Source of the DNA: Clostridia bacterium
Lineage (GTDB): Bacteria; Bacillota; Clostridia; Christensenellales; Aristaeellaceae
Reading direction: 5' to 3'
Assembly: GCA_017396845.1 (NCBI GenBank)
Contig: JAFQKQ010000087.1
Coordinates: 1 to 63,428, forward strand
Length of the DNA: 63,428 nt
In this document: piece by piece, positions 1 through 63,428 of the stretch
How positions within the stretch are numbered: position 1 is the first letter of the stretch
How the letters are laid out: each line of letters begins with the position of its first letter
The notes under the pieces: generated by a model
What the model was told of the DNA's origin: nothing
Databases searched by the model: none
Seen by the model: only the letters and a program-made list of their open reading frames with translations
Translations under genes and position numbers: made by a program

Positions 1-45
1 AAGTACCGCCAAAAGCGACGATATAATCTTCTTTATACGCATCAT
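1..45 (-). CDS. Start of an exported protein, cut by the window edge
   Basis: Only the first 15 codons are inside the window. They read MMRIKKIISSLLAVL, a positively charged N-region followed by a hydrophobic run, which is the beginning of a signal peptide. A good ribosome binding site (AAGGGG) lies about nine bases upstream of the double ATG. The gene follows the TPR membrane protein by 46 bases on the same strand, so the two are probably co-transcribed. Function cannot be assigned. Confidence 0.6.
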   Translation of the reverse strand, partial: MMRIKKIISSLLAVL

Positions 46-91
46 CTTTCTACACCCCTTCGATTGATCGTTTCCATAGGCTGTGCTCAAG

Positions 92-1918
92 TTATTCTAT
101 CCCGCTGAACATTACCAGAAAATCCAGATAGAAAATCGTTTCGTCAATCATGCTGTCCGTAAACCACTCTTCATTGTGTTCGGCAACCATAAAGAACGGA
201 GTATTCCACATATCGATATTGTTCGTATTCGCCTTATATTCCACATTGTTGCCGTTCTCGTCATAATAGTACACAAGCAGATAATTGCCCCAGCCGTTCT
301 GGGCAACAAAATCAATTTGTTTCTGCGTATACTTTGCAAGAATCGCCTTTGCGCTTTCGCTTTCGGAATCCGACAAAGCGTTCTGGATTTCTTCGATCTG
401 TTCCGGCGCAAGGCCTACATTCGTATCGCTGTATGCGTTTCCGCTGATCGCATGCGCCATGCGCGGTGCATTCTCGTATCCGTCCATAATGATTCCGACT
501 GCAGGATCGTTTTTATCGTATACGGAAATCGTTTCAAACGCAATATATTCCGGGAATGATGTGTAGCTCGTATTTGTGAAAGAGCCATAGCCCGAACTCG
601 TGCTCTTTTCATTAATGCTTCCGCCTGCCAAATAGCCTTTTTCAACCAGTATGAAAGAAGTACACTCATCAAAGCTTTCTGCGCGCATATCCTCCGCAAG
701 TCTCAGCATAAGAGCCGGTTCTAACTTTACGGTGTACGAATACTCGTCCGTTTTCTTCTTCGCATTCAGAGTATCGCTGAGCGCATTCGCTTCCGTCATC
801 GTCTTTGTTCTGTGCGAACTCGTCTTAGGTTCTTTTTCCGTTCTCGTGAAAATAAGCATCTTCGAGGTATCTAAAGCGCCCGTGTACTCCGCATTGGCAA
901 TATCAAGCATCTGATAGGCCTTCAGATCCTGATCCACCTCTACGCCGTCGGGATATACGAGGTTCAGGTCAATTCCGTCGGCGCTCATGGCCGCGCAGTA
1001 CATAAGCTGCATATCAAGATTCCTGATCGACTTTCCGAATCCTGCGAGCGCCGTCTCAAGCTCCTGCCCGGAATTCTCTGCGCTTGCTTCCTTGACTGCT
1101 GTGTAGATCAGTCCAACCGCCTTCTCGGCCTCTTCTTCATTTCCGGTTTCACTGCACAGCGTCATGATATTGCTAAACGCATTTACAGCCTCCTCGTTTT
1201 CACCTTCGCCAATCAGATATTCGGCCTGATCGCACAATACTTCAATCGCCTTATCGGTATCGCCCATCAGCTTGTACTGCTCGCTTGCGCCATCGTAGTC
1301 TTTCTCCGCATACAGCTTCTCCGCCCAGAGAGTGCGGACGTTTACGATTTTTTCCTGCTCATTGTACTTTTTGTAGGTTTCTACAGCATTGGCGTAGTCG
1401 CCCTCTTCTACGCATTTTTCAGCGTACAGCATATACATTTCATACGACTCATCATTGAGTCCGGCTTTTCCGTATTCCACGGCCGCCTTCTCATAATCTC
1501 CGGTTTCCTTCGCGTAATCCGCATATGCGCTTCTTGCGTTTTTCACTTCTTCTTTCGCGCCGATATCCGTATAAATCTCAATTGCGCGGTCGAAATTCTT
1601 GTCTTCAATCGCCTTCTCGGCGGCTTTTCCATAGGACTCCGCCCACTTATCGGCAGCCTTTCCCTTATAGAACCAGTTGCCCTTCATATCGTCGTATTTC
1701 GCGGCGGCCGCTTCGTAGTCTCCGGCCTTGAAAAGCTTGTTTGCCTGGCCGATTCTTATGCTGCTTACCGTAAACAGCGCAAGCACAACAGCGAGAACCA
1801 GCACAAGCGCGATCAGGCTCTTCTTAACGGCAGGATTCATCTTCTTCATATCAAGTCCCATCCGTCTTTTCTGCATTCTTCTGATCTTCTTTGCAAGGAA
1901 AAATTCACGCCTCTTCAT
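92..1918 (-). CDS. TPR-repeat membrane protein of unknown function
   Basis: A 608-residue protein with a Lys/Arg-rich cytoplasmic N-terminus, one hydrophobic segment at about residues 34-53, and then a long extracytoplasmic part. Residues about 60-300 hold at least six degenerate tetratricopeptide-like helical pairs, seen as recurring GDYEKA(A/V)-type cores such as KNFDRAIEIY, GDYANAVETY and KDYDGASEQY. The C-terminal 300 residues form a separate mixed alpha/beta region that I do not recognise. The start has a GGAGGGG site. The architecture suggests an envelope-anchored scaffold for protein contacts, which is inference. It is transcribed from the promoter at 2015-2043. Confidence 0.85.
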   Translation of the reverse strand: MKRREFFLAKKIRRMQKRRMGLDMKKMNPAVKKSLIALVLVLAVVLALFTVSSIRIGQANKLFKAGDYEAAAAKYDDMKGNWFYKGKAADKWAESYGKAAEKAIEDKNFDRAIEIYTDIGAKEEVKNARSAYADYAKETGDYEKAAVEYGKAGLNDESYEMYMLYAEKCVEEGDYANAVETYKKYNEQEKIVNVRTLWAEKLYAEKDYDGASEQYKLMGDTDKAIEVLCDQAEYLIGEGENEEAVNAFSNIMTLCSETGNEEEAEKAVGLIYTAVKEASAENSGQELETALAGFGKSIRNLDMQLMYCAAMSADGIDLNLVYPDGVEVDQDLKAYQMLDIANAEYTGALDTSKMLIFTRTEKEPKTSSHRTKTMTEANALSDTLNAKKKTDEYSYTVKLEPALMLRLAEDMRAESFDECTSFILVEKGYLAGGSINEKSTSSGYGSFTNTSYTSFPEYIAFETISVYDKNDPAVGIIMDGYENAPRMAHAISGNAYSDTNVGLAPEQIEEIQNALSDSESESAKAILAKYTQKQIDFVAQNGWGNYLLVYYYDENGNNVEYKANTNNIDMWNTPFFMVAEHNEEWFTDSMIDETIFYLDFLVMFSGIE

Positions 1919-2014
1919 TCGTATGCCCCTCCGAATTCTCTATTTCTGTTTCTCCGCCCGACCGTTCAAAAACCTATCGGGTTAAATCCCCGATCCCCAT
2001 TAATTAATATTCCT

Positions 2015-2043
2015 ATTATAGCAAATCACATTATAATCGTCAA
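2015..2043 (-). promoter_or_regulatory. Sigma-A promoter for the TPR membrane protein
   Basis: On the minus strand TTGACG is followed after exactly 17 bases by TATAAT. The -10 box lies about 100 bases upstream of the TPR gene start, leaving a moderate 5' leader. Confidence 0.75.
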
Positions 2044-2107
2044 CAATTTCAAACCGTTTCAGCCGTTATTTCGTCATATTTCGCCGATCAAAAGCGCTCT
2101 GTCCTGT

Positions 2108-2159
2108 ATAAAAAACGGCAATACCGCACGTAAACAGTGAAACGCCGCGATACTGCCGT
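2108..2159 (-). terminator. Rho-independent terminator of the glutamate symporter gene
   Basis: The minus strand folds into a 13-bp stem (ACGGCAGTATCGC with GCGGTATTGCCGT, two G-U pairs) followed by a run of Ts. It lies about 60 bases beyond the symporter stop codon and upstream of the next promoter. Confidence 0.8.
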
Positions 2160-2216
2160 ATACCCATCGTTCATTTAAACATATAGCCGATTTCGCAGCC
2201 GAAATCCGCCGAAAAA

Positions 2217-3638
2217 TCAGCGCGCCTTGTCCTTTTTTCCCTTCCTCTTAAATATAAGCGCCCTGAACATAAGCACGTTCATTCCGAGGAACATCACCGT
2301 CAGGATACCGAGCACCGTCCAAGCCCAGCCGATGGAATTGGCTACATAGCCCAAGAGGAGCAGCATGGGGAAACCGAATATAATTGCCCATAGGTTCTGG
2401 TAGATCAGATTGCCGGAGGCAGGAGTGTCGAAATTGGGATCGATTTCACGAAGGAGTATTACACCGGTGGAAGCGGTGCCGGTCAGCATGCCGAACAGCG
2501 ACAAAAATGCTTCATGCTCGTAATCCGGGAACAGGCGCTTGGTGACAAAGCGTACGAAAATATAGGTGACAATGCCGCCCAGAATGCAGATGGAGAACAG
2601 CGGAATCAGGAATTCCTTTTTCGTGAAGGCGGAAAGGTCGATAGCGGCGATGGACGCAACCACCATAAGATCGAACATGAAGCCGGATATGCGGTTTAAA
2701 AGGAAGTTGTTGGTGTACTCGCGCTTCATTGCCCCCTTCTTTTTCAGAAGCGCAAGCACAGACCTTACCAATATGGCGGCGGCGGTACCCACCAGGAAGT
2801 TAAAGCCCCAGAGAAGGCTCATAACGGTATTATCGTAGAAGGGAATCCCGCAGAAGAGCTGATTCATCCCCCACATAAAGGCGTATGTAATTCCATAGGC
2901 GACAAAGATCAGCGCAAACTGCACGGTGAGCTTGTCCATCGATTCGCTCATCGGAATTTCACCGGGCGAAGCGATGGTCTCGGCAGAGACGCGTTCCATT
3001 TCCGCGGCGTTGTCATATACCTTTACAACGCCCTTTCTGCGAAGCGAATTGAGGTAAATTACGCCTCCGACGGATGCAACGATAAACCCGCATGCAGCAA
3101 TCGAAAGACCGAACGAGGTTCCGCCGTCAAAGCCTTTTTCCTGGAAATTATGTCCCCAGTTGTACGCCTGTCCGGGGCCCTGACCAAAGCCCATAGGAAG
3201 CAATGCGCCGGAAGCGGCAAAGGAGCCGATCATATAGAAAAGCGCAAGGGATATAATAAGACCCGCTACCAGCTGCACAAGATACGTATTTACAACCACG
3301 AGCGAGGTGTTGAATATATCCCGCCTCGCCTTTGCGTTTCTCTGTTTGTCGAGTCTTCTGAGCGCAAGCGCCACAAAGCCCAGGCCCAGACCATGGTAAG
3401 TAAGCGTTTCAAGCATGGACGGATTCATCATTTTTTCGCCCGTGATCAGTTCATAAAGTCCGCTGACAATCAGCACAATAAATCCCGCAAGCACGCTTGC
3501 AGGGATCAGTGAGCGGCGAAGAAACGCTATTTTTCTTCTGAGTGCGTTTGCAGCCAGCATGGCGCCCATCAGCACCGCTGTTATAATCACCAGCTGCCAA
3601 ACGCCGAAATCCCAGAACTGTATACTTCCGTTCGTCAT
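2217..3638 (-). CDS. Sodium/glutamate symporter (ESS family, GltS-like)
   Basis: A 473-residue polytopic membrane protein of the glutamate:Na+ symporter (ESS) family, which imports glutamate or a similar acid with sodium. The best evidence is the glycine-rich signature GFGQGPGQA at about residues 150-158, plus a matching small-residue stretch (GMLTGTASTGVILLRE) in the second half, as expected for an inverted-repeat transporter. About 10-12 hydrophobic segments are visible. The protein is longer than E. coli GltS (about 400 residues), with a charged central loop. A TAGGAGGG site precedes the ATG. It is a single-gene unit with its own promoter and terminator. The exact substrate is uncertain. 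Confidence 0.85.
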   Translation of the reverse strand: MTNGSIQFWDFGVWQLVIITAVLMGAMLAANALRRKIAFLRRSLIPASVLAGFIVLIVSGLYELITGEKMMNPSMLETLTYHGLGLGFVALALRRLDKQRNAKARRDIFNTSLVVVNTYLVQLVAGLIISLALFYMIGSFAASGALLPMGFGQGPGQAYNWGHNFQEKGFDGGTSFGLSIAACGFIVASVGGVIYLNSLRRKGVVKVYDNAAEMERVSAETIASPGEIPMSESMDKLTVQFALIFVAYGITYAFMWGMNQLFCGIPFYDNTVMSLLWGFNFLVGTAAAILVRSVLALLKKKGAMKREYTNNFLLNRISGFMFDLMVVASIAAIDLSAFTKKEFLIPLFSICILGGIVTYIFVRFVTKRLFPDYEHEAFLSLFGMLTGTASTGVILLREIDPNFDTPASGNLIYQNLWAIIFGFPMLLLLGYVANSIGWAWTVLGILTVMFLGMNVLMFRALIFKRKGKKDKAR

Positions 3639-3676
3639 ACAATGCCCTCCTACTCCGATATTAACAGTAATATTAT

Positions 3677-3705
3677 ATCATAATTTAGTCTACATTGCAT
3701 GTCAA
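3677..3705 (-). promoter_or_regulatory. Promoter of the glutamate symporter gene
   Basis: Minus strand: TTGACA, 17-base spacer, TATGAT. A perfect TATAAT lies five bases further downstream at 22-base spacing and is the less likely box. Confidence 0.65.
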
Positions 3706-3797
3706 AACAATAAACATTCTTTATCTCTTTTGAAACCGCGGGCATTTTCCCCGGACGCACAACGTACAATCAGATACCTTTAAGGGAGGGACATAAC

Positions 3798-4790
3798 ATG
3801 CATCCTATGCTCATGCTTTCAAGCGAGACAGACGGACTGATATACATAAACGGCGAATTTTCCGGCGAAATCCGCCCGGACGCCCCCGTATTCCGCCCCA
3901 TTCAGGCGTACGGAGCCGTTTATCTGGAATTCAAGCCTTTACAGGAATACATGCTTCCGCTCTACAGCCGGATCGCGTTTTCAAAAGGCGCTCCCGTACC
4001 CGAGTCCATCGCCGCCGCACGGGGTGTATACGCCATACAATGGCCGTTTGGAATTACGGAAATTGAACTGAGCCCGGAAAGGATCTATACCGATCCGCCC
4101 GCGCGCGTAAAAATCGTAAGCGAGCATACGTCTCTTGTCATGGTCAGCGGAAGAGGCGAGACCCGTCTGGAGTCGGAGGACGGCGAAAACGCATTTTCCA
4201 TTCCGCTTCCAAGCGGCGCCAAAAAGCCGCGCATATCGGAAGCGGACGGAATCCTGTACGCCTCCGGCGATACGGAACGCGGCGAAAAATATCTGACAGC
4301 CTTCGTATTCGGCGCAAAAAGCCCGCTTCTTTCCGTCGTCGGATGCGAAATTACCTCATTGGGCGCCGGGCGCTTTATCGTTACGGAGGAAATCGGCGAC
4401 CTTGCCGGACACATTCGAAAAAGCGAATACGCATTAAAGGGCGGTGTGTTTCAGGCGGAAGAAAGCGCAATCTATCAGCATCCCGCCGGCAGCTTTCAGG
4501 CGGCGGCGCCGGCATTTCTTGCCATGCACGCGCTTGAATGCATGCAGCTGAAGCTGTTTGACGAAACAGAAGAATGCTTCGCTCCCGGCACGGCAATGGA
4601 TGAAAGCGCAAAAGAAATCGCCGAAGCCACCTCTGCATCGGCCATATTCAGATTCTCTCCGCCTGACGGAAGAAACGCCGTCGCCGCGTTTCAGATGCTT
4701 CATCCGTCATTTGCCCGGGCGCTCCCCATATATTACTCCTGCGAAATGCTGTCTGGCGCATGGAAGCTAACGGATATGCGCGCAGACTGA
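3798..4790 (+). CDS. Hypothetical protein, 330 residues
   Basis: I do not recognise this protein. It has no signal peptide, membrane segment or nucleotide-binding motif. The composition suggests mostly beta structure in residues 1-220, with alternating hydrophobic residues and many Gly/Glu turns (for example IYINGEFSGEI near the N-terminus), and a more helical, Ala-rich C-terminal third. A strong AGGGAGG site fixes the ATG. It stands alone between the divergently transcribed symporter and the promoter of the metallopeptidase operon. Codon use matches its neighbours, so it is probably a real, lineage-specific cytoplasmic protein. Confidence 0.75.
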   Translation: MHPMLMLSSETDGLIYINGEFSGEIRPDAPVFRPIQAYGAVYLEFKPLQEYMLPLYSRIAFSKGAPVPESIAAARGVYAIQWPFGITEIELSPERIYTDPPARVKIVSEHTSLVMVSGRGETRLESEDGENAFSIPLPSGAKKPRISEADGILYASGDTERGEKYLTAFVFGAKSPLLSVVGCEITSLGAGRFIVTEEIGDLAGHIRKSEYALKGGVFQAEESAIYQHPAGSFQAAAPAFLAMHALECMQLKLFDETEECFAPGTAMDESAKEIAEATSASAIFRFSPPDGRNAVAAFQMLHPSFARALPIYYSCEMLSGAWKLTDMRAD

Positions 4791-4848
4791 CATTTGAAAC
4801 ATCTCATTGTATTTTTGGGCGCAACTCGTAGTAAACGAAAGAAAACTG

Positions 4849-4857
4849 TGGTATAAT
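4849..4857 (+). promoter_or_regulatory. Extended -10 promoter of the YugP-like operon
   Basis: The sequence TGGTATAAT is a consensus extended -10 element, 30 bases upstream of the metallopeptidase ATG. No good -35 box is present (TAGTAA at the right distance). The same TGG-TATAAT form appears before gyrB and mrp. Confidence 0.65.
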
Positions 4858-4887
4858 ATCACTGTAAAAACAAATGGAGGTATAAAA

Positions 4888-5577
4888 ATGCTTAATCAAT
4901 CTACTATTTTCATACTGATCATAGCTGCTTTCGTTTTTTCAATTATCGCGCAATCGATGGTGAACAGTAAATTCAACAAATACAGTCAGGTGCCTACCCG
5001 GCGCGGAATCACAGGAAGCCAGGCGGCACGAATGATTCTCGACAGCGCCAGCCTTCACGATGTAAAAATCGAAATGACGCGCGGACATCTGAGCGATCAT
5101 TACGATCCGTCCAGGCGCGTGCTCAGGCTTTCCGAAGCCACCTACATGAGCCCGAGCATCGCAGCCGTAGGCGTAGCCGCGCACGAAGCCGGTCACGCCC
5201 TTCAGCACAAGGAGCAGTACGGCCCTCTGATGCTCAGAACCCTCTGCGCGCAGACCACCGGCATCGGCTCGCGTCTTGCCTGGCCTCTGTTCATATTCGG
5301 TCTGATTCTGAGCTTTGAACCGCTTCTCTGGGCGGGCATCGCGCTGTACGGCCTCGTATTCCTGTTTACGCTGATTACCCTGCCCGTTGAATACAACGCC
5401 TCCTCTCGCGCCCTTGCAAATCTCACCCAACTCGGCATTGTGGATTACGACGAAAGAAACGGCGCAAACGAGGTGCTGTCCGCAGCCGCCAAGACCTATG
5501 TGGCCTCCGCGCTCATGGCGGCGCTTCAGCTGCTCCGTCTGCTCTCCATCGCAAACCGCGGCCGCAGACGCAATTGA
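4888..5577 (+). CDS. YugP-like neutral zinc metallopeptidase
   Basis: A 229-residue membrane metallopeptidase of the YugP type. An N-terminal membrane helix (residues about 6-24) is followed by a soluble part containing the zinc-binding HEAGH motif at residues 99-103. Two closely spaced hydrophobic segments follow (about 130-180). A Glu in the next helix (LPVEYNASSRA) fits the third zinc ligand of such enzymes. An in-frame upstream ATG at 4807 lacks a ribosome binding site and overlaps the promoter. The chosen ATG follows GGAGG at seven bases. It starts an operon with the zinc-ribbon protein and the deacetylase. Its substrates are unknown. Confidence 0.88.
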   Translation: MLNQSTIFILIIAAFVFSIIAQSMVNSKFNKYSQVPTRRGITGSQAARMILDSASLHDVKIEMTRGHLSDHYDPSRRVLRLSEATYMSPSIAAVGVAAHEAGHALQHKEQYGPLMLRTLCAQTTGIGSRLAWPLFIFGLILSFEPLLWAGIALYGLVFLFTLITLPVEYNASSRALANLTQLGIVDYDERNGANEVLSAAAKTYVASALMAALQLLRLLSIANRGRRRN

Positions 5578-5596
5578 TGAAAGGAGCCGATGATTG

Positions 5597-5989
5597 ATGG
5601 CACTGTATTGTCCCTTATGTCAAAGGCTGTATGAAAACGAAAGAAAATGTCCGAAATGCCTGTTTTACCGCCTGCGCGAAATAACCCCCGGCGATCCGGT
5701 GCTGCTGGGAAAGTACGACTATATGCGCGCGGAAATACTGAAAGGCCTCCTTGCGGAAGCCGAGATTCCCTTCAACGCCACCGGCGGCGTAGCCGGGGCA
5801 TTCGGAATGTCCACGGCGCTCAGGCTTGACGAAATCTCGATTTTTGTGCCCTTCGGCGCGCTTGAAAAGGCAAACGAGCTTTCAGACAGTTTGTATATCG
5901 ATGAAGAAGCATTGCCGCCGGAAGACGAATCGGACGGCAATGACGGAACACCCTTCGAATCTGACGGCGATTTCGCCGACAAAGAATAA
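5597..5989 (+). CDS. Small zinc-ribbon protein with DUF2007-like core
   Basis: A 130-residue cytoplasmic protein. It opens with two CxxC pairs (CPLC and CPKC, residues about 5-22), a likely structural zinc ribbon. Residues about 35-95 (RAEILKGLLAEAEIPFN, then FVPFGALEKANEL) resemble the DUF2007 / putative signal-transducing fold in layout, a fold of unknown function. The tail is acidic and probably disordered. The start could also be the TTG three bases upstream; AAGGAG serves both. It sits between the metallopeptidase and the deacetylase with short gaps, so it is probably part of the same transcript. Confidence 0.75.
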   Translation: MALYCPLCQRLYENERKCPKCLFYRLREITPGDPVLLGKYDYMRAEILKGLLAEAEIPFNATGGVAGAFGMSTALRLDEISIFVPFGALEKANELSDSLYIDEEALPPEDESDGNDGTPFESDGDFADKE

Positions 5990-6008
5990 ATCATCGGAGG
6001 CAACACAT

Positions 6009-6851
6009 ATGCAAAAGAAAAAGCTTCGCTTCCCCGGAGGACTTCTCAAAGCATTCACCATGAGCTATGACGACGGCGTGGAACAGGATGTGCGCCTGAT
6101 CGAAATTATGCGCAGATACGGCGTAAAAGGCACCTTCAATATCAACGCCGGCCTCTTCGCCAAGGAGGGCGTCCGCTATCCCGAAGGTCAGGTTCACCGC
6201 CGAATGGATAAAGCCTCTATTATAAAGGCGTATGAAGGCGACGATATCGAGGTCGCGGTTCACGCCTATACCCACCCGTTCCTGGAATCCGTGCCCACCG
6301 CCTCCGCCATGTATGACGTCATCTGCGACCGCGCAGCGCTGGAAGATACCTTCGGCTGCATCATCCGGGGAATGGCATACCCTTACGGCACCTATAATGA
6401 CAATGTATGCGATATCCTCCGCCTCGCAGGGATCGCATATTCCCGAACCACCGAAACGCGCCTGAATTTCGACATTCCCAAGGATTGGCTGAAAATGGGT
6501 GCAACCTGCCATCACAACAATCCGAAGCTCATGGATCTGGCAGATGAGTTCCTGAATACCGCCCCCACCGACCGCAAAGACGGCTATCTTTTCTACCTCT
6601 GGGGACACGCCTATGAATTTGAAGGAAACGATAACTGGAACGTAATCGAAGAATTCCTTGAAAAAATCGGAAACCGCGATGATATATGGTACGCAACCAA
6701 TATCGAAGTGTACGATTATGTAAAGGCTTACGAAGCCCTTGAGTTCTCCGTAGATATGAAAATCGTACATAATCCTTCGTCCATAGACGTTTGGACGCTG
6801 ATCGATAAAGACGTAGTTCATATTCCCGCCGGAAAGACCGTTCGCATTTGA
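6009..6851 (+). CDS. Polysaccharide deacetylase family protein (NodB fold)
   Basis: A 280-residue carbohydrate esterase 4-type protein. The NodB motif 1 is SYDDG at about residues 19-23, carrying the catalytic base and metal-binding Asp pair. Motif 2 is HAYTH near residue 81, giving both metal-binding histidines. A YPYG segment follows. The protein therefore looks catalytically intact. It lacks a signal peptide, which is unusual for a cell-wall enzyme; soluble members of the family act on small or intracellular sugars. GGAGG precedes the ATG; the longer in-frame extension overlaps the previous gene and was rejected. It is the last gene of the operon. Confidence 0.88.
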   Translation: MQKKKLRFPGGLLKAFTMSYDDGVEQDVRLIEIMRRYGVKGTFNINAGLFAKEGVRYPEGQVHRRMDKASIIKAYEGDDIEVAVHAYTHPFLESVPTASAMYDVICDRAALEDTFGCIIRGMAYPYGTYNDNVCDILRLAGIAYSRTTETRLNFDIPKDWLKMGATCHHNNPKLMDLADEFLNTAPTDRKDGYLFYLWGHAYEFEGNDNWNVIEEFLEKIGNRDDIWYATNIEVYDYVKAYEALEFSVDMKIVHNPSSIDVWTLIDKDVVHIPAGKTVRI

Positions 6852-6992
6852 AACCGCATTTGAAAATCACGGCGTTTGTACCCCCCAGCCTTCCGCACGC
6901 GATACCGTGAATGTAAGGAACGGAACCAAGCTGCCCGGCAGGCGCCGCGCTTCTTATTGTAATCCGTCAAGCTCCCATTGAAAAAGAACGCC

Positions 6993-7079
6993 AAGAGGCT
7001 TGTGATTTAGCGCAGATCGCACTCCCGGAAATGCTGCGGCATGCCGGTTAACCGTCTGCGTAAAATACACAAGCCTCTT
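6993..7079. repeat. 87-base near-perfect long hairpin (inverted repeat)
   Basis: The ends AAGAGGCTTGTG and CACAAGCCTCTT are exact inverted copies. Pairing continues inward (6-bp CGCAGA/TCTGCG at 7011-7016 and 7055-7060, with an A/T-rich part between), giving a stem of about 24 bp with one mismatch and one bulge. The loop holds a second hairpin (CCGG..ATGC..GCAT.CCGG, 7025-7047). It lies between convergent genes and lacks a directly adjacent T-run, so it is not a plain terminator. It could be a MITE-like element or a structured 3' RNA. Confidence 0.6.
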
Positions 7080-7120
7080 AATATCGTCTTATGGCTTCGT
7101 CTCCTGTTTACTTTTCGCCG

Positions 7121-8236
7121 CTATTCCTCCGCATCCTCCGGAATATCCTCCGCATCCTCCGAGGCTTCGTCAACCGTATACACAATTGCGGTCATGCCAA
7201 GGCGCACAGATGCATCCGCTTCAAAATCAACTCTTGCGGTATACGCGGCTTCTCCGGTCTGAGACGAGCTGATCATAGAAATAAACGATACGACGCCGGG
7301 AATCATTTCCGCTTCGCCTTCGTTCCACATGAATTCGATCTGAACTGGATCGCCCTCGCAAATGCCCGCAAGATCGATTTCCTGAATGGTGATTTCAATA
7401 TACATGCTTCCGTCGGGGTACACGTTCAAAACGCTGTCGCCCTTATTGACGGGATTGCCCGCAGTATAACCAACGCTTTCAACGATGCCGGAAATATCGC
7501 TTACAACGGTATTGCCCGTGGAATAATATCCGTCATAGGTTCCCGAAAGCGTTTCATAGAGCGCTTCTCCCGCAGCGACATGCTGTCCTTCTTTAACCAG
7601 CATCCTGTAAATGCTTCCGGTCGACGTGTATGCGGTGGGATTCACGCGCTGAACGGTTCCGCGTCCAATGCGGCTCTTGGATTCTCTGTCCTCGCTTCTG
7701 AATATATTTACGGTATCGGAAATGACAAATTCTCCTTCCCGTACCTCTACGGTATACTCAGAGCCGTTTACCTGAGTGATAACACCCTTTCCCACCTGTT
7801 TTGCGTTCGAAATGCTGGAAAGATACACGGTTTCGCCGGTATGTATGAATTTGTTTTCATCCGAATCATAGCCTTTCTCCGTGGACGCGCTCAGCGTATA
7901 CGTGCGGTCGGTTTCAATATATAAAACCGCGCCGTATCGATTTACACAAACATCCGCGCTGTCTCCGGCAGATGCAAATATGCCTCTCACAGTTCCGCTT
8001 TCGGATGCGGTGACGATTTCGGGGAGTAGCGTAAGCACAATGTCGCCCTTTTCGATTCTCTGTCCCGCAAGCCAGCTTTCATCGCCCGCTTCTCCGCCGA
8101 TCGGAGCCGTTATGCTGACGGCGCCCTTCGCCTTCACAATGCCGTCATAGGTCATCTGCCGCTCGGAAAGCGCCGCTCCGTTCAAAACCAGCGCCAGCAA
8201 TACCGCCGCAATCACAATTCGAATCCCGCTCTTCAT
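7121..8236 (-). CDS. Secreted adaptor-like protein with lipoyl-type half domains (HlyD-like), copy 2
   Basis: A 371-residue protein with an N-terminal signal peptide and no other membrane segment. Several segments look like biotinyl-lipoyl half motifs with the typical (V/I)xxGDxV turn, for example RIEKGDIVLTL, KEGQHVAAGEAL and VNKGDSVLNVY. This is the domain that membrane fusion proteins use to build rings. The C-terminal 120 residues resemble their beta-barrel part, and the extreme C-terminus is acidic. It is clearly a paralogue of the gene just upstream (shared YTLSAS, DENKFIHTGETVYL and EDRESKSRIGRG-type segments). The ATG after GGAGG was preferred to one five codons upstream. It is the last gene of the MacAB-type operon. 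Confidence 0.8.
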   Translation of the reverse strand: MKSGIRIVIAAVLLALVLNGAALSERQMTYDGIVKAKGAVSITAPIGGEAGDESWLAGQRIEKGDIVLTLLPEIVTASESGTVRGIFASAGDSADVCVNRYGAVLYIETDRTYTLSASTEKGYDSDENKFIHTGETVYLSSISNAKQVGKGVITQVNGSEYTVEVREGEFVISDTVNIFRSEDRESKSRIGRGTVQRVNPTAYTSTGSIYRMLVKEGQHVAAGEALYETLSGTYDGYYSTGNTVVSDISGIVESVGYTAGNPVNKGDSVLNVYPDGSMYIEITIQEIDLAGICEGDPVQIEFMWNEGEAEMIPGVVSFISMISSSQTGEAAYTARVDFEADASVRLGMTAIVYTVDEASEDAEDIPEDAEE

Positions 8237-8285
8237 ATCATTTCCTCCCATTTTCCTTATTCATTTGTTAAGCCGTCCAGAGGCA

Positions 8286-9308
8286 TTACAGATAAACATC
8301 TGCGTTCTGCCCGATCCTGTATAAACCGTTATCCTCAATTGTCAGATGCACTTCGTATTCCGCTTCCCCTTCTTCGCCCGAAGAAACCGCGAGCACTGCG
8401 TCCACCGTAAGCGTTACTCTCGTTTGCTCGGGATCGGAAGCAAATACGGCATATCCCGTATCGCCCGCCGAAATTCCGTTGATTTCAGTTTCGGGTACGG
8501 CAATTGTCATCTTCAGCATATCCATTGTGCAGATTTCGGCGATTTTTTCGCCCTCTGCTACGCTGTCTCCCGCCGATTTATAAACTGCCAGAACGATTCC
8601 GCTTTCCTTTGAAATTATGCTGCCGTCCGTATTCTCGCCCTGCACATATTCCAAAAGCGCTTCGCCTTTTTCCACGCGGTCTCCCTCTTCCACATAGAGC
8701 TTCGTAATCGTTCCGTCGATTGCCACGGGCAGCAAATCCGAACGATACACCGTCGCGCGTCCGATGCGCGAGGAATAATGATAGTCGTTCTTCCTGAACA
8801 CATTGACCGCCTCGCCCAGATACAACGCCCCGTGCGAAGTGACAATGGTGAATTCGTCTCCGTCAACGCTCGTTACGCGCCCTATGCCCAAATGACTGGA
8901 ATCCTTCACGCAGCAAAGGTGCACCGTCTCTCCGGGATGGACAAAGCGGTTGTCATCCCGCTCAAAAGCGTAGTACGCGCTGGCCTTCAGCGTATATTTT
9001 TCTCTGGGCTCCAGATAAAACGCCTCTTTGCTCACGCTTTCACCCTCTGAAACGAACAATCCGGATATGCTTGCGTCCGTTTCGGCGTATACGCGTATTG
9101 CGCCTACGCACCCAAGCTCCTCGCCGGCCTCCACAGTCATGCCCGCTTCCATCAGCAGGCTTTCCAGTATTCCCGCAGCCGGTGAATCAATCTCCTTAAC
9201 GCCGACCGCCGTTACTTTCCCCTCATACATAACCTTCTTCGTTTCGCCGTGTGCAGGCAAAGCAAAAAGCAAACTCAGAAGCGTAAGTATCAGGCATATT
9301 CTTTTCAC
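8286..9308 (-). CDS. Secreted adaptor-like protein with lipoyl-type half domains (HlyD-like), copy 1
   Basis: A 340-residue protein that starts with GTG; the GTGA overlaps the stop of the upstream gene, suggesting translational coupling. It has a signal peptide cleaved after about residue 21 (LFALPAHGE). It then has repeated lipoyl-like half motifs (MTVEAGEELGCV, VEEGDRVEKGEALL, SVAEGEKIAEI) and a C-terminal beta-rich region. It matches its downstream neighbour in layout (RFVHPGETVHL against KFIHTGETVYL), so the pair arose by tandem duplication. It has no trans-membrane anchor. In a Gram-positive cell it would be outside the membrane, possibly touching the MacB-like permease (inference). Confidence 0.8.
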   Translation of the reverse strand: MKRICLILTLLSLLFALPAHGETKKVMYEGKVTAVGVKEIDSPAAGILESLLMEAGMTVEAGEELGCVGAIRVYAETDASISGLFVSEGESVSKEAFYLEPREKYTLKASAYYAFERDDNRFVHPGETVHLCCVKDSSHLGIGRVTSVDGDEFTIVTSHGALYLGEAVNVFRKNDYHYSSRIGRATVYRSDLLPVAIDGTITKLYVEEGDRVEKGEALLEYVQGENTDGSIISKESGIVLAVYKSAGDSVAEGEKIAEICTMDMLKMTIAVPETEINGISAGDTGYAVFASDPEQTRVTLTVDAVLAVSSGEEGEAEYEVHLTIEDNGLYRIGQNADVYL

Positions 9309-10729
9309 GAACCATCCTCCCTTCCAAAAAACTCAATTTCAAGACTTACATCAACCGTTTCCCCATCCGCATATGCGGTCTTAACGGGATCTCCCATTCC
9401 TTCAAACGAAACGGTGTATTCCATTCGCCTTTCTCCTACGCCCATGGATTTCAGATACGCGTAATCATCGCCCGATGCGCACGCGCTTGTGGATATCTCC
9501 GCTATGTAATCCGTACATAAGAGCCGTATAGCATCGATTCCGCTCTCTCGTAAAATTCTGATCGCAAAGCCGTTGATTTTCCATGTCCCTCTCCCGCCGC
9601 TTGAGAGGCCCAAATACACACGGTCTTCCTCCGAAAAAATCTCGGCAGAAAACGCGCTTTCCTCTCCGCCTTTATAAAACGCTATGCCGATCTTTTCTCC
9701 GCCGATTGTAAGCACGGTCGTTTCACCGCTTTTTATCTCCGGCTGAACGCCCCAGTGCGCCGTAAGATCGCGTTTGCCCTTGGCATGATCAATGGTTGCC
9801 GCCTCTCCGGGTTTTACAGTGCCTGCGCCCGTCATGCCTCCGCGCCCGCCGGAAGGTCTGAATCCGGACGGCTTCTTCCCGGAATCATCCGGTTCCGACG
9901 GTGTTGCGTCGCCCCCCGGTTCCGACGGTGTCGCGTCATCGCCCGGTTCGGATGGGGTTGCGTCGCCGCCCGGCTCGGATGGGGTTGCATCGTCACCCGG
10001 TTCCGACGGCGTTGCGTCGCCGCCCGGTTCGGATGGGGTTGCATCGTCACTCGGTTCCGACGGCGTTGCGTCGCCGCCCGGCTCGGATGGGGTTGATGCG
10101 GATACGGCGGAATATACTACCGTAAATTCCGCGCCGCCTACCGGCATGCATCCCGAGACGATTTTTATATCCGCTTCATATCCTTCCGCTTCCGGCGATG
10201 CAAACTCAAACTGAGCGCCGTATTCCATCATCAAATGAATCGGTTCAATTAACTCAAACACGCCGTCATCAGGCCCGTGATAAACAATCGTCAAAGGAAA
10301 ACTGATTCGTTTGTATCTGATTTCTGCTTCATATACATATCCGTCGCCGTTTACGAATTCCTCAATTTCATCAGCTTCAAAGCCTTCATATTCCCGCGCA
10401 AGCATCTTTATATCAGCCGTATACTCATCCGCATTTATGCTGTGCGGGTTTTCAAGCTCCTCCGTGCTTTCGGCCCGGGCATACTCCTCTTCTTTTCCAA
10501 CCAGGGCGAGCATATGCCAAAGGGTTATCGTCTCCGGGCGCTTATCCGCATCATCTGTTTCGCCGCTTTCGCCGCCCGTTTCTTCGCCTTCGCCCTGCGT
10601 ACCGCCCGTCTCCTCCTCCGCTTCTCCGGGGGAAGACACGGGAATCTGTTCCTCTGCAAACACACCGTTTATGCCCGAAAGCAGCAGAAATGCGCAAAGG
10701 CAGATGATAACAGCTCTTGTTCCTTTCAT
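9305..10729 (-). CDS. Exported repeat protein (TPSEP repeats) within the MacAB-type operon
   Basis: A 474-residue exported protein with a signal peptide (AVIICLCAFLLLSGINGVFA), an acidic Glu/Gly-rich stretch, and a domain of about 130 residues without known motifs. About eight tandem nine-residue repeats of TPSEPGGDA / TPSEPGDDA follow, then a C-terminal beta-rich domain of about 160 residues. The Pro/Ser/Thr repeat is typical of a wall-spanning or flexible linker. No LPxTG sorting motif is visible. The second of two adjacent ATGs was chosen because it stands six bases from AGGGGAGG. It follows the permease gene by 14 bases. Its role in transport is unknown. Confidence 0.78.
   Translation of the reverse strand: MKGTRAVIICLCAFLLLSGINGVFAEEQIPVSSPGEAEEETGGTQGEGEETGGESGETDDADKRPETITLWHMLALVGKEEEYARAESTEELENPHSINADEYTADIKMLAREYEGFEADEIEEFVNGDGYVYEAEIRYKRISFPLTIVYHGPDDGVFELIEPIHLMMEYGAQFEFASPEAEGYEADIKIVSGCMPVGGAEFTVVYSAVSASTPSEPGGDATPSEPSDDATPSEPGGDATPSEPGDDATPSEPGGDATPSEPGDDATPSEPGGDATPSEPDDSGKKPSGFRPSGGRGGMTGAGTVKPGEAATIDHAKGKRDLTAHWGVQPEIKSGETTVLTIGGEKIGIAFYKGGEESAFSAEIFSEEDRVYLGLSSGGRGTWKINGFAIRILRESGIDAIRLLCTDYIAEISTSACASGDDYAYLKSMGVGERRMEYTVSFEGMGDPVKTAYADGETVDVSLEIEFFGREDGS
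9891..10094. repeat. 27-base in-frame tandem repeat coding for TPSEP units
   Basis: About 7.5 copies of a 27-base unit lie inside the exported protein gene. Two versions alternate (encoding ..PGGDA and ..PGDDA), so the higher-order period is 54 bases, which points to expansion by duplication of unit pairs. All copies keep the frame. Confidence 0.9.
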
Positions 10730-10743
10730 CATTCTCCTCCCCT

Positions 10744-11922
10744 TCAGGCGCTTCTGAGCGCGTCGATGGGATTTAATTTGCTGGCTTTTCGTGCGGGCGC
10801 CCATCCGAACACGATGCCGACCGCCGCCGAAAAGCCCACGCCCAGCCCGATTGCACCGTAGGATACATAGAACTTTGTTCCCATAAAATTGCACATGAGC
10901 ATGCTCAGAATCATTCCAAGGATTACGCCAATCACGCCGCCGATTACGGACAGCATGAAGGATTCCATCAGAAACTGCATTTGAATCTCGCCCGGAAGCG
11001 CCCCCAGCGCTTTTTTAAGGCCGATTTCACTCGTGCGCTCGGTGACGGACGTAAGCATCATGTTCATAATTCCGATTCCGCCGACCACCAGCGCAATCGA
11101 CGCGATGCCGCCCAATAACGCGCTCATCATGCCCAGAAGCTCGCTCATGGTGTTCTCAAGCGCTTCCATCGTAAGAATCGAATATGTATTCTCTTCAAAG
11201 GAGAACATTTCGTCCAGCGCAAACTCAAGCGATTCCTTTACGATATCGGAAGACTCTGCGCTGTCCAGATACACGGTGAGCTGCTTGATAAACGCCTCGC
11301 TGTTCATTTTAAGCGCCGTGGTATACGGAATCATTACATCGGAATCAGCGTCTTCCGATAAAAGTCCCACAACGGCAAATTCAATACCGTTTAAATAGAT
11401 GGTCTTCTCCAGCGGATTTACGCCGTAGAAAAAGGTTTCCATGATCTCCGGGCCGATCAGGCATACACAGCTTTTCCGCTCCTCATCCAAATGATTGATC
11501 GCCCGTCCTCTCGAAACCAGGTCTTCTTCGCGCGCAAAATAATATGCGTTTTTTCCCGATACGGAGATGCCCGTATCCCTTTTGCCTGCGCGCACAGCGC
11601 TCACATTTAGGCTTGCACTCGGCGTAATGCCGTCCACATGCTCAAGCGATTGAATCTCATCCAGGTTTTCTGCGTTTAAGCCCGGCTTCAAATCGCTTCC
11701 GGATATCGATACGGTCAATTGACCCGCGCCCATCGATGAAAACGAATCGGAAATGGATCTCGAAACGCCTGATATCGTAGTAATCAGCGCGATGACGGCG
11801 GTAACGCCGATCATAATGCCCAAAATGGTCAAAAAGGAGCGCATCCGATTATTCCGAATGTTGCTAAAAGACATCCTGAGGCATTCCCATACGACATACA
11901 CGCGCTTTTGTATATACCTCAT
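10744..11922 (-). CDS. MacB-type ABC transporter permease (FtsX family)
   Basis: A 392-residue permease of the MacB/FtsX type. An N-terminal membrane helix (about 27-47, FLTILGIMIGVTAVIALI) is followed by a large extracytoplasmic MacB-like domain (about 50-260). Three C-terminal membrane helices follow, with the family sequence GGIGIMNMMLTSVTERT between the first two and EIGLKKALGA after it. Such permeases do not form a channel but couple ATP use to mechanical work outside the membrane. The ATG overlaps the ATPase stop (ATGA). Substrates could be peptides or envelope components; nothing here decides which. Confidence 0.9.
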   Translation of the reverse strand: MRYIQKRVYVVWECLRMSFSNIRNNRMRSFLTILGIMIGVTAVIALITTISGVSRSISDSFSSMGAGQLTVSISGSDLKPGLNAENLDEIQSLEHVDGITPSASLNVSAVRAGKRDTGISVSGKNAYYFAREEDLVSRGRAINHLDEERKSCVCLIGPEIMETFFYGVNPLEKTIYLNGIEFAVVGLLSEDADSDVMIPYTTALKMNSEAFIKQLTVYLDSAESSDIVKESLEFALDEMFSFEENTYSILTMEALENTMSELLGMMSALLGGIASIALVVGGIGIMNMMLTSVTERTSEIGLKKALGALPGEIQMQFLMESFMLSVIGGVIGVILGMILSMLMCNFMGTKFYVSYGAIGLGVGFSAAVGIVFGWAPARKASKLNPIDALRSA

Positions 11923-12611
11923 GCGCCGCCTCCTTCATCCGCCGTCAGGCAGCCGTCGATAATATGAACCACGCGCTTTGCATATTTTGCAATATTCATA
12001 TCGTGCGTGATCATGATAATGGTTTTCCCTTCCCGGCTCAATTCGTCAAACAGCGCCATGATTTGTCTGCCCGTCTTCTGATCGAGCGCGCCTGTGGGTT
12101 CATCCGCAAGCAGAAGCTTCGGCTGCGTAACCAGCGCCCTTGCGATGGCGACGCGCTGCTGCTGACCGCCGGAGAGCTGATTGGGATAATGATGCATTCG
12201 GTCGGAAAGCCCCACCTTTTCAAGCATCTCCTTCGCCCGTCCGGTTCTTTCCCTCGGACGAACGCCCGCATATATTAAAGGAAGCTCTACATTTTTGAGC
12301 GCATCCAGCCTTTGAAGCAGCTGCGAATTTTGAAATATGAAACCGATCTCCCTGTTTCTGATTCCCGCAAGGCGCTTTTCATCCATATCGCTCACCGGAA
12401 GACCGCCCAGCACATATTCGCCATCCGTAGGTACATCCAGACAGCCGATAATATTCATAAGCGTAGATTTGCCGCTGCCCGAAGGTCCGAGTATGCTTAA
12501 GTATTCGCCCTCTTCGATTTCAAGATCCACATCCTTAAGCACCATCAGCATATCTTCGGCAACCTGATAGGTTTTACAGATCCCCTTCATACGGAAAAAG
12601 TCATTCGGCAT
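11919..12611 (-). CDS. MacB/LolD-type ABC transporter ATP-binding protein
   Basis: A 230-residue ATPase with Walker A GPSGSGKS, Q-loop FIFQNSQLL, ABC signature LSGGQQQR, Walker B LLLADEPTGALD and the switch histidine in MITHD. The DEPTGALD form is typical of the MacB/LolD subfamily that pairs with FtsX-like permeases. A GTG at 12620 overlapping the upstream stop is possible, but the ATG used here has GAGGTG six bases upstream and matches usual family N-termini. It is translationally coupled to the permease by a four-base overlap. Confidence 0.92.
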   Translation of the reverse strand: MPNDFFRMKGICKTYQVAEDMLMVLKDVDLEIEEGEYLSILGPSGSGKSTLMNIIGCLDVPTDGEYVLGGLPVSDMDEKRLAGIRNREIGFIFQNSQLLQRLDALKNVELPLIYAGVRPRERTGRAKEMLEKVGLSDRMHHYPNQLSGGQQQRVAIARALVTQPKLLLADEPTGALDQKTGRQIMALFDELSREGKTIIMITHDMNIAKYAKRVVHIIDGCLTADEGGGA

Positions 12612-12616
12612 ATCCG

Positions 12617-13627
12617 TCACCTCGAACCGCCCGGAAATCTGTTCTGACCGCTGCTCCAGTTTCCGTTCCGGTTTTCGCTCATAGTGCTTCTTCCGCCCAT
12701 GCCGTTGATCCTTACATTATTTCCGCCCGAAATCCGATTAAACAGCCCGGCAAGTCCGGAAGCGGCCGTAACCTCTTCCTCCACCTCCACATACACCATT
12801 TCTCCGCTTGCAATTCCGCTTTTGATTTCAATGTAGTTTCCGTTGTCAACACCCACGGTTACGCTCCTTGCCTCCAGCTTTCCCTCATCATTCATCACAT
12901 ACACATAGGCGTTGTTGAAAGGATCAAAGGAAAGCGCATCCATTTTTACAACCACTACGTCCACGGCCTGCTCTTTGGGAATGGAGATGGTCGCCTGCAT
13001 TCCGGGAAGCACATCCTCGGTAACTTCCACCGTCGCCGTAACCGTATAATATGCTACATTTCCGTTAGATGCGGAAAGGCGGTTGATGTGCGATATCACC
13101 GACGGAAACGATTTTTCAAGCGCCGTGACCGTAACAATGCATTCCTGTCCCACATATACCTTGGAAATATCGTATTCGTCCACGCGCATCGTAACCTTCA
13201 TGTTGGAAAAATCCACCACCTGGCAAAGCTGCGTGCTTCCGCTTACCGAATCTCCCTTTTCAACCATAACATCGTTCACGGTTCCATCAAAATTTGCCTT
13301 TACTGTTTCTCCGGTTGACAGGCGGACAAGACGGTCGCCCTCTTCTACTTCGCTGCCGTCGGACACATAAATGTCCCGCACCGTGCCGTTTCCGGACGGA
13401 TACAGATATTCGCTGCTGATCACATTCACATTTCCCGAAAAGCTGAGGCTGTTTGAAATGGTGCCCGTTGTCGCCTGATAGGCGTCGTACGTCGTCGTGA
13501 TTTTTGCCTTTAACATCGGAATATACACAAAATATGCCGCCACGCCCGCAATGCCCAGAATGATGAGCGCGATCATCCATCTGATTATCCGCCTGAGCAG
13601 ACTTTTTTTCTTTTTCACTCTCGCCAT
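12617..13627 (-). CDS. MacA-like membrane fusion / adaptor protein (HlyD family)
   Basis: A 336-residue membrane-anchored adaptor. A basic N-terminus (MARVKKKKSLLRRII) and one membrane helix (about 13-32) precede lipoyl halves (YPSGNGTVRDIYVSDGSEVEEGD and DVMVEKGDSVSG), a beta-barrel domain, and a Gly/Asn/Arg-rich disordered tail. Such proteins bridge MacB-type permeases to outer partners; in Gram-positives the tail faces the wall. The ATG was chosen because AGGAGG stands before it. The long upstream extension has no ribosome binding site. It is the first gene of the six-gene leftward operon. Confidence 0.88.
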   Translation of the reverse strand: MARVKKKKSLLRRIIRWMIALIILGIAGVAAYFVYIPMLKAKITTTYDAYQATTGTISNSLSFSGNVNVISSEYLYPSGNGTVRDIYVSDGSEVEEGDRLVRLSTGETVKANFDGTVNDVMVEKGDSVSGSTQLCQVVDFSNMKVTMRVDEYDISKVYVGQECIVTVTALEKSFPSVISHINRLSASNGNVAYYTVTATVEVTEDVLPGMQATISIPKEQAVDVVVVKMDALSFDPFNNAYVYVMNDEGKLEARSVTVGVDNGNYIEIKSGIASGEMVYVEVEEEVTAASGLAGLFNRISGGNNVRINGMGGRSTMSENRNGNWSSGQNRFPGGSR

Positions 13628-13744
13628 TTGAATGCCTCCTGTTTTTAGTAATACAATTATATACGTATAATGTGGTGAAAACCCGCATCTAACTATGGTA
13701 ATTATGTAGCGAATTCTTAAAGTTTTCGAACATAAGCGCAAAGT

Positions 13745-13773
13745 TTGACATTTCTTCCGTAATAGTGTATAGT
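13745..13773 (+). promoter_or_regulatory. Promoter of the lysozyme/lectin mosaic gene
   Basis: TTGACA, a 17-base spacer and TATAGT, 45 bases before the ATG. It stands in the region shared with the divergent MacA-like gene. Confidence 0.8.
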
Positions 13774-13817
13774 ATTAGCGAGTATACGGTATATACGCAT
13801 ACAAAGGAGAATTATAC

Positions 13818-15800
13818 ATGAAGCGCTTATATCGATGGGGTTCCTGCCTGTTTGTCGCGCTGATTCTGCCGTTTATACTGTCTTCGGCGAAAGCAGGCAC
13901 GCAGGAAAATATTGAAATAATTTATACATATCTTACCGAAAACTACGGATTGAACAAGGCTGCGGTCTGCGGCATTCTTTCCAATATCCGCTCGGAAAGC
14001 AATTTCAATCCGGAAGCCATCGGCGACAGCGGAAACGCTTACGGCATATGCCAGTGGAATTCCAGAAGGCAGTCCTTGATCAATTACTGTGAAAGAAACG
14101 GCTTTGAAAGCTGGAAAAGTCTGGAAGGACAATTGGGCTATCTGGTATATGAGCTTGAAAACAATAAAAAGAGCGTGGGAACCTACTTAAAAAACGTTCC
14201 CAATACCGCGCAGGGCGCATACGACGCAGCGTATTACTTCTGCGTATACTTTGAAATCCCCGCCAACCGCTACGTAAAGGGCGTGACGCGCGGAACGAAC
14301 GCGGTGAATATCTATTGGGTAAATTACGGCGGAACAGTTGCGAGCTATACCGTTTCCTATCACGCAAACGGCGGAAAAAACGCACCTGCGGCGCAGACCA
14401 AAAAAGAAGGAATTCCGCTGCTCCTCTCTACCGCATCTCCTGTCAGAACCGGCTATTCCCATGCAGGCTGGGCCAGAAGCGCCAATGCTTCCGGCGTAGA
14501 ATTCGAACCCGGCGACACCTATTCCGACAATAAAAGCGTCACCCTCTACGCCGTATGGGAAAAATCACTGGAAGCGGAAACAGAGCCGGACGCGGTGATT
14601 ACGGCAAACGGAAAAACCTATGAATACTACTCCGGCGCGTTCACATGGGATTATGCAAATTCGTTTGCCTCGATCAAAGGCGGATATCTTGCATCCGTCC
14701 GGACGCAGGAGGAGTTAAACGCCGTTTCGTCCCTGATAGAGAAATCCGGCGGCGCATGCTGGCTCGGCGGCAGATACACAAACGGCAACTGGATCTGGTC
14801 GACGGGCGAAAGCTTCTCGGATGATTTTGCGGAAAACAATTGGGCTTCGGGTTATCCCATTGCGTCCTATGGCGCAAATACAAACGGCCGCCTTGCGCAG
14901 GACGAAAACGGAAGCTGGCTGGATTTGAAAAATGAAACGCTCACGAACGCCGGCTTTATCGTGGAGTACGGCGAAACCGCATCGGAATCCTTCCCCGAAT
15001 ACCGGATTACGGTTTCCACCTCCCTGAACCTTCGCGAAGGCCCCGGAACCAGCTACACATCCTTAGGCTATCTCTATCCCGACATGACGATCCGCGTGTA
15101 TGAAACCTGTCCCGGCTCCTCCTACAACTGGGGTTGGTGCATATCCAGCGCCGGAAGCAGCGGCTGGTGCGCAATGAAAATACCGGACTATATGATGGAA
15201 GTAAACGATGAGATCGACGAAAACGGCATTATCTATACAATTGAAGAAAATGAAGCGCATGTGACCGGATATACGATGAGCGCCGATACGCTCGAAATAC
15301 CGGCGCAGTATAAAACCTATCCCGTGACCGCCGTTAAGGAAAATGCATTTACAAAGACGCCGCCGGGCACGATCATCCTCCCCGACACGGTTACGGAAAT
15401 TCAACCCGGCGCCTTCCCCCAGGACGTACGTCTTATGGGCGCGCCCGGTTCCCGCGCACACTTCTACTCGGTGGAAAACGGGCATCCCTTTACGATCATA
15501 ATGCCCGCCGGCACATTAACGCTTCCGGCGGCCGTAAAGGAAATCCATGAAGGCGCGTTTACAGGCGCAGGAACCATAGAATGCATAGATCTTACGGAAA
15601 CAAAGGTAACTTCGATCCCGTCTGGCGCGTTTACGAATCTTTCATCCCTGAAAGCCGTGCTTCTGCCGGACAGCATCACCTTCATCGCAGAGGACGCATT
15701 CGATGCGGGCGCATCGATCCTCTTTGTAGTTACGCCCGGCTCGCCGACGGACGAATGCTGTCAGACGCTCGGTTTTGACGTGCTGGCGTTTACCCAGTGA
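13818..15800 (+). CDS. Exported mosaic protein: phage-type lysozyme, InlB repeat, C-type lectin, SH3 and LRR domains
   Basis: A 660-residue exported protein with signal peptide (cleavage near SSAKAG). Residues about 30-160 match the phage tail-tip lysozyme layout (NYGLNKAAVCGILSNIRSES, then YGICQWNSRR). About 178-250 is a Listeria/InlB-type beta repeat (YHANGGKNAPAA, ending TLYAVWEK). About 260-390 is a C-type lectin-like domain (CWLGGR, NWASGYP). About 395-455 is a bacterial SH3 domain (LNLREGPGTSYTSLGYL). The remainder holds BspA-type leucine-rich repeats (FTKTPPGTIILPDTVTEI). It likely cuts or remodels peptidoglycan while binding wall or glycan ligands. No anchor is seen, so it may be secreted. 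Confidence 0.85.
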   Translation: MKRLYRWGSCLFVALILPFILSSAKAGTQENIEIIYTYLTENYGLNKAAVCGILSNIRSESNFNPEAIGDSGNAYGICQWNSRRQSLINYCERNGFESWKSLEGQLGYLVYELENNKKSVGTYLKNVPNTAQGAYDAAYYFCVYFEIPANRYVKGVTRGTNAVNIYWVNYGGTVASYTVSYHANGGKNAPAAQTKKEGIPLLLSTASPVRTGYSHAGWARSANASGVEFEPGDTYSDNKSVTLYAVWEKSLEAETEPDAVITANGKTYEYYSGAFTWDYANSFASIKGGYLASVRTQEELNAVSSLIEKSGGACWLGGRYTNGNWIWSTGESFSDDFAENNWASGYPIASYGANTNGRLAQDENGSWLDLKNETLTNAGFIVEYGETASESFPEYRITVSTSLNLREGPGTSYTSLGYLYPDMTIRVYETCPGSSYNWGWCISSAGSSGWCAMKIPDYMMEVNDEIDENGIIYTIEENEAHVTGYTMSADTLEIPAQYKTYPVTAVKENAFTKTPPGTIILPDTVTEIQPGAFPQDVRLMGAPGSRAHFYSVENGHPFTIIMPAGTLTLPAAVKEIHEGAFTGAGTIECIDLTETKVTSIPSGAFTNLSSLKAVLLPDSITFIAEDAFDAGASILFVVTPGSPTDECCQTLGFDVLAFTQ

Positions 15801-15939
15801 GCACTTCAGCGGTATTATCCGCGAAATTAACAAAACGGAACTGGAAAGAGAACACTGTTATGCTATAATGATACTTGGTTTTTAGCGTCAATTATTATTC
15901 GGGTGCGAAAGCGCCGAAGATATACGGAGGCATACTGTT

Positions 15940-18900
15940 TTGCAGAAGAAGCCGTCAAACACCACAGCCAATCGCCGCCCGGCCGCCGCTCCTCAGAGAG
16001 CGCAGGGTGCGGCTCGAAATCCGTCTAATCGTCCGCAGGCCGCAAGACCTCAGGCGCGTCCTGCCGCCGCAAAAAGACCGGCAAGCGCACCGGCGAGAAA
16101 GCCCGCGCCCAAGCCCGCAGCTGACCGCAAAATTCTTTTCATCTTCCTTGCGGCAGTCGCATTTGCGGTAGCATGCTTTTTCCTTCAGAAGCATTTCCCC
16201 AGCGGCATCCATGTATCCAATCAAAGCAATCGCGTTCCCGAAGTAGATGCGGCAGTCAGCATCCGCATCACCGAGGTTATGTCCTCCAACTCCTCCGCCA
16301 TTCAGGATGACACCGGCGATTATCCGGATTGGATCGAGATTACAAACGTATCCTCCTCAAGCGTAAACCTGCACGGCTACAAGCTTGCGAAGGACACGAG
16401 CATCATGCTCAAATACTTTGAATTCCCGAACCACACCCTGAAAAGCGGCGAAAGCACCATAGTATACTGCACAAGCACCATCCGCAACAACTACGGCTAC
16501 GCCTATCACGCGCCGTTCAAGATTTCGGCGGCAGGCGATACGCTGATTCTGTTCAACAGCTCCGATGTTGCGATTCAGACGCTGAACATCCCGCCCATGA
16601 GCTCCAACCAATCTTACGCCGAAATCGACGGCGAATGGGTAATCACGGATGATTACACGCCCTTCCTTGCAAACACGAAGGAAAATCACGTGCTGATCAG
16701 CGACAACCGCCAGACCGTTGAAAGCCCCATCATGATCACCGAGTTCATGGCTTCCAACGTCACCTTCGCGCCCGACGAGAACGGCGAATATCTGGACTGG
16801 ATTGAAATCTACAATTCCTCCAATTACACCGTATCGTTGAACGGCTACTTCCTTTCCGACAGCGAAGACAATCTTCAGAAATGGCAGTTCCCGAACGTGT
16901 CCATCGGTGCAGGCGAATATCTTCTTATATATGCATCCGGCTATGACCGCAATACGCCCGGACAGAACCTGCACACCGGCTTTAAGCTGAACACGGAAAA
17001 GGAATGCGTAATCCTTTCCAACGCCGCCGGCCAGATGATCGATCGCGTGGAATACGATCTCCTCAAGGACGATCAATCGTATTCCCGTCAGGCGGACGAC
17101 TCCTGGACAACGATGCTGCCGCCCACTCCGGGCATGTCTAACAGTTACGAAAGCGCCGCGCTGATCGATGGTCAGTTCGCGGCGCAAAATACAACCGGGG
17201 TTATCGTGAACGAAGTCATGGCTTCGACCAGCGTTGCGAATTCCTCCGGCGCATCCTATGACTGGCTTGAGCTTTACAACACCTCCAATCTTCCCGTTGA
17301 CCTTTCCGGCTGGGGCGTTTCGGACGATCCTGCCGCACCCAGAAAGTGGCAGTTCCCCGAGGGCGCGCGCATACAGTCCGGCGGCTATATGGGCTTGATG
17401 CTTTCCGGCCTTGACGACAACATCGGCGGTTACTACCATACCAATTTCCGTCTTTCCTCCAACAGCGGCGAAACGCTCGTGCTTTCCGATCCCACCGGAA
17501 AGATCGTCGACCGCGTAAGCCTCGGAAATCAGTATTCCAACATCTCCTACGGCAGAATCCGCGGCGCAAACGGCTTCTACTATCTTTCCGCCTCTACGCC
17601 GCTCACAGCCAACGCTTCTACCGGCCATGTGTCCCGCATGTCCAAGCCCACCTTCAGCGTTCAGGGCGGTCTGTATCCGGCAGGAGAAGTAATCGAGCTT
17701 ACGCTTTCGTGCGAACCGGGCGCCGTGATCTACTATACGCTTGATTCCTCCACGCCCGATCCCAACAACATAAACGGTACGCGCTTCCAGCTGGATCCGC
17801 GCATTGCAAACGAGCGCACGGATTTCTATCAGACGCACGAGTATACCGGCCCCATCACGATTACGAATACCACCGTCGTCCGCGCGATCACCGTAAAGAG
17901 CGGACATATTACCTCCCTTGTAAACACCCAGACCTACTTTGTCGGCGTAAGCCACACCATGAAAGTAGCATCCCTGGTCATGAACCCCTATGACCTGTGG
18001 GATTACAACAAAGGTTTGTACGTATTCGGCCCGAACGCACGCCCCACTTCACCCTACGGCTCGCTCGATAACGGCGCTAACTTCTGGATGACCTGGGAAA
18101 AGCCCGCTAACGTAGAGCTGTTTGATCTGGACGGCACTGCCATCCTCTCTCAGGGCTGCGGCGTCCGCCTGCACGGCCAGTACAGCCGCGCGGAAAGTCA
18201 GAAGCCGTTCAAGGTCATCGCCCGTTCGGAATACGGCTCCAACCGCTTCAATGCGCCTTTGTTCCCGAACCGCGATTACACGGAATATCAGTCGTTCCTG
18301 TTCAGAAATTCCGGTCAGGACGTAAATAAGAGCCACATGCGCGACAGCATTCTGACCTCGCTCACCGCTGGTTCCTCCGTCATGTATCAGGATACCGATC
18401 ATGCGATTTTGTACCTGAACGGCGAATACTGGGGCCATTACTACATGCGTGAGCGCATCAACACCTTCTCCATCTGTCAGTGGGAAGATTGGGATCCGGC
18501 AATCAAGGACACGATTGACCTTGTAAAGGGCAATACGAAGCTGATGAAGGGCTCGGTCGATACCTGGCTGGAGATCAAGGAATGGTACGCCAAGCACGGT
18601 ATTGAAACGGCGGAAGAGCTTGCCTACGTCAATCAGTATGTGGATGTAGACAATTATCTCGAATATGTAGCGGTTCAGATGTTTACGGGAAATACGGACC
18701 TCCTTAACGTAAAGAAGTACCGCACCGATGAAACCGACGGCCGCTGGCGCTGGATATTCTTCGATACCGACTGGGCATTCTACACGGATACCAACTCCGT
18801 AGGACGCTGGCTGACGCCGGGCGGCGTAGGTACGAGCAATAAGACCGATAACTCGCTGTTTATCGCTCTTATGAAAAACCCGGTCTGCAAGGATCAGTTC

Positions 18901-19206
18901 CTCACCTATTTCGCCGACAAGCTGGAAAACGAATGGTCGTCGGAATCTGTGCTCGGCAAGATTGAGCGCCGTCTTCAGGAACTGGAACCCGAGCTTGACC
19001 AGCATCTGAGCAGATGGAACATTTCTCGAAGCGAATTCGATGCGGAAGTAAGAAAGCTCAAAAATTACGCAGCGCAGCGCCCGGGCAGACTTCTGTATTT
19101 CTATTCGAACGTACTCAGCAAAGCCGAAATGGAGAAGTATTTTGGTACGCTTCTGGAAACTGTCACCATGCTCGACGACAACAAAAAGCCCGTGGAATTC
19201 AAGTAA
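15940..19206 (+). CDS. CotH-kinase family membrane protein with three lamin-tail domains
   Basis: A 1088-residue protein. A Pro/Ala/Arg-rich cytoplasmic tail (1-62) and one membrane helix (about 65-82) are followed by three lamin-tail domains, each opening with (T/V)NE or TE plus (V/F)MAS and containing DWIEI or DWLEL (about 108-235, 260-395, 420-550). A chitobiase-like/Fn3-associated segment (about 570-660, VIYYTLDSSTPDP) and a CotH domain (about 690-1060) follow. The CotH core keeps KSHMRDS, GHYYMRERIN and WIFFDTDWAF with its acidic pair. Bacillus CotH is a protein kinase of the spore coat; here the domain is outside the membrane. The start is TTG after GGAGG. It heads the VTC/DUF4956 cassette. 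Confidence 0.9.
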   Translation: MQKKPSNTTANRRPAAAPQRAQGAARNPSNRPQAARPQARPAAAKRPASAPARKPAPKPAADRKILFIFLAAVAFAVACFFLQKHFPSGIHVSNQSNRVPEVDAAVSIRITEVMSSNSSAIQDDTGDYPDWIEITNVSSSSVNLHGYKLAKDTSIMLKYFEFPNHTLKSGESTIVYCTSTIRNNYGYAYHAPFKISAAGDTLILFNSSDVAIQTLNIPPMSSNQSYAEIDGEWVITDDYTPFLANTKENHVLISDNRQTVESPIMITEFMASNVTFAPDENGEYLDWIEIYNSSNYTVSLNGYFLSDSEDNLQKWQFPNVSIGAGEYLLIYASGYDRNTPGQNLHTGFKLNTEKECVILSNAAGQMIDRVEYDLLKDDQSYSRQADDSWTTMLPPTPGMSNSYESAALIDGQFAAQNTTGVIVNEVMASTSVANSSGASYDWLELYNTSNLPVDLSGWGVSDDPAAPRKWQFPEGARIQSGGYMGLMLSGLDDNIGGYYHTNFRLSSNSGETLVLSDPTGKIVDRVSLGNQYSNISYGRIRGANGFYYLSASTPLTANASTGHVSRMSKPTFSVQGGLYPAGEVIELTLSCEPGAVIYYTLDSSTPDPNNINGTRFQLDPRIANERTDFYQTHEYTGPITITNTTVVRAITVKSGHITSLVNTQTYFVGVSHTMKVASLVMNPYDLWDYNKGLYVFGPNARPTSPYGSLDNGANFWMTWEKPANVELFDLDGTAILSQGCGVRLHGQYSRAESQKPFKVIARSEYGSNRFNAPLFPNRDYTEYQSFLFRNSGQDVNKSHMRDSILTSLTAGSSVMYQDTDHAILYLNGEYWGHYYMRERINTFSICQWEDWDPAIKDTIDLVKGNTKLMKGSVDTWLEIKEWYAKHGIETAEELAYVNQYVDVDNYLEYVAVQMFTGNTDLLNVKKYRTDETDGRWRWIFFDTDWAFYTDTNSVGRWLTPGGVGTSNKTDNSLFIALMKNPVCKDQFLTYFADKLENEWSSESVLGKIERRLQELEPELDQHLSRWNISRSEFDAEVRKLKNYAAQRPGRLLYFYSNVLSKAEMEKYFGTLLETVTMLDDNKKPVEFK

Positions 19207-19236
19207 GCGCCAAAGGCCTTGGAAAGGGATGATTCT

Positions 19237-19950
19237 TTGCAGGAAGGAACGAGAAGCTTAATGCCCGAAAGGCATGAGCTCAAATACTTCATCAACCGCG
19301 GCGACATGATGGCTTTAGGTCACAAATTAGGCTATCTCATGACCGCCGACGCCCACGCGGATGAAAAGGGCGAATACTTTATCCGATCCCTGTACTTTGA
19401 CGATGCCTACGACACAGCCTATTACGACAAGACCTACGGCTACATGTCCCGCGATAAGTACCGCATCCGCATCTATAATCTGTCGGATCAGGCGATATTC
19501 CTGGAGCGCAAGCGCAAGATCGGCGATCTGATTCAGAAAAGCTCGGCGCGTATATCCAGAAAACTGTGCGACCAGCTGATCGCAGGAAACCCGAAGGGGC
19601 TTTCCTCGATCGACAATCCGCTCCTAAACGATATGTACCGCGAGATGAGAACCCGCCTCATGCACCCGGTCGTCATCGTGGATTACACGCGCGAGACGTT
19701 CGTATATCCCACGGAGAACGTAAGAATCACCTTCGACAAGGGATTAAAAACCGGTCTTTTCAGCACGGACCTGTTTTCAAAGGACATATTCACGGTAAGT
19801 CCGCTGGATACGGGCAGGGAAATTCTGGAAGTCAAATACAACCGCTTCCTTCCCGATTTCATATCCGAGCTTTTAAACGACACGCCTACCGAGCGCAGCG
19901 CCATATCGAAATATGTGCTGTGCAGAAGATTCGAGCCTCTGGACATTTAG
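19237..19950 (+). CDS. Polyphosphate polymerase (VTC) domain protein
   Basis: A 237-residue soluble protein matching the catalytic VTC domain that makes polyphosphate from ATP in yeast Vtc4. The expected tunnel residues are present: RHELKYFI at the start, RSLYFDD, KYRIRIYN, FLERKRKIG with KSSARISR, VDYTRE, FDKGLKTG, and EVKYNRFLPDFI near the end. No membrane segment is present, so it must join the membrane through a partner, most simply the DUF4956 protein next door. The TTG start has AAAGGG eight bases upstream; ATG at 19261 is a later alternative. It starts 30 bases after CotH. Confidence 0.9.
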   Translation: MQEGTRSLMPERHELKYFINRGDMMALGHKLGYLMTADAHADEKGEYFIRSLYFDDAYDTAYYDKTYGYMSRDKYRIRIYNLSDQAIFLERKRKIGDLIQKSSARISRKLCDQLIAGNPKGLSSIDNPLLNDMYREMRTRLMHPVVIVDYTRETFVYPTENVRITFDKGLKTGLFSTDLFSKDIFTVSPLDTGREILEVKYNRFLPDFISELLNDTPTERSAISKYVLCRRFEPLDI

Positions 19951-20028
19951 TGATAAACATGTGCGTCTTTGCCTCGTGAAGGCATTGATATATAACGCAA
20001 ATACGTAAGATTGAAAGGGGAAAACCTT

Positions 20029-20691
20029 GTGAACAAAGCAAGCATTGCCGAAATTTTCGCTTCCCAGTCCATTACGCCGAACTCCTGGCTCAGCATCCTC
20101 TTCCTGCTGATCATGGCCTTTGTAGTGGGTCTGTTCATCTACTGGGTATATCGTAAGAACTACCGCGGTGTGATGTTCTCCAACAACTTCGGTCTCACCC
20201 TCGTTCTCATGACCACCATCACCGCCCCCGTCGTTATGTGTATCCGCGACTCCCTGCAGCTGTCCATGGGTATGGTCGGCGCGCTCTCCATCGTCCGCTT
20301 CCGTACGGCGGTTAAGGATCCGCTGGACACCGCTTACATGTTCTGGGCGCTCACCATGGGCATTCTGATCGGCGCAGGCCAGTACTTCCTGGCAGCCATC
20401 GCCGTCGTAGGCATTGCGGCGCTCGTATTCGTGCTTCGCTACATCACCGGCAAGTCCGCTGACAGCTATCTGCTCGTAATGCGCATGGCAGGCGGCGCGG
20501 AAAACGCTGCGCTTCAGGTAATGCGCCAGCTCCGCTATCAGAAGCTCAAGAGCAAGACCATCACCGCGCACGGCATCGAAGTAACCTACGAAGTCCGCGT
20601 AGAAAAGAGCGAAGCGTTCCTGAACAAGCTCCTTTCCCTGGACGGCGTGAACGAAGCAAGCCTCATCGCTTATCAGAGCGAAACCACCTGA
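20029..20691 (+). CDS. DUF4956-family membrane protein
   Basis: A 220-residue integral membrane protein with about four hydrophobic segments in its first 140 residues (SWLSILFLLIMAFVVGLFIY, then a second near NNFGLTLVLMTTITAP, and two more through ILIGAGQYFLAAIAVVGI). The segment SMGMVGALSIVRFRTAVKDP is strongly conserved in the family as I know it. The C-terminal 80 residues look like a small cytoplasmic alpha/beta domain. Genes of this family often stand beside VTC-domain genes. GTG was chosen because AAAGGGG stands eight bases upstream. It could supply the membrane pore or anchor for the polymerase (inference). Confidence 0.85.
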   Translation: MNKASIAEIFASQSITPNSWLSILFLLIMAFVVGLFIYWVYRKNYRGVMFSNNFGLTLVLMTTITAPVVMCIRDSLQLSMGMVGALSIVRFRTAVKDPLDTAYMFWALTMGILIGAGQYFLAAIAVVGIAALVFVLRYITGKSADSYLLVMRMAGGAENAALQVMRQLRYQKLKSKTITAHGIEVTYEVRVEKSEAFLNKLLSLDGVNEASLIAYQSETT

Positions 20692-20701
20692 CAGGCATAG
20701 T

Positions 20702-20745
20702 AAAAGAAGTCCCAAGCGGCCAAGCCGTTCGGGACTTCTTTTTTT
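20702..20745 (+). terminator. Strong terminator closing the CotH-VTC-DUF4956 cassette
   Basis: A 12-bp stem (AAAAGAAGTCCC with GGGACTTCTTTT) and a T-tail directly after the DUF4956 stop. The A-rich 5' arm lets it also act on the convergent LCP transcript. Confidence 0.9.
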
Positions 20746-20773
20746 GCGGATTTATATAGACTTTCCTTCTCCC

Positions 20774-22006
20774 CTATTCCCCGCCGTACACAAATTCGAC
20801 AAAAGCATCATGATTCTTTTTATAATCCACATTATAGAACATGCCGCCGTCATCGGTATAGGTTCCGTTTACGGGAAGACGCATTTGCTCTACACCGCCG
20901 GCAGTAGCTGCTTTCAGGCCCAGCGAAATGATTTCAAGTACGTTCATATTGGTTTCAAGCTCATTAAGCGCGCTCGTTCCGATTCCGATCAGCGCAACGG
21001 GTCTGTATACAAAGCTCTTCATCTTAGAAACAGCCTCTGACAGCAGCTTTCTCTGCCGCTGCGTGCGCCCGTAATCGCTGTCCAGATTGCGGATTCTGGC
21101 GTAGCTCAGCGCCTGTATGCCGCTTAAATGCGTATCCTCGCCGTATTTATACAAAAGTGCGCTTTCGTATTCCTTAAGCCCCTCGTCGTAGGATGTTTTA
21201 CCGTCCAATACCCTCCGGTACAGCACCTCGCGGGTGTTATTGTTGATCTGCTCCATTTCCGCCTGCGTGATATCCATATCCAAGCCGCCGATCATGTCGA
21301 TGAGCTTTGGAAAGCTTTCGTAGTCGACCAGTACGTAACGGGTGACGTTAAGAGCGTAGTTTTCATTGACCGCCTTTATCAGAAGCTCCGCGCCGCCGTA
21401 GGCATAGGCTGCGTTCAGGCGTTTTACGCCGCTTCTTCCCGGAATCGATACGCCGGTATCGCGCATGAGCGAGGTGAGCTTTATATCCCCCTTCGCAATC
21501 GAGGCGATCATCATCGTATCCGAACGGCTCGTACCGCCCGCATCCCTGTCGGTACCGATCAGAAGCACATGCGTATACCCGGACGGAAGCTCATGATCGG
21601 CGCTGAACTGATCGGTATTGTGAAAGCCGAAAAAGCCTGCGGGTAAAAGGTACAAAAGATACGCAAACGCCGCCGTCAAAGCGATCAGCGCGGCGATAAA
21701 GCGCAGAAGATAATGCTTTTTACGCCTTACAGGCACATGTTCGCGCGCTTCGGACACATATCCTTCCATCTCATCAGCCTCGGGCGCATCGGCTTTGCGG
21801 GGCGTTTCAAACAGAAACCGAAGAATAGAAAACCGCTTTCTGCTTTCCGGCTCGTCTCTTCTTTGAGCCTCTTCCTCTTCGTACCCATAATCACGCCTTG
21901 CAAGGAAAAACACGCGCTTTCGCTTGTATGTCTGTTCCTCTCTTCCCGCATCCCTATCCGTCTCAGGCGCACGCCGGATCTTTTTTTTCGGTCTTTCGTA
22001 AAACAA
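20774..22006 (-). CDS. LytR-CpsA-Psr (LCP) family cell-wall ligase
   Basis: A 410-residue protein with a long charged cytoplasmic N-terminus (about 1-100, many Arg/Glu), one membrane helix (about 103-123) and an extracytoplasmic LCP domain. Family features visible are HVLLIGTDRD, SRSDTMMIAS, LTSLMRDTGVSIPG, KRLNAAYAYGG and YARIRNLDSDYGRTQRQ. LCP enzymes move undecaprenyl-linked polymers onto peptidoglycan. The Arg and Asp residues that bind the pyrophosphate are kept. The start is TTG with GGAGGGAAGGG nine bases upstream; there is no nearby ATG. It is separated from the GH130 gene by a probable attenuating hairpin. Confidence 0.9.
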   Translation of the reverse strand: MFYERPKKKIRRAPETDRDAGREEQTYKRKRVFFLARRDYGYEEEEAQRRDEPESRKRFSILRFLFETPRKADAPEADEMEGYVSEAREHVPVRRKKHYLLRFIAALIALTAAFAYLLYLLPAGFFGFHNTDQFSADHELPSGYTHVLLIGTDRDAGGTSRSDTMMIASIAKGDIKLTSLMRDTGVSIPGRSGVKRLNAAYAYGGAELLIKAVNENYALNVTRYVLVDYESFPKLIDMIGGLDMDITQAEMEQINNNTREVLYRRVLDGKTSYDEGLKEYESALLYKYGEDTHLSGIQALSYARIRNLDSDYGRTQRQRKLLSEAVSKMKSFVYRPVALIGIGTSALNELETNMNVLEIISLGLKAATAGGVEQMRLPVNGTYTDDGGMFYNVDYKKNHDAFVEFVYGGE

Positions 22007-22035
22007 ATACCCTTCCCTCCGGTATTAAAGATAGT

Positions 22036-22068
22036 GAAACGCCCGGAGACGGATTACGTCCCCGAGCG
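22036..22068 (-). terminator. Hairpin between the GH130 and LCP genes, possible weak terminator
   Basis: On the minus strand CGCTCGGGGACG pairs with CGTCTCCGGGCG (12 bp, two G-U) and is followed by GTTTC, a short T-tract. It would reduce but perhaps not stop read-through from GH130 into the LCP gene. Confidence 0.5.
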
Positions 22069-22086
22069 AACATCGGTTATTATCGA

Positions 22087-23070
22087 TCAGACCTTGCTGT
22101 TCTTCTTGATGAAGTCGATTACTTCGTTCACTTCGCAGAAGGCCATGCAGATGACCGTATCGGCGCCGCCGTAGTAAATGGCGATGCGGCCGGTTTCGGA
22201 ATCGGTCAGAGCCGCGCAGGGGAAGGCTACGTTCGGAACGTCGCCAACCTGCTCATAGATCTTCTGGGGCGAAAGGAGGTACGGCTCGGTTCTGTAGAGA
22301 ACCTTCCAGGGCTTCTCAAGATCGAGAAGGCATGCGCCGAAGGAATATACGAAGCCGTTGCAGCTGGTGAGCACGCCGTGGTAGAACAGCAGCCAGCCTT
22401 CGTCGGTCTCGATCGGGATCGGGCCTGCGCCGATCTTCGTGGACTGCCAGCCGCCCTTGGTGCCCATCACATAGCGATGCTTGCCCCAGTAGCACAGATC
22501 CGGCGACTCGGAATAGTAGATATCGCCAAACGGCGTGTGGCCGTTATCGGAGGGACGGGAGAGCATGGCGTAGTTACCGCCAATCTTTCTGGGGAACATA
22601 ACGCCGTTTCTGTTGAAGGGCAGGTAGGCGTTTTCCTTCTGAACGTAGGTTTTGAAATCCTTGGTGGTGGCAACGCCGATCGTCGGGCCGTGGTAGCAGT
22701 TGCACCAGGTGACTACATACTCGCCGTCGATCTCGCAGCAGCGGGGATCATAGCCGTAGATGAAGGGGCCTACTTCGTCCTCAATGGGGTTTACGAGGTT
22801 AAAGGGCTCATGCTCGATATCCCAATGGATGCCGTCCTTGCTGTGCGCGGAGTGGATGCGCATCTCGCGCCTCTTGTCGTCGCAGCGGAACACGCCGGCA
22901 AACTCGCCCTCAAAGGGCACTACGGCGCTGTTGAAGATGGAGTTGGAGCAGGGAATCGCGTCGCGCTGAACGATGGGGTTTCCGCTATAGCGCCATACGA
23001 CGTCCGTGCAGCCTGCGCTGCGCGGCTCCCACGGGATATTGGGCAGCGGCTTTCCGATGATCTTAGCCAT
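22087..23070 (-). CDS. Glycoside hydrolase family 130 phosphorylase (beta-mannoside type)
   Basis: A 327-residue cytoplasmic protein of GH130, whose members split beta-mannosides with phosphate. The five-bladed propeller layout is visible from N-terminal RYSGNPIV through [11 protein letters not shown], then [17 protein letters not shown] (with the conserved Asp-Pro-Arg), [36 protein letters not shown] and [13 protein letters not shown] near the end. The subgroup resembles those acting on mannosyl oligosaccharides rather than mannosylglucose, but this cannot be settled by eye. GAGGAGG precedes the ATG. No mannan transporter stands next to it. It follows mrp by 34 bases. Confidence 0.88.
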
Positions 23071-23104
23071 TATAAAATCCTCCTCAATATATCAATGCTG
23101 TCTA

Positions 23105-23926
23105 TTAAAGAATCTTCTTCAGCATTTCATCCATCCAGTCGCCCTCAAACAGCTCGATCATGCCCTTGTCGCAAGCAGCGGCAAGCTTCGGCTGTACAGG
23201 GATGCGGGCGGTTACGTCGGTACCGGCAAGCTTGGCGGCCTCGCCCAGGCGGCTTTCGCCGTAGAGCTCAATTTTCTTTCCGCAGTCGGGGCACTCAATG
23301 TAGCTCATGTTCTCCACAATGCCCATGACCGGAATATTCATCATGCTCGCCATGTTAACGGCCTTCTGCACGACCATACCCACAAGCTCCTGGGGAGAGG
23401 TAACAACGATCATGCCGTCAACGGGGATCGACTGGAACACGGTCAGCGGTACATCGCCGGTTCCGGGAGGCATATCGATGAACATAATGTCGATATCGCC
23501 CCAATTTACATCCGTCCAGAACTGCTTGACGGTGCCCGCAATGACGGGGCCGCGCCAGATTACCGGATCGGTTTCATTTTCAAGCAGGAGGTTCACGCTC
23601 ATTACGCGGATGCCGGTAGCGGTAACGGCGGGGATCAGCGCCGTTTCGTCTGCGCCGGCAGCAGCGGAAAACTTGAACATTTTGGGAATGGACGGGCCGG
23701 TGATATCCGCGTCCATAATCGCGGTCTTGTAGCCCATTCTCTGAGCCATCGTCGCAAGCAGTCCCGTAGTCAGGGATTTGCCTACGCCGCCCTTTCCGGA
23801 TACGACGGCAATCGCCTTCTTAATCCGGCTCTGTGCATTGGGTAATTCCTTTTGAATACCGCTGTTTTCGCGGCTTTCGCAATTCAGCTGGCAGGTATCA
23901 CAATTGTGCGTACATTCTTGAGACAT
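23105..23926 (-). CDS. mrp: Mrp/Nbp35 family Fe-S carrier P-loop ATPase
   Basis: A 273-residue ATPase of the Mrp/ApbC/Nbp35 family that carries and delivers iron-sulfur clusters. A deviant Walker A, GKGGVGKS, stands at about residues 44-51, with DADITGPSIP and MPPGTGD as the other family motifs. The CPDC pair near residue 219 is the expected bridging cluster site. The N-terminus has four extra cysteines (C..NCDTCQLNC), an Nbp35-like extra cluster motif common in clostridial members. The chosen ATG stands six bases from GGAGG; an upstream ATG touches the ribosome binding site. It has its own consensus promoter and is divergent from gyrB. Confidence 0.92.
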   Translation of the reverse strand: MSQECTHNCDTCQLNCESRENSGIQKELPNAQSRIKKAIAVVSGKGGVGKSLTTGLLATMAQRMGYKTAIMDADITGPSIPKMFKFSAAAGADETALIPAVTATGIRVMSVNLLLENETDPVIWRGPVIAGTVKQFWTDVNWGDIDIMFIDMPPGTGDVPLTVFQSIPVDGMIVVTSPQELVGMVVQKAVNMASMMNIPVMGIVENMSYIECPDCGKKIELYGESRLGEAAKLAGTDVTARIPVQPKLAAACDKGMIELFEGDWMDEMLKKIL

Positions 23927-23960
23927 AGTCATCCTCCGAAAAAACAAAGTTTCTAATCGT

Positions 23961-23989
23961 ATTATACCATCTGGCATACCATTTTGCAA
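23961..23989 (-). promoter_or_regulatory. Promoter of the mrp-GH130 operon
   Basis: Minus strand: TTGCAA, 17 bases, TATAAT with an extended -10 (TGG before TATAAT). The -10 box stands 35 bases from the start codon. Confidence 0.8.
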
Positions 23990-24059
23990 GGATAGAATTT
24001 GTATATTGAAAAAGCAAAAAAACGGCCCATTCAAAGACGCGATAAATAACATGGAAACA

Positions 24060-24088
24060 ATGCAAAAATGCACAAAACGTGGTATAAT
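24060..24088 (+). promoter_or_regulatory. Promoter of gyrB-gyrA
   Basis: TGGTATAAT is a consensus extended -10 element. The best -35 at 17-base spacing is ATGCAA, a weak match. No supercoiling-specific element is recognisable, although weak -35 boxes are common at gyrase promoters. Confidence 0.65.
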
Positions 24089-24090
24089 AA

Positions 24091-26061
<1,971 letters not shown>

Positions 26062-26103
26062 TAAACGCGGGGCGACAGCCCCCGGACGGAGGCAAACATC
26101 CTC

Positions 26104-28686
26104 ATGAACGATCAATTCAACATTGGAAATCTTACCCCGCTTGACGTAGAGGACGAGCTCAAAAAATCATTTATCTCCTACGCCATGGCGGTTATAGTAA
26201 GCCGCGCTCTTCCGGACGTAAGAGACGGCCTTAAGCCCGTTCATCGCCGAATCCTGTACTCGATGATGGAACTGGGCGTTACGCCCGACAAGCCCTACCG
26301 CAAGTCCGCCCGTATCGTGGGCGACGTGCTTGGTAAATACCACCCCCACGGCGACAGCGCCGTGTACGACGCAACCGTACGCTTAGCCCAGGATTTCTCC
26401 ACGCGCTATACCCTCGTCGACGGTCAGGGCAATTTCGGCTCCGTCGACGGCGACGGCGCGGCGGCCATGCGTTATACCGAGGTTCGCCTGGACAAGCTCG
26501 CCATGGAAATGGTGCGCGACCTTGACAAGGAAACGGTAGACTTTTATCCCAACTTCGATGAAACGCTCATGCAGCCTGAGGTCATGCCCGCAAGATACCC
26601 GAACCTGCTTGTAAACGGTTCCTCCGGTATCGCCGTAGGCATGGCGACCAACATTCCGCCGCACAACCTGGGCGAAGTCATCGACGCGGTCGTATACATG
26701 ATCGAGCACCGCGACTGCTCGGTAGACGAGCTTATGACCTGCGTGCAGGGGCCGGACTTCCCCACCGGCGGCGTCATCCTCGGAAAGAGGGGCATTTACG
26801 ACGCGTATCACACCGGACGCGGCCGCATCATCGTCCGCGCCAAGACCGAAATCGAAGAAATGAACCAGAACCGCCAGCGCATCGTGGTTACGGAAATCCC
26901 GTACATGGTCAATAAGGCAAATCTCGTCACCAAGATTGCAGAGCTGGTTCATGAAAAGCGCCTGGAGGGCATCAGCGATATCCGCGACGAGTCCGACAGA
27001 AACGGCATGCGAATCGCCATCGAGCTCAAGCGCGACGTGAACGCAAATGTAGTGCTCAACTACCTCTATAAGCACACCCAGATGCAGGACACCTTCGGCG
27101 TTAACATGCTGGCGCTGGTAAACGGCGAGCCGAAGATTCTCTCCTTGAAGAGCGTAATCAAGCACTATCTGGATCATCAGATCGAAGTCATCCGCAGAAG
27201 AACCAAGTATGAGCTTGACAGGGCGCTCGCCCGCGCGCACATTTTGGAAGGTCTCCTCATCGCGCTTGACAGAATCGACGAGGTTATCAACTTAATCCGC
27301 GCAAGCGCTACGCCTCCGATCGCCAGAGAAGGCCTGATGACCAATTTCGGTCTCACCGAAAAGCAAGCGCAGGCCATCCTCGATATGCGCCTCCAGCGCC
27401 TGACAGGTCTTGAAAGAGACAGACTTCAGGAGGAATTCGATCAGCTGCAGACGCAGATTCAGTACTTGAACAGCGTGCTCGCCAGCGAAGAAATGGTGCT
27501 CGGCATCATCCGCGACGAGATTCTCGAAATCAAGCGCAAGTATTCCGACGAGCGCAGAACGGAGATCTCCGCGCTCGAGGGTGAAATCGACATGCTCGAC
27601 CTCGTTCAGGAGGAGGACATGGTGGTAACCATCACCCACTTCGGCTATGTAAAGCGCCTTGCAAAGACCACCTACCGCGCGCAGCGCAGAGGCGGAAAGG
27701 GCATTACCGCCGCCACCACGCGCGAAGAAGACTTCGTAGAGCAGCTCTACATCACCAATACCCACGATCCCATCATGTTCTTTACTAACCGCGGCCGCGT
27801 ACACCAGATGTACTGCTACGAAATCCCCGAAGCCGGACGCACGGCGCGCGGAACCGCGATTGTCAACCTTTTGAACCTCGATCCCGGCGAAAAGGTCACG
27901 GCGGTTCTGCCGGTACCCGAGGAGAAGATGGCGGGACACTATCTGGTCATGGCGACCCGATGCGGAACGATCAAGCGCACCGAGCTTTCCGAGTTTACCA
28001 ACCTCAGAAAGTCCGGTCTGATCGCCATCATTTTGCGCGAGGACGACGATCTGATCGCAGTCCGCCTGACCGACGGCACGAAGGAACTGCTGTTGGGCTC
28101 CAAAAACGGCATGGCCATCCGCTTCCAGGAGTCGGATCTTCGCCCCATCGGCCGCGCCTCCATGGGCGTGCGCTCCATGGATCTGGACGAAGGCGACGAG
28201 GTAGTCGATATCTCCGTCGTGGAAGAAGGCAAGCAGGTGCTCTCCATCACCGAAAACGGCTACGGAAAGCGCACCGATATATCCGAATACCGCCTGCAGA
28301 GCCGCGCCGGCAAGGGCATCAAGGCCATGAACCTCACAAAGAAGACCGGCCGCCTGGCCGCTCAGCTGCTGGTTCATGAGGACGAAGACATTCTCATCAT
28401 CACCGCAGACGGCACAATCATCCGAACGCCCGTGTCTGATATCAGCCTGCACGGCAGAAATACGCAGGGCGTGCGCCTGATGCGCGTAGACGGCAGCAGG
28501 ATCATGTGCGTCGCCCCCTCCGATAAGGAAGAAGAAATCGAAGAAAGCATCGACGCCGCAGATGTTTCGGAAGACGCCTTCATCGCTTCCGCTGAAACCT
28601 CCGAAGCCCCCGATGCGCTCGACCGCTTGCTGACCGACCTCGAAGAGAATCCCGAGCCCGAAGAAAATCCCGGGGCCGAGGAATAA
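26104..28686 (+). CDS. gyrA: DNA gyrase subunit A
   Basis: An 860-residue gyrase A subunit. The catalytic tyrosine is in [10 protein letters not shown]. The quinolone-determining stretch reads [10 protein letters not shown] with Ser and Asp at the two classical positions, the form seen in susceptible strains. The GyrA box QRRGGKG, which marks gyrase rather than topoisomerase IV, is present in the C-terminal beta-pinwheel. The tail is an acidic, probably disordered stretch of about 50 residues. The GGAGG site stands 11 bases from the ATG. A terminator follows closely. Confidence 0.98.
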
Positions 28687-28706
28687 GCTCTTATAAATTC
28701 ATCACT

Positions 28707-28744
28707 GAAATACCCTGCCGGATGCATCCTGCAGGGTATTTTTT
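28707..28744 (+). terminator. Terminator of the gyrB-gyrA operon
   Basis: A 10-bp stem (AATACCCTGC with GCAGGGTATT) followed by TTTT, about 20 bases after the gyrA stop. Confidence 0.9.
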
Positions 28745-28827
28745 GCATCCACAGCAGAAAAATGAATCATTCTTGCCCCATATTCATTCATATAACCCAC
28801 CATTTTATTTCATATCTATTTAATATT

Positions 28828-28876
28828 GATGGAATATAAAAATTATCTTGCAAATTTCCATCAGATGGTGTACAAT
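28828..28876 (+). promoter_or_regulatory. Promoter with palindromic operator before the RpiR gene
   Basis: TTGCAA and TACAAT are separated by 17 bases (28848-28876). Three short sites overlap this promoter: GATGGAA at 28828, TTCCATC at 28856, and GATGG at 28864. They form one wide inverted repeat around the -35 box and one tight palindrome (CCATCAGATGG, 28858-28868) just upstream of the -10 box. This is the place and symmetry expected for autoregulation by the RpiR-type protein encoded next (inference). Confidence 0.65.
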
Positions 28877-28932
28877 ACCTCTGAAATATGCAAAAAACTG
28901 CATTTTAGCACGGAAAAACGGAGGATTTTGGC

Positions 28933-29799
28933 ATGGATAACGCGCAGGAGCTGCTTCAGAGGCTGAATCACAGCGGAAAACGTTTGTCGAAGAGCCATCG
29001 CCGCATCGCAGAATGCATCGTTTCCCATTATGATAAAGCAGCGTTCATGACGGCGTCCCGCTTGGGCGAATATGTGGGCGTATCGGAGTCGACGGTCGTT
29101 CGTTTTGCCGCCGCACTCGGATACGATGGCTATCCGCAGCTTCAGAAGGCGCTTCAGGAGTTGATCCGCCACCGCCTGACTGCTACTCAGCGCCTGGAAA
29201 TGACGGGCGATATGGGGCATGCACAGGTTCTGAACAAGGTTCTCAAAACCGATATTCAAAATATCCGCTCCACACTGGACGAGCTCGATCTGAACACCTT
29301 CGAGTCCGTCATCGACAGCATGCTCGGGGCGCGGAATATTTATGTATTGGGTCTTCGCGCAAGCGCGCCGCTTGCGGAGTTCTTCGGCCACTACTTAAAC
29401 TTTATCTTCCCGAACGTTCACATCGTTACCAGCGGCGTATCCGACGTATTTGAGCAGATCGCCCGCATCAGCGACGAGGACGTGCTGATCGGCATATCCT
29501 TCCCCCGCTACACCAGCCACACGGTGAAGTCCATGAAGTTCGCCCGCTCCCGCGGCGCAACGCTGATCGCCATCACCGACGGCCCTCTCTCCCCCCTTCA
29601 CACCGAGGCCAACTACTGCCTGATGGCAAAAAGCGACATGGCCTCCTTTGTCGACTCCCTCGCCGCGCCGCTTTCTCTGATCAACGCGCTGATCGTGGCG
29701 CTTTCGCAGCGGCGCAGGTCGCAGGTAACCGAGTATTTCCAGAAGATGGAGGACATCTGGTCGGAATACAGAGTGTATCTGGGAAAGAGCAACGAATAA
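28933..29799 (+). CDS. MurR/RpiR family transcriptional regulator
   Basis: A 288-residue regulator. Residues about 1-80 form the RpiR helix-turn-helix domain (LSKSHRRIAECIVSHYD, then SESTVVRFAAALGYDGYPQLQ). Residues about 125-265 form a SIS sugar-phosphate-binding domain (NIYVLGLRASAPLAEFF, ISFPRYTSHTVKSMKFAR, ITDGPLSPL). Such regulators usually respond to a phosphorylated sugar or amino sugar. GGAGG precedes the ATG. The next gene, a flavoprotein, starts directly after the stop, so they share a transcript. No sugar gene lies next to it, so the ligand is open. Confidence 0.92.
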   Translation: MDNAQELLQRLNHSGKRLSKSHRRIAECIVSHYDKAAFMTASRLGEYVGVSESTVVRFAAALGYDGYPQLQKALQELIRHRLTATQRLEMTGDMGHAQVLNKVLKTDIQNIRSTLDELDLNTFESVIDSMLGARNIYVLGLRASAPLAEFFGHYLNFIFPNVHIVTSGVSDVFEQIARISDEDVLIGISFPRYTSHTVKSMKFARSRGATLIAITDGPLSPLHTEANYCLMAKSDMASFVDSLAAPLSLINALIVALSQRRRSQVTEYFQKMEDIWSEYRVYLGKSNE

Positions 29800-31044
29800 A
29801 TGAAAAAGCATATCATCATTATCGGCGGCGGCGCAGCAGGACTGATGGCCGCCGTATTCGCCGCAAGAGCCGGCGCAAGCGTAACGCTTCTTGAAAGAAA
29901 CGAGAAGCTTGGAAAAAAGATATATATCACCGGCAAGGGGCGCTGCAACGTGACAAACGCCGCCGAGAGCGAAGCGTTTATGAAGAACATCGTTCGCAAC
30001 CCCCGCTTCCTCTACGCCTCCTTCGCCTGCCTTGACAATATGGGCTTAATGGATCTGATCGAAAGCCTCGGAACAAAGCTCAAGGTGGAAAGGGGCGAGC
30101 GCGTATTTCCCGAAAGCGACCACGCAAGCGATATCACCAATGCGCTGGAAAGGGAACTCAGGCGCTTATCCGTTGATATCCGCTTGAATTCGCGCGTGGA
30201 AAAAGTGCTGTCGGAGAATGACCGCATCACAGGCGTCCTTCTGGAAGGCGGAAAAACGCTTCCGGCGGATTCCGTCATCGTGGCAACCGGCGGCTTAAGC
30301 TACCCTTCCACCGGCTCCACCGGCGACGGATACCGCTTTGCCAAGGATTTCGGACATCATATCCTCCCCTGCCGCCCGACTCTTACGCCCATCGAAACCG
30401 TCGAGGAATGGCCGAAGGAGCTTATGGGGCTTACGCTTAAAAACGTGTCTCTCTCCGCATATGCATCCGTCAAGGGCAAGAAAAAGCGCATCTACTCCGA
30501 GCAGGGCGAAATGCTGTTTACGCACTTTGGAATTTCAGGCCCGCTCGTACTTACGCTCTCCAGCATCCTTCCGGACGATTGTAAGGGCACGGAGCTTACT
30601 ATCGACCTAAAACCCGCGCTTGACGAATCGCAGCTGGAAACGCGAATCCTCCGCGATTTCAAGGCCATGCAGAATAAACAGCTCTTCTCCTTCATGGACG
30701 GCCTTGAGCCGCATTCCCTGGGCATGAAGATCATAGCGCTTTCGGATCTTTCCCCCTATCAGCCGATTCATTCGATTACTGCGGAGGAAAGAAAGCGCAT
30801 CATTAAAATGCTCAAAGCGCTTCCGCTTACCGTTAAGGGCTTCAGAGGCATGAACGAAGCGGTGGTGACCAGAGGCGGCATAGAGGTAAAGGAAATCAAC
30901 CCCTCGACCCTCGAATCCAGGCGCATAAGCGGCCTGTATTTCGCGGGAGAAGTGATTGATGTAGACGCCTTCACCGGCGGCTTCAACCTTCAGATCGCCT
31001 TCTCAACAGGCGCGCTCGCAGGAAAGAGCGCGGCGGCGGAATAA
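29800..31044 (+). CDS. BaiN/HI0933-like NAD(P)/FAD-dependent oxidoreductase
   Basis: A 414-residue flavoprotein. The FAD-binding Rossmann motif is IIGGGAAGLMAAVFAARAG at residues about 5-23, followed by KKIYITGKGRCNVTN, the hallmark of the HI0933/BaiN family. ATGGLSYPSTGSTGDGY and FAGEVIDVDAFTGGFNLQ complete the family pattern. BaiN proteins were linked to bile acid dehydroxylation in gut clostridia, but most homologues have no known substrate and the name should not be taken as function here. The start codon directly follows the RpiR stop and has only a weak AAAGAG site. Confidence 0.88.
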   Translation: MKKHIIIIGGGAAGLMAAVFAARAGASVTLLERNEKLGKKIYITGKGRCNVTNAAESEAFMKNIVRNPRFLYASFACLDNMGLMDLIESLGTKLKVERGERVFPESDHASDITNALERELRRLSVDIRLNSRVEKVLSENDRITGVLLEGGKTLPADSVIVATGGLSYPSTGSTGDGYRFAKDFGHHILPCRPTLTPIETVEEWPKELMGLTLKNVSLSAYASVKGKKKRIYSEQGEMLFTHFGISGPLVLTLSSILPDDCKGTELTIDLKPALDESQLETRILRDFKAMQNKQLFSFMDGLEPHSLGMKIIALSDLSPYQPIHSITAEERKRIIKMLKALPLTVKGFRGMNEAVVTRGGIEVKEINPSTLESRRISGLYFAGEVIDVDAFTGGFNLQIAFSTGALAGKSAAAE

Positions 31045-31064
31045 ACCAAATAAAGCATAAAAAG

Positions 31065-31112
31065 CAAAGAACACCGGCAGCACATTGGAACTGCTCCGGT
31101 GTTCTTTGTTTA
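31065..31112. terminator. Bidirectional terminator between the flavoprotein and exonuclease genes
   Basis: A long stem CAAAGAACACCGG / CCGGTGTTCTTTG with inner CAG/CTG pairing. T-rich sequence follows on the plus strand (GTTT) and, more strongly, on the minus strand (CTTTTTATG). Confidence 0.85.
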
Positions 31113-31145
31113 GGACAGCGCATTGCACCGTCCCATGTTTATGAT

Positions 31146-31730
31146 CTACAGCATTCTCCGAATCATGCCGCGCTTTGCGCCTTCCTTCAGGCACATATAC
31201 GTCATCGCGGTATCGAATCTTGCATCGTGGGCAATCTCGCCGCCGCCAAACCAGGAAGCGCTGTTTTTCTCGATATCGCCGTCCTCAATCGAGAAAAATT
31301 CCTTAAGCTCGATCAGCTTCGGCGGCTTCGGGCGGCCGGTCTGAAACTTGCGCTTCATCATCATATCGCCCGTAAAATAGTTCATTGTACAGAAGGTTCG
31401 AATTTTCGGAAGCGCCATATTCAGCCTTTCGAATTCTGCGCGGATGAACCTTTCGTCAAAAGATACGTTATGCCCTACGAGCATCTGCGCATTGGAAAAA
31501 TCCTCGAATATCTCCCGCGCCCTGTCTTCAAAGCGCTCGCCTTGGGATAGCTCCTCCAGCATCTCCATGCTCATTCCGTGTACTTCCTGCGAACCCTCGC
31601 TCATTTCATCCACGGAAAAGAACATATTTTTGCCCTGAATATCTTCGCCGTCCACCATCAGATACGCAAGCTGGCAAATCTGGCCGGGCTTGAGACTTGT
31701 GGTCTCCGTATCAAACACAATCAGTTTCAC
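31146..31730 (-). CDS. DEDD-type 3'-5' exonuclease (DnaQ-like)
   Basis: A 194-residue single-domain exonuclease. The three Exo motifs are present: FDTETT near the start (Asp and Glu), HNVSFDERF in the middle (Asp), and HDARFD near the end (His and Asp), so it is of the DEDDh class. It lacks polymerase or helicase parts and so is a stand-alone DnaQ-like or RNase T-like enzyme; whether it proofreads or trims RNA cannot be said. Its ATG overlaps the stop of the aminotransferase gene (ATGA), so translation is coupled. Confidence 0.88.
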   Translation of the reverse strand: MKLIVFDTETTSLKPGQICQLAYLMVDGEDIQGKNMFFSVDEMSEGSQEVHGMSMEMLEELSQGERFEDRAREIFEDFSNAQMLVGHNVSFDERFIRAEFERLNMALPKIRTFCTMNYFTGDMMMKRKFQTGRPKPPKLIELKEFFSIEDGDIEKNSASWFGGGEIAHDARFDTAMTYMCLKEGAKRGMIRRML

Positions 31731-32896
31731 AGGGCGCGTACCGCCTTTTCGATGCGCTCAAGGGCAATTTCAAGATTCTTATGGGCAGTAGCAAAGTTCA
31801 GACGCACAAAGCCCTCACCCTGGGCGCCGAACGCCGTGCCGATTACCGGTATGACCGCGCATTTTTCCACGAAAAAGTTGTTCAGCTGATCGCTGTTCAT
31901 GCCGAGCGCTTTTGCATTCACCCACATCAGATACGTGCCCTCGGGCGCATGTACGCGAAGGCCGTCGATGGAATTTATGCCCTCTGCCAGGATATCGCGG
32001 CCGTCCGTCAGGTATTCGTTGAGCGCGTCAAGCCACTCTCCGCCCGTCTGATAGGCTGCGCGGGTCGCAAGACGGCCGAACAGGTTTACGTCCGTCATCG
32101 CCTCGCTCATCGAAGCAATCACCTTATTGCGGATTTCCTCGTTCGGGCAGATGATGGTGGAATGACGAAGCGCCGCCAGGTTGAACGTCTTGGTGGCTGA
32201 AATCAGAACCACCGCGTTTTCGCCGCCAGGAATAGCAATCAAGGGAATGTGCTTCTGACCGCGAAGCTCAAAATCGCAGTGAATTTCGTCAGAGATCATC
32301 TGAACGCCGTACCGGTTGCAAAGTTCAACTACATTCTGAAGCTCTTCCGCTTTCCAGATGCGTCCTACGGGATTGTGGGGCGAACAGAACACAAACGCAT
32401 CCGCGCCCGCCTTAAAGCATTCTTCCATGCCGTTAAAGTCGATCTCAAAGCCGTTTTCCGTTTCGATCAGCGGATTTTCAACGATCTGCATTTTTGCTTT
32501 ATTGCACATAGCGCTGAAGGGACCGTATACCGGCGGCTGAATCACAACGCGGGAACCGGGCTTGCAGACGGCGCTCAGCACATGATAAATACTGTCGACA
32601 ACGCCGGGGCTGTAGATCAGCCATTCAGGCTTCACTTCGCAGTTATGGCGATTTTTCATCCAAAGCGCGCAAGCGGCTTTATCCAGCGAAGCATCCTGCG
32701 CATAGCCGAAAATCCCGTGCTGAACTCTTGAAGCAAGTGCGTCGATAATGCCGTCGGCGGTTCTGAAATCCATATCCGCAACCCACATAGGAAGCGCGTC
32801 CTTGTTTCCCAGCGCCTCGCGGTTGTCCCACTTGATGCACTCCGTGTTTACTCGATCAACAGGAATATCAAATCTCCTGTACAAATCCATATTCAT
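31727..32896 (-). CDS. PatB/MalY-type PLP-dependent aminotransferase / C-S lyase
   Basis: A 389-residue fold-type I PLP enzyme. The N-terminus (RVNTECIKWD, then PMWVADMDFRT) is diagnostic for the PatB/MalY group, which includes cystathionine beta-lyases. SATKTFNLAALRHS carries the PLP lysine. FCSPHNPVGRIW and SDEIHCDFEL are cofactor-binding motifs. The likely reaction is release of a thiol, pyruvate and ammonia from a cysteine conjugate such as cystathionine. GGAGG precedes the ATG by eight bases. Confidence 0.9.
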   Translation of the reverse strand: MNMDLYRRFDIPVDRVNTECIKWDNREALGNKDALPMWVADMDFRTADGIIDALASRVQHGIFGYAQDASLDKAACALWMKNRHNCEVKPEWLIYSPGVVDSIYHVLSAVCKPGSRVVIQPPVYGPFSAMCNKAKMQIVENPLIETENGFEIDFNGMEECFKAGADAFVFCSPHNPVGRIWKAEELQNVVELCNRYGVQMISDEIHCDFELRGQKHIPLIAIPGGENAVVLISATKTFNLAALRHSTIICPNEEIRNKVIASMSEAMTDVNLFGRLATRAAYQTGGEWLDALNEYLTDGRDILAEGINSIDGLRVHAPEGTYLMWVNAKALGMNSDQLNNFFVEKCAVIPVIGTAFGAQGEGFVRLNFATAHKNLEIALERIEKAVRAL

Positions 32897-32916
32897 TCGT
32901 ATTTCCTCCTAAACGT

Positions 32917-32948
32917 GATAAAAGCAGAGCGAATGAACGCTCTGCTTT
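32917..32948 (-). terminator. Terminator of the HPr-like gene
   Basis: Perfect 11-bp stem (AAAGCAGAGCG with CGCTCTGCTTT, six-base loop) followed on the minus strand by TTTTATC. It also separates the HPr-like transcript from the downstream aminotransferase gene. Confidence 0.85.
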
Positions 32949-32962
32949 AGCTTCAGTACGCC

Positions 32963-33193
32963 TTAGCCGATGATGAAGGGCTTGATTTCTTCCATGAGGT
33001 CATCGCAGTTGTCTTCATATACTTCCAAGGTAATCGGCTTTGACAGATCCAGAGAGAAGATTCCAAGAATGGACTTTCCATCTACGACATGACGGCCTAC
33101 GCGCAGGTCGATATCGTACGGGTGACGGCTGGCAATATTCACAAACTGCTTCACATTCTCCGCCAGGCTAAGTTTGATATTAACGGCTCTCAT
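32963..33193 (-). CDS. HPr-like domain protein lacking the catalytic histidine
   Basis: A 76-residue protein with the HPr fold pattern. The second half aligns by eye with HPr (VDGKSILGIFSLDLSKPITL against the usual KSIMGLxSLG segment). At the active site, where HPr has GLHARPA, this protein has LSLAENVK, so the His15 phosphorylation site is missing. It therefore cannot carry phosphate in a normal PTS and may have a regulatory role like other non-canonical HPr proteins. It is alone between its own promoter and terminator. The start has AAGGGG nine bases upstream; a longer reading lacks one. Confidence 0.75.
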   Translation of the reverse strand: MRAVNIKLSLAENVKQFVNIASRHPYDIDLRVGRHVVDGKSILGIFSLDLSKPITLEVYEDNCDDLMEEIKPFIIG

Positions 33194-33251
33194 TTCAAAG
33201 ATCCCCTTGCTTCTTAGTAGGCGCTTGAAGGCGCCGTCTGATACCAATTAC

Positions 33252-33280
33252 ATATTACATGATGTACATTAAGGTTTCAA
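33252..33280 (-). promoter_or_regulatory. Promoter of the HPr-like gene
   Basis: Minus strand: TTGAAA, 17 bases, TAATAT, about 60 bases before the start codon. Confidence 0.65.
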
Positions 33281-33375
33281 GCAAATTGTACGATTTACTG
33301 ATTATTTAACGAAAGGACGCCGCCCGCCCTAAAAATGTAGATTGTGTTTATTTCGCTTTAATCCGCTCTCCCGCC

Positions 33376-33404
33376 TTGATTTATTACAAATTATATCTTA
33401 TTAT
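33376..33404 (+). promoter_or_regulatory. Promoter of the 2-hydroxyacid dehydrogenase operon
   Basis: TTGATT, 17 bases, TATTAT. A second -10-like TATACT follows at 33405 but at an unsuitable distance. Confidence 0.6.
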
Positions 33405-33435
33405 TATACTGGAAATATTTGCGGAGGTAATTCAA

Positions 33436-34371
33436 ATGAAGATTGTAGTGCTGGACGGCTACGCGCACAACCCGGGCGACCTGAGCTGGGACGAAATGAG
33501 AGCATTGGGCGACGTTGAGATATACGACCGCACAAAGGAAAGCGAAATCGTTTCCCGCGCATTCCATGCAGACGCAATTCTCACCAACAAATGCCCCCTT
33601 AAAGAAGAGACCATCACCAGGCTTCCGCGTCTGAAATACATCGGCGTTCTTGCGACGGGGTATAATGTGGTTGATACGGCCTTCGCCAAAAAGGCAGGCA
33701 TTGTCGTAACCAACATTCCCGCCTATTCCACTAAATCGGTCTCTCAGCATGTATTTGCACTGATTCTTGAAATCGCGTCCAATGTCGCCAAGCATTCCGA
33801 ATCCGTAAAGGCCGGCCGCTGGCAGACAAATCCCGATTTCTGCTACTGGCTTACGCCGCTTACGGAACTCGCCGGGAAAACGCTGGGCATTATCGGACAC
33901 GGCGCAATCGGACGCGAGGTGGAAAAAATCGCCCGCGCGTTTGATATGAACGTGCTTTCCTACTCGCCCTCGAGGTGTAAAAAAGAAGCGCTTTTGGAAA
34001 TCTACGAAAAGAGCGATGTCATTTCCCTCAATTGTCCGCTCACAAAGGAAAACGCCGGCATGATTTCAAAGGAAACCATCTCTCTTATGAAAACGGGCGT
34101 ATGGATCATAAACACTGCCCGCGGCGGACTTGTAAACGAAGAGGACACGGCAGACGCGCTGAAAAACGGAAAAATCGGCGCATACGCCGCAGATGTGGTA
34201 TCGGTTGAGCCGATCAGCGCGGATAATCCGCTTCTTTCAGCCCCCAACTGCATACTCACACCTCATATCGCATGGGCGCCCAAGGAAGCGCGCATACGCC
34301 TGATGGATATCGCCGTAAAAAACCTTCAGGGTTTTATGAACGGAACCATTATTAACCAGGTAAACGTCTAA
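33436..34371 (+). CDS. D-2-hydroxyacid dehydrogenase (glycerate dehydrogenase-like)
   Basis: A 311-residue NAD(P)-dependent dehydrogenase of the D-isomer 2-hydroxyacid family. The Rossmann motif is GIIGHGAIGREV at about residues 149-160. The catalytic Arg is in NTARGGLVNE, a Glu stands in the VEP segment, and the catalytic His is in TPHIAW. ATGYNVVD near residue 76 is typical of the hydroxypyruvate/glycerate reductase subgroup, so interconversion of hydroxypyruvate and D-glycerate is the best guess. GGAGG stands before the ATG; the longer reading would start within the promoter. The exporter gene follows 21 bases later. Confidence 0.88.
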   Translation: MKIVVLDGYAHNPGDLSWDEMRALGDVEIYDRTKESEIVSRAFHADAILTNKCPLKEETITRLPRLKYIGVLATGYNVVDTAFAKKAGIVVTNIPAYSTKSVSQHVFALILEIASNVAKHSESVKAGRWQTNPDFCYWLTPLTELAGKTLGIIGHGAIGREVEKIARAFDMNVLSYSPSRCKKEALLEIYEKSDVISLNCPLTKENAGMISKETISLMKTGVWIINTARGGLVNEEDTADALKNGKIGAYAADVVSVEPISADNPLLSAPNCILTPHIAWAPKEARIRLMDIAVKNLQGFMNGTIINQVNV

Positions 34372-34392
34372 GAAAAGAGGCATGAAAGCAAC

Positions 34393-35274
34393 ATGGAGAA
34401 ATCGGATAAACTGCGCGTCTGGTACGGCCCTTTGATGATCCTTCTCTCCGCAGTTGCCTGGAGCTTCTCCGGCGTTCTTTCCAAGGGGCTTTCCTGGAAC
34501 GGTTTCAGCAAGGCCGGCGTTCGCGGCGTAATCGCCGTATTCATATTCGCCTGCGCGCGCCGCTCCTTCAAAGTAAAGCTCACGCCCGGCCATATACTGG
34601 GCGCGCTGGGCGTATCGCTCACCAGCCTTCTTTACATGACCGCCATCCGGTTTACAACCAGCGCAAACGCCATCGTACTTCAGTATTCCATGCCGGTGTA
34701 CGTAATTCTGCTCCTGTTTATACTGTACAGAAGAAAGCCTTCCGTCCGGGATATGATTGCGGTTCCGTTTGTGCTGCTGGGGGTAATTCTCTGCTGTATG
34801 AAGGGCGAAAGCGGCGGAGAAGGCAAGCTGATCGGCGATATACTTGCGCTCATATCGGGTCTCACCTTTGCGCTTGTATATGTCGCCTCACGAATCCCCG
34901 GCTCCGACCCCATGTCGTATTCATACCTTGGAAACATATTCTCGGCGTTCATGGCCGTGTCGATATTTTTCGACCCAAACGTGCATTTTCACGCGGCGGA
35001 TACGGTAACGCGCGCGATGGTGATCGAACAGTGGGTTCGAATTCTGCTTTTAGGCCTTTCGCTGAGCTTCGGCTACCTGTTCCTGGCATACGGCATACGC
35101 CATACGCCTCCCGTTACCGCCGCGATTATCTCCAATATGGAGCCGGTATTAAACCCCGTATGGACGTTTTTGTTCATCGGCGAAGCGCCGGGCATTCTCG
35201 GAATCGTCGGCGCGGGAATCGTACTGATTACATCAACGCTTCATTCATGCCTTCCCTCCCGAAAAGAACCATGA
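34393..35274 (+). CDS. DMT superfamily transporter (two EamA domains)
   Basis: A 293-residue membrane protein with about ten helices in two halves, each an EamA repeat; the first opens with LMILLSAVAWSFSGVLSKGL and the second with GDILALISGLTFALVYVAS. The second half ends with VTAAIISNMEPVLNPVWTFLF, the conserved end of the EamA domain. Members export amino acids, nucleosides or metabolites. Its place after a hydroxyacid dehydrogenase may hint at export of a related metabolite (weak inference). The ribosome binding site is poor (AGAGG at a long distance). Confidence 0.88.
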   Translation: MEKSDKLRVWYGPLMILLSAVAWSFSGVLSKGLSWNGFSKAGVRGVIAVFIFACARRSFKVKLTPGHILGALGVSLTSLLYMTAIRFTTSANAIVLQYSMPVYVILLLFILYRRKPSVRDMIAVPFVLLGVILCCMKGESGGEGKLIGDILALISGLTFALVYVASRIPGSDPMSYSYLGNIFSAFMAVSIFFDPNVHFHAADTVTRAMVIEQWVRILLLGLSLSFGYLFLAYGIRHTPPVTAAIISNMEPVLNPVWTFLFIGEAPGILGIVGAGIVLITSTLHSCLPSRKEP

Positions 35275-35316
35275 CGAACAGAAGCGCATCATAAAGGGCA
35301 ATACAGGAGGCACACA

Positions 35317-36636
35317 ATGGAAGACCTTTTCTCGATGGGCGCAAAAAAGCTGTCCCCGCTGGCCGACCGCATGCGCCCTCGCAGTCTTAACGAATTTCTC
35401 GGGCAGAAGCAGATTGTCGGCGAAGGCAAGCTGCTTCGCCGCGCCATCGAAGCCGACCGCCTGACGAGCTCCATATTCTACGGCCCGCCCGGGACCGGCA
35501 AAACCACCCTGGCCGGGATCATCGCCGAAACCTCCAAAAGCGCGTTTGAAAAGATGAACGCGGTCACAAGCGGCGTAAGCGATGTGCGGGAGGTTTTAAA
35601 AAACGCCGAGGAAAGGCTGAAAATGTACGGAAAGAGCACTTATCTTTTATTGGATGAGTGCCACAGATGGTCCAAGGCGCAATCGGATTCCATACTTCCC
35701 GCCATTGAAAAGGGCGTCATCCGCTTTATCGGTTCCACCACGGAAAACCCCATGATATCGATGACGCCCGCAATCGTGAGCCGCTGCCGTCTGTTTCGGT
35801 TTGAACCGCTTACCAATGAAGACGTAATCAGCGCGCTTTATCAAGCGGTAGCCGACGAAGAGCGCGGCTACGGGCTTCAGGGCGTTACGCTCACGGAAGA
35901 GGCCGCAAGGCGCATTGCGTTGTCCGCCAGCGGCGACGTTCGTTCCGCATTGAACGCGCTGGAAATCGCGGTATTGTCTACGCCCGTAAACCGCCGGGGC
36001 GAAATCCTCATCACCCCCGAAATCGCGGACGACTCCATACAGACCCCCGCGCTGCGAATGGACGAAAGCCTGTTCTACGATATGCTGAGCGCTTTCTGCA
36101 AGTCTCTCAGGGGCTCAGACAGCGATGCGGCGCTCGCATGGTTTGCACGGCTCGATCACGCGGGCGTGGATCCCAGAATCATCGTGCGCCGCGTGATTGC
36201 GCATGCCAGCGAGGATGTGGGCATGGCCAATCCCAACGCCATGCTGACCGCCGCCGCCGCATGGCAGTCGCTGCAGGCCATCGGCATGCCGGAAGCGCGC
36301 CTGCCCATCGCGCAGGCGATCATCACGGTCTGCGAAAGCCCCAAGTCGAATTCCGTGGTGATGGCCATTGACCGCGCCTGGGCGGATGCGGAAAAGGGCG
36401 ATTATGACAACGTTCCGGCGCATCTCAGAGACACGCATTACAAGGGCGCGGACGCGCTTGGAAGCGGCGAAGGCTATCTGTATCCGCACGATTTTCCGGG
36501 GCATTATGTATCTCAAAGCTATGCGCCCGTCGAGGCGCAGGGATTGCCGTATTACGAGCCGTCCGATCAGGGATATGAAAACGAAATTCAATCCATACGG
36601 CGCGAGCGCATGAAGTACGGCGACAACCGACACTGA
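35317..36636 (+). CDS. rarA: Replication-associated recombination protein A (RarA/MgsA)
   Basis: A 439-residue AAA+ ATPase acting at stalled replication forks. Opening LADRMRPRSLNEFLGQ is typical. Walker A is GPPGTGKTT (about residues 54-62), Walker B LLLDECHRW and sensor 1 GSTTENP. The C-terminal tetramerisation region has YDMLSAFCKSLRGSD, DPRIIVRRVIAHASEDVGMANP and the family end HYKGADALGSGEGYLYPHDFPGHY. The Walker B neighbour is Cys-His-Arg-Trp where the usual sequence is IHRF. AGGAGG stands before the ATG. VanW follows 16 bases later. Confidence 0.95.
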   Translation: MEDLFSMGAKKLSPLADRMRPRSLNEFLGQKQIVGEGKLLRRAIEADRLTSSIFYGPPGTGKTTLAGIIAETSKSAFEKMNAVTSGVSDVREVLKNAEERLKMYGKSTYLLLDECHRWSKAQSDSILPAIEKGVIRFIGSTTENPMISMTPAIVSRCRLFRFEPLTNEDVISALYQAVADEERGYGLQGVTLTEEAARRIALSASGDVRSALNALEIAVLSTPVNRRGEILITPEIADDSIQTPALRMDESLFYDMLSAFCKSLRGSDSDAALAWFARLDHAGVDPRIIVRRVIAHASEDVGMANPNAMLTAAAAWQSLQAIGMPEARLPIAQAIITVCESPKSNSVVMAIDRAWADAEKGDYDNVPAHLRDTHYKGADALGSGEGYLYPHDFPGHYVSQSYAPVEAQGLPYYEPSDQGYENEIQSIRRERMKYGDNRH

Positions 36637-36652
36637 ATCAAGGGAGCAGCAA

Positions 36653-38197
36653 ATGGCAAGCAAAACGACAAAAAAGAGTGAAATCGAAAAGAAAAGAAAG
36701 CGCACGGTGAAAAGTGCGCCGGGCAAGGCGCGAGTCCGCGCGAAAAGCGCCAAGAGGAAACATGCGGTATCATCCAAGAGCAAAAAGCATATCAAGCATT
36801 CGCGCCGCCGCGAAGCATATTGCTGGTGGGCGCTTCCGGTGTCCTGCTTTATGATTCTGTTTCTTTCGGCCGCCATACTCTTTTCGATCAATGAATATGG
36901 CGAGTACCGGCGTTTCCGCGTAATGCGCAGCGCCGTTGAAAATGAAGGCTTTTATAACGGCGTCGTCGTCGACAATTACAGTCTGTCCGGCGTAACGTTT
37001 CAGGACGCAGTCGCGCACTGGGAAAACAACATAGAACCGGCATTCAAAAACAGAACCCTCACGCTCAAAAGCGGCGAAAAGACATGGACGATCAGCGCGG
37101 AGGAGCTTGGCTACCGCAGCAATTATCTGGATGTTCTCTATACCGCTTGGGGGCTCGGGAGAAGCGGAACGCTGGAGGAGCGCTACCGCTCTATCAATAT
37201 GATCCGCGAAAACGCCGAGTGGCACGATGTAAAGCGCACGATGTTCGATACACAGCTTCTGAGAAAATGGACGGACGGCATTGCTTCCTCCCTTACGACC
37301 AGCGAAAAGAACGCGCAGATTACGGGCTTTGACGTAAACAGCCGCACATTTACCTTTTCCTCGGCAAGCGCAGGCTCCGCCGTCGATAAGGATGCGCTTT
37401 TTGAAAGCGCGAAGGCCATGCTTGCAAGCGGCGGCGGACAAATCGAGGTACAGGTGGAAACCATCAATCCCTCCGTCACCCAGGACAGCTTTTCCGGAAA
37501 ATTCGGCATGATCACCAGTGCCGTCACCAACGCTTCCAGCTCCAATAAAAACCGCATGACCAACCTTCAGCTGGCATGCGACGCATTAAACGGCTACTGC
37601 GTTGAACCCGGCGCGACCTTCTCCTTTAACGAGGTCGTCGGCCAGCGAACAGCCAAGAGAGGCTATAAAAAGGCTACGGTCTACCAGTCCGGCGAAATCG
37701 CAGAGGATATCGGCGGCGGCGTATGCCAGGTATCTACAACGCTCTGGAACGCCGCAATGAAGGCGAACTGCGAAATCGTAGAGCGTCATCCGCATTCGCG
37801 CCCGGTTTCCTATGTGGACAGGGGCAAGGACGCTACGGTCAGCTGGGGCTCTCAGGACATGAAGTTCAAGAATACCTCCAATTCGCCCATGTACCTCGTT
37901 TGCTATATTTCCGAAAACAAGCGCGTGTACTGCGATATCTACGGCGAACTCTTCCCCGACGGAAAGTACATCACCATCGAAGGCGTAACCACGCAGCGAA
38001 TAAATCCGGACGAGCCCGTATATACCTATAACCCCCTGCTCGAGCCCGGCGCAACGACGATTCTTTCCGAGCCTCGCACGGGCTACCGCGCCAAGGCCTA
38101 CCGCATCTATTGGAACGCGGACGGCACCGAGATCACGCGCGATCTTCTGTGCGAATCCTATTACAGACCCGCCAGAGGCGAGGTGGAATACGGATGA
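36653..38197 (+). CDS. VanW family envelope protein with peptidoglycan-binding-type domain
   Basis: A 514-residue protein. A very basic cytoplasmic tail (about 1-50, mostly Lys/Arg) and one membrane helix (about 59-82) precede a PG_binding_4-type domain (about 98-290, with GVTFQDAVAHWEN and TISAEELGY). A VanW domain (about 300-440) follows, recognised by NRMTNLQLACDALNGYCVEPGATFSFNEVVGQRT and the GGGVCQVSTTLWNAA sequence. A short beta-rich G5-like tail ends it. VanW is linked to glycopeptide resistance clusters, but this architecture is common in Clostridia without them and its role is unknown. Its stop overlaps the next start. Confidence 0.9.
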   Translation: MASKTTKKSEIEKKRKRTVKSAPGKARVRAKSAKRKHAVSSKSKKHIKHSRRREAYCWWALPVSCFMILFLSAAILFSINEYGEYRRFRVMRSAVENEGFYNGVVVDNYSLSGVTFQDAVAHWENNIEPAFKNRTLTLKSGEKTWTISAEELGYRSNYLDVLYTAWGLGRSGTLEERYRSINMIRENAEWHDVKRTMFDTQLLRKWTDGIASSLTTSEKNAQITGFDVNSRTFTFSSASAGSAVDKDALFESAKAMLASGGGQIEVQVETINPSVTQDSFSGKFGMITSAVTNASSSNKNRMTNLQLACDALNGYCVEPGATFSFNEVVGQRTAKRGYKKATVYQSGEIAEDIGGGVCQVSTTLWNAAMKANCEIVERHPHSRPVSYVDRGKDATVSWGSQDMKFKNTSNSPMYLVCYISENKRVYCDIYGELFPDGKYITIEGVTTQRINPDEPVYTYNPLLEPGATTILSEPRTGYRAKAYRIYWNADGTEITRDLLCESYYRPARGEVEYG

Positions 38198-39270
38198 CGG
38201 ATCGAAAAAACGCCTCATTTACGGAAATAGTCCGCATGCACAGCGAAAAATATCCGCTGATGCAGGCACAGGACTACGTAAAGCTCGCCTATCAGCACAC
38301 GCTCGGCCCCGGGCATATGGTAAAGGATTTCACAACTGCCCTGAACCGAATTCAGGAGGAGCGCAACAGCGGTGAAAACGGTGTTTCATTTGAAATGATC
38401 GGAAATGGTCTTACGCGCATGCATCTTTCGGGAAATGACGCCTTCCTTTCCGGCGAAACCATCGCCCGCATGTTCATGTACACCGCTTCTTCCTTCCACC
38501 CCGCCGAAAATGGGCTTAAAGAGGCCTTAGACGCGATATCGGCACTTATAGCGTGCGCAGGCCTTCCCGTATCGCAAGCCGATTTTACGCGGTATCTGAG
38601 CACCTATAAGCAAAGCGGCATGCCGCTTGTAAGTCATACGGAGGTTTACCGGAATGCCTACGCGCCCAAATACCGCGTAATAAAGGACAGCTTTCAAACC
38701 TTTTCGAAGATTTACGAAGCCCTTGAAGAAATCAAGCGCAGGAAACCGGGCGCAATTGTCGCAATAGACGGCATGTGCGCATCGGGAAAGAGTACGCTGG
38801 CAGAGGAAATCGCATTCGTCATGGATGCGCCCCTGTTCCATATGGACGACTACTTCCTGCCGATGGAAAAGCGCACGGAAAAACGGCTGCAGGAGATCGG
38901 CGGAAACGTCGACAGAGAGCGCTTTTACGAGGAAATCCTGCTGCCGCTTTCTGAAGGTAAAAGCGTCCGCTTCCGCCCGTTCGACTGCTCTCAAATGGCG
39001 CTCCTTCCCCCGGTTGCAAAGGAAGCAGGGCAGATCAACATCGTAGAAGGCGCATACGCCTGCCATCCGGATTTGATTGAAAAATACGATTTCATCATCT
39101 GCATGAATATCGATCCCGCGCTTCAAAGGGAAAGGATTCTCAAAAGAGACGGCGAACGAATGCTCCGCCGCTTTGAAAACGAATGGATTCCGATGGAATT
39201 AAACTACTTAAATCACTTCAAAATCGCAGAAAACGCGAATCTCACTTACATGATTCAGGATAATGCCTGA
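38194..39270 (+). CDS. Two-domain protein: unknown N-domain plus uridine kinase-like P-loop kinase
   Basis: A 358-residue protein. Residues about 1-170 form a helical domain I do not recognise (MQAQDYVKLAYQHTLGPGHM is its most distinctive part). Residues about 185-355 are a P-loop kinase: DGMCASGKSTLAEEI (Walker A), FHMDDYFLPM (substrate Asp pair) and NIVEGAYACHPDL, matching the uridine/pantothenate kinase-like group. LQRERILKRDG is the lid region. The ATG overlaps the VanW stop (ATGA). The natural substrate is open; nucleosides or small phosphorylatable metabolites are possible. Confidence 0.82.
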   Translation: MTDRKNASFTEIVRMHSEKYPLMQAQDYVKLAYQHTLGPGHMVKDFTTALNRIQEERNSGENGVSFEMIGNGLTRMHLSGNDAFLSGETIARMFMYTASSFHPAENGLKEALDAISALIACAGLPVSQADFTRYLSTYKQSGMPLVSHTEVYRNAYAPKYRVIKDSFQTFSKIYEALEEIKRRKPGAIVAIDGMCASGKSTLAEEIAFVMDAPLFHMDDYFLPMEKRTEKRLQEIGGNVDRERFYEEILLPLSEGKSVRFRPFDCSQMALLPPVAKEAGQINIVEGAYACHPDLIEKYDFIICMNIDPALQRERILKRDGERMLRRFENEWIPMELNYLNHFKIAENANLTYMIQDNA

Positions 39271-39271
39271 T

Positions 39272-39334
39272 AAAAAAACGCCGCCTGCATCCTTCGCATG
39301 ATCTCGTCTGCAAAGGATACGGGCGGCATTTTAT
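39272..39334. terminator. Bidirectional terminator between the kinase and VanY genes
   Basis: Long stem with GCCGCC..ATCCTT on one side and AAGGAT..GGCGGC on the other. On the minus strand it is followed by TTTTTTT, and on the plus strand by ATTTTAT, so it serves both convergent transcripts. Confidence 0.8.
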
Positions 39335-39378
39335 ATCAAGCCGGAAACCTCATAAAGACAATGCTTTCTCCGTCTTTT

Positions 39379-40065
39379 CTAATCCAGAAACTCCTCCAGC
39401 GTCAAGTTGTTCTTGTAGATAATCGTTGCTGCCTCCGTGCCTACATAGCGGTAATGCCACGGCTCGTAGCTGATGCCGGTAATATGGCTTTTATTGCTGG
39501 GATATCGCTGAATAAAGCCGTACTTATGCGCGTTTTTCCGAAGCCATGCATACTGAGCAGTGCTCTCAAAGCCTTCGCCGCTGTTCTGCGCAGTAACGTC
39601 AAACGCAAGCCCCGTCTGATGTTCGCTCGCGCCCGGCATCTGGGCATAGCCCGGTTCGCTCTCCTGATAGATTTCCTTTTGCCTGTCATAGCTTCTGTAG
39701 CCGCTGGTGATGATAAATCCGTTCACATTTTCGGCCTCCGCCTGCGCGAACATGTCCTCCATCGCCTGATAGGCCTCATACGTCATGTAGATATCGCTGG
39801 AAGCGAGTCTGAAGGAATGCCTGACCTCGTACAGGTTTACAAGCCCTTCCGGCACATAATCGTCGGAAAGCGTATTCTCTGAATTTACAAGCAGGATTTC
39901 CCCCGTATATACCGGCTTTGTACCGCCCATACGATAGCCGAAATAAAAGCTTCCGGCCATCAATACGAGAAGTATCACCAGCTGAATGAGAAGCTTCTGC
40001 CTTCTCTTTTTTCGTCTGAGAAGCTTCTTTTGCATAACTTTCTCTTTATCAATTTTCTTTTGCAT
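39379..40065 (-). CDS. VanY-type D-alanyl-D-alanine carboxypeptidase, membrane anchored
   Basis: A 228-residue protein with a Lys/Arg-rich N-terminus, one membrane anchor (about 27-46) and a VanY domain outside. Zinc ligands are seen in SEHQTGLAFDV (His and Asp) and EPWHYRYV (His); SGYRSYDRQ is the preceding family motif. It should trim the terminal D-Ala from peptidoglycan stem peptides. GAGGGG directly precedes the chosen ATG. It follows the aldolase gene by 45 bases and may be co-transcribed with it. Confidence 0.92.
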   Translation of the reverse strand: MQKKIDKEKVMQKKLLRRKKRRQKLLIQLVILLVLMAGSFYFGYRMGGTKPVYTGEILLVNSENTLSDDYVPEGLVNLYEVRHSFRLASSDIYMTYEAYQAMEDMFAQAEAENVNGFIITSGYRSYDRQKEIYQESEPGYAQMPGASEHQTGLAFDVTAQNSGEGFESTAQYAWLRKNAHKYGFIQRYPSNKSHITGISYEPWHYRYVGTEAATIIYKNNLTLEEFLD

Positions 40066-40110
40066 AATCCCCTCTGACAACCCCCGCATTTACAGTATTA
40101 AGCGTTTAAA

Positions 40111-41070
40111 TTATTTTTTCAGAAGAATGTGCACCGCAAAGCCGGCAATTTCATCCTTCAGATACATAGCCACGGTTTTTCCGTCCTTTACGCTTGCGCT
40201 CTCCTCATCGAATTCGAAGCCGCGCCTTTCAAGATGCCATTTGGCGCGTTCGATGTTGTTAACGCCTACGGCGATATGCCCGTGCGTTCCGCGGAAGGGC
40301 TTTTTCATGAACTCGTACTCTTTGCCCGTGAATACGGAGGAATTTCCGTCCTTAATCGCAAGCCCCGTAAGCAGAGAAAACGCCTTTGCGTCCTTCATCG
40401 CCTGCTCGGGCGATGCGCTGTTGATTCCGATATGCATAAGCTCAAAGCCGTTTACAAGCTTCACAGCCTGCCTCGTAAGCTCTTCAATCCTATCAAAATC
40501 CTTAGAATTTATCGCATCCGAGGGAACCATCCAGCTGCCGCCGACTGCGCGAACCTTCGGGAAGGAAAGATAGTCGTTCAGGTTCTTTTCGTTGATGCCG
40601 CCGGTCGGCACAAAGCGCATGGAGCCGTAGGGAGCGCTGATTGCCTTAATGAAATTGATGCCGCCCGCCGCTTCCGCCGGGAAAAATTTCACGGTATTAA
40701 GCCCGAACGACAGCGCCGTTTCGATATCGCTGGGATTGGCGCAGCCGGGGAGAATCGGGATATTATTGGAAACGCAGTATTCCACAACCGTAGGATTGAG
40801 ACCCGGCGAAACAATGTACGCCGCGCCCGCCGCCACAGCGCGCTTTACCTGGTCTATCGTAAGCACCGTGCCCGCGCCGAGCATTACCTCAGGAAGCGCT
40901 TCATGTACGTTTTTAATCGCCTGTTCCGCCGCCGATGTTCTGAAGGTAATCTCGGCTACGGGAAGGCCGCCGTTTGCCAAAGCTCTGCAAAGCGGAACCG
41001 CGTCGTTTGCATCTTCCACCTTGATTACAGGAACCAGACCCGCCAGAGAAAGCTTATCAAAAATATCCAT
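40111..41070 (-). CDS. eda: KDPG/KHG aldolase fused to a C-terminal VOC (glyoxalase-like) domain
   Basis: A 319-residue fusion. Residues 1-205 are a 2-keto-3-deoxy-6-phosphogluconate / 4-hydroxy-2-oxoglutarate aldolase: VIKVEDANDAVPL, the catalytic Glu in VAEITFRT, and the Schiff-base Lys in TVKFFPAEAAGG. They also carry FVPTGGINEKNL for phosphate binding. Residues about 212-319 form a single vicinal oxygen chelate domain (MHIGINS at its start, GHIAVGVNNIERAKWHLERRG, then FAVHILLKK). Fused forms of about 320 residues exist in Clostridia, with unknown role for the VOC part. The ATG has AAAGGAAGGA upstream. No edd or kdgK stands nearby. Confidence 0.88.
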   Translation of the reverse strand: MDIFDKLSLAGLVPVIKVEDANDAVPLCRALANGGLPVAEITFRTSAAEQAIKNVHEALPEVMLGAGTVLTIDQVKRAVAAGAAYIVSPGLNPTVVEYCVSNNIPILPGCANPSDIETALSFGLNTVKFFPAEAAGGINFIKAISAPYGSMRFVPTGGINEKNLNDYLSFPKVRAVGGSWMVPSDAINSKDFDRIEELTRQAVKLVNGFELMHIGINSASPEQAMKDAKAFSLLTGLAIKDGNSSVFTGKEYEFMKKPFRGTHGHIAVGVNNIERAKWHLERRGFEFDEESASVKDGKTVAMYLKDEIAGFAVHILLKK

Positions 41071-41127
41071 TGCATTCCTTCCTTTCTGCACTTTCAAACA
41101 CGATAAAGCTCATTGATATCTGCAGTT

Positions 41128-41156
41128 ATTATACATGACAAACCCGCCGAATGCAA
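41128..41156 (-). promoter_or_regulatory. Promoter of the aldolase gene
   Basis: Minus strand: TTGCAT, 17 bases, TATAAT, about 60 bases before the start codon. Confidence 0.75.
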
Positions 41157-41171
41157 TTCCATAAATGCCGC

Positions 41172-41861
41172 TCAGCGCTTATTCTCCGCCTTCACAATCT
41201 CAAACACCCGTAAAACGCCGTCCCTGACCGTAAACCTTACGTCATACCCCGCAAACAGAAACCCGTATGCACGGTTTGGATCATTTTGGTATGCGGGTCT
41301 CGGATCCAATTCCAATGCGCTCAGCAAGGCTCTTTGCTGAGGCTCCCGAAACACCTTCAGCATTTCCTCCGGGACCTCCGCCCGCAGGCGATATCCGCGC
41401 ATTTCCTCTGCAAAGCTGCCCGTTGCCTCCGGATGCGCATCGGCATACGGAATATAGGGTTTAATGTCGAAAATTTCCGTGCCGTTCATCATATCTGCGC
41501 CGGCTATCACGAGATACGGCGCGTTTGCGCCCTCTGTAACCACTTCCAACAGCTTTGCAACCGTAAGCCCCAATGGGTTCGGCCTGAAGGGCGACCGCGT
41601 AGCAAACACGCCTACGCGCACATTTCCGCCCAGTCTCGGCGGGCGCACCGTCGCCTGCCAGCCCTCGCGCTCCGGCACGGAAAACGCCCATATCAGCCAG
41701 ATATGGCTGAATTCCTTTAACCCGCGAACCGCATCGGGATTTCGGAATTCGGGATTGAATACGATCCTGCCCGTCAAATCCGAATTCAGCCCGCTCTGCC
41801 GCGGAAGACCGAATTTTGTCGGAAAATCGCACTCCAGATGCGCTATCGGCCGTATCTCCAT
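41172..41861 (-). CDS. trmO: tRNA t6A37 N6-methyltransferase TrmO (TsaA family)
   Basis: A 229-residue member of the TsaA/TrmO family, which uses S-adenosylmethionine to methylate t6A at position 37 of tRNA-Thr. Family sequences seen are FPTKFGLPRQSGL, FSHIWLIWAF, RPPRLGGN, GVFATRSPFRPNPLGL and IFDIKPYIPYADAH. The C-terminal 60 residues (RALLSALELDPRPAYQNDP, then YDVRFTV) form the extra domain found in full-length members. It has its own promoter; the aldolase gene follows on the same strand with a separate promoter. Confidence 0.93.
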   Translation of the reverse strand: MEIRPIAHLECDFPTKFGLPRQSGLNSDLTGRIVFNPEFRNPDAVRGLKEFSHIWLIWAFSVPEREGWQATVRPPRLGGNVRVGVFATRSPFRPNPLGLTVAKLLEVVTEGANAPYLVIAGADMMNGTEIFDIKPYIPYADAHPEATGSFAEEMRGYRLRAEVPEEMLKVFREPQQRALLSALELDPRPAYQNDPNRAYGFLFAGYDVRFTVRDGVLRVFEIVKAENKR

Positions 41862-41948
41862 AAAAAGCCGTCCTTTCTCCTGTCGCCGCCTTTAAAGCTC
41901 TGTCCTTCTTCAATCGATAGACTCAAAAGACAAAAACCGTCTCGTTTT

Positions 41949-41977
41949 ATTGTATCATCCCTGTTTCGACGAATCAA
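41949..41977 (-). promoter_or_regulatory. Promoter of trmO
   Basis: Minus strand: TTGATT, 17 bases, TACAAT with TGA before it (extended -10). Confidence 0.7.
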
Positions 41978-42106
41978 TATCGGCGAAAAATTTCATTTTT
42001 TCGAAAGAATCCGCCAAAGTCCATGAATTTGACAGAATCATGACGGAAAACTTTACGCACATATGGTATTGTGTAAGGCGCAACCAAATGAATGGAGATG
42101 GTTCAT

Positions 42107-43303
42107 GTGAGCGAAGTTCTGTCCGGCGCTGGTTGGATGCCCTTTGAGACCCGCCCCGTTGGTCCCCTGGGTTTGATTGCAATGCCCGGCTGCGAAGAAC
42201 TGGGCAAAAAGATCAACAAGTATCTAAAGGATTGGCGTGAAGGTATCGGCGAGCATAACGAAGATCTTTACACCTTTCCCGGCTATAATCTCGACTCCTT
42301 CCTTCTTCCCGTAAAGTGCCCCCGCTTCGGCACCGGCGAAGGTAAGGGACTTTTGAATCAGTCCGTGCGCGGCTACGATGTATACATCATCACCGACGTC
42401 ACCGCACACCAGATTCACTACAACATGTACGGCAATTCCGTACCCATGTCGCCCGATGATCACTATGCGGATCTCAAGCGCGTAATCGCCGCCATCGGCG
42501 GAAAGGCGTACCGCATCACCGTGATCATGCCCTTCCTCTACGAAAGCCGCCAGCACAGAAAGTCCAGCCGCGAATCGATGGACTGCGCTCTGATGCTTCA
42601 GGAGCTTTCCGGCATGGGTGTTGAAAACATCATCACCTTCGACGCGCACGATCCCCGCGTGCAGAACGCCATCCCGCTCACGGGCTTTGAAAACTTCATG
42701 CCTACTTATCAGATGATCAAGGCGCTTTGCCGCGCAAAGAGCGATCTCTCTATCGATAAGCAGCACATGATGATCGTCTCTCCCGATGAAGGCGCACTCA
42801 CCAGAAACATCTACTATTCCTCCGTTTTAGGCCTGGATCTCGGCATGTTCTATAAGCGCCGCGATTACTCGAAGGTTGTCGACGGCCGCAACCAGATTAT
42901 CGCGCACGAGTATATGGGCGACAAGGTTCGCGACAAGGATATCATCGTAGCCGACGATATCATCGCCACCGGCGACAGCATGCTGGGTCTCCTTAAGGAT
43001 CTCAAGCGCCGCCATGCAAAGCGTATTTTCATCGCCGCCACCTTCTGCTTCTTCACAAACGGCGTAAAAGCCTTTGACGAAGCGTACAAGAAGGGTCAGC
43101 TGGCCGGCGTCCTCGGAACCAACCTCACCTATCTAGCTCCCGAGGTGCGCAACGCTCCGTGGTTTATCGAGGTCGATATGAGCAAGTATATGTCCTATAT
43201 CATCGCCACCCTGAACCACGACCACTCGCTCGACGGCCTGATCAGCCCCCATAACCGCATCAAGAACCTGCTCGAAAAATATAAAAACACCGGCGATTGC
43301 TGA
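42107..43303 (+). CDS. prs: Ribose-phosphate pyrophosphokinase, divergent long form
   Basis: A 398-residue PRPP synthetase-family protein, about 80 residues longer than the usual form. Active-site loop RQHRKSSRESMDC stands where RQDRK is usual, and TFDAHDPRVQNAIP replaces the common TVDLHAxQIQGFF. The PRPP loop DIIVADDIIATGDSM is intact. It should join ATP and ribose 5-phosphate. The GTG was chosen because GGAG lies nine bases before it; ATG at 42092 lacks a site. An extended -10-like TGGTATTGT lies 35 bases upstream. Whether this form is the housekeeping enzyme cannot be judged without the rest of the genome. Confidence 0.88.
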   Translation: MSEVLSGAGWMPFETRPVGPLGLIAMPGCEELGKKINKYLKDWREGIGEHNEDLYTFPGYNLDSFLLPVKCPRFGTGEGKGLLNQSVRGYDVYIITDVTAHQIHYNMYGNSVPMSPDDHYADLKRVIAAIGGKAYRITVIMPFLYESRQHRKSSRESMDCALMLQELSGMGVENIITFDAHDPRVQNAIPLTGFENFMPTYQMIKALCRAKSDLSIDKQHMMIVSPDEGALTRNIYYSSVLGLDLGMFYKRRDYSKVVDGRNQIIAHEYMGDKVRDKDIIVADDIIATGDSMLGLLKDLKRRHAKRIFIAATFCFFTNGVKAFDEAYKKGQLAGVLGTNLTYLAPEVRNAPWFIEVDMSKYMSYIIATLNHDHSLDGLISPHNRIKNLLEKYKNTGDC

Positions 43304-43308
43304 TAAGC

Positions 43309-43341
43309 AAAACGGCTGCCTTACATCGGGCAGCCGTTTTT
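43309..43341 (+). terminator. Terminator of prs
   Basis: Perfect 12-bp stem (AAAACGGCTGCC with GGCAGCCGTTTT) followed by T and GTG, just after the stop codon. Confidence 0.9.
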
Positions 43342-43610
43342 GTGTGCGCTTTTCCATGGATTTTAGATTTGTGGATAGATTCCCGACGCCTGCGCCCATG
43401 GATATCGGAACGCTTCGAATCACGCCGCGGAAATGTGGTTAGATAATCGGTAAAACAAAGAGAATTTGAAGATATTCCGCCTTCATCCGGATTCTGAATT
43501 AAAAGAGCATACACAAGGGACTCGTTCCTGTTTGGCTATTTGCAGTAAGTATACGTTCGTTCACATATTTCTTTTCCGTCCCCTATTATCCTTCCAATTC
43601 CTCGCATCAT
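43342..43610. other. Intergenic stretch with nothing recognised
   Basis: About 270 bases between two convergent terminators. I see no open frame with a ribosome binding site, no stable hairpin and no RNA gene signature. Confidence 0.6.
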
Positions 43611-43644
43611 AAAAGATCGCCCCCGCGAATAGCGGAGGCGATCT
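43611..43644 (-). terminator. Terminator of the sugar ABC transporter operon
   Basis: A 12-bp stem (GATCGCCTCCGC with GCGGGGGCGATC, one G-U pair) followed on the minus strand by TTTTATG, about 55 bases after the binding-protein stop. Confidence 0.85.
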
Positions 43645-43698
43645 CATTTACCCGTTATAAGCCGCAAGGCTCATAACGAACGCGGACTGCAGTGCGAA

Positions 43699-45228
43699 TT
43701 ACTTCGCAGCCTTCCAAGCGTCGATCTGACGCTGTACTTCGTCAACGATTTCTTCTGCGCCGTTGGCAGCGAGCTTCTCACGGAACTCGGCTACAACAGC
43801 CTCAACCTCTTCGGGGCTCTCGCAGCGGCCGTTTACCAGGTCTTCCTGATACTCGAGCACGATGCTGGTGCAAGCGGCAACTTCGTTTACAACGGGGGTG
43901 GTGTCGAATACGAAGCCGAGGTGTGCGGGAACGATGCACTCTTCGTTGTACTTCATCATGTTGGTCATCATGATGTTGTCCTCACCTACGAGAGACTTGG
44001 GAGCGTTAACGATGGTGAGGTTGCCAACGGGAGCATTGTACCAGTAGTAGTAGCCACGGTTGCCAACATCAGCGTTGCGGCTGCCTTCGAAGTCGAAGGT
44101 CATGTCGCCGTCTTCGGTCTTGGCCCAGTGGATGTTTTCTACGCCGAAGCGCATCATGGTAGCAACGAAGGGATCGGTGTTCACGAGCTCAAGGAACATG
44201 AGCGCGCGCTCGGGGTTCTTGCAGTTCGCGCTGATGGCGGTACCTGCGGAGAAGTAGTTGTTGGTCTCGGTCCAGATAACGTCGGCCATCATCATCTTGG
44301 AGGTCCACTCCTCAGAATGGAGGTGCTCCTGCATGTTGGTGTAGCCCCAGCCGGTGAAGAAGCAAATGCCGTTGGCGGGCTTGCGCATGTCGCTTCTGTC
44401 GGTCTCATCGTACAGATAGATGCCGTCAGCTACCATGCGCTGCTTCTGGAGGCAGAACTCGAGGAACTCATCGGTGTTGTAGAAGTTAACGATGGTCTCG
44501 GTGTCATAGCCGGCCAGATCCATGATGCCGTCGATGTTGGCAACTGCCAGGTAGGAGTCATTCAGGAAGGTCTCGAAAGCGAAGTTGTAGGGATAGATGA
44601 GGTTGTTCGCCCAAGCGATCGGATACTCAGCCATCTCGGGATAGGTAGCATCGCGCCACTCTTTTACTTCGTAGAAGAGCTCTTCCAGCTCACGGAAGTT
44701 AGAGTGCTGATAATCGGTGATTTCGATGCCCATCTCTTCGATCATGTCCGCATTGTAGATGCAGCTGATGAAGTAGCCGTTGTCCTTGAGGGAGGGGATG
44801 CCGTAGATTTCGCCATTGATCTTCATGCCTTCCCATACCGCCTCATCAAACAGAGCGTAGGTGCCGGGGGCGTAGGTGGCGAAGAGATCGGTCAGCGGGT
44901 AGTAAGCGCCGCGCTGAGACTCGATGACATAGTCAGACTTGGACTGAGAGCCGAAGCCAATGATGCCGATATCGTCGCCGGAGGCGATCATGGTGCCCAT
45001 TTTCTCTACCCAATCAGCGCTGGACATGTAGGTAATGTTTACCTTGCAGTTCAGGATGGGGAGAATGTACTCGTTCAGCGCGTCGTTCACGATCTGAAGA
45101 TCGGTGGGCGGCGTGGAGCCGATGTACCAGTCGAATTCGCAGTAGGGGAGCTCGGATTCTGCGGTGGCAAAGGATACCATTGCCAGAGAAAGTATGAGCG
45201 CGAGTACAACTGCCAGCAGTTTCTTCAT
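43699..45228 (-). CDS. Extracellular solute-binding protein of an Lpl/Ytc-type sugar ABC transporter
   Basis: A 509-residue binding protein of the large carbohydrate group that pairs with LplB/LplC-type permeases. The signal peptide is residues 1-23 (cleavage FATA/ES). Binding-protein features include IIGFGSQSKSDYV, EIYGIPSLKDNGYF, and the C-terminal DUF3502-like part (EDLVNGRCESPEEVEAVVAEFREKL). There is no lipobox: the first cysteine stands in ELPYC, where Tyr at -1 does not fit lipid attachment. That is unusual for a Gram-positive binding protein. GGAGG precedes the ATG and a small hairpin stands before it, which may raise its level. The substrate is probably an oligosaccharide. Confidence 0.9.
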   Translation of the reverse strand: MKKLLAVVLALILSLAMVSFATAESELPYCEFDWYIGSTPPTDLQIVNDALNEYILPILNCKVNITYMSSADWVEKMGTMIASGDDIGIIGFGSQSKSDYVIESQRGAYYPLTDLFATYAPGTYALFDEAVWEGMKINGEIYGIPSLKDNGYFISCIYNADMIEEMGIEITDYQHSNFRELEELFYEVKEWRDATYPEMAEYPIAWANNLIYPYNFAFETFLNDSYLAVANIDGIMDLAGYDTETIVNFYNTDEFLEFCLQKQRMVADGIYLYDETDRSDMRKPANGICFFTGWGYTNMQEHLHSEEWTSKMMMADVIWTETNNYFSAGTAISANCKNPERALMFLELVNTDPFVATMMRFGVENIHWAKTEDGDMTFDFEGSRNADVGNRGYYYWYNAPVGNLTIVNAPKSLVGEDNIMMTNMMKYNEECIVPAHLGFVFDTTPVVNEVAACTSIVLEYQEDLVNGRCESPEEVEAVVAEFREKLAANGAEEIVDEVQRQIDAWKAAK

Positions 45229-45251
45229 TAGGGTTTCCTCCTTTTATTTTT

Positions 45252-45269
45252 TGCGGTCACCAGACCGCA
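45252..45269 (-). promoter_or_regulatory. Intercistronic hairpin before the binding-protein gene
   Basis: Minus strand TGCGGTC pairs with GACCGCA over a four-base loop, followed by an A-rich stretch and the GGAGG site. Such hairpins between permease and binding-protein genes often protect the 5' end of the abundant binding-protein message (general knowledge; inferred here). Confidence 0.5.
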
Positions 45270-45288
45270 TAGGGAACAAATGAACGGT

Positions 45289-46212
45289 TTATCCCTTTAC
45301 GCTTCCCAGGGTCAGGCCCTGTACGAAATAGCGCTGGAAGAAGGGATATGCGCAAAGGATCGGCACGATGACAATGATCGTACAGGACATGCGCAGGTTC
45401 TGATCGGGCAAAGAATCCAGAAGCTCAAGTCCGTCGGGCGTACCCGCGATCTGCGCGTTCTGCTTCAGGAAGTCGATGTTGTCCTGCAGATTCTTAAGCA
45501 GCGTCTGCAGCGGTATCAGCTTCGAATCCTTGATGTAGAGCATACCGGTAAACCAATCGTTCCAGCGGTTTACAACGTTGAAAAGCGCGATGGTCGCAAT
45601 ACCAGCCTTGAAAAGCGGAAGAACGATCGATATGAATACCCTGAAATGCCCCGCGCCGTCGATTCTGGCGGCTTCAAACAGCGAATCCGGAATCGTGGAC
45701 AGTATAAAGGTTCTCAAGATAATTACGTTGTACGCCGATACCAGAGACGGAAGCAGATAAATCCAGAGGGTGTTATCAATCTGAAGATAGCGTACATTCA
45801 TGATATAGGCGGGTACGAGACCGCCGGAGAACAGCATGGTGAAAAACAGGATCCAAGTATAGAACTTGCGGAACTTAAAGTTTTTCAGCGAAATCACGTA
45901 CGCATACAGCGTCATGACCGCAAGGCTCATCAGCGTACCCAGAATCGTGTGGGTAATGGTGATGATGTAGGAATCAAGCACCTGATCGCCCATCTTCATC
46001 AGGTATTTATAGCCCGCAAGCGACCATTCACTGGGGAAAAAGCTGAAGCCTTTATACGCTATGCTGGCTTCGGAGGAAAACGAAACAATAATTACCAGCA
46101 CCAGCGGTATGAGCATGAAAAACGAAGTTCCGATAAGAAGAATCGTGAACGCCAAATTCCAGCCGGCTGAAATCTGATTGAAGCGGTTGGGAGTAACCTT
46201 TTCCTTTGCCAT
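45289..46212 (-). CDS. Sugar ABC transporter permease (LplC/YtcP type)
   Basis: A 307-residue inner-membrane permease with six predicted helices. The EAA loop that docks the ATPase reads EAARIDGAGHFRVFISIVLP. The N-terminal part (FMLIPLVLVIIVSFSSE) and the ending YFVQGLTLGSVKG are typical of the LplC/YtcP group in oligosaccharide transporters. It pairs with the permease encoded 15 bases upstream. No ATPase is in the operon; such systems commonly share an MsmX-like ATPase encoded elsewhere. GGAGG precedes the ATG. Confidence 0.92.
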   Translation of the reverse strand: MAKEKVTPNRFNQISAGWNLAFTILLIGTSFFMLIPLVLVIIVSFSSEASIAYKGFSFFPSEWSLAGYKYLMKMGDQVLDSYIITITHTILGTLMSLAVMTLYAYVISLKNFKFRKFYTWILFFTMLFSGGLVPAYIMNVRYLQIDNTLWIYLLPSLVSAYNVIILRTFILSTIPDSLFEAARIDGAGHFRVFISIVLPLFKAGIATIALFNVVNRWNDWFTGMLYIKDSKLIPLQTLLKNLQDNIDFLKQNAQIAGTPDGLELLDSLPDQNLRMSCTIIVIVPILCAYPFFQRYFVQGLTLGSVKG

Positions 46213-46227
46213 ACCCGATCCTCCTTT

Positions 46228-47160
46228 CTAAAACATCGCGCTGTCCGGGTCGATCTTATTGACGACCCAGTTGACAAACAGGATCAGCGCAAAGCCTACT
46301 ACGGACTGATACATACCTGCCGCCGTCGCCATACCAACGTTGGACAGCTTCGTAAGCGCGCGGTAGATGTATGTGTCGATAACGTCTGTCACCGGGTAAA
46401 TTCGCCCGCTGTCCTTGGTAACAACGTGGAAAAGTCCGAAGTCGCCGCGGAAGATGTGACCCATTGCAAGGATGATCGAAATACCGATAACCAGGCGCAG
46501 ATGCGGAATCGTGATATACCATGCCTGCTGACGCTTGGTCGCGCCGTCCAGCACCGCCGCCTCGTAGTACTCGCCGGAGATACCGGAGATAACCGCAAGA
46601 TACAAAACCGTTTGATAGCCGACGCCCTTCCAGGCGTTTATGAATACCAAAAGGTACGGCCACAAACCGCGGCTCTGGTAATAGTCGACCGGCCCCGACT
46701 GCCACCCCATCGATATGAACACCTTATTCACAATGCCGTAATCGCGATGCAGGAAAGCGGACAGAACGATCATAACAACCGCCCAGGAAAGGAAATAGGG
46801 CAGCATGTAAATGGTCTGAAGACTCTTTGCAAGCAATCTCGAACGAAGCTCGGAGAGCAGAAGCGCGGTTGTCACCGCAAGCACCATGTTTATAACGATG
46901 AATACAAGGTTATAGCAAACCGTATTTCTCGTAATAACCCATGCGTCTGTGCTGGCGAACAGGAATTCAAAGTTTCTTAAGCCGACAAACTTGCTTCCGA
47001 AGATGCCCGTTGTGATATTCAGCTCCTGAAAAGCCATTATCAGACCGAAAATCGGAACATAGCAAAAAATAATCAGCCAAAGTACCGTAGGAAGCGCCAT
47101 CAGGTGAAGCGAAATTTCTTCCTTTTTGAACCATTTTTTCTTCGTTGCTGTTGGTTGCAC
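46228..47160 (-). CDS. Sugar ABC transporter permease (LplB/YteP type)
   Basis: A 310-residue permease with six helices, first gene of the operon. The EAA loop is EAAVLDGATKRQQAWYITIP. FCYVPIFGLIMAFQ and the ending NWVVNKIDPDSAMF are characteristic of the LplB/YteP group. It probably forms the heterodimeric channel with the LplC-type protein. The start codon is GTG with AAAGG ten bases upstream. It is read from a strong promoter with two direct repeats just downstream of the -10 box. Confidence 0.92.
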   Translation of the reverse strand: MQPTATKKKWFKKEEISLHLMALPTVLWLIIFCYVPIFGLIMAFQELNITTGIFGSKFVGLRNFEFLFASTDAWVITRNTVCYNLVFIVINMVLAVTTALLLSELRSRLLAKSLQTIYMLPYFLSWAVVMIVLSAFLHRDYGIVNKVFISMGWQSGPVDYYQSRGLWPYLLVFINAWKGVGYQTVLYLAVISGISGEYYEAAVLDGATKRQQAWYITIPHLRLVIGISIILAMGHIFRGDFGLFHVVTKDSGRIYPVTDVIDTYIYRALTKLSNVGMATAAGMYQSVVGFALILFVNWVVNKIDPDSAMF

Positions 47161-47181
47161 GGCTTCACGACCTTTCGCGGG

Positions 47182-47202
47182 TTAAGTAATTCCCTTAAGT
47201 AA
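47182..47202 (-). promoter_or_regulatory. Direct repeats TTACTTAA, possible operator
   Basis: Two exact copies of TTACTTAA (minus strand) are spaced 13 bases start to start and stand within the start region of the ABC transporter transcript. A repressor bound there would block initiation. No regulator gene is adjacent. Confidence 0.4.
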
Positions 47203-47207
47203 GTTAT

Positions 47208-47236
47208 ACTATATCACATTATTATTTGTTTTGCAA
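47208..47236 (-). promoter_or_regulatory. Strong promoter of the sugar ABC transporter operon
   Basis: Minus strand: TTGCAA, 17 bases, TATAGT with TGA before it (extended -10). Confidence 0.85.
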
Positions 47237-47282
47237 TAGAAAATAATTTCAAAATGTAATTTTGTACAGATTTGTCATATTT

Positions 47283-47304
47283 AAAAACCGGCGCTGAGCG
47301 CCGG
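47283..47304 (-). terminator. Terminator of the phage structural block
   Basis: A GC-rich 7-bp perfect stem (CCGGCGC with GCGCCGG, three-base loop) followed on the minus strand by TTTTTAAA. It lies 45 bases after the last gene of the block. Confidence 0.88.
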
Positions 47305-47349
47305 ATAATTCCAGATTAACACTTATATATTCATATGAAAACGCCGCCG

Positions 47350-48255
47350 TCAGGCAGAATACTTTTTGTTCATCGCGCTCTGATACGCCGCATAATTCGG
47401 GTACCTCATCAGGGATTCTGCGCCTGCCGCCTTTCTCCTCAAAAACTCGGACTGCGTGAGGATGTTGGGCTTTACCGTTTCCTCCTCTTTTGCGCTTCCT
47501 CCACCGCCGCTTTTCTTCGTATTCTTATAAAGCCAGTTCTCCTGCTCCTGTTCATCCATCAGCTTTTGATAATAGTAATCCAGCGCGTCATTATACGCCT
47601 GAAGATCGTTTAAATATCTCTCGTACGCTGTCTGATCCGCGCGGTTCAGATGCGCAAGCTCCCCTTCCATTCTGTCCGTTTCAAGCTCATATGCATTCAG
47701 CGCAAGCTTGTACATGTCGTCCATACCGCCGGATAGTTCGGCAAGGTAGTTCTGATACGCCTGTGCGCCCGCGCTTTCGGCAAAGGAATTGCCATAGCCG
47801 CCCGATAAGGAAGACGCCTGACCGATCGCGTCGTTCATTGCGCGTTTCCCCATATACACATACTGATCTTTATACCTTTGATACATGGGATCCGACGCCG
47901 GATCATAGGAAAACGCTTCGCGGTTCATCACCTGGTCCAGAAGTCTGTCAATTTCCTGCGTATACGCCGATTCATAATCGCCGGGTCTTACGCTTTCAAG
48001 ATGCGAAACCATCTCCTTCGTATTCATTTTTTCTTCTTTCCCCGCATCCGAAAACAGGCGCATCACCGTTTTCAGTTCCGCTTCACCCGTCGCATTCAGT
48101 CCGCGGCTTGACTGATATTCCTTTACCGCCCCCTCCGTTTCCTCGTCAAACACGTCCCCCTCCCTGATCTCGTATCCCGCGTCTCTGAGCATTCTCTTAA
48201 GCGTCTTTACTTCCTCGCCCACATCTCCGATTTTCAGCGACTGAAACGTCATCAT
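47350..48255 (-). CDS. Phage-block protein with N-terminal peptidoglycan-binding domain
   Basis: A 301-residue protein. Residues about 1-65 are a PG_binding_1 domain (LKIGDVGEEVKTLKRMLRDA, then FDEETEGAVKEYQSSRGL), normally found in wall hydrolases. The rest is long, helical and rich in Tyr, Asn, Gln and Ala (residues about 90-240), as in phage tail needle or internal virion proteins, with a GGGG linker near residue 250. No catalytic domain is seen. It might plug the tail or pin the particle to the cell wall. It is the last gene before the terminator. AAGGAG precedes the ATG. Confidence 0.7.
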   Translation of the reverse strand: MMTFQSLKIGDVGEEVKTLKRMLRDAGYEIREGDVFDEETEGAVKEYQSSRGLNATGEAELKTVMRLFSDAGKEEKMNTKEMVSHLESVRPGDYESAYTQEIDRLLDQVMNREAFSYDPASDPMYQRYKDQYVYMGKRAMNDAIGQASSLSGGYGNSFAESAGAQAYQNYLAELSGGMDDMYKLALNAYELETDRMEGELAHLNRADQTAYERYLNDLQAYNDALDYYYQKLMDEQEQENWLYKNTKKSGGGGSAKEEETVKPNILTQSEFLRRKAAGAESLMRYPNYAAYQSAMNKKYSA

Positions 48256-48278
48256 TCATTTCTCCTTTCCGATAATCG

Positions 48279-48815
48279 TTACATTAAATAGCACGCGCAG
48301 AGCGATACCCTTTCGCCCGCCTGCGCATTATTTCCAAAGGCAAGCACAATATCGCCCATTTCGTCAATCCGAAGCCCCGTTCCGCCCGATTCCGACCACA
48401 CAGGAAAAATCTGCGTATGAAGCGGACGGTATGCGCTTGTTAAGCTGCCAATCGTCAGCGTATCCCCCGCCATGTGTGCGCTTGAAAGATACGCGCCGCC
48501 CGAAACCGACACAAGCTTCATATGCCTTCTTACAGCGGGCGGATGATCCTGATCCGCCTGAACGCCCGTAACCGCGATCTCCGTCCATCCGCTGTCCTCC
48601 TCCATATCGTCAAGCCTTTTATTGATCGCCTCTATCTGCGCAATCGCCTCATTGGTCAAAGACGAAAGAAAGCCGGGTGAAAAATTGTCCTCGTCCAGAT
48701 GAGTAAACATGTACCGAAGGTTTTCATTCAGCTGATACAGCCATGAACGAACCTCCTGAACGGACTTGCCGAGATCATTCGAATCAACGGAAGGAGAAGT
48801 CATTATAAATCCCAT
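48279..48815 (-). CDS. Probable phage tail protein
   Basis: A 178-residue protein. The first 80 residues are helical with coiled-coil character (SVQEVRSWLYQLNENLRYMF, then AIAQIEAINKRLDDMEEDSG). The last 90 look beta-rich (YLSSAHMAGDTLTIGSL), the usual layout of small trimeric tail or fibre proteins. I recognise no family. The start overlaps the upstream gene by 13 bases and has GGGGAG nine bases before it; an internal ATG at the upstream stop (TAATG) lacks such a site. Its phage nature rests on context. Confidence 0.65.
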   Translation of the reverse strand: MGFIMTSPSVDSNDLGKSVQEVRSWLYQLNENLRYMFTHLDEDNFSPGFLSSLTNEAIAQIEAINKRLDDMEEDSGWTEIAVTGVQADQDHPPAVRRHMKLVSVSGGAYLSSAHMAGDTLTIGSLTSAYRPLHTQIFPVWSESGGTGLRIDEMGDIVLAFGNNAQAGERVSLCACYLM

Positions 48816-50425
48816 AGGCCGTCGCTCCCCGTTTCATAAGTTTGATCGATCCCCGTGATCGTGCATTCGCCGCGTCCTTCTATTTTCAAAAATACGCTGT
48901 CCGCTCTTCGCGCCTGAACGGGAATGGAGAAGGTTTTTTCCGAAGAGGGCGTATCGAAATACGCGCAATTGATAAACTCGTCTTCGCCCGCATATTTCAA
49001 GGCCACCGTAAGCCTCCCCATGCTTTTCAAAGAAAACCGTATATGAATGCGCGAAACATACTGCCTGTCAGGCGCTGTGAGCGCAATCAGCCCTGTAACC
49101 GCATGCCATTTCACATATGCCTCCACAAGGTACGGGCTCATGAACGAAAGCTTCTCAGGATCATACCATGGTCCGCCGCCGTTTACGCTGTACGCATTTC
49201 CGTCGGCGCAGATCATATACAGCTCCTTCCCCGCGCGGGTAAAACACCGCATGGCAAGCCCGTTTTCCGTATACCATGCGCCTGTGTTTACATCGTATAC
49301 AAACAAAACATACTTCCCAGTATACTGGTCCGTCATCGAAATATAATATCGTCCATCCACAGCGCCGGCGCTTCCGCCCCGATAATGCCCCCAGCCAAGC
49401 GCGTCTGATATGATCACGGGTATCGAACCGTCATAGCGGTATACGCCCAGCTGACCCTTGTAAAAAAGCATCGATTCCATATATGCAATCGAATTTTCCG
49501 CGCCCGCCTCCACACCCGGCATGCGCGAAGACACCAGCTCAAAATTGGATGGTTTATCGCCGAAGAGCTTGATAATTTCCTCTTCCTTAAAAAATACCGC
49601 GCGTCCCTGAAGCTCGGCGCAGCCGGTAAACACGCCCGCAGACGGCACGGAGGCAGCATAGGAATCCGTGGAAATCCCCTGAAACACATTCCAGTTCTTC
49701 GCGTCTCCAAGCTTGCATGCGCGTATCTCGTGCGTCTGATTGGAGACGCCCCAAACGCGGTTCATTGAAGACGTAAGAAAATCCAAGTCCGGCGCAGACC
49801 TTTTTACCGTTATTTCGCCTTCTTCCGAAGCCCCTTCGTCTATAACGGCGATAATTACGATAAAATCGTCGCTAACGGTCTGAAGGAGAAACGATCCGTT
49901 TAACATTTCATCGGAAAAACCCGAAATTTCTACCGCATCGCCGACCGAAAATCCGCGTCCGATACCGCTTGATGCGATTTTGACATAGTTGCTCGAAGGC
50001 GCTTCGCTTCCGTCGGCATTGGATATGCTGGCGTAAACGCCCGAAACCGTCACACTGTTTTCAATAGGCGTAAGTTCAAGTGTCTGCGTATTCAGTATCT
50101 TTTTATCCGGATATATCACGACATACGCGCCAAGAGATGCAAACTGCTTGCCGCCGGGCATTACGCTCCCGATATATTCAGATCCGTAATACAAGCTGCT
50201 GCCCATCGTCCAGACCATTTCGCCGTGAGAGTACATCGCGCCGACACCGGCGCAGTTTTCAAATACGCCCCTCACCTTTCTCTGGCAGATGGCGGGATAT
50301 CCCCTCGCGGACAGGTTCTCCGCCTCGGCAAAGTAACCGTCCGGTATGCTTTCCCGAAGGCATATGCCCTTAAACGCCTTTACGGCTTTCCTCCGCGTTT
50401 TGATATTTTTAATTCTCGGCTGCAT
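48803..50425 (-). CDS. Probable phage tail hub / stabilisation protein (propeller-like)
   Basis: A 540-residue beta-rich protein. Repeating strand motifs with aromatic and Gly turns (RVWGVSNQTHEIRACKLG, GQLGVYRYDGSIPVII, GRYYISMTDQYTGKYVLF, GAWYTENGLAMRCFTRAG) suggest propeller blades. P22 gp10-like stabilisation proteins have such a fold and a similar length and stand at the same place after gp4. No sequence signature proves it. GGGGAGAGGGG stands before the ATG. Confidence 0.6.
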   Translation of the reverse strand: MQPRIKNIKTRRKAVKAFKGICLRESIPDGYFAEAENLSARGYPAICQRKVRGVFENCAGVGAMYSHGEMVWTMGSSLYYGSEYIGSVMPGGKQFASLGAYVVIYPDKKILNTQTLELTPIENSVTVSGVYASISNADGSEAPSSNYVKIASSGIGRGFSVGDAVEISGFSDEMLNGSFLLQTVSDDFIVIIAVIDEGASEEGEITVKRSAPDLDFLTSSMNRVWGVSNQTHEIRACKLGDAKNWNVFQGISTDSYAASVPSAGVFTGCAELQGRAVFFKEEEIIKLFGDKPSNFELVSSRMPGVEAGAENSIAYMESMLFYKGQLGVYRYDGSIPVIISDALGWGHYRGGSAGAVDGRYYISMTDQYTGKYVLFVYDVNTGAWYTENGLAMRCFTRAGKELYMICADGNAYSVNGGGPWYDPEKLSFMSPYLVEAYVKWHAVTGLIALTAPDRQYVSRIHIRFSLKSMGRLTVALKYAGEDEFINCAYFDTPSSEKTFSIPVQARRADSVFLKIEGRGECTITGIDQTYETGSDGLWDL

Positions 50426-50437
50426 ACCCCTCTCCCC

Positions 50438-50797
50438 TTACGCAATCCGAATTCCGGTATTTGTGTTTACAAGCCGCGTCCGGTTGATATGATTGGCGTA
50501 GTTCAGCCACGCGGTATTGAACATGATCGCATCATTATTGAACCGCTCCGTTTCGCCGTTCATAAAATCCGCCTTCATCATGAGATAGTACACATACATT
50601 TCGCTGTAGGGTTCTTCTGCAAAAAGCGTCCGGTGAAGGCCTGTGCTTTCCGCTTCCTTCACAAATCCCTCTCTTATGCACAGGATTTCCCGTTCTATGC
50701 GTCCGTCCAGCTCCTTAAGCCATTCATCCTTTATATCGTCGTTATACGCATTAGGCCTCAGCCCGTCCGCCCTTTCAATCGCCTCGATTGCCGTCAT
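50438..50797 (-). CDS. Probable phage head-tail connector protein
   Basis: A 119-residue, mainly helical protein. It opens with AIERADGLRPNAYNDDIKDE and ends in MYVYYLMMKADFMNGETERF and NTAWLNYANHINRTR. Size, helical character and the place after the capsid gene match small adaptor proteins such as P22 gp4 or gp6-like connectors. This is inference from context. AAAGGAG stands before the chosen ATG; a 17-codon longer reading has none. Confidence 0.6.
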   Translation of the reverse strand: MTAIEAIERADGLRPNAYNDDIKDEWLKELDGRIEREILCIREGFVKEAESTGLHRTLFAEEPYSEMYVYYLMMKADFMNGETERFNNDAIMFNTAWLNYANHINRTRLVNTNTGIRIA

Positions 50798-50853
50798 ACG
50801 CCTGCTCCTTTCAAAAAGCGGCCATGGCCGCCCGGGCCACGGCCGCATGCCGA

Positions 50854-51090
50854 TTACATGTTCCTGGATTTTTCCAGATAAGTTTTTTCCGCTTTTTCCA
50901 TGCGGGTCACGGCGTTTTCATCCTCGCGCTGACTGCTTTCGATTACTTCCGCAATATATTCCGGAACATCCACATACACGCCGCGCTTGATCAGGTAGTT
51001 TTCTCCGTTTACACTTACGAACATATCGCCCGTATAGTTGTGATTGTCCTTAAAAAGCTTGATTCGAACGGTCTTTTTGCCTTCATTCAT
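50854..51090 (-). CDS. Small protein of the phage block
   Basis: A 78-residue charged protein with a beta-rich first half (TVRIKLFKDNHNYTGDMFVSVNGENYLIKRG, seen in parts) and a helical, charged C-terminus. It resembles no family known to me but is typical of the small open frame between capsid and connector genes. GAAGGGGGA stands before the ATG at about ten bases. Confidence 0.65.
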   Translation of the reverse strand: MNEGKKTVRIKLFKDNHNYTGDMFVSVNGENYLIKRGVYVDVPEYIAEVIESSQREDENAVTRMEKAEKTYLEKSRNM

Positions 51091-51106
51091 TTTTCATCGT
51101 CCCCCT

Positions 51107-52399
51107 TCAGTTGGCAGGCGCGTTGAGCGCATAGCTTGAAGCGCTTTCGATTCGAACCATGTACTGCTCCACCAGCCGGCTTGCGCATCTGGTCGCCTTC
51201 CAACCGACGCTGGAGCGCTGATTGAGCGGATCGTCGCCGTAACCCAGCTGCTTCACGATATGCGTAAGTCCGCCGCCTTCCAGTTCCGTAACCGCATACG
51301 CATGCGCGCCCAGAACGATGGTTGCATATACGGAAACGCCATCTTTTCCGCCGACGCCGGGGTATACGGTATCTCCGTCGGCAGGCGTGAACGCGGAAAC
51401 CGCCGCGTTCAGGAACAGCTGCCTGTTTGCCGTATTTACACCCTTTACGGTAATCTTTGCATACTGACCCGAAGCATTTTTGAGAAGCATTGTCTGACCG
51501 ATCATTTTATTGGCGTGCGTCACGTCAAGCGGCTGGGTAACGGTGAGCGCAAAGGCGCTGGCTTCTCCCGCATTGGCGCTTCCGGAGGCGCTTGCGGAAT
51601 AATCGGAAACGCTCAGCGTTCTTGAAGCGGAGGACAGATCCTCGCCTCTGAAAATCTTCGCTTCGCTGCTCTCGACAAACCGTATGCCCGCAAGCTTTCC
51701 GATTTCTCCGGCATAAATGTTTTCAGGCGTCGCATACTTGTGCGCGTCGATCCATTCTTCGCTGCGCATAAGGTCATACGCTACATACGGATGAACAATC
51801 GCCACATACTTGTCGTCGATCGGATCGGCGTTCATACCCTTAAGCTGCGCAGCGGCACGGAATATGAGATCCGCAGTCAGTTTGCAAGTGCCGTCGATAT
51901 CAAGGCGCGACGTGACGGGCGTCGCTTCTCCATCCGCGACAGACGGCGCATAGATTACGTTCGTGCCGCCCGCAAGCACGTCTCTGGTGATGGAATCCAG
52001 CGTTCGTCCCGCCTGTGCGCCGAGAAGGCGGGTCGCCTGAAGCACGTTATTGTCAACCGCCGACATTTCCAGCATATCGCTCAGCTGCACCCAATCGCCG
52101 TACTGCATCACGGTTTCGGTAACGGCGGAAACATTCAGGCTGTTACCCTCGGGCGTTACGCCCTCCGTGATGGGCGAAACCGCCTTTTCAAGGCTGTCAT
52201 ACTTTCTGAATTCAATGGTTTTTCCGCCGCCCGCAGGGATCGGATATTTGTCGCCGAACTGATCGTGAACCAGCTTGGGCTCCGCAATATCGATCAGCCT
52301 TTTCTCATAATACGTTTTCATCTCCGCAGAAAGATCGTTGCCTGCCTGCGCGCTCTGAGTGGTATTCACTGCAAACAGCTGCAGCCGAATTTTCTCCAT
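51107..52399 (-). CDS. Phage major capsid protein, N4-gp56 type
   Basis: A 430-residue major capsid protein of the HK97-fold N4-gp56 family, which also covers P22-like gp5 relatives. Family features are the opening KIRLQLFAVNTTQS, AEMKTYYEKRLIDIAEPKLVHDQF, GKTIEFRKYDSLEKAVSPITEG and VMQYGDWVQLSDMLEMSAVD. Further ones are LLGAQAGRTLDSITRDVL, AIVHPYVAYDLM, and the C-terminal AYAVTELEGGGLTHIVKQLGYGDDPLNQRSSVGWK (in parts). Residues 270-350 look like an inserted beta domain. It is full length and intact. AAAGGA precedes the ATG. Confidence 0.9.
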   Translation of the reverse strand: MEKIRLQLFAVNTTQSAQAGNDLSAEMKTYYEKRLIDIAEPKLVHDQFGDKYPIPAGGGKTIEFRKYDSLEKAVSPITEGVTPEGNSLNVSAVTETVMQYGDWVQLSDMLEMSAVDNNVLQATRLLGAQAGRTLDSITRDVLAGGTNVIYAPSVADGEATPVTSRLDIDGTCKLTADLIFRAAAQLKGMNADPIDDKYVAIVHPYVAYDLMRSEEWIDAHKYATPENIYAGEIGKLAGIRFVESSEAKIFRGEDLSSASRTLSVSDYSASASGSANAGEASAFALTVTQPLDVTHANKMIGQTMLLKNASGQYAKITVKGVNTANRQLFLNAAVSAFTPADGDTVYPGVGGKDGVSVYATIVLGAHAYAVTELEGGGLTHIVKQLGYGDDPLNQRSSVGWKATRCASRLVEQYMVRIESASSYALNAPAN

Positions 52400-52416
52400 A
52401 TTTTACTCATCCTTTC

Positions 52417-53166
52417 TCAATGAAAATACACCTTCTCGCCCCTTGCGCAGCGCCTTTCAATCTCCTCGCGCTCCTTTTTCGTCATGCTGCTGACGCTCGT
52501 CGGCGCAATCAGCCCGGCATTTTTTCCGCCGACCCCATTTTCCTCCGGGCGCATTCCCCGTGCGCGGATATCGTTGAGCGTACGCTCCATAGTCTTTTCC
52601 GCCGCATATTTTACGGCGTTTTTCAGCATTTCATCTTTGTGAATCACATCATACGCATCCCTTACGGAAACGCCCGAGCGCAGGAGCGAAAAAAAGCGCG
52701 GATTTTTCATTTCGCTTTTCATATCGAACGCGGGATTCCTATCCTGAATATCCCGCATCTCCCGACGCCATCTTTCCACCGTATCCCTCGCGCGCTTTTC
52801 CTTTAAAAGTTGCCTGTTCTCCATAAGCAAACGCTCGTTTTCATCGTTTCCGCCCGCTTCCGCACCATCCTTGGCAACCTTCTCCAAAAGCTTTTCCGCG
52901 TCGTTCTCGTTGTACTTTTCCCGAAGATGATCGATCAGCGGCTTCACCTTCGCCGCCTGCTCCTTAAGCGATCTCGTCTCCCGAAAGCGCTTGTCGATAA
53001 TCCTCTGAACGCGGTCGTCGAACTCCGCTTTGTATTCTCCGCGGATCAGTTTTTCAAAGTCTCCCCTTCTGTCCTGATCCTTGATTTCCCCGCCCGTATC
53101 CTCCGTCTGACTTTGCACCGCGCCTTCCTTTACATCGGTAAGCGCCTCAGCGATTGCACCATCCAT
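52417..53166 (-). CDS. Probable phage capsid scaffolding protein
   Basis: A 249-residue, highly charged and helical protein with coiled-coil stretches (RIIDKRFRETRSLKEQAAK, then ENERLLMENRQLLKEKRARD). It ends in a basic segment (MTKKEREEIERRCARGEKVYF). Size, composition and the place directly before the capsid gene fit a scaffold. It is the first gene of the block; no portal gene precedes it. AGGG stands before the ATG. No clear promoter could be found in the 220 bases upstream. Confidence 0.75.
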   Translation of the reverse strand: MDGAIAEALTDVKEGAVQSQTEDTGGEIKDQDRRGDFEKLIRGEYKAEFDDRVQRIIDKRFRETRSLKEQAAKVKPLIDHLREKYNENDAEKLLEKVAKDGAEAGGNDENERLLMENRQLLKEKRARDTVERWRREMRDIQDRNPAFDMKSEMKNPRFFSLLRSGVSVRDAYDVIHKDEMLKNAVKYAAEKTMERTLNDIRARGMRPEENGVGGKNAGLIAPTSVSSMTKKEREEIERRCARGEKVYFH

Positions 53167-53311
53167 AAAATACCCTCCATTCCAATGAATGCGATTCCCG
53201 CGCATACCGCCTGCGCGTATATACAGCATACAAAATTTGCTCATATACCGCTACACGCCATAAAATAACCATTTATTTTCCGAAATACGCATAAACAACG
53301 CCAGCGCCTAC

Positions 53312-53340
53312 TGGAAAAAAACATGTTACCGGAGTATAAT
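53312..53340 (+). promoter_or_regulatory. Promoter of the MATE-esterase operon
   Basis: TGGAAA, 17 bases, TATAAT. A small hairpin GGGC-AATTC-GCCC follows in the leader. It lies in the space shared with the divergent phage block. Confidence 0.55.
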
Positions 53341-53393
53341 AAAGGGCAATTCGCCCGTTGATTTCCGGGCAGTAAAAAAGGAAGCGAGCACAC

Positions 53394-54800
53394 ATGAAGG
53401 TACCGGGTCTGCTGCTCAAGATTGACGAAAAACTAAAAAAGCGTCTTGATTCAGAGCAATTCCATTATGAACAGCTTCGCGGCATGTTTTTGCCTTTGGT
53501 TCTGGATCAGTTGTTTATATTCGTCATCGGCATACTGTCCACCGCCATGGTATCCTCATCCGGTCAGGAAGCCATTGCCGCGGTCAACCTGGTGCTGGTC
53601 ATCGGCGCGCTGGCATATGCGCTGTTTTCCGCCATCAGCATGGGCGTATCGATTGTGGTTGCGCGCGCCAAGGGTTCGGGCGATATGGATCGCGTGCGGG
53701 CAGCCATCGGGCAGGCGTGCACGCTGATCGCCTTCTTCTCCATCGTCATCACCGTCGGCTTATATGTGTTTTCCGAGCCGCTCATTCTCTCCCTGTACGG
53801 CGCGGCGGATCCGCTGGTCATCGAACAGGCTGTAAGCTATATGGAGGCGTATTCTCTGTCGCTACCTCCCTACGCAGTGTTCTGCGTTATCTTTAACTCC
53901 TTCAGAAGCCTGGGCGATGCAAAGAGCAGCCTCATACTGACCATCGTCATCAACGTAATTCATCTGATCTTCTCCTATATCTTTATCAACATCCTTCAGC
54001 TGGCGGCGCTGGGCTCCGCGCTTTCCTATCTGGCAGCGCGCGGCGTGGGCATGGTGTTCGCGCTCATTTGGCTTTTTAGAGTAAACGGTCATATGTATAT
54101 GAAGCTTAAGCATTTTGTCCGCTTTGATAAAAGCATCATCCGCGAAACCATGGCGCTTGGCGTTCCTTTCTCATTTGAGCAGCTGCTCTTTCAGGGCGGC
54201 ATGCTGCTGGTTCAAAGATATATCGCGCAGCTCACCGTAACAGAGCTTGCCGCCCACGGAATCGCCGGCTCCATGTTCAATCTGTACTACGCCTTCTCCT
54301 ATGCGGTCACGGCAATCACAGGCACCGTATGCGGGCAGTGCGTGGGCGCGAAGCGAATCGATCTTGCGAGAAAATACACGCGTGAATTCGTGCTGCTGGG
54401 CAGATTCGTGATGCTGTTTGCAATCCTTATCATCATGCCCGTTACGCCCCTCGTCATGAACCTGTACGCGCCCGCGCCGGAAGCGCGCGCCACCATCATG
54501 ATCGCCCTGGCCATCGGCGCGCTGCCCATGCCGATTCTGTGGTGCGACGGCTACATTATTCCCGCCGCCACCAGAACCGCCGGCGACGCTACGTTTACCT
54601 CCGTTATCTCCCTTTTAGCGCTGTTTGCCGGCAGACTGGCCTTCGGGTACCTGTTCACCATTACGCTCGGCCTCGGCGTTGCCGGCGTATGGCTCGGTCA
54701 GACGGTTGAATGGCTGCTTCGCATGATCGTCATGCGCATGCGCCTAAGAACCGATAAGTGGATCAAGGTTCCCGGTATAAAGGCGCAAAAGGCATTATGA
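53394..54800 (+). CDS. MATE family efflux transporter
   Basis: A 468-residue protein with about twelve membrane helices in two halves, of the multidrug and toxic compound extrusion family. Opening features are MFLPLVLDQLFIFVIGILST and the VSSSGQEAIAAVNLV segment typical of MATE helix 1-2. The second half has ALGVPFSFEQLLFQGGMLLVQ and GTVCGQCVGAKRIDLARKY. MATE pumps expel cationic drugs or metabolites using Na+ or H+. AAAGGAAG stands before the ATG. The esterase start overlaps its stop. Confidence 0.93.
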   Translation: MKVPGLLLKIDEKLKKRLDSEQFHYEQLRGMFLPLVLDQLFIFVIGILSTAMVSSSGQEAIAAVNLVLVIGALAYALFSAISMGVSIVVARAKGSGDMDRVRAAIGQACTLIAFFSIVITVGLYVFSEPLILSLYGAADPLVIEQAVSYMEAYSLSLPPYAVFCVIFNSFRSLGDAKSSLILTIVINVIHLIFSYIFINILQLAALGSALSYLAARGVGMVFALIWLFRVNGHMYMKLKHFVRFDKSIIRETMALGVPFSFEQLLFQGGMLLVQRYIAQLTVTELAAHGIAGSMFNLYYAFSYAVTAITGTVCGQCVGAKRIDLARKYTREFVLLGRFVMLFAILIIMPVTPLVMNLYAPAPEARATIMIALAIGALPMPILWCDGYIIPAATRTAGDATFTSVISLLALFAGRLAFGYLFTITLGLGVAGVWLGQTVEWLLRMIVMRMRLRTDKWIKVPGIKAQKAL

Positions 54801-55447
54801 AAATAAACGAAACGCCACCATGCGGCTTCATTCCCGGAAATCCCGACAGACTGCTGGTCGTGATTGCGGGAAATACCGAGAATACCGCTTATCTGAGCGG
54901 TTTTGATCCTTCCCTCGCCTCTATTGTCACAGTCCCCGCCGAAGACTGGAACCGCGATTTATCGCCGTGGCCCGCACCCGCATGCTTTCGGGGCGGAGAA
55001 GCGTTTTCGGGAAATGCGGACGCGTTTCTAAGCCGCCTGATCACTCAAATCCTTCCCGAGGCAGAGCGCAAAATGCATATTTCTCCTAAAATTCGCGCAA
55101 TCGCAGGCTATTCTCTGGCAGGACTTTTCTCGCTCTATGCCCTTACAAAAACAGAGCTGTTCCAAATGGCGGCCTCCGTATCCGGCTCCCTCTGGTTTGA
55201 CGGATTTCTGGATTATATCATCGCCCACCCGCCGCTTGCGGAAAATCCCCGCGTCTATCTTTCCTTGGGCGACAAAGAGGCGCTGACAAAAAACAAACGC
55301 CTGCAAAGCGTCGAAGAAATGACGATGAAGGCGTATGATTTTATGCGGTCACGGAATATCAGTGCGCACTTTGAATTAAACCCGGGAAACCACTTTGCAA
55401 ACCCGGATCAGCGGATGATGAAAGCGATTAATTTCCTGTTTGAATGA
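54797..55447 (+). CDS. Alpha/beta-hydrolase fold esterase
   Basis: A 216-residue small hydrolase. The nucleophile elbow GYSLAG (Ser at about residue 108), an Asp in YLSLGDKEA and a His in NPGNHFANPD form a plausible triad, similar to the putative-esterase/EsD group that acts on short acyl or siderophore-type esters. No signal peptide is seen, so it is cytoplasmic. The ATG overlaps the MATE stop (ATGA), which suggests a shared function such as breaking down or exporting the same compound (inference). Confidence 0.82.
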   Translation: MKINETPPCGFIPGNPDRLLVVIAGNTENTAYLSGFDPSLASIVTVPAEDWNRDLSPWPAPACFRGGEAFSGNADAFLSRLITQILPEAERKMHISPKIRAIAGYSLAGLFSLYALTKTELFQMAASVSGSLWFDGFLDYIIAHPPLAENPRVYLSLGDKEALTKNKRLQSVEEMTMKAYDFMRSRNISAHFELNPGNHFANPDQRMMKAINFLFE

Positions 55448-55494
55448 AAACAGACGGAATAACAAAACCGCAGACGGATATATTTGTCAGTTAC

Positions 55495-55539
55495 AAAACG
55501 CATGCCGCCCTTCAGTCAAGAAAGGCGGCATGTGTTTTC
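55495..55539 (+). terminator. Terminator of the MATE-esterase operon
   Basis: Fifteen-base arms (AAAACGCATGCCGCC with GGCGGCATGTGTTTT, one G-U pair) followed by CT, about 50 bases after the stop. Confidence 0.88.
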
Positions 55540-55924
55540 TAAGTTATGAAAGGGACGCCCGTTCCCGAGCGTCCCCGAAAGGCAAATCACTTTTGCTTTG
55601 CCAAGATATAAATCTAACAAGTACGAATTCCTCAGCCGCTCGCGCGCCGGCATTCCAGGCTGCTTCGCTCTATCCTCTGCGAAAAATGCGCCGCTTACGC
55701 ATTTTCTTGGCGCGTCGCGCCTTTTGAAAAAGAGCCAAGGGGCTTTCAAACTAACAAACCCTTCTTTTGCATATCATCGTGATCGCAGCAGCGCCTGCCT
55801 GCGAAGGCGGCTGAAACGGCTTTGCTCCGATTTTCCAATCCCTCTTCGCCTTCACATGCCGCCTTTCCCATAGGGGCGAAGCAAGAGGCCGGGTATGCGT
55901 GTGCTTACAGGCATAACTGCGGAG
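55540..55924. other. Hairpin-rich non-coding stretch
   Basis: About 385 bases without a convincing gene. At least four hairpins lie in a row: GGGACG/CGTCCC (about 55553-55576), GGCAAA/TTTGCC (about 55579-55602), AAAATGCG/CGCATTTT (55683-55705) and the GC-rich GGCGCG-T-CGCGCC next to it. The third could end the leftward PfkB transcript. Reading frames here have no ribosome binding site and odd, Arg/Pro/Phe-rich translations. It may be a decayed element or a structured RNA. Confidence 0.5.
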
Positions 55925-56917
55925 TTATTTTGCACCGAACCGCTTAAGCGCCTCTTCCATATTAACCACGCCCTCGGTTCCGCCGGGCATCGACAGCGAG
56001 CATGCGGCAACCACATTTCCCCAGCGAATCGCTTCCTGCATCCCCTTTCCCTTGTACGCCGCGTACAGTGCGCCCGCGCAAAACGCGTCGCCTGCGCCGA
56101 CGGTTCCCTGAATATAGCCTTCGGGAAGAGAAATGCTCTCGCTTTCATGGAAAACGCCGTTTTCATCCAGACCCCAGCCGCCTTCGGGCGTATGGATCAT
56201 CGCCCATCGGGAAACGCCCATATCTTTAAGGCGTTTAAGCGCTTCTTTCACATTTTCCGCATTGATAGCGCCCTTCTCATCCCGCAGCTCGAGCCCCACC
56301 GTTTTTCCGGCCTCTATTTCGTTTACGATAAAGAAATCCGTATACTTAAGGCTCGGCGGCACGAGCGCCTGATAGCGGTTTCCGGTTTCGCTTACAACGT
56401 CTACGCTGGTCAGTATGCCCTTGTCTTTGATTCTCTTTAAAAGGTGCGCCATCTTCGTTCCGTATACGGGATCGGGCGAATCGAGCGTGCGCATAAGCAG
56501 TATATAGCCGATATGGAAGATTTCACAGTTCAGATGATCTGCATCCACATCATCAAGATCGAATTCATCGCCGGAACCCGGGAACGTCAAAAATGTACGC
56601 GCACGGCTTTCCGCTTCGGTGATCACGTCCGTAAACGCATTTTTTCCGCGCCTTCTGATGCGCGATATATCGATATTCGGCTGCTGACGGAAGAAATTCA
56701 GCACGCTGTCCCCGTCCGCATCGTCCCCGATTACACCCACGATCTTTACATCCAGCGTTTCATCCAGCCTCGCAAGATCCATGCCCGTATTGCATGCCGC
56801 ACCGCCGAAGCTGTCGGATGTGGAAAGAATATGCGTAAGCTCGTGGCGACCGGGAAATGCGCGAACGATTTTGATTTTATCGACAATCATGTTACCCGCA
56901 ACTGCGATTCCGCCCAT
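55925..56917 (-). CDS. PfkB family carbohydrate kinase
   Basis: A 330-residue ribokinase-fold sugar or nucleoside kinase. GGAACNTGMDLARL near residue 40 is the N-terminal PfkB region, and GTVGAGDAFCAGALYA near residue 290 is the second PfkB signature with the catalytic Asp. The substrate is not evident; adenosine/ribokinase-like or fructose-type sugars are possible. The gene ends the unit that starts with the HAD gene 20 bases upstream. GAGG precedes the ATG; a longer frame runs into the HAD gene. Confidence 0.9.
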   Translation of the reverse strand: MGGIAVAGNMIVDKIKIVRAFPGRHELTHILSTSDSFGGAACNTGMDLARLDETLDVKIVGVIGDDADGDSVLNFFRQQPNIDISRIRRRGKNAFTDVITEAESRARTFLTFPGSGDEFDLDDVDADHLNCEIFHIGYILLMRTLDSPDPVYGTKMAHLLKRIKDKGILTSVDVVSETGNRYQALVPPSLKYTDFFIVNEIEAGKTVGLELRDEKGAINAENVKEALKRLKDMGVSRWAMIHTPEGGWGLDENGVFHESESISLPEGYIQGTVGAGDAFCAGALYAAYKGKGMQEAIRWGNVVAACSLSMPGGTEGVVNMEEALKRFGAK

Positions 56918-56937
56918 ATTGATTTCCTCACTTGTAT

Positions 56938-57849
56938 TTATGATTCCAAATCCGTGTTGTCCCGGTTGAGCTGCAAAAGCCATTCCGGCGTTCCGCCCCG
57001 GGCGGTTGCCCGCTCAATCTGCATTTCATGAAGCCTGAGACATTCCGTATTGGCGGCGATTTTGTGTATCAGGCGCGTGACAACCTTTTCAATCTCGCTG
57101 CCCTGCGTATAATCCGCAAGGCATGCATAATCGCATCGACCCTGAAGGATCATGTTGTCCGCCAGCTCCGATTTTCCCTCCGCATGTACCGTAATCGACG
57201 TTCCGCCCTTCAGTTTGGTCATTTTCATGCATGGAACATCCGTAAGTCCGTCGCCCACATAGATCATATTGGCAAAGGGCACGCGCCTTTTGTAATCAGG
57301 CGTAAAGCCGTTCAAGTCCCTGTCGTTCGTAATGTCGAGAATCCCCTTATTGATTCTGAAAAGATGCTGCGTCTTCTCAGTATACGTAACCGCGGTCGCC
57401 GGCCACTCGGCAAGACCGTCGTCGCCGTATACAAAGGATGCCGCAAACACCTCCTTAAACGCGCCGGCGATGCGGGAGCCCATGATGATCTCCTTAAGGC
57501 CGGAGGAAATGATGTAATGCTCGACCGAAACACCTGCTTCCTCGCCAATTCTGTTTACCCTTTCAAACCACGTTTCAACGCCCGGAAAAAACTCGACTTC
57601 GCGTCCGAGCGCCGCCAGCGATTCCCTCGTAAGCAGCTTCGTTCCCTTGCTCCGTCTTTTCATCATCAGCATGTACGCATGCACGCTGTCCATACCGCTG
57701 TCCAGCTGCACGTCCCGGCACTCGCCCCAGAAGTCCTGCGGCTCCATGCCGATGCCCGGCAGAAAGCTGTATTCCTGCATATCCCTCGGGCTGAGTGTCT
57801 TGTCAAAATCGTAAATCAGCGCTGCAATGGGCTTTTTTAGCATATCCAT
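56938..57849 (-). CDS. HAD-superfamily phosphatase-like protein
   Basis: A 303-residue HAD protein. Motif I is DFDKTL at about residues 15-20 (catalytic Asp pair), motif II the Ser in IISSG, and motif IV is VGDGLTDVPCM with the acidic metal ligands. The long cap region (about 20-110) resembles the phosphoserine phosphatase / C1-cap group. Start choice is uncertain: GTG, ATG and ATG lie close together after GAGGGGG. It probably removes phosphate from a small molecule related to the product of the following PfkB kinase (inference). Confidence 0.85.
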   Translation of the reverse strand: MDMLKKPIAALIYDFDKTLSPRDMQEYSFLPGIGMEPQDFWGECRDVQLDSGMDSVHAYMLMMKRRSKGTKLLTRESLAALGREVEFFPGVETWFERVNRIGEEAGVSVEHYIISSGLKEIIMGSRIAGAFKEVFAASFVYGDDGLAEWPATAVTYTEKTQHLFRINKGILDITNDRDLNGFTPDYKRRVPFANMIYVGDGLTDVPCMKMTKLKGGTSITVHAEGKSELADNMILQGRCDYACLADYTQGSEIEKVVTRLIHKIAANTECLRLHEMQIERATARGGTPEWLLQLNRDNTDLES

Positions 57850-57870
57850 CACACCCCCTCGAATTCGTTC

Positions 57871-57900
57871 TAAAAAGCCGCTCCCAATGGCAGGAGCGGC
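57871..57900 (-). terminator. Terminator of the zinc-ribbon/PG-binding operon
   Basis: An 8-bp GC-rich stem (GCCGCTCC with GGAGCGGC, eight-base loop) followed on the minus strand by TTTTTAG. It lies just before the HAD gene, which needs read-through or a promoter I cannot see. Confidence 0.85.
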
Positions 57901-57929
57901 CTATAAATCGGCTTATACCGATTGTTATG

Positions 57930-59882
57930 CTATTTATGCGGTGCGTTATCCGCAAACAATGCGATCTGCGTCTCGGCGTCGGCAATACCGTTGGTTTCAA
58001 GGCCGACAGCCTTCTGGAACAACTGAACCGCCGTCTTGGTCTTGTTTCCGAAATCGCCGTCTACTTCGCTTGTAAGATAACCAAGCTCACTGAGTCTCGA
58101 CTGCAATTCCACTACCGCTTGTCCGTCGGATCCCACAGCAAGTGTAGTATATGCCGCCGGCGTCGTGGCGACGACCGGTTCGGGCGTCGTCTGCTGAATC
58201 ACGTCGATCTTTTCGCCGTTTACAATCGCATCCAGCTGCGCCGGATTCGTAGCGCTGACAAGCACGGACACCATTTCTCTAACGGTTGTCCATCTCTCGG
58301 CGGACTCGCTTTCGCGCGCTTCGGTGGACTTCGTGGTATCGGTGAGCGCGAGCATATCGTTGGTCAGACAGTTATTGATGTTGGACTGAATCGCAGTGAG
58401 CGCCGCAATAAAGCGGTTGTCGTTCATGCTCGGCGCCTCTGGAAGGAGCAGGGCCAGATTGTCAAGCTCCTTGGACATATTGTCCGTCACCTGAACCATG
58501 CTGCTTACGGTACCATCGTACTTGGAAAGCTTCTCGCTCTGGTATTCCGTCGATACGCGCTGCTTCATAAGCGCTATGCCCTCGTCGTACAGTTCAAGCG
58601 TAACGCCGTCGATGGGCGCGGTCTTCGTCTTTTCCGTGATAAAGGAAAGCCCAACGATTACGGAAACGAGCACGGCGATCACGACCAAAGCCGCAAGCGA
58701 ATACTTGACAATGGTCTTGATCTTCTTTCTGCGCTCATAATCCACTTCATCTTCAAAGCCGTAATCCAGCTCGTTCGGATCAAAGTCGTTTGAGGCATAC
58801 TCCGCATCCTCTGAATACTCTTCTTCAGCATACCCGTCCTCGGCATATTCCTCTTCGGAATACTCCTCGTCATACTGAGCGTTGTCTTCCTGAGGCTCGT
58901 CAACCGCGCCGTACTCTTCCTCCGTCCCGTATTCTGCTTCAGCGGGCGGAAGATCGCCAAGATCAAATTCGTCCTGATCGGTGACTTCTTCGGCGTCATC
59001 GGGGATGATGGAATCAAAGTCCTCTTCCTGCCTGCGCATTTTTGCGCGAAGCGAAGACAGGCTGAAGCTCTTCTTCTCCGCCTTTTCGGGCTTTTGAGCC
59101 GCATCCGCATACTCGGACTCATATGTTTTTTGCTGCTTTGTAAGCCTCTGCGCCTTCTGCGCGGCTTTCTGCTCAGCCTTCTGCTGCTTCTGAAGCGCTT
59201 CTTCATGCAGCTGGTTCATGTAATTCCGGACGTCCTCGCTGATGCCGGTGCGGTCGTCCAGCTGAATATCGCGCGCGCGAAGTTCATTCAGCTCCGCTTC
59301 CTCTTCAATCTCTTCCTGAGATTTCTCATTTTCGGAAGCGCTCTTTTTCTTTTTGCCCGCACGCTTTTTCTTCCGAGGCTTTATCTCTTCCTCCGGCTCT
59401 TCCTCGCCGTCGTCCTCGATGTACTCCTCGTACACTTCCTCGCGCCTTCTGCGGCGGGATTTCGGCCGCTCTTCCTCTTCCGCTTCCTGAGCTTCCTCAG
59501 GTATCGGATTCTCCTGTGCAGGTTCATCCTGCGCGGTATCCCCTTCGCCGAACATGAGCATTTCGGGCTCTTCCTCGCTCTTCAGGCTGTCATACAGAGG
59601 CTCGCGCTCCTCCTGCTTGACAGAATACTCGGGCACCTTGGCGCCGGCAGTCGCACGGTAGGTCGTGCGCGCATCAACGTCCACATCCATGGACGGATCC
59701 GTTCCCATGAATGTGGTTTTGGTATGATTGCCCGGAAGGCGCACGGCCTCGCCGGGTCTGGTGCGAATCTGCGCACCGGTATAGGTATGTCCGTCAAAGC
59801 GGCTGTCTCCGACAGCGGCCTTGCAGTGAGGACATGTCGCGGCGTCGCCTTTCAGCGTCTTGCCACAATTGGAGCAGAACAT
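57930..59882 (-). CDS. Envelope-spanning protein: zinc ribbon, long acidic linker, membrane helix, peptidoglycan-binding domain
   Basis: A 650-residue protein. Residues 3-20 are a zinc ribbon with two CxxC pairs (CSNC, CPHC). A disordered stretch up to about residue 385 follows, first acidic, then with basic clusters (RRRRREE, RKKKRAGKKKK) and a Gln/Lys-rich coiled coil, then Tyr/Glu/Asp repeats (EEYAEDGYAEEEY). One membrane helix lies at about 390-412. Outside, a helical domain is followed by PG_binding_1 (GSDGQAVVELQSRLSELGY, DGDFGNKTKTAV). It thus links a cytoplasmic ribbon to the wall; its role is unknown. GAGGAGG precedes the ATG. Confidence 0.85.
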   Translation of the reverse strand: MFCSNCGKTLKGDAATCPHCKAAVGDSRFDGHTYTGAQIRTRPGEAVRLPGNHTKTTFMGTDPSMDVDVDARTTYRATAGAKVPEYSVKQEEREPLYDSLKSEEEPEMLMFGEGDTAQDEPAQENPIPEEAQEAEEEERPKSRRRRREEVYEEYIEDDGEEEPEEEIKPRKKKRAGKKKKSASENEKSQEEIEEEAELNELRARDIQLDDRTGISEDVRNYMNQLHEEALQKQQKAEQKAAQKAQRLTKQQKTYESEYADAAQKPEKAEKKSFSLSSLRAKMRRQEEDFDSIIPDDAEEVTDQDEFDLGDLPPAEAEYGTEEEYGAVDEPQEDNAQYDEEYSEEEYAEDGYAEEEYSEDAEYASNDFDPNELDYGFEDEVDYERRKKIKTIVKYSLAALVVIAVLVSVIVGLSFITEKTKTAPIDGVTLELYDEGIALMKQRVSTEYQSEKLSKYDGTVSSMVQVTDNMSKELDNLALLLPEAPSMNDNRFIAALTAIQSNINNCLTNDMLALTDTTKSTEARESESAERWTTVREMVSVLVSATNPAQLDAIVNGEKIDVIQQTTPEPVVATTPAAYTTLAVGSDGQAVVELQSRLSELGYLTSEVDGDFGNKTKTAVQLFQKAVGLETNGIADAETQIALFADNAPHK

Positions 59883-59938
59883 TTTCGTTCCTCCTCATTC
59901 AAAGTGAGCGTTTAAGCCGATGCTTATTGGGTAATGTA

Positions 59939-60322
59939 TCAGACGCCGCCTTCGCCGGAACCCGTCGAATACTCCGTTACGGCGGTCGGCTTCTGAAGCT
60001 GCGGCTGATAGGCATCCGGCGTTTTCGCCGGTATCATCCAACTGAAATACAATACCATCAAAAGAAATGCGGCAAACGTAGCTGCAACGCGAATAGGAAA
60101 CTGGAAGAACCCTCCGCGCCACAGGCAGATGATTCCCACCGGGGGCAGAAGCACGGTAATAACCGCGAGAATAATCAGCCGGTTTCTCTCTGCGTTCCCA
60201 TGCGCGGGCGAAGACACCTTCTCGGAATACGACCGGGCGCTTCCGCCTCTTTGCCGCTTGCTGCGTTCAAAATAGTCCGGCTTGCGCGACCCTTCGTCGG
60301 GCCTGAGCGTAAAGCCCTTCAT
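59939..60322 (-). CDS. Small two-helix membrane protein
   Basis: A 127-residue protein with a basic, hydrophilic N-terminus (about 1-50), two membrane helices (about 51-68, LIILAVITVLLPPVGIICLW, and about 75-93) and a short tail rich in Pro, Gln and Thr. No family recognised. The ATG overlaps the TSCPD stop by one base (TAATG), so translation is coupled; the zinc-ribbon protein gene follows 56 bases later. A longer reading runs into the TSCPD gene and was rejected. Confidence 0.75.
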   Translation of the reverse strand: MKGFTLRPDEGSRKPDYFERSKRQRGGSARSYSEKVSSPAHGNAERNRLIILAVITVLLPPVGIICLWRGGFFQFPIRVAATFAAFLLMVLYFSWMIPAKTPDAYQPQLQKPTAVTEYSTGSGEGGV

Positions 60323-60573
60323 TACGCATTCGCGCTTTCGCGAATCTCGGTAAGCGCACGCGCCAGCTGATCCGGGCAGGAAGTATTGCCGCGGCACTGG
60401 ATTCCGGAAAGGAGTTCGATCAGGTCGTCAATTTTGCGGCCCCGAGCGAGCTGTGCAACGCCCTGCGTATTTCCCCTGCAGCCTCCGACAAACTCTACGG
60501 AGACAACGGTATCTCCATCGGTTTCAATCAGAATCTGCGATGAGCAGGTACCCTTTGTGCGGTAGCTATACAT
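60322..60573 (-). CDS. TSCPD domain protein (TIGR03905 family)
   Basis: An 83-residue protein recognised by NTSCPDQLARAL near its end and by GTCSSQILIE and GGCRGNTQGVAQL earlier, which together mark the TIGR03905 family. This family is a stand-alone relative of the C-terminal domain of B12-dependent ribonucleotide reductases and has several conserved cysteines (CS, GC, QC, SC), possibly for a metal. Its role is not known to me. GGAGG precedes the ATG. It heads a three-gene operon with a consensus promoter. Confidence 0.9.
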   Translation of the reverse strand: MYSYRTKGTCSSQILIETDGDTVVSVEFVGGCRGNTQGVAQLARGRKIDDLIELLSGIQCRGNTSCPDQLARALTEIRESANA

Positions 60574-60602
60574 GAAAATTCCTCCGATATTTAATCATTC
60601 CA

Positions 60603-60631
60603 ATTATACGACTATTCTATTACTCTGTCAA
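60603..60631 (-). promoter_or_regulatory. Consensus promoter of the TSCPD operon
   Basis: Minus strand: TTGACA, 17 bases, TATAAT, a perfect sigma-A promoter about 30 bases before the start codon. Confidence 0.92.
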
Positions 60632-60694
60632 GTTTTGTGCGTATTTGGCGTATAAACGCCCTTAAAATCGGTCTGAAAACGGCATTTTTACGGT

Positions 60695-61576
60695 TCAGCC
60701 CATCAAATCGGTCTCCGGAAAAGAGCCGGGATACTGAAACAGATCGTTTAGAGTAACCAATTCGTATCCGTTTTCAACGAGCACGGGAATCGCGGCAGAA
60801 AGAGCGCTCAGTCCCTTATCGTTTAAAGTGTAGGCGATTACCATACCCGGCGACACTTTGTCGATGCCGGAAGGCGTATGGGTGCTCCATCGGGCAACGC
60901 CCATATAGCCAAGCTCGTTCAGCACCCGGTGCACATCGGCGTTCAGATCGTCGCCCATGTCGCTCGTTCTCAGGAAATGCGGTTGGTAATCCGCTCCGAT
61001 GATGGATCTGAGAAGTTCCGTATGCGTTTCGATTTCCAGCCTGATATCGTCTTCCGGAAGGCGGGAAAGACCGATATCGGAATATGTGTGATTTTCAATC
61101 TCGTGTCCGCTCAGTATCGCCATCGGCCACACGCTTTTGTCGTTTGCAAGCTCATCCCCGGTCGGAAAAAACGTCACCTTCGCGCCGTAGGTAGCGCAAA
61201 GCCCCATCAGCGTATAGATATTGTCAGCATCCATCAGCCCGTCGATCGTGATGGCGATTTTCATATCGTTTGTATTAGCGCGGCTGAATACGGGCAGAAG
61301 CCCCTCGCCCTCCGGAAGCGGGCGTATTTCATCCGGCGAAAGCGTACTCTCGGGCGCCTTCTCCGACAAGTACGAATAGCCCGGTATCGGCGTATTCGCA
61401 TCCAGAATCGTAAAATCCGCCTCTTTTTCTTTCGCCTTATAATCTTTGAATAATAAAATGCCGATCACCGCTATCACGACCACCATAATAAACGTGATAA
61501 AGCGGTTATAGTCCATTTTATACCGTTTTTTTTGATTTTCTCTCTGCCTGATTGGCCCAAATCTGCCGTTTCCCAT
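60695..61576 (-). CDS. Membrane-anchored NodB-like protein with altered catalytic motifs
   Basis: A 293-residue protein with a basic N-terminus, one membrane helix (about 25-43) and an outside NodB-fold domain. The domain is recognisable from KIAITIDGLMDADNI, AKVTFFPTGDELA, HEIENHTYSDIGLS and GYELVTLNDLF. Motif 1 reads TIDG where active deacetylases have T(F/Y)DDG, and motif 2 reads HTYSD where HxxxH is expected, so one Asp and one His of the metal site are missing. It is likely not a normal deacetylase and may bind glycans instead. GGGAG stands before the ATG. Confidence 0.82.
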   Translation of the reverse strand: MGNGRFGPIRQRENQKKRYKMDYNRFITFIMVVVIAVIGILLFKDYKAKEKEADFTILDANTPIPGYSYLSEKAPESTLSPDEIRPLPEGEGLLPVFSRANTNDMKIAITIDGLMDADNIYTLMGLCATYGAKVTFFPTGDELANDKSVWPMAILSGHEIENHTYSDIGLSRLPEDDIRLEIETHTELLRSIIGADYQPHFLRTSDMGDDLNADVHRVLNELGYMGVARWSTHTPSGIDKVSPGMVIAYTLNDKGLSALSAAIPVLVENGYELVTLNDLFQYPGSFPETDLMG

Positions 61577-61610
61577 ATTTATTCACTCCCGGATACGCAT
61601 ATCCACATGT

Positions 61611-61639
61611 ATAATATCAGTATTTATGCACTCTGTCAA
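61611..61639 (-). promoter_or_regulatory. Promoter of the NodB-like gene
   Basis: Minus strand: TTGACA, 17 bases, TATTAT with TGA before it (extended -10). Confidence 0.88.
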
Positions 61640-61674
61640 GCATAATTGAACGGTGAATTCCTTCAATCATACGC

Positions 61675-61703
61675 TTGCTTTCCTTATAAATAGCGCGTAT
61701 AAT
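61675..61703 (+). promoter_or_regulatory. Promoter of galM
   Basis: TTGCTT, 17 bases, TATAAT, 40 bases before the start codon. It is divergent from the NodB-like gene promoter. Confidence 0.8.
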
Positions 61704-61742
61704 AGTTTTATACCAATATGCAGTTATGCGGAGGGGATTTCA

Positions 61743-62828
61743 ATGAAGATTCGCGTGGAGCCTTTCGGAAAAATCAAAAGCAACCTCTATCAGAAGTACA
61801 CCCTTGAAAATGCGTCGGGCGCGTTCGTTCAGATCACCGACTATTCCGGCGCAATCGTCGCTCTGAATGTTCCCGATAAAAAGGGAAAGCTTGACAACGT
61901 AGTGCTGGGCTTCCCGTCCGTGCGCGATTATGCAAACAATCCCGGTTATCTGGGCGCGCTGATCGGCCCCGTGGGAAACCGCATAAACGGCGCGGCGTTT
62001 ACCTTTAACGGAAAGGATTACGCCTTTGAAGCCAATGAAAACGGAACGACGCTTCTCCACTCCGGCGCCTTCGGCTTCCATACTCACGGCTGGGACGCAG
62101 TTGCGGAAGCCGACGAAAACGAAGCGAAGCTGATCCTGACGAGCGAATTCAAAGAGGCGGAAACGCTCTTCCCCGGAAATATCACCGCCTGCGTCACCTA
62201 CACCTTCAATAACGCAAACGAGCTCAAAATCAATTACCAGATTTCTTCCGACACGCCGACATTCGTAAGTCCTACCAACCACACCTATTTCAACATCGCC
62301 GGGCTTTCTGCAAAGCGCATACCCTCGATTGAACGCCAGAAGATCGAAATTTTTGCGGACCACTATACGACTGTCGACGAAAAATGCATTCCGACCGGCA
62401 CGGCATCCGTCGAAAACACGCCCTTTGATCTCAGAAAGCCCGTGAAGATCGCAGACGGCCACGCAAACGAGGAAACCAACGAGCAGATGAAGATCGGCTC
62501 CGGTTACGATCATAACTTTGTCCTCTCCGGCGAAATCGATCCCGAAACCGGCCTTCGCCTGGCGGCACGCGTAACGGATCAGCGGACCGGAAGAATTATG
62601 AAGGTATATACCGATATGCCTTCCGTACAGTTCTACGCCGGAAACCACCTGAACCGCTTCAACAGCCTCGAAAAGCGCTACTATAAACCCCGCCACGGCC
62701 TTTGCCTGGAAACGCAGGCTGCGCCCGATTCCATTCACCGCGAGGGCGAGTTCGGCTTTGATGTGGCGATCGTAGAGCCCGGAAAGCCCTTCTCCTCCAC
62801 AACCGTATACGCGTTTTCCGCCGAATAA
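61743..62828 (+). CDS. galM: Aldose 1-epimerase (galactose mutarotase)
   Basis: A 361-residue enzyme that interconverts alpha and beta anomers of aldoses. Family sequences seen are GPVGNRINGAAFTFNGKDY, HSGAFGFHTHGWDA, PTNHTYFNIAG (catalytic His), YDHNFVLSG and GLCLETQAAPDSIH (catalytic Glu). No signal peptide is present, so it acts in the cytoplasm. GCGGAGGGG stands before the ATG; a 30-codon longer reading would include the promoter. No other galactose genes are adjacent, so it is a single-gene unit between its promoter and terminator. Confidence 0.94.
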   Translation: MKIRVEPFGKIKSNLYQKYTLENASGAFVQITDYSGAIVALNVPDKKGKLDNVVLGFPSVRDYANNPGYLGALIGPVGNRINGAAFTFNGKDYAFEANENGTTLLHSGAFGFHTHGWDAVAEADENEAKLILTSEFKEAETLFPGNITACVTYTFNNANELKINYQISSDTPTFVSPTNHTYFNIAGLSAKRIPSIERQKIEIFADHYTTVDEKCIPTGTASVENTPFDLRKPVKIADGHANEETNEQMKIGSGYDHNFVLSGEIDPETGLRLAARVTDQRTGRIMKVYTDMPSVQFYAGNHLNRFNSLEKRYYKPRHGLCLETQAAPDSIHREGEFGFDVAIVEPGKPFSSTTVYAFSAE

Positions 62829-62862
62829 GCTTTTAAACGCAGAACACGGATAAAAAAGCACC

Positions 62863-62897
62863 GGGGACTTTGCAGCAATTGCAAAGTCCCCGATTTT
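62863..62897. terminator. Bidirectional terminator after galM
   Basis: Perfect 12-bp stem (GGGGACTTTGCA with TGCAAAGTCCCC, five-base loop), followed by GATTTTTT on the plus strand and by CGGTGCTTTTTT on the minus strand. Confidence 0.92.
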
Positions 62898-63428
62898 TTA
62901 TTCATCCCAGTTTCTTTCGCCGAAGAGCGTCGTTCCGACCGAACCCATATGATCGCGGAACCAGTTTACGGAGATTACCTTTTTCTCATCCAGCACGCGC
63001 ATCGAGAAAATCACGAGCGACAGAATGAGTACCGCGAGCAGAAGCCCTTTGATGAACGTAAGCATATTGTGGAAGAATCCCGGCTCATCGTCGTCATCAT
63101 CGTCGTCTTCGTCGTCATAATCGTAATCGTCGTAATCGTCCGCGTCGTCGTCATCATCGTAATCATCGTCGTCGGAATTCTTACGGAATTTCTTTACGCG
63201 GCGCTTGGGCTCGTCATCGTAATCGTCGTAATCGTCGTAATCGTCGTCTTCGTCTTCGTCGTAATCGTCATCGTCCTCGTCGTCGTCGTAATCATCGTCA
63301 TCATCATCGTCGTCTTTGGATTTTCTGGCGAATCTCTTTACACGGCGCTTGGGCTCGTCATCATAATCGTCGTCTTCGTCGTCTTCGTCCCAATCGTCTT
63401 CGTCTTCGTCGTAATCGTCATCGTCGTC
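62898..63428 (-). CDS. Asp-rich repeat membrane protein, N-terminus outside the window
   Basis: The C-terminal 176 residues of a protein reading leftward. Most of the visible part is runs of Asp broken by single Tyr and Glu (DDYDDYDD-type), interrupted at least twice by a basic unit of the form EPKRRVK(R/K)F.(R/K). A membrane helix then follows (LTFIKGLLLAVLILSLVIFSM) and a short tail ending in NWDE. The acidic part is therefore probably cytoplasmic or, if the orientation is reversed, surface-exposed and cation-binding. No family recognised. The frame is kept through the whole repeat, which argues for a real protein. Confidence 0.75.
   Translation of the reverse strand, partial: DDDDDYDEDEDDWDEDDEDDDYDDEPKRRVKRFARKSKDDDDDDDDYDDDEDDDDYDEDEDDDYDDYDDYDDEPKRRVKKFRKNSDDDDYDDDDDADDYDDYDYDDEDDDDDDDEPGFFHNMLTFIKGLLLAVLILSLVIFSMRVLDEKKVISVNWFRDHMGSVGTTLFGERNWDE
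63086..63428. repeat. Low-complexity GAY-codon repeat coding for Asp-rich runs
   Basis: Plus-strand triplets gtc/atc with occasional gta and ttc fill almost the whole stretch, broken by two related blocks (near 63176-63210 and 63317-63357) coding for the basic unit. The repeat runs past the window end. Confidence 0.9.

Follow-up and report, generated by a model that had tools for sequence, protein, structure and literature searches.

VTC-domain proteins and DUF4956 membrane proteins form a near-obligate pair across the bacterial order Christensenellales, and their paralogue pairs co-diverge. The case that led to this observation is a cassette of CotH, VTC and DUF4956 genes in a Clostridia bacterium (Christensenellales; Aristaeellaceae; GCA_017396845.1), lying in a 63,428-nt forward-strand stretch of contig JAFQKQ010000087.1 (hereafter the window). 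On the best reading, a cytosolic polyphosphate polymerase would be tied to a membrane protein, either a translocator or a regulator, in the service of the cell surface, with polyphosphate presumably both synthesized and exported.

The cassette comprises three neighbouring same-strand ORFs at 15940-20691 in the ORF list, all on the + strand. A CotH kinase-like gene (15940..19206) encodes a predicted exported protein of 1088 aa and is followed by a VTC gene of the Vtc4-type polyphosphate polymerase family (19219..19950; 243 aa, no predicted transmembrane (TM) segment) and a gene for a polytopic DUF4956 membrane protein whose last TM segment is followed by a C-terminal domain (20011..20691). Shine-Dalgarno spacing, judged by eye, makes TTG at 19237 a more likely VTC start than 19219, and GTG at 20029 a more likely DUF4956 start than 20011. 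A hairpin running into a T tract (20702..20742, +) closes the cassette as an intrinsic terminator; its folding energy of -27 kcal/mol (z -7.2) was equalled in 0/200 shuffles, and it is absent from the list of a generic terminator scan. The initial annotation, which described three adjacent genes ended by a strong terminator, holds here. Upstream of the first gene lies a promoter-like site of the extended -10 type (TGGAAA, 16 nt, TATAAT; 15842..15869, +) with 10/12 matches and a TG preceding the second hexamer, which is weak evidence because the region holds eight such sites where shuffled sequences average 6.5. No RNA elements were found at Rfam thresholds.

An LCP gene (20774-22006, -) converges with the cassette across the terminator. 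As candidate additional parts, the neighbouring LCP, GH130, Mrp and HlyD genes were dismissed, having no homologue (E 1e-10) in the gene models of 113 other loci. In the same comparison gyrB recurs in at least four loci, gyrA in at least three and an ABC ATPase in at least nine, the ATPase of the window being of a very common kind. The upstream 660-aa gene has a homologue only beside the second cassette copy of its own genome. These recurrence and cluster counts are lower bounds because the gene models are greedy and 24 of the 114 VTC genes have no model; the clusters around loci were annotated for selected representatives.

The CotH protein of the window carries three lamin-tail stretches (LTD, 2.1e-50), a CotH domain (PF08757, 2.3e-38, aa 742-1048, nt 18163-19083; 133 bits, cut-off 23.8) and an Fn3_assoc match in Pfam. 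A simple hydropathy scan places one TM segment at aa 65-83 after a basic N-terminal tail, which agrees with the membrane-bound, three-lamin-tail CotH protein first proposed. By plain hydropathy (no signal-peptide program), N-terminal TM segments were called in 38/42, 10/10 and 8/10 CotH partners; two pieces below 350 aa, one among the 43 of CotH and one among the 19 of Cthe_2159, were omitted. The tail has a charge of +15 over 64 aa (+16 in the paralogue), and is weak or short in most relatives, which tells against it as a conserved polyphosphate binder. Two aspartates, D195 and D217 (numbering of A4), are invariant in 18/18 cassette CotH domains. The cassette proteins thereby appear to keep two catalytic-type aspartates, one matched to D228 by eye and the other presumably D251. 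In CotH of B. subtilis, D228Q is inactivating (PMC7821199, excerpt). The relative L106 matches the solved CotH structure 5jd9 at 2.5e-17, and for the protein encoded in the window no solved chain came up at E 0.1.

The VTC protein matches PF09359 over aa 17-235 (2.4e-39; 135.7 bits, cut-off 23), its only Pfam domain, with no SPX domain detected. Hydropathy gives no TM segment in 85/86 models of its relatives and one in the other. Against yeast proteins, the VTC profile finds Vtc4 (8e-20) better than Vtc2 (3e-11) or Vtc3 (5e-10). Eighteen positions invariant among 26 relatives are kept in 109-111 of the 111 pieces used (from 114 VTC pieces), and seven of them align to tunnel residues of Vtc4; the positions aligned to K200, R264, R266, K281, K294, R361 and R373 are kept in 110-111/111. 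A soluble VTC protein with its tunnel residues, as originally suggested, is thus recovered. The Vtc4 residue numbers are mostly assumed ones, with a presumed numbering offset. R264, R266 and E426 are given in PMC12526157, and the alignment to Vtc4 stops short of the C-terminal part (E426 and beyond). None of the three cassette proteins matches the Vtc1-type TM domain (PF02656) at E 0.001. That VTC replaces the polyphosphate kinase PPK1 is unsupported, since PPK1 is commoner in VTC genomes (31/74) than in others (19/126); in the window's own genome (73% complete) PPK1 was not found.

The third protein matches DUF4956 (PF16316) at 1.6e-8 (34.9 bits, cut-off 30.6) and shows five TM segments at a lowered hydropathy threshold, in keeping with the polytopic protein initially described; 92 relatives have two to five segments each by hydropathy scan. 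Its match to MgtC (PF02308) stays under the cut-off (21.3 vs 31.4 bits). Profile-profile comparison, in contrast, aligns DUF4956 with MgtC over 140 columns, including the C-terminal domain, at 97.4% probability (E 1e-11, the value for a single comparison); in this analysis 20 of 30 MgtC loci passed a motif filter. Six control families reach at most 0.8% against DUF4956 and 1.0% against MgtC. By profile, therefore, DUF4956 is an MgtC-superfamily protein, resembling the MgtC/SapB family in the later TM segments and the C-terminal domain. It differs in being tied to VTC and in an arginine pair (VRFR) that is absent from aligned MgtC. The pair lies in the motif GMVGALSIVRFRTAVKD, just past the third predicted TM segment, and is conserved as R96 in 105/106 and R98 in 106/106 pieces (106 of 108 used). 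A polytopic protein with such a pair is compatible with a channel or an anchor, and the arginines may form part of a putative pore.

Among 200 genomes of the order, VTC and DUF4956 occur together in 73, VTC alone in one, DUF4956 alone in one and neither in 125 (Fisher 9e-53, with the genomes taken as independent and kinship ignored). In a phylum-wide sample both occur in the same 25/199 genomes, one of them the window's own, and among 14 control genomes three organisms match, identical for both families. DUF4956 adjoins 108 of 114 VTC genes; of the six exceptions, four sit at contig ends. Distances within the two families co-vary (r 0.92, n=106, from 106/108 pairs with the short pieces L071 and L104 left out); when paralogues were swapped within 28 multi-copy genomes, this value was reached in 0/500 trials (maximum 0.76). 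Co-occurrence, adjacency and co-divergence together rule out a chance neighbourhood, and the co-divergence can stem from co-inheritance of neighbours instead of contact. Seven loci matched DUF4956 without VTC, two of which (G021:C23 and G056:C54) overlap clear MgtC genes. Eight long frames scanned held no natural VTC-DUF4956 fusion. The sole fusion found, at L145, is between VTC and a fragment of CotH. The pair also appears in Bacilli, Actinomycetota and archaeal records (named loci being the best 80 of 514 confirmed hits), some of the carriers' phylum names being presumed ones.

The association with CotH is looser. Own HMMs find a same-strand CotH no farther than 5.5 kb away in 65/114 VTC loci, superseding an earlier count of at least 61/114 among the matches listed; in the other 49, some of them cut by contig ends, it was not found within that distance. 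Elsewhere Cthe_2159 proteins occupy the CotH place, and one or the other is present in 82/114 loci. At genome level CotH occurs in 69/74 VTC genomes (odds ratio 53, with the 200 genomes taken as independent), five of the 200 having VTC without CotH and 26 CotH without VTC. VTC and CotH co-diverge with r 0.83 (63 of the 65 CotH loci, leaving out L104 and L036, the latter without DUF4956). All 15 CotH proteins examined, from 13 of the 26 CotH-bearing genomes that have no VTC match (two of the 13 being <70% complete), look exported; an exported CotH therefore does not seem to require VTC. CotH accompanies the pair often, yet is exchangeable. The initial annotation had envisaged one CotH-VTC-DUF4956 machine, to be checked by genomic linkage. 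Linkage far above chance exists for VTC and DUF4956, and CotH is associated with VTC, but the three-protein machine is weakened because in many loci Cthe_2159 stands in for CotH or no CotH was detected, and because CotH also looks exported in genomes with no VTC match.

The gene set was already described beside Pel operons in 2020 and 2025 (PMC7112168 and PMC12345266, excerpts); the additions made here are the near-obligate pairing, Pel independence, exchangeable CotH, conservation of the tunnel and arginine pair, and kinship to MgtC. The Gram-positive Pel accessory genes (cotH, PPP, DUF4956, DUF4832; PMC7112168) place the same families side by side, although no DUF4832 gene adjoins the window cassette. 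S. intermedius SIR_1594-1591 has CotH, VTC and a membrane protein in the order of the window, with CotH exported, but its CotH carries an FN3 domain where that of the window has three lamin-tail stretches (PMC12345266, excerpt). The membrane protein is described there as MgtC-type TM plus ACT domain, and SIR_1592 is taken to be the DUF4956 gene. As its excerpt reads, the 2025 paper encountered no such three-gene arrangement outside the Pel locus. It reports no phenotype for the VTC deletion, with Pel still made, which speaks against a strong VTC role in the Pel setting. In the order studied, PelG exceeds the cut-off in 3/200 genomes, on contigs other than those of VTC, and six further genomes have weak matches below it; PelG was not found in the window's own genome (73% complete), nor pel families among 40 window proteins scanned. 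The pair is mostly Pel-independent in this order, and a Pel accessory role is rejected as its general explanation. Surface-polymer contexts recur around VTC cassettes (Pel, GT2/HEAT and exopolysaccharide clusters). C. perfringens NELoc-2 and a Planococcus plasmid cluster (VTC-DUF4956-CotH-hypothetical-HEAT-GT) likewise hold VTC, a ~225-aa membrane protein and CotH in one run, but also include genes for a HEAT-repeat protein and for a glycosyltransferase, neither of which is beside the window cassette. The NELoc-2 'tubulin/FtsZ' membrane genes are probably DUF4956, judging from size and place.

The preferred account, at a probability of about 0.45, is a two-part module of a Vtc4-type polymerase and a DUF4956 membrane holder or translocator, with exported CotH as surface partner. 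Soluble VTC would make polyphosphate from ATP at the inner face of the membrane, where DUF4956 would anchor it and most likely carry the chain through the cytoplasmic membrane, the role of the Vtc1/3/4 membrane domains in yeast. Outside, the CotH/lamin-tail protein may phosphorylate the surface, or bind or organise the polymer or matrix. The eukaryotic VTC complex (Vtc1/Vtc3/Vtc4) likewise joins a Vtc4-type catalytic domain with tunnel residues to membrane partners with conserved basic residues; in yeast such TM residues line the channel, and their mutation alters synthesis (PMC9911596, excerpt). The window differs in having no SPX or Vtc1-type TM domain, its partner being a separate MgtC-superfamily gene. 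A full bacterial counterpart of that complex, in which DUF4956 is the polymerase's channel and the cell surface makes use of the exported polyphosphate (where CotH is present, to donate phosphate for extracytoplasmic phosphorylation of proteins or polysaccharides), is considered very unlikely; it would also suggest that the MgtC superfamily has a phosphate-polymer function.

Intracellular regulation is a rather unlikely alternative. VTC and DUF4956 would then cooperate without polyphosphate export, DUF4956 acting like MgtC on phosphate/ATP balance or surface-polymer synthesis and VTC making or sensing a polyphosphate signal. MgtC is described as a regulator, and in S. intermedius Pel rose when SIR_1592 (MgtC + ACT) was deleted and fell when the CotH gene was, the VTC deletion having no reported effect (PMC12345266, excerpt). 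The profile match to MgtC, C-terminal domain included, points the same way, as do two-component genes within 8 kb of 16-19 loci (a raw count without chance baseline, from greedy gene models). This account leaves unexplained a near-constant polytopic partner with a non-MgtC arginine pair and a recurrent exported third partner. The triphosphate-tunnel fold has several activities, and VTC could instead be a hydrolase or transferase that makes no polymer. The literature searched, partly in excerpt, describes no activity of any bacterial VTC protein, and in a 2026 paper VTC4 figures only as a eukaryal enzyme (PMC13318637, excerpt). The profile, however, matches Vtc4 and not just the fold, with the seven tunnel positions kept, and such a role seems improbable. 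Slighter still is the chance that exported polyphosphate is the phosphate donor for an extracytoplasmic CotH kinase otherwise without ATP. The predicted topological split of VTC inside and CotH outside (hydropathy) would suit it, as would their association and co-divergence and the two invariant aspartates. An obligate donor role is weakened by exported CotH in genomes without a VTC match (15/15), and CotH is not near VTC in 49/114 loci.

The VTC-DUF4956 pair is common in the order (73 of 200 genomes), yet the literature searched, partly in excerpt, holds no report of its activity. If the preferred module makes and exports polyphosphate, it would constitute a second, membrane-coupled bacterial route to the polymer besides PPK. 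Extracytoplasmic kinases may then draw phosphate from a source other than ATP, and the MgtC superfamily would gain a biochemical lead. With CotH, VTC and DUF4956 laid out free of Pel, these questions can be tested away from the polysaccharide operon, and the standalone cassette is a good place to ask about bacterial polyphosphate export.

The window carries three plus-strand genes that encode, in order, a CotH/lamin-tail membrane protein (15940-19206), a VTC protein related to the yeast polyphosphate (polyP) polymerase Vtc4 (19219-19950), and DUF4956, a membrane protein of the MgtC superfamily (20011-20691). The initial annotation, which had assigned these products, was borne out for all three genes and for the terminator behind them, which closes the cassette with a hairpin (-27 kcal/mol) leading into a T tract; its observation was sound and reaches wider than sequence alone could tell. 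Judging ribosome-site spacing by eye, we would put the start of VTC at 19237 and that of DUF4956 at 20029. The CotH protein begins with a basic 64-residue tail and a transmembrane (TM) segment, followed by three lamin-tail stretches; its CotH domain spans residues 742-1048. The tail (15940-16131; net charge +15) is rich in Arg, Lys, Ala, and Pro, recurs in a paralogue (+16), and is not general among relatives. The upstream neighbour (13818-15800) encodes a 660-residue protein with phage-tail-lysozyme, List_Bact repeat, SH3, C-type-lectin, and LRR_5 domains. Elsewhere in the window, minus-strand genes at 47350-53244 are possibly a prophage remnant, encoding an endolysin-like peptidoglycan-binding protein, an internal virion protein (phrog_511), a major head protein (phrog_1357), and members of two functionally uncharacterised phage families; neither terminase nor portal was found among the ten proteins scanned there.

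VTC and DUF4956 are closely linked across genomes. Of 200 genomes sampled from the window's order, 74 have VTC and 74 have DUF4956, with both in 73. Loci were defined as up to 8 kb on each side of every VTC match (112 loci, plus the window and its genome's second copy, giving 114), in which families were re-detected with HMMs built for this analysis. DUF4956 accompanies VTC in 108 of the 114 loci, CotH in 65, Cthe_2159 (PF14262) in 19, and one or other of the latter two in 82. Of the three families whose co-occurrence was proposed, VTC and DUF4956 nearly always go together, and CotH is frequent and exchangeable. The layouts are CotH-VTC-DUF (41), VTC-DUF (22), VTC-DUF-Cthe_2159 (15), VTC-DUF-CotH (14), CotH-DUF-VTC (7), DUF-VTC (5), VTC alone (5), CotH-VTC (1), and four mixed layouts that occur once each. 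Six loci lack DUF4956; four of these stop at a contig edge (L036, L103, L126, and L149) and L147 is unexplained. Locus L145 (7965-9305) encodes VTC fused to a fragment of the CotH C-lobe (CotH E 0.0083, under the cut-off), without DUF4956. In the closest relatives (L150-L154) an additional CotH gene, absent from the window, lies downstream of DUF4956 (CotH-VTC-DUF4956-CotH).

The linkage extends beyond the order. In a phylum-wide sample of 199 genomes, VTC and DUF4956 occur in the same 25, and by our own count 29 of 32 VTC matches have DUF4956 within 1.5 kb on the same strand. Among 80 named loci with DUF4956, the best 80 of 514 confirmed matches, VTC is present in 78, usually next to DUF4956, and the remaining two meet a contig end soon after. 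These loci come from, among others, Paenibacillus, Lysinibacillus, Cytobacillus, Trichococcus, an Atopobium, and a Bathyarchaeota MAG. Two plasmid records contain VTC: in Pseudobutyrivibrio (L275) the cassette lies within an exopolysaccharide cluster, and in Planococcus (L276) the run is VTC-DUF4956-CotH-hypothetical-HEAT-GT.

The components have also diverged together. Across 106 loci, distances in VTC and in DUF4956 correlate with r 0.92. The highest value under random permutation was 0.12; when copies were swapped only inside the 28 genomes with several copies (62 loci), it was 0.76, with none of 500 swaps reaching the observed value. For VTC and CotH, r is 0.83 across 63 loci, and swaps inside genomes gave 0.73 at most. 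VTC falls into two classes, as does DUF4956, and the classes correspond in 105 of 106 loci; one VTC class accounts for 62 of the 63 CotH loci, and the other for 17 of the 19 with Cthe_2159. This co-divergence shows that the genes are inherited as a unit and is no proof of physical contact. In loci of the second class (L060, L088, and others), an exported-looking Cthe_2159 protein follows VTC-DUF4956 instead of CotH. By raw count, 16-19 of the 114 loci have two-component genes nearby. The window's genome holds a second CotH-VTC pair (L036; contig C115, 1752-5759) on a contig that ends after VTC, with 74% identity to the window in VTC and 77% in the C-terminal part of CotH. The duplicated block seems to include the upstream 660-residue gene, since a homologue is present on that contig.

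Alone, the window's VTC protein matches Vtc4 weakly (E 0.024), while a profile built from 26 relatives recovers Vtc4 at 8e-20, better than Vtc2 and Vtc3. Eighteen VTC positions are kept in 109-111 of 111 sequences; seven align with tunnel residues of Vtc4, in agreement with the tunnel proposed initially. A TM segment is absent in 85 of 86 models of VTC relatives. Each of 18 cassette CotH domains keeps two Asp residues, which align, via a relative, with motifs of the solved CotH structure 5jd9. All 15 CotH proteins examined from genomes without a VTC match (13 of 26 such genomes) look exported.

The gene set is already in print, with cassette genes treated in PMC7112168, PMC2879425, and PMC11677781. 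In streptococci and clostridia, cotH, a poly-phosphate polymerase, DUF4956, and DUF4832 are accessory genes contiguous with pelDEADAFG, with a variant arrangement in bifidobacteria (PMC7112168). The NELoc-2 list of Clostridium perfringens comprises VTC, 'tubulin/FtsZ' membrane genes, CotH, and a chitin-synthase-like gene (PMC2879425), and the locus was found again later (PMC11677781). The authors of the Streptococcus intermedius study state that they could not find the accessory genes in this syntenic order away from the Pel locus (PMC12345266). In the window's order, PelG, the sole Pel family searched, exceeds the cut-off in 3 of 200 genomes (G111, G167, and G004) and not in the window's own; no PelG match in these three shares a contig with any VTC match, although draft assemblies can hide linkage. 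The arrangement is therefore common without Pel in this order.

The window's DUF4956 protein has five TM segments at a lowered threshold (two to five in relatives), and its relatives share the motif GMVGALSIVRFR. Of 106 sequences, 105 keep R96 and all 106 keep R98. This Arg pair follows the third predicted TM segment, which ends at residue 92, and by the positive-inside rule would lie at its cytosolic end. A sequence search returned no related solved structure below E 0.3. In profile-profile comparison, DUF4956 matches 20 MgtC proteins at 97.4% across the later TM segments and the C-terminal domain, against 0.2% for VTC with MgtC and at most 1.0% for six other families with DUF4956 or MgtC. 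That DUF4956 is an MgtC-like regulator is a serious alternative, with which the S. intermedius mutant phenotypes agree. There, each accessory gene was deleted and all mutants still produced Pel, which increased without SIR_1592 and decreased without CotH; both of these mutants lost more than 50% of aggregation in sputum medium, and no change was reported for the VTC-type mutant (PMC12345266). SIR_1592, which we take to be the DUF4956 gene, is described there as MgtC plus ACT and not by the name DUF4956. The literature searched gave no report of activity for a bacterial VTC protein.

The comparative evidence supports VTC-DUF4956 as a two-component unit that would serve the cell surface, its exported partners being exchangeable. 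The predicted VTC polymerase would likely synthesise polyP; CotH may use it, and its export is plausible.
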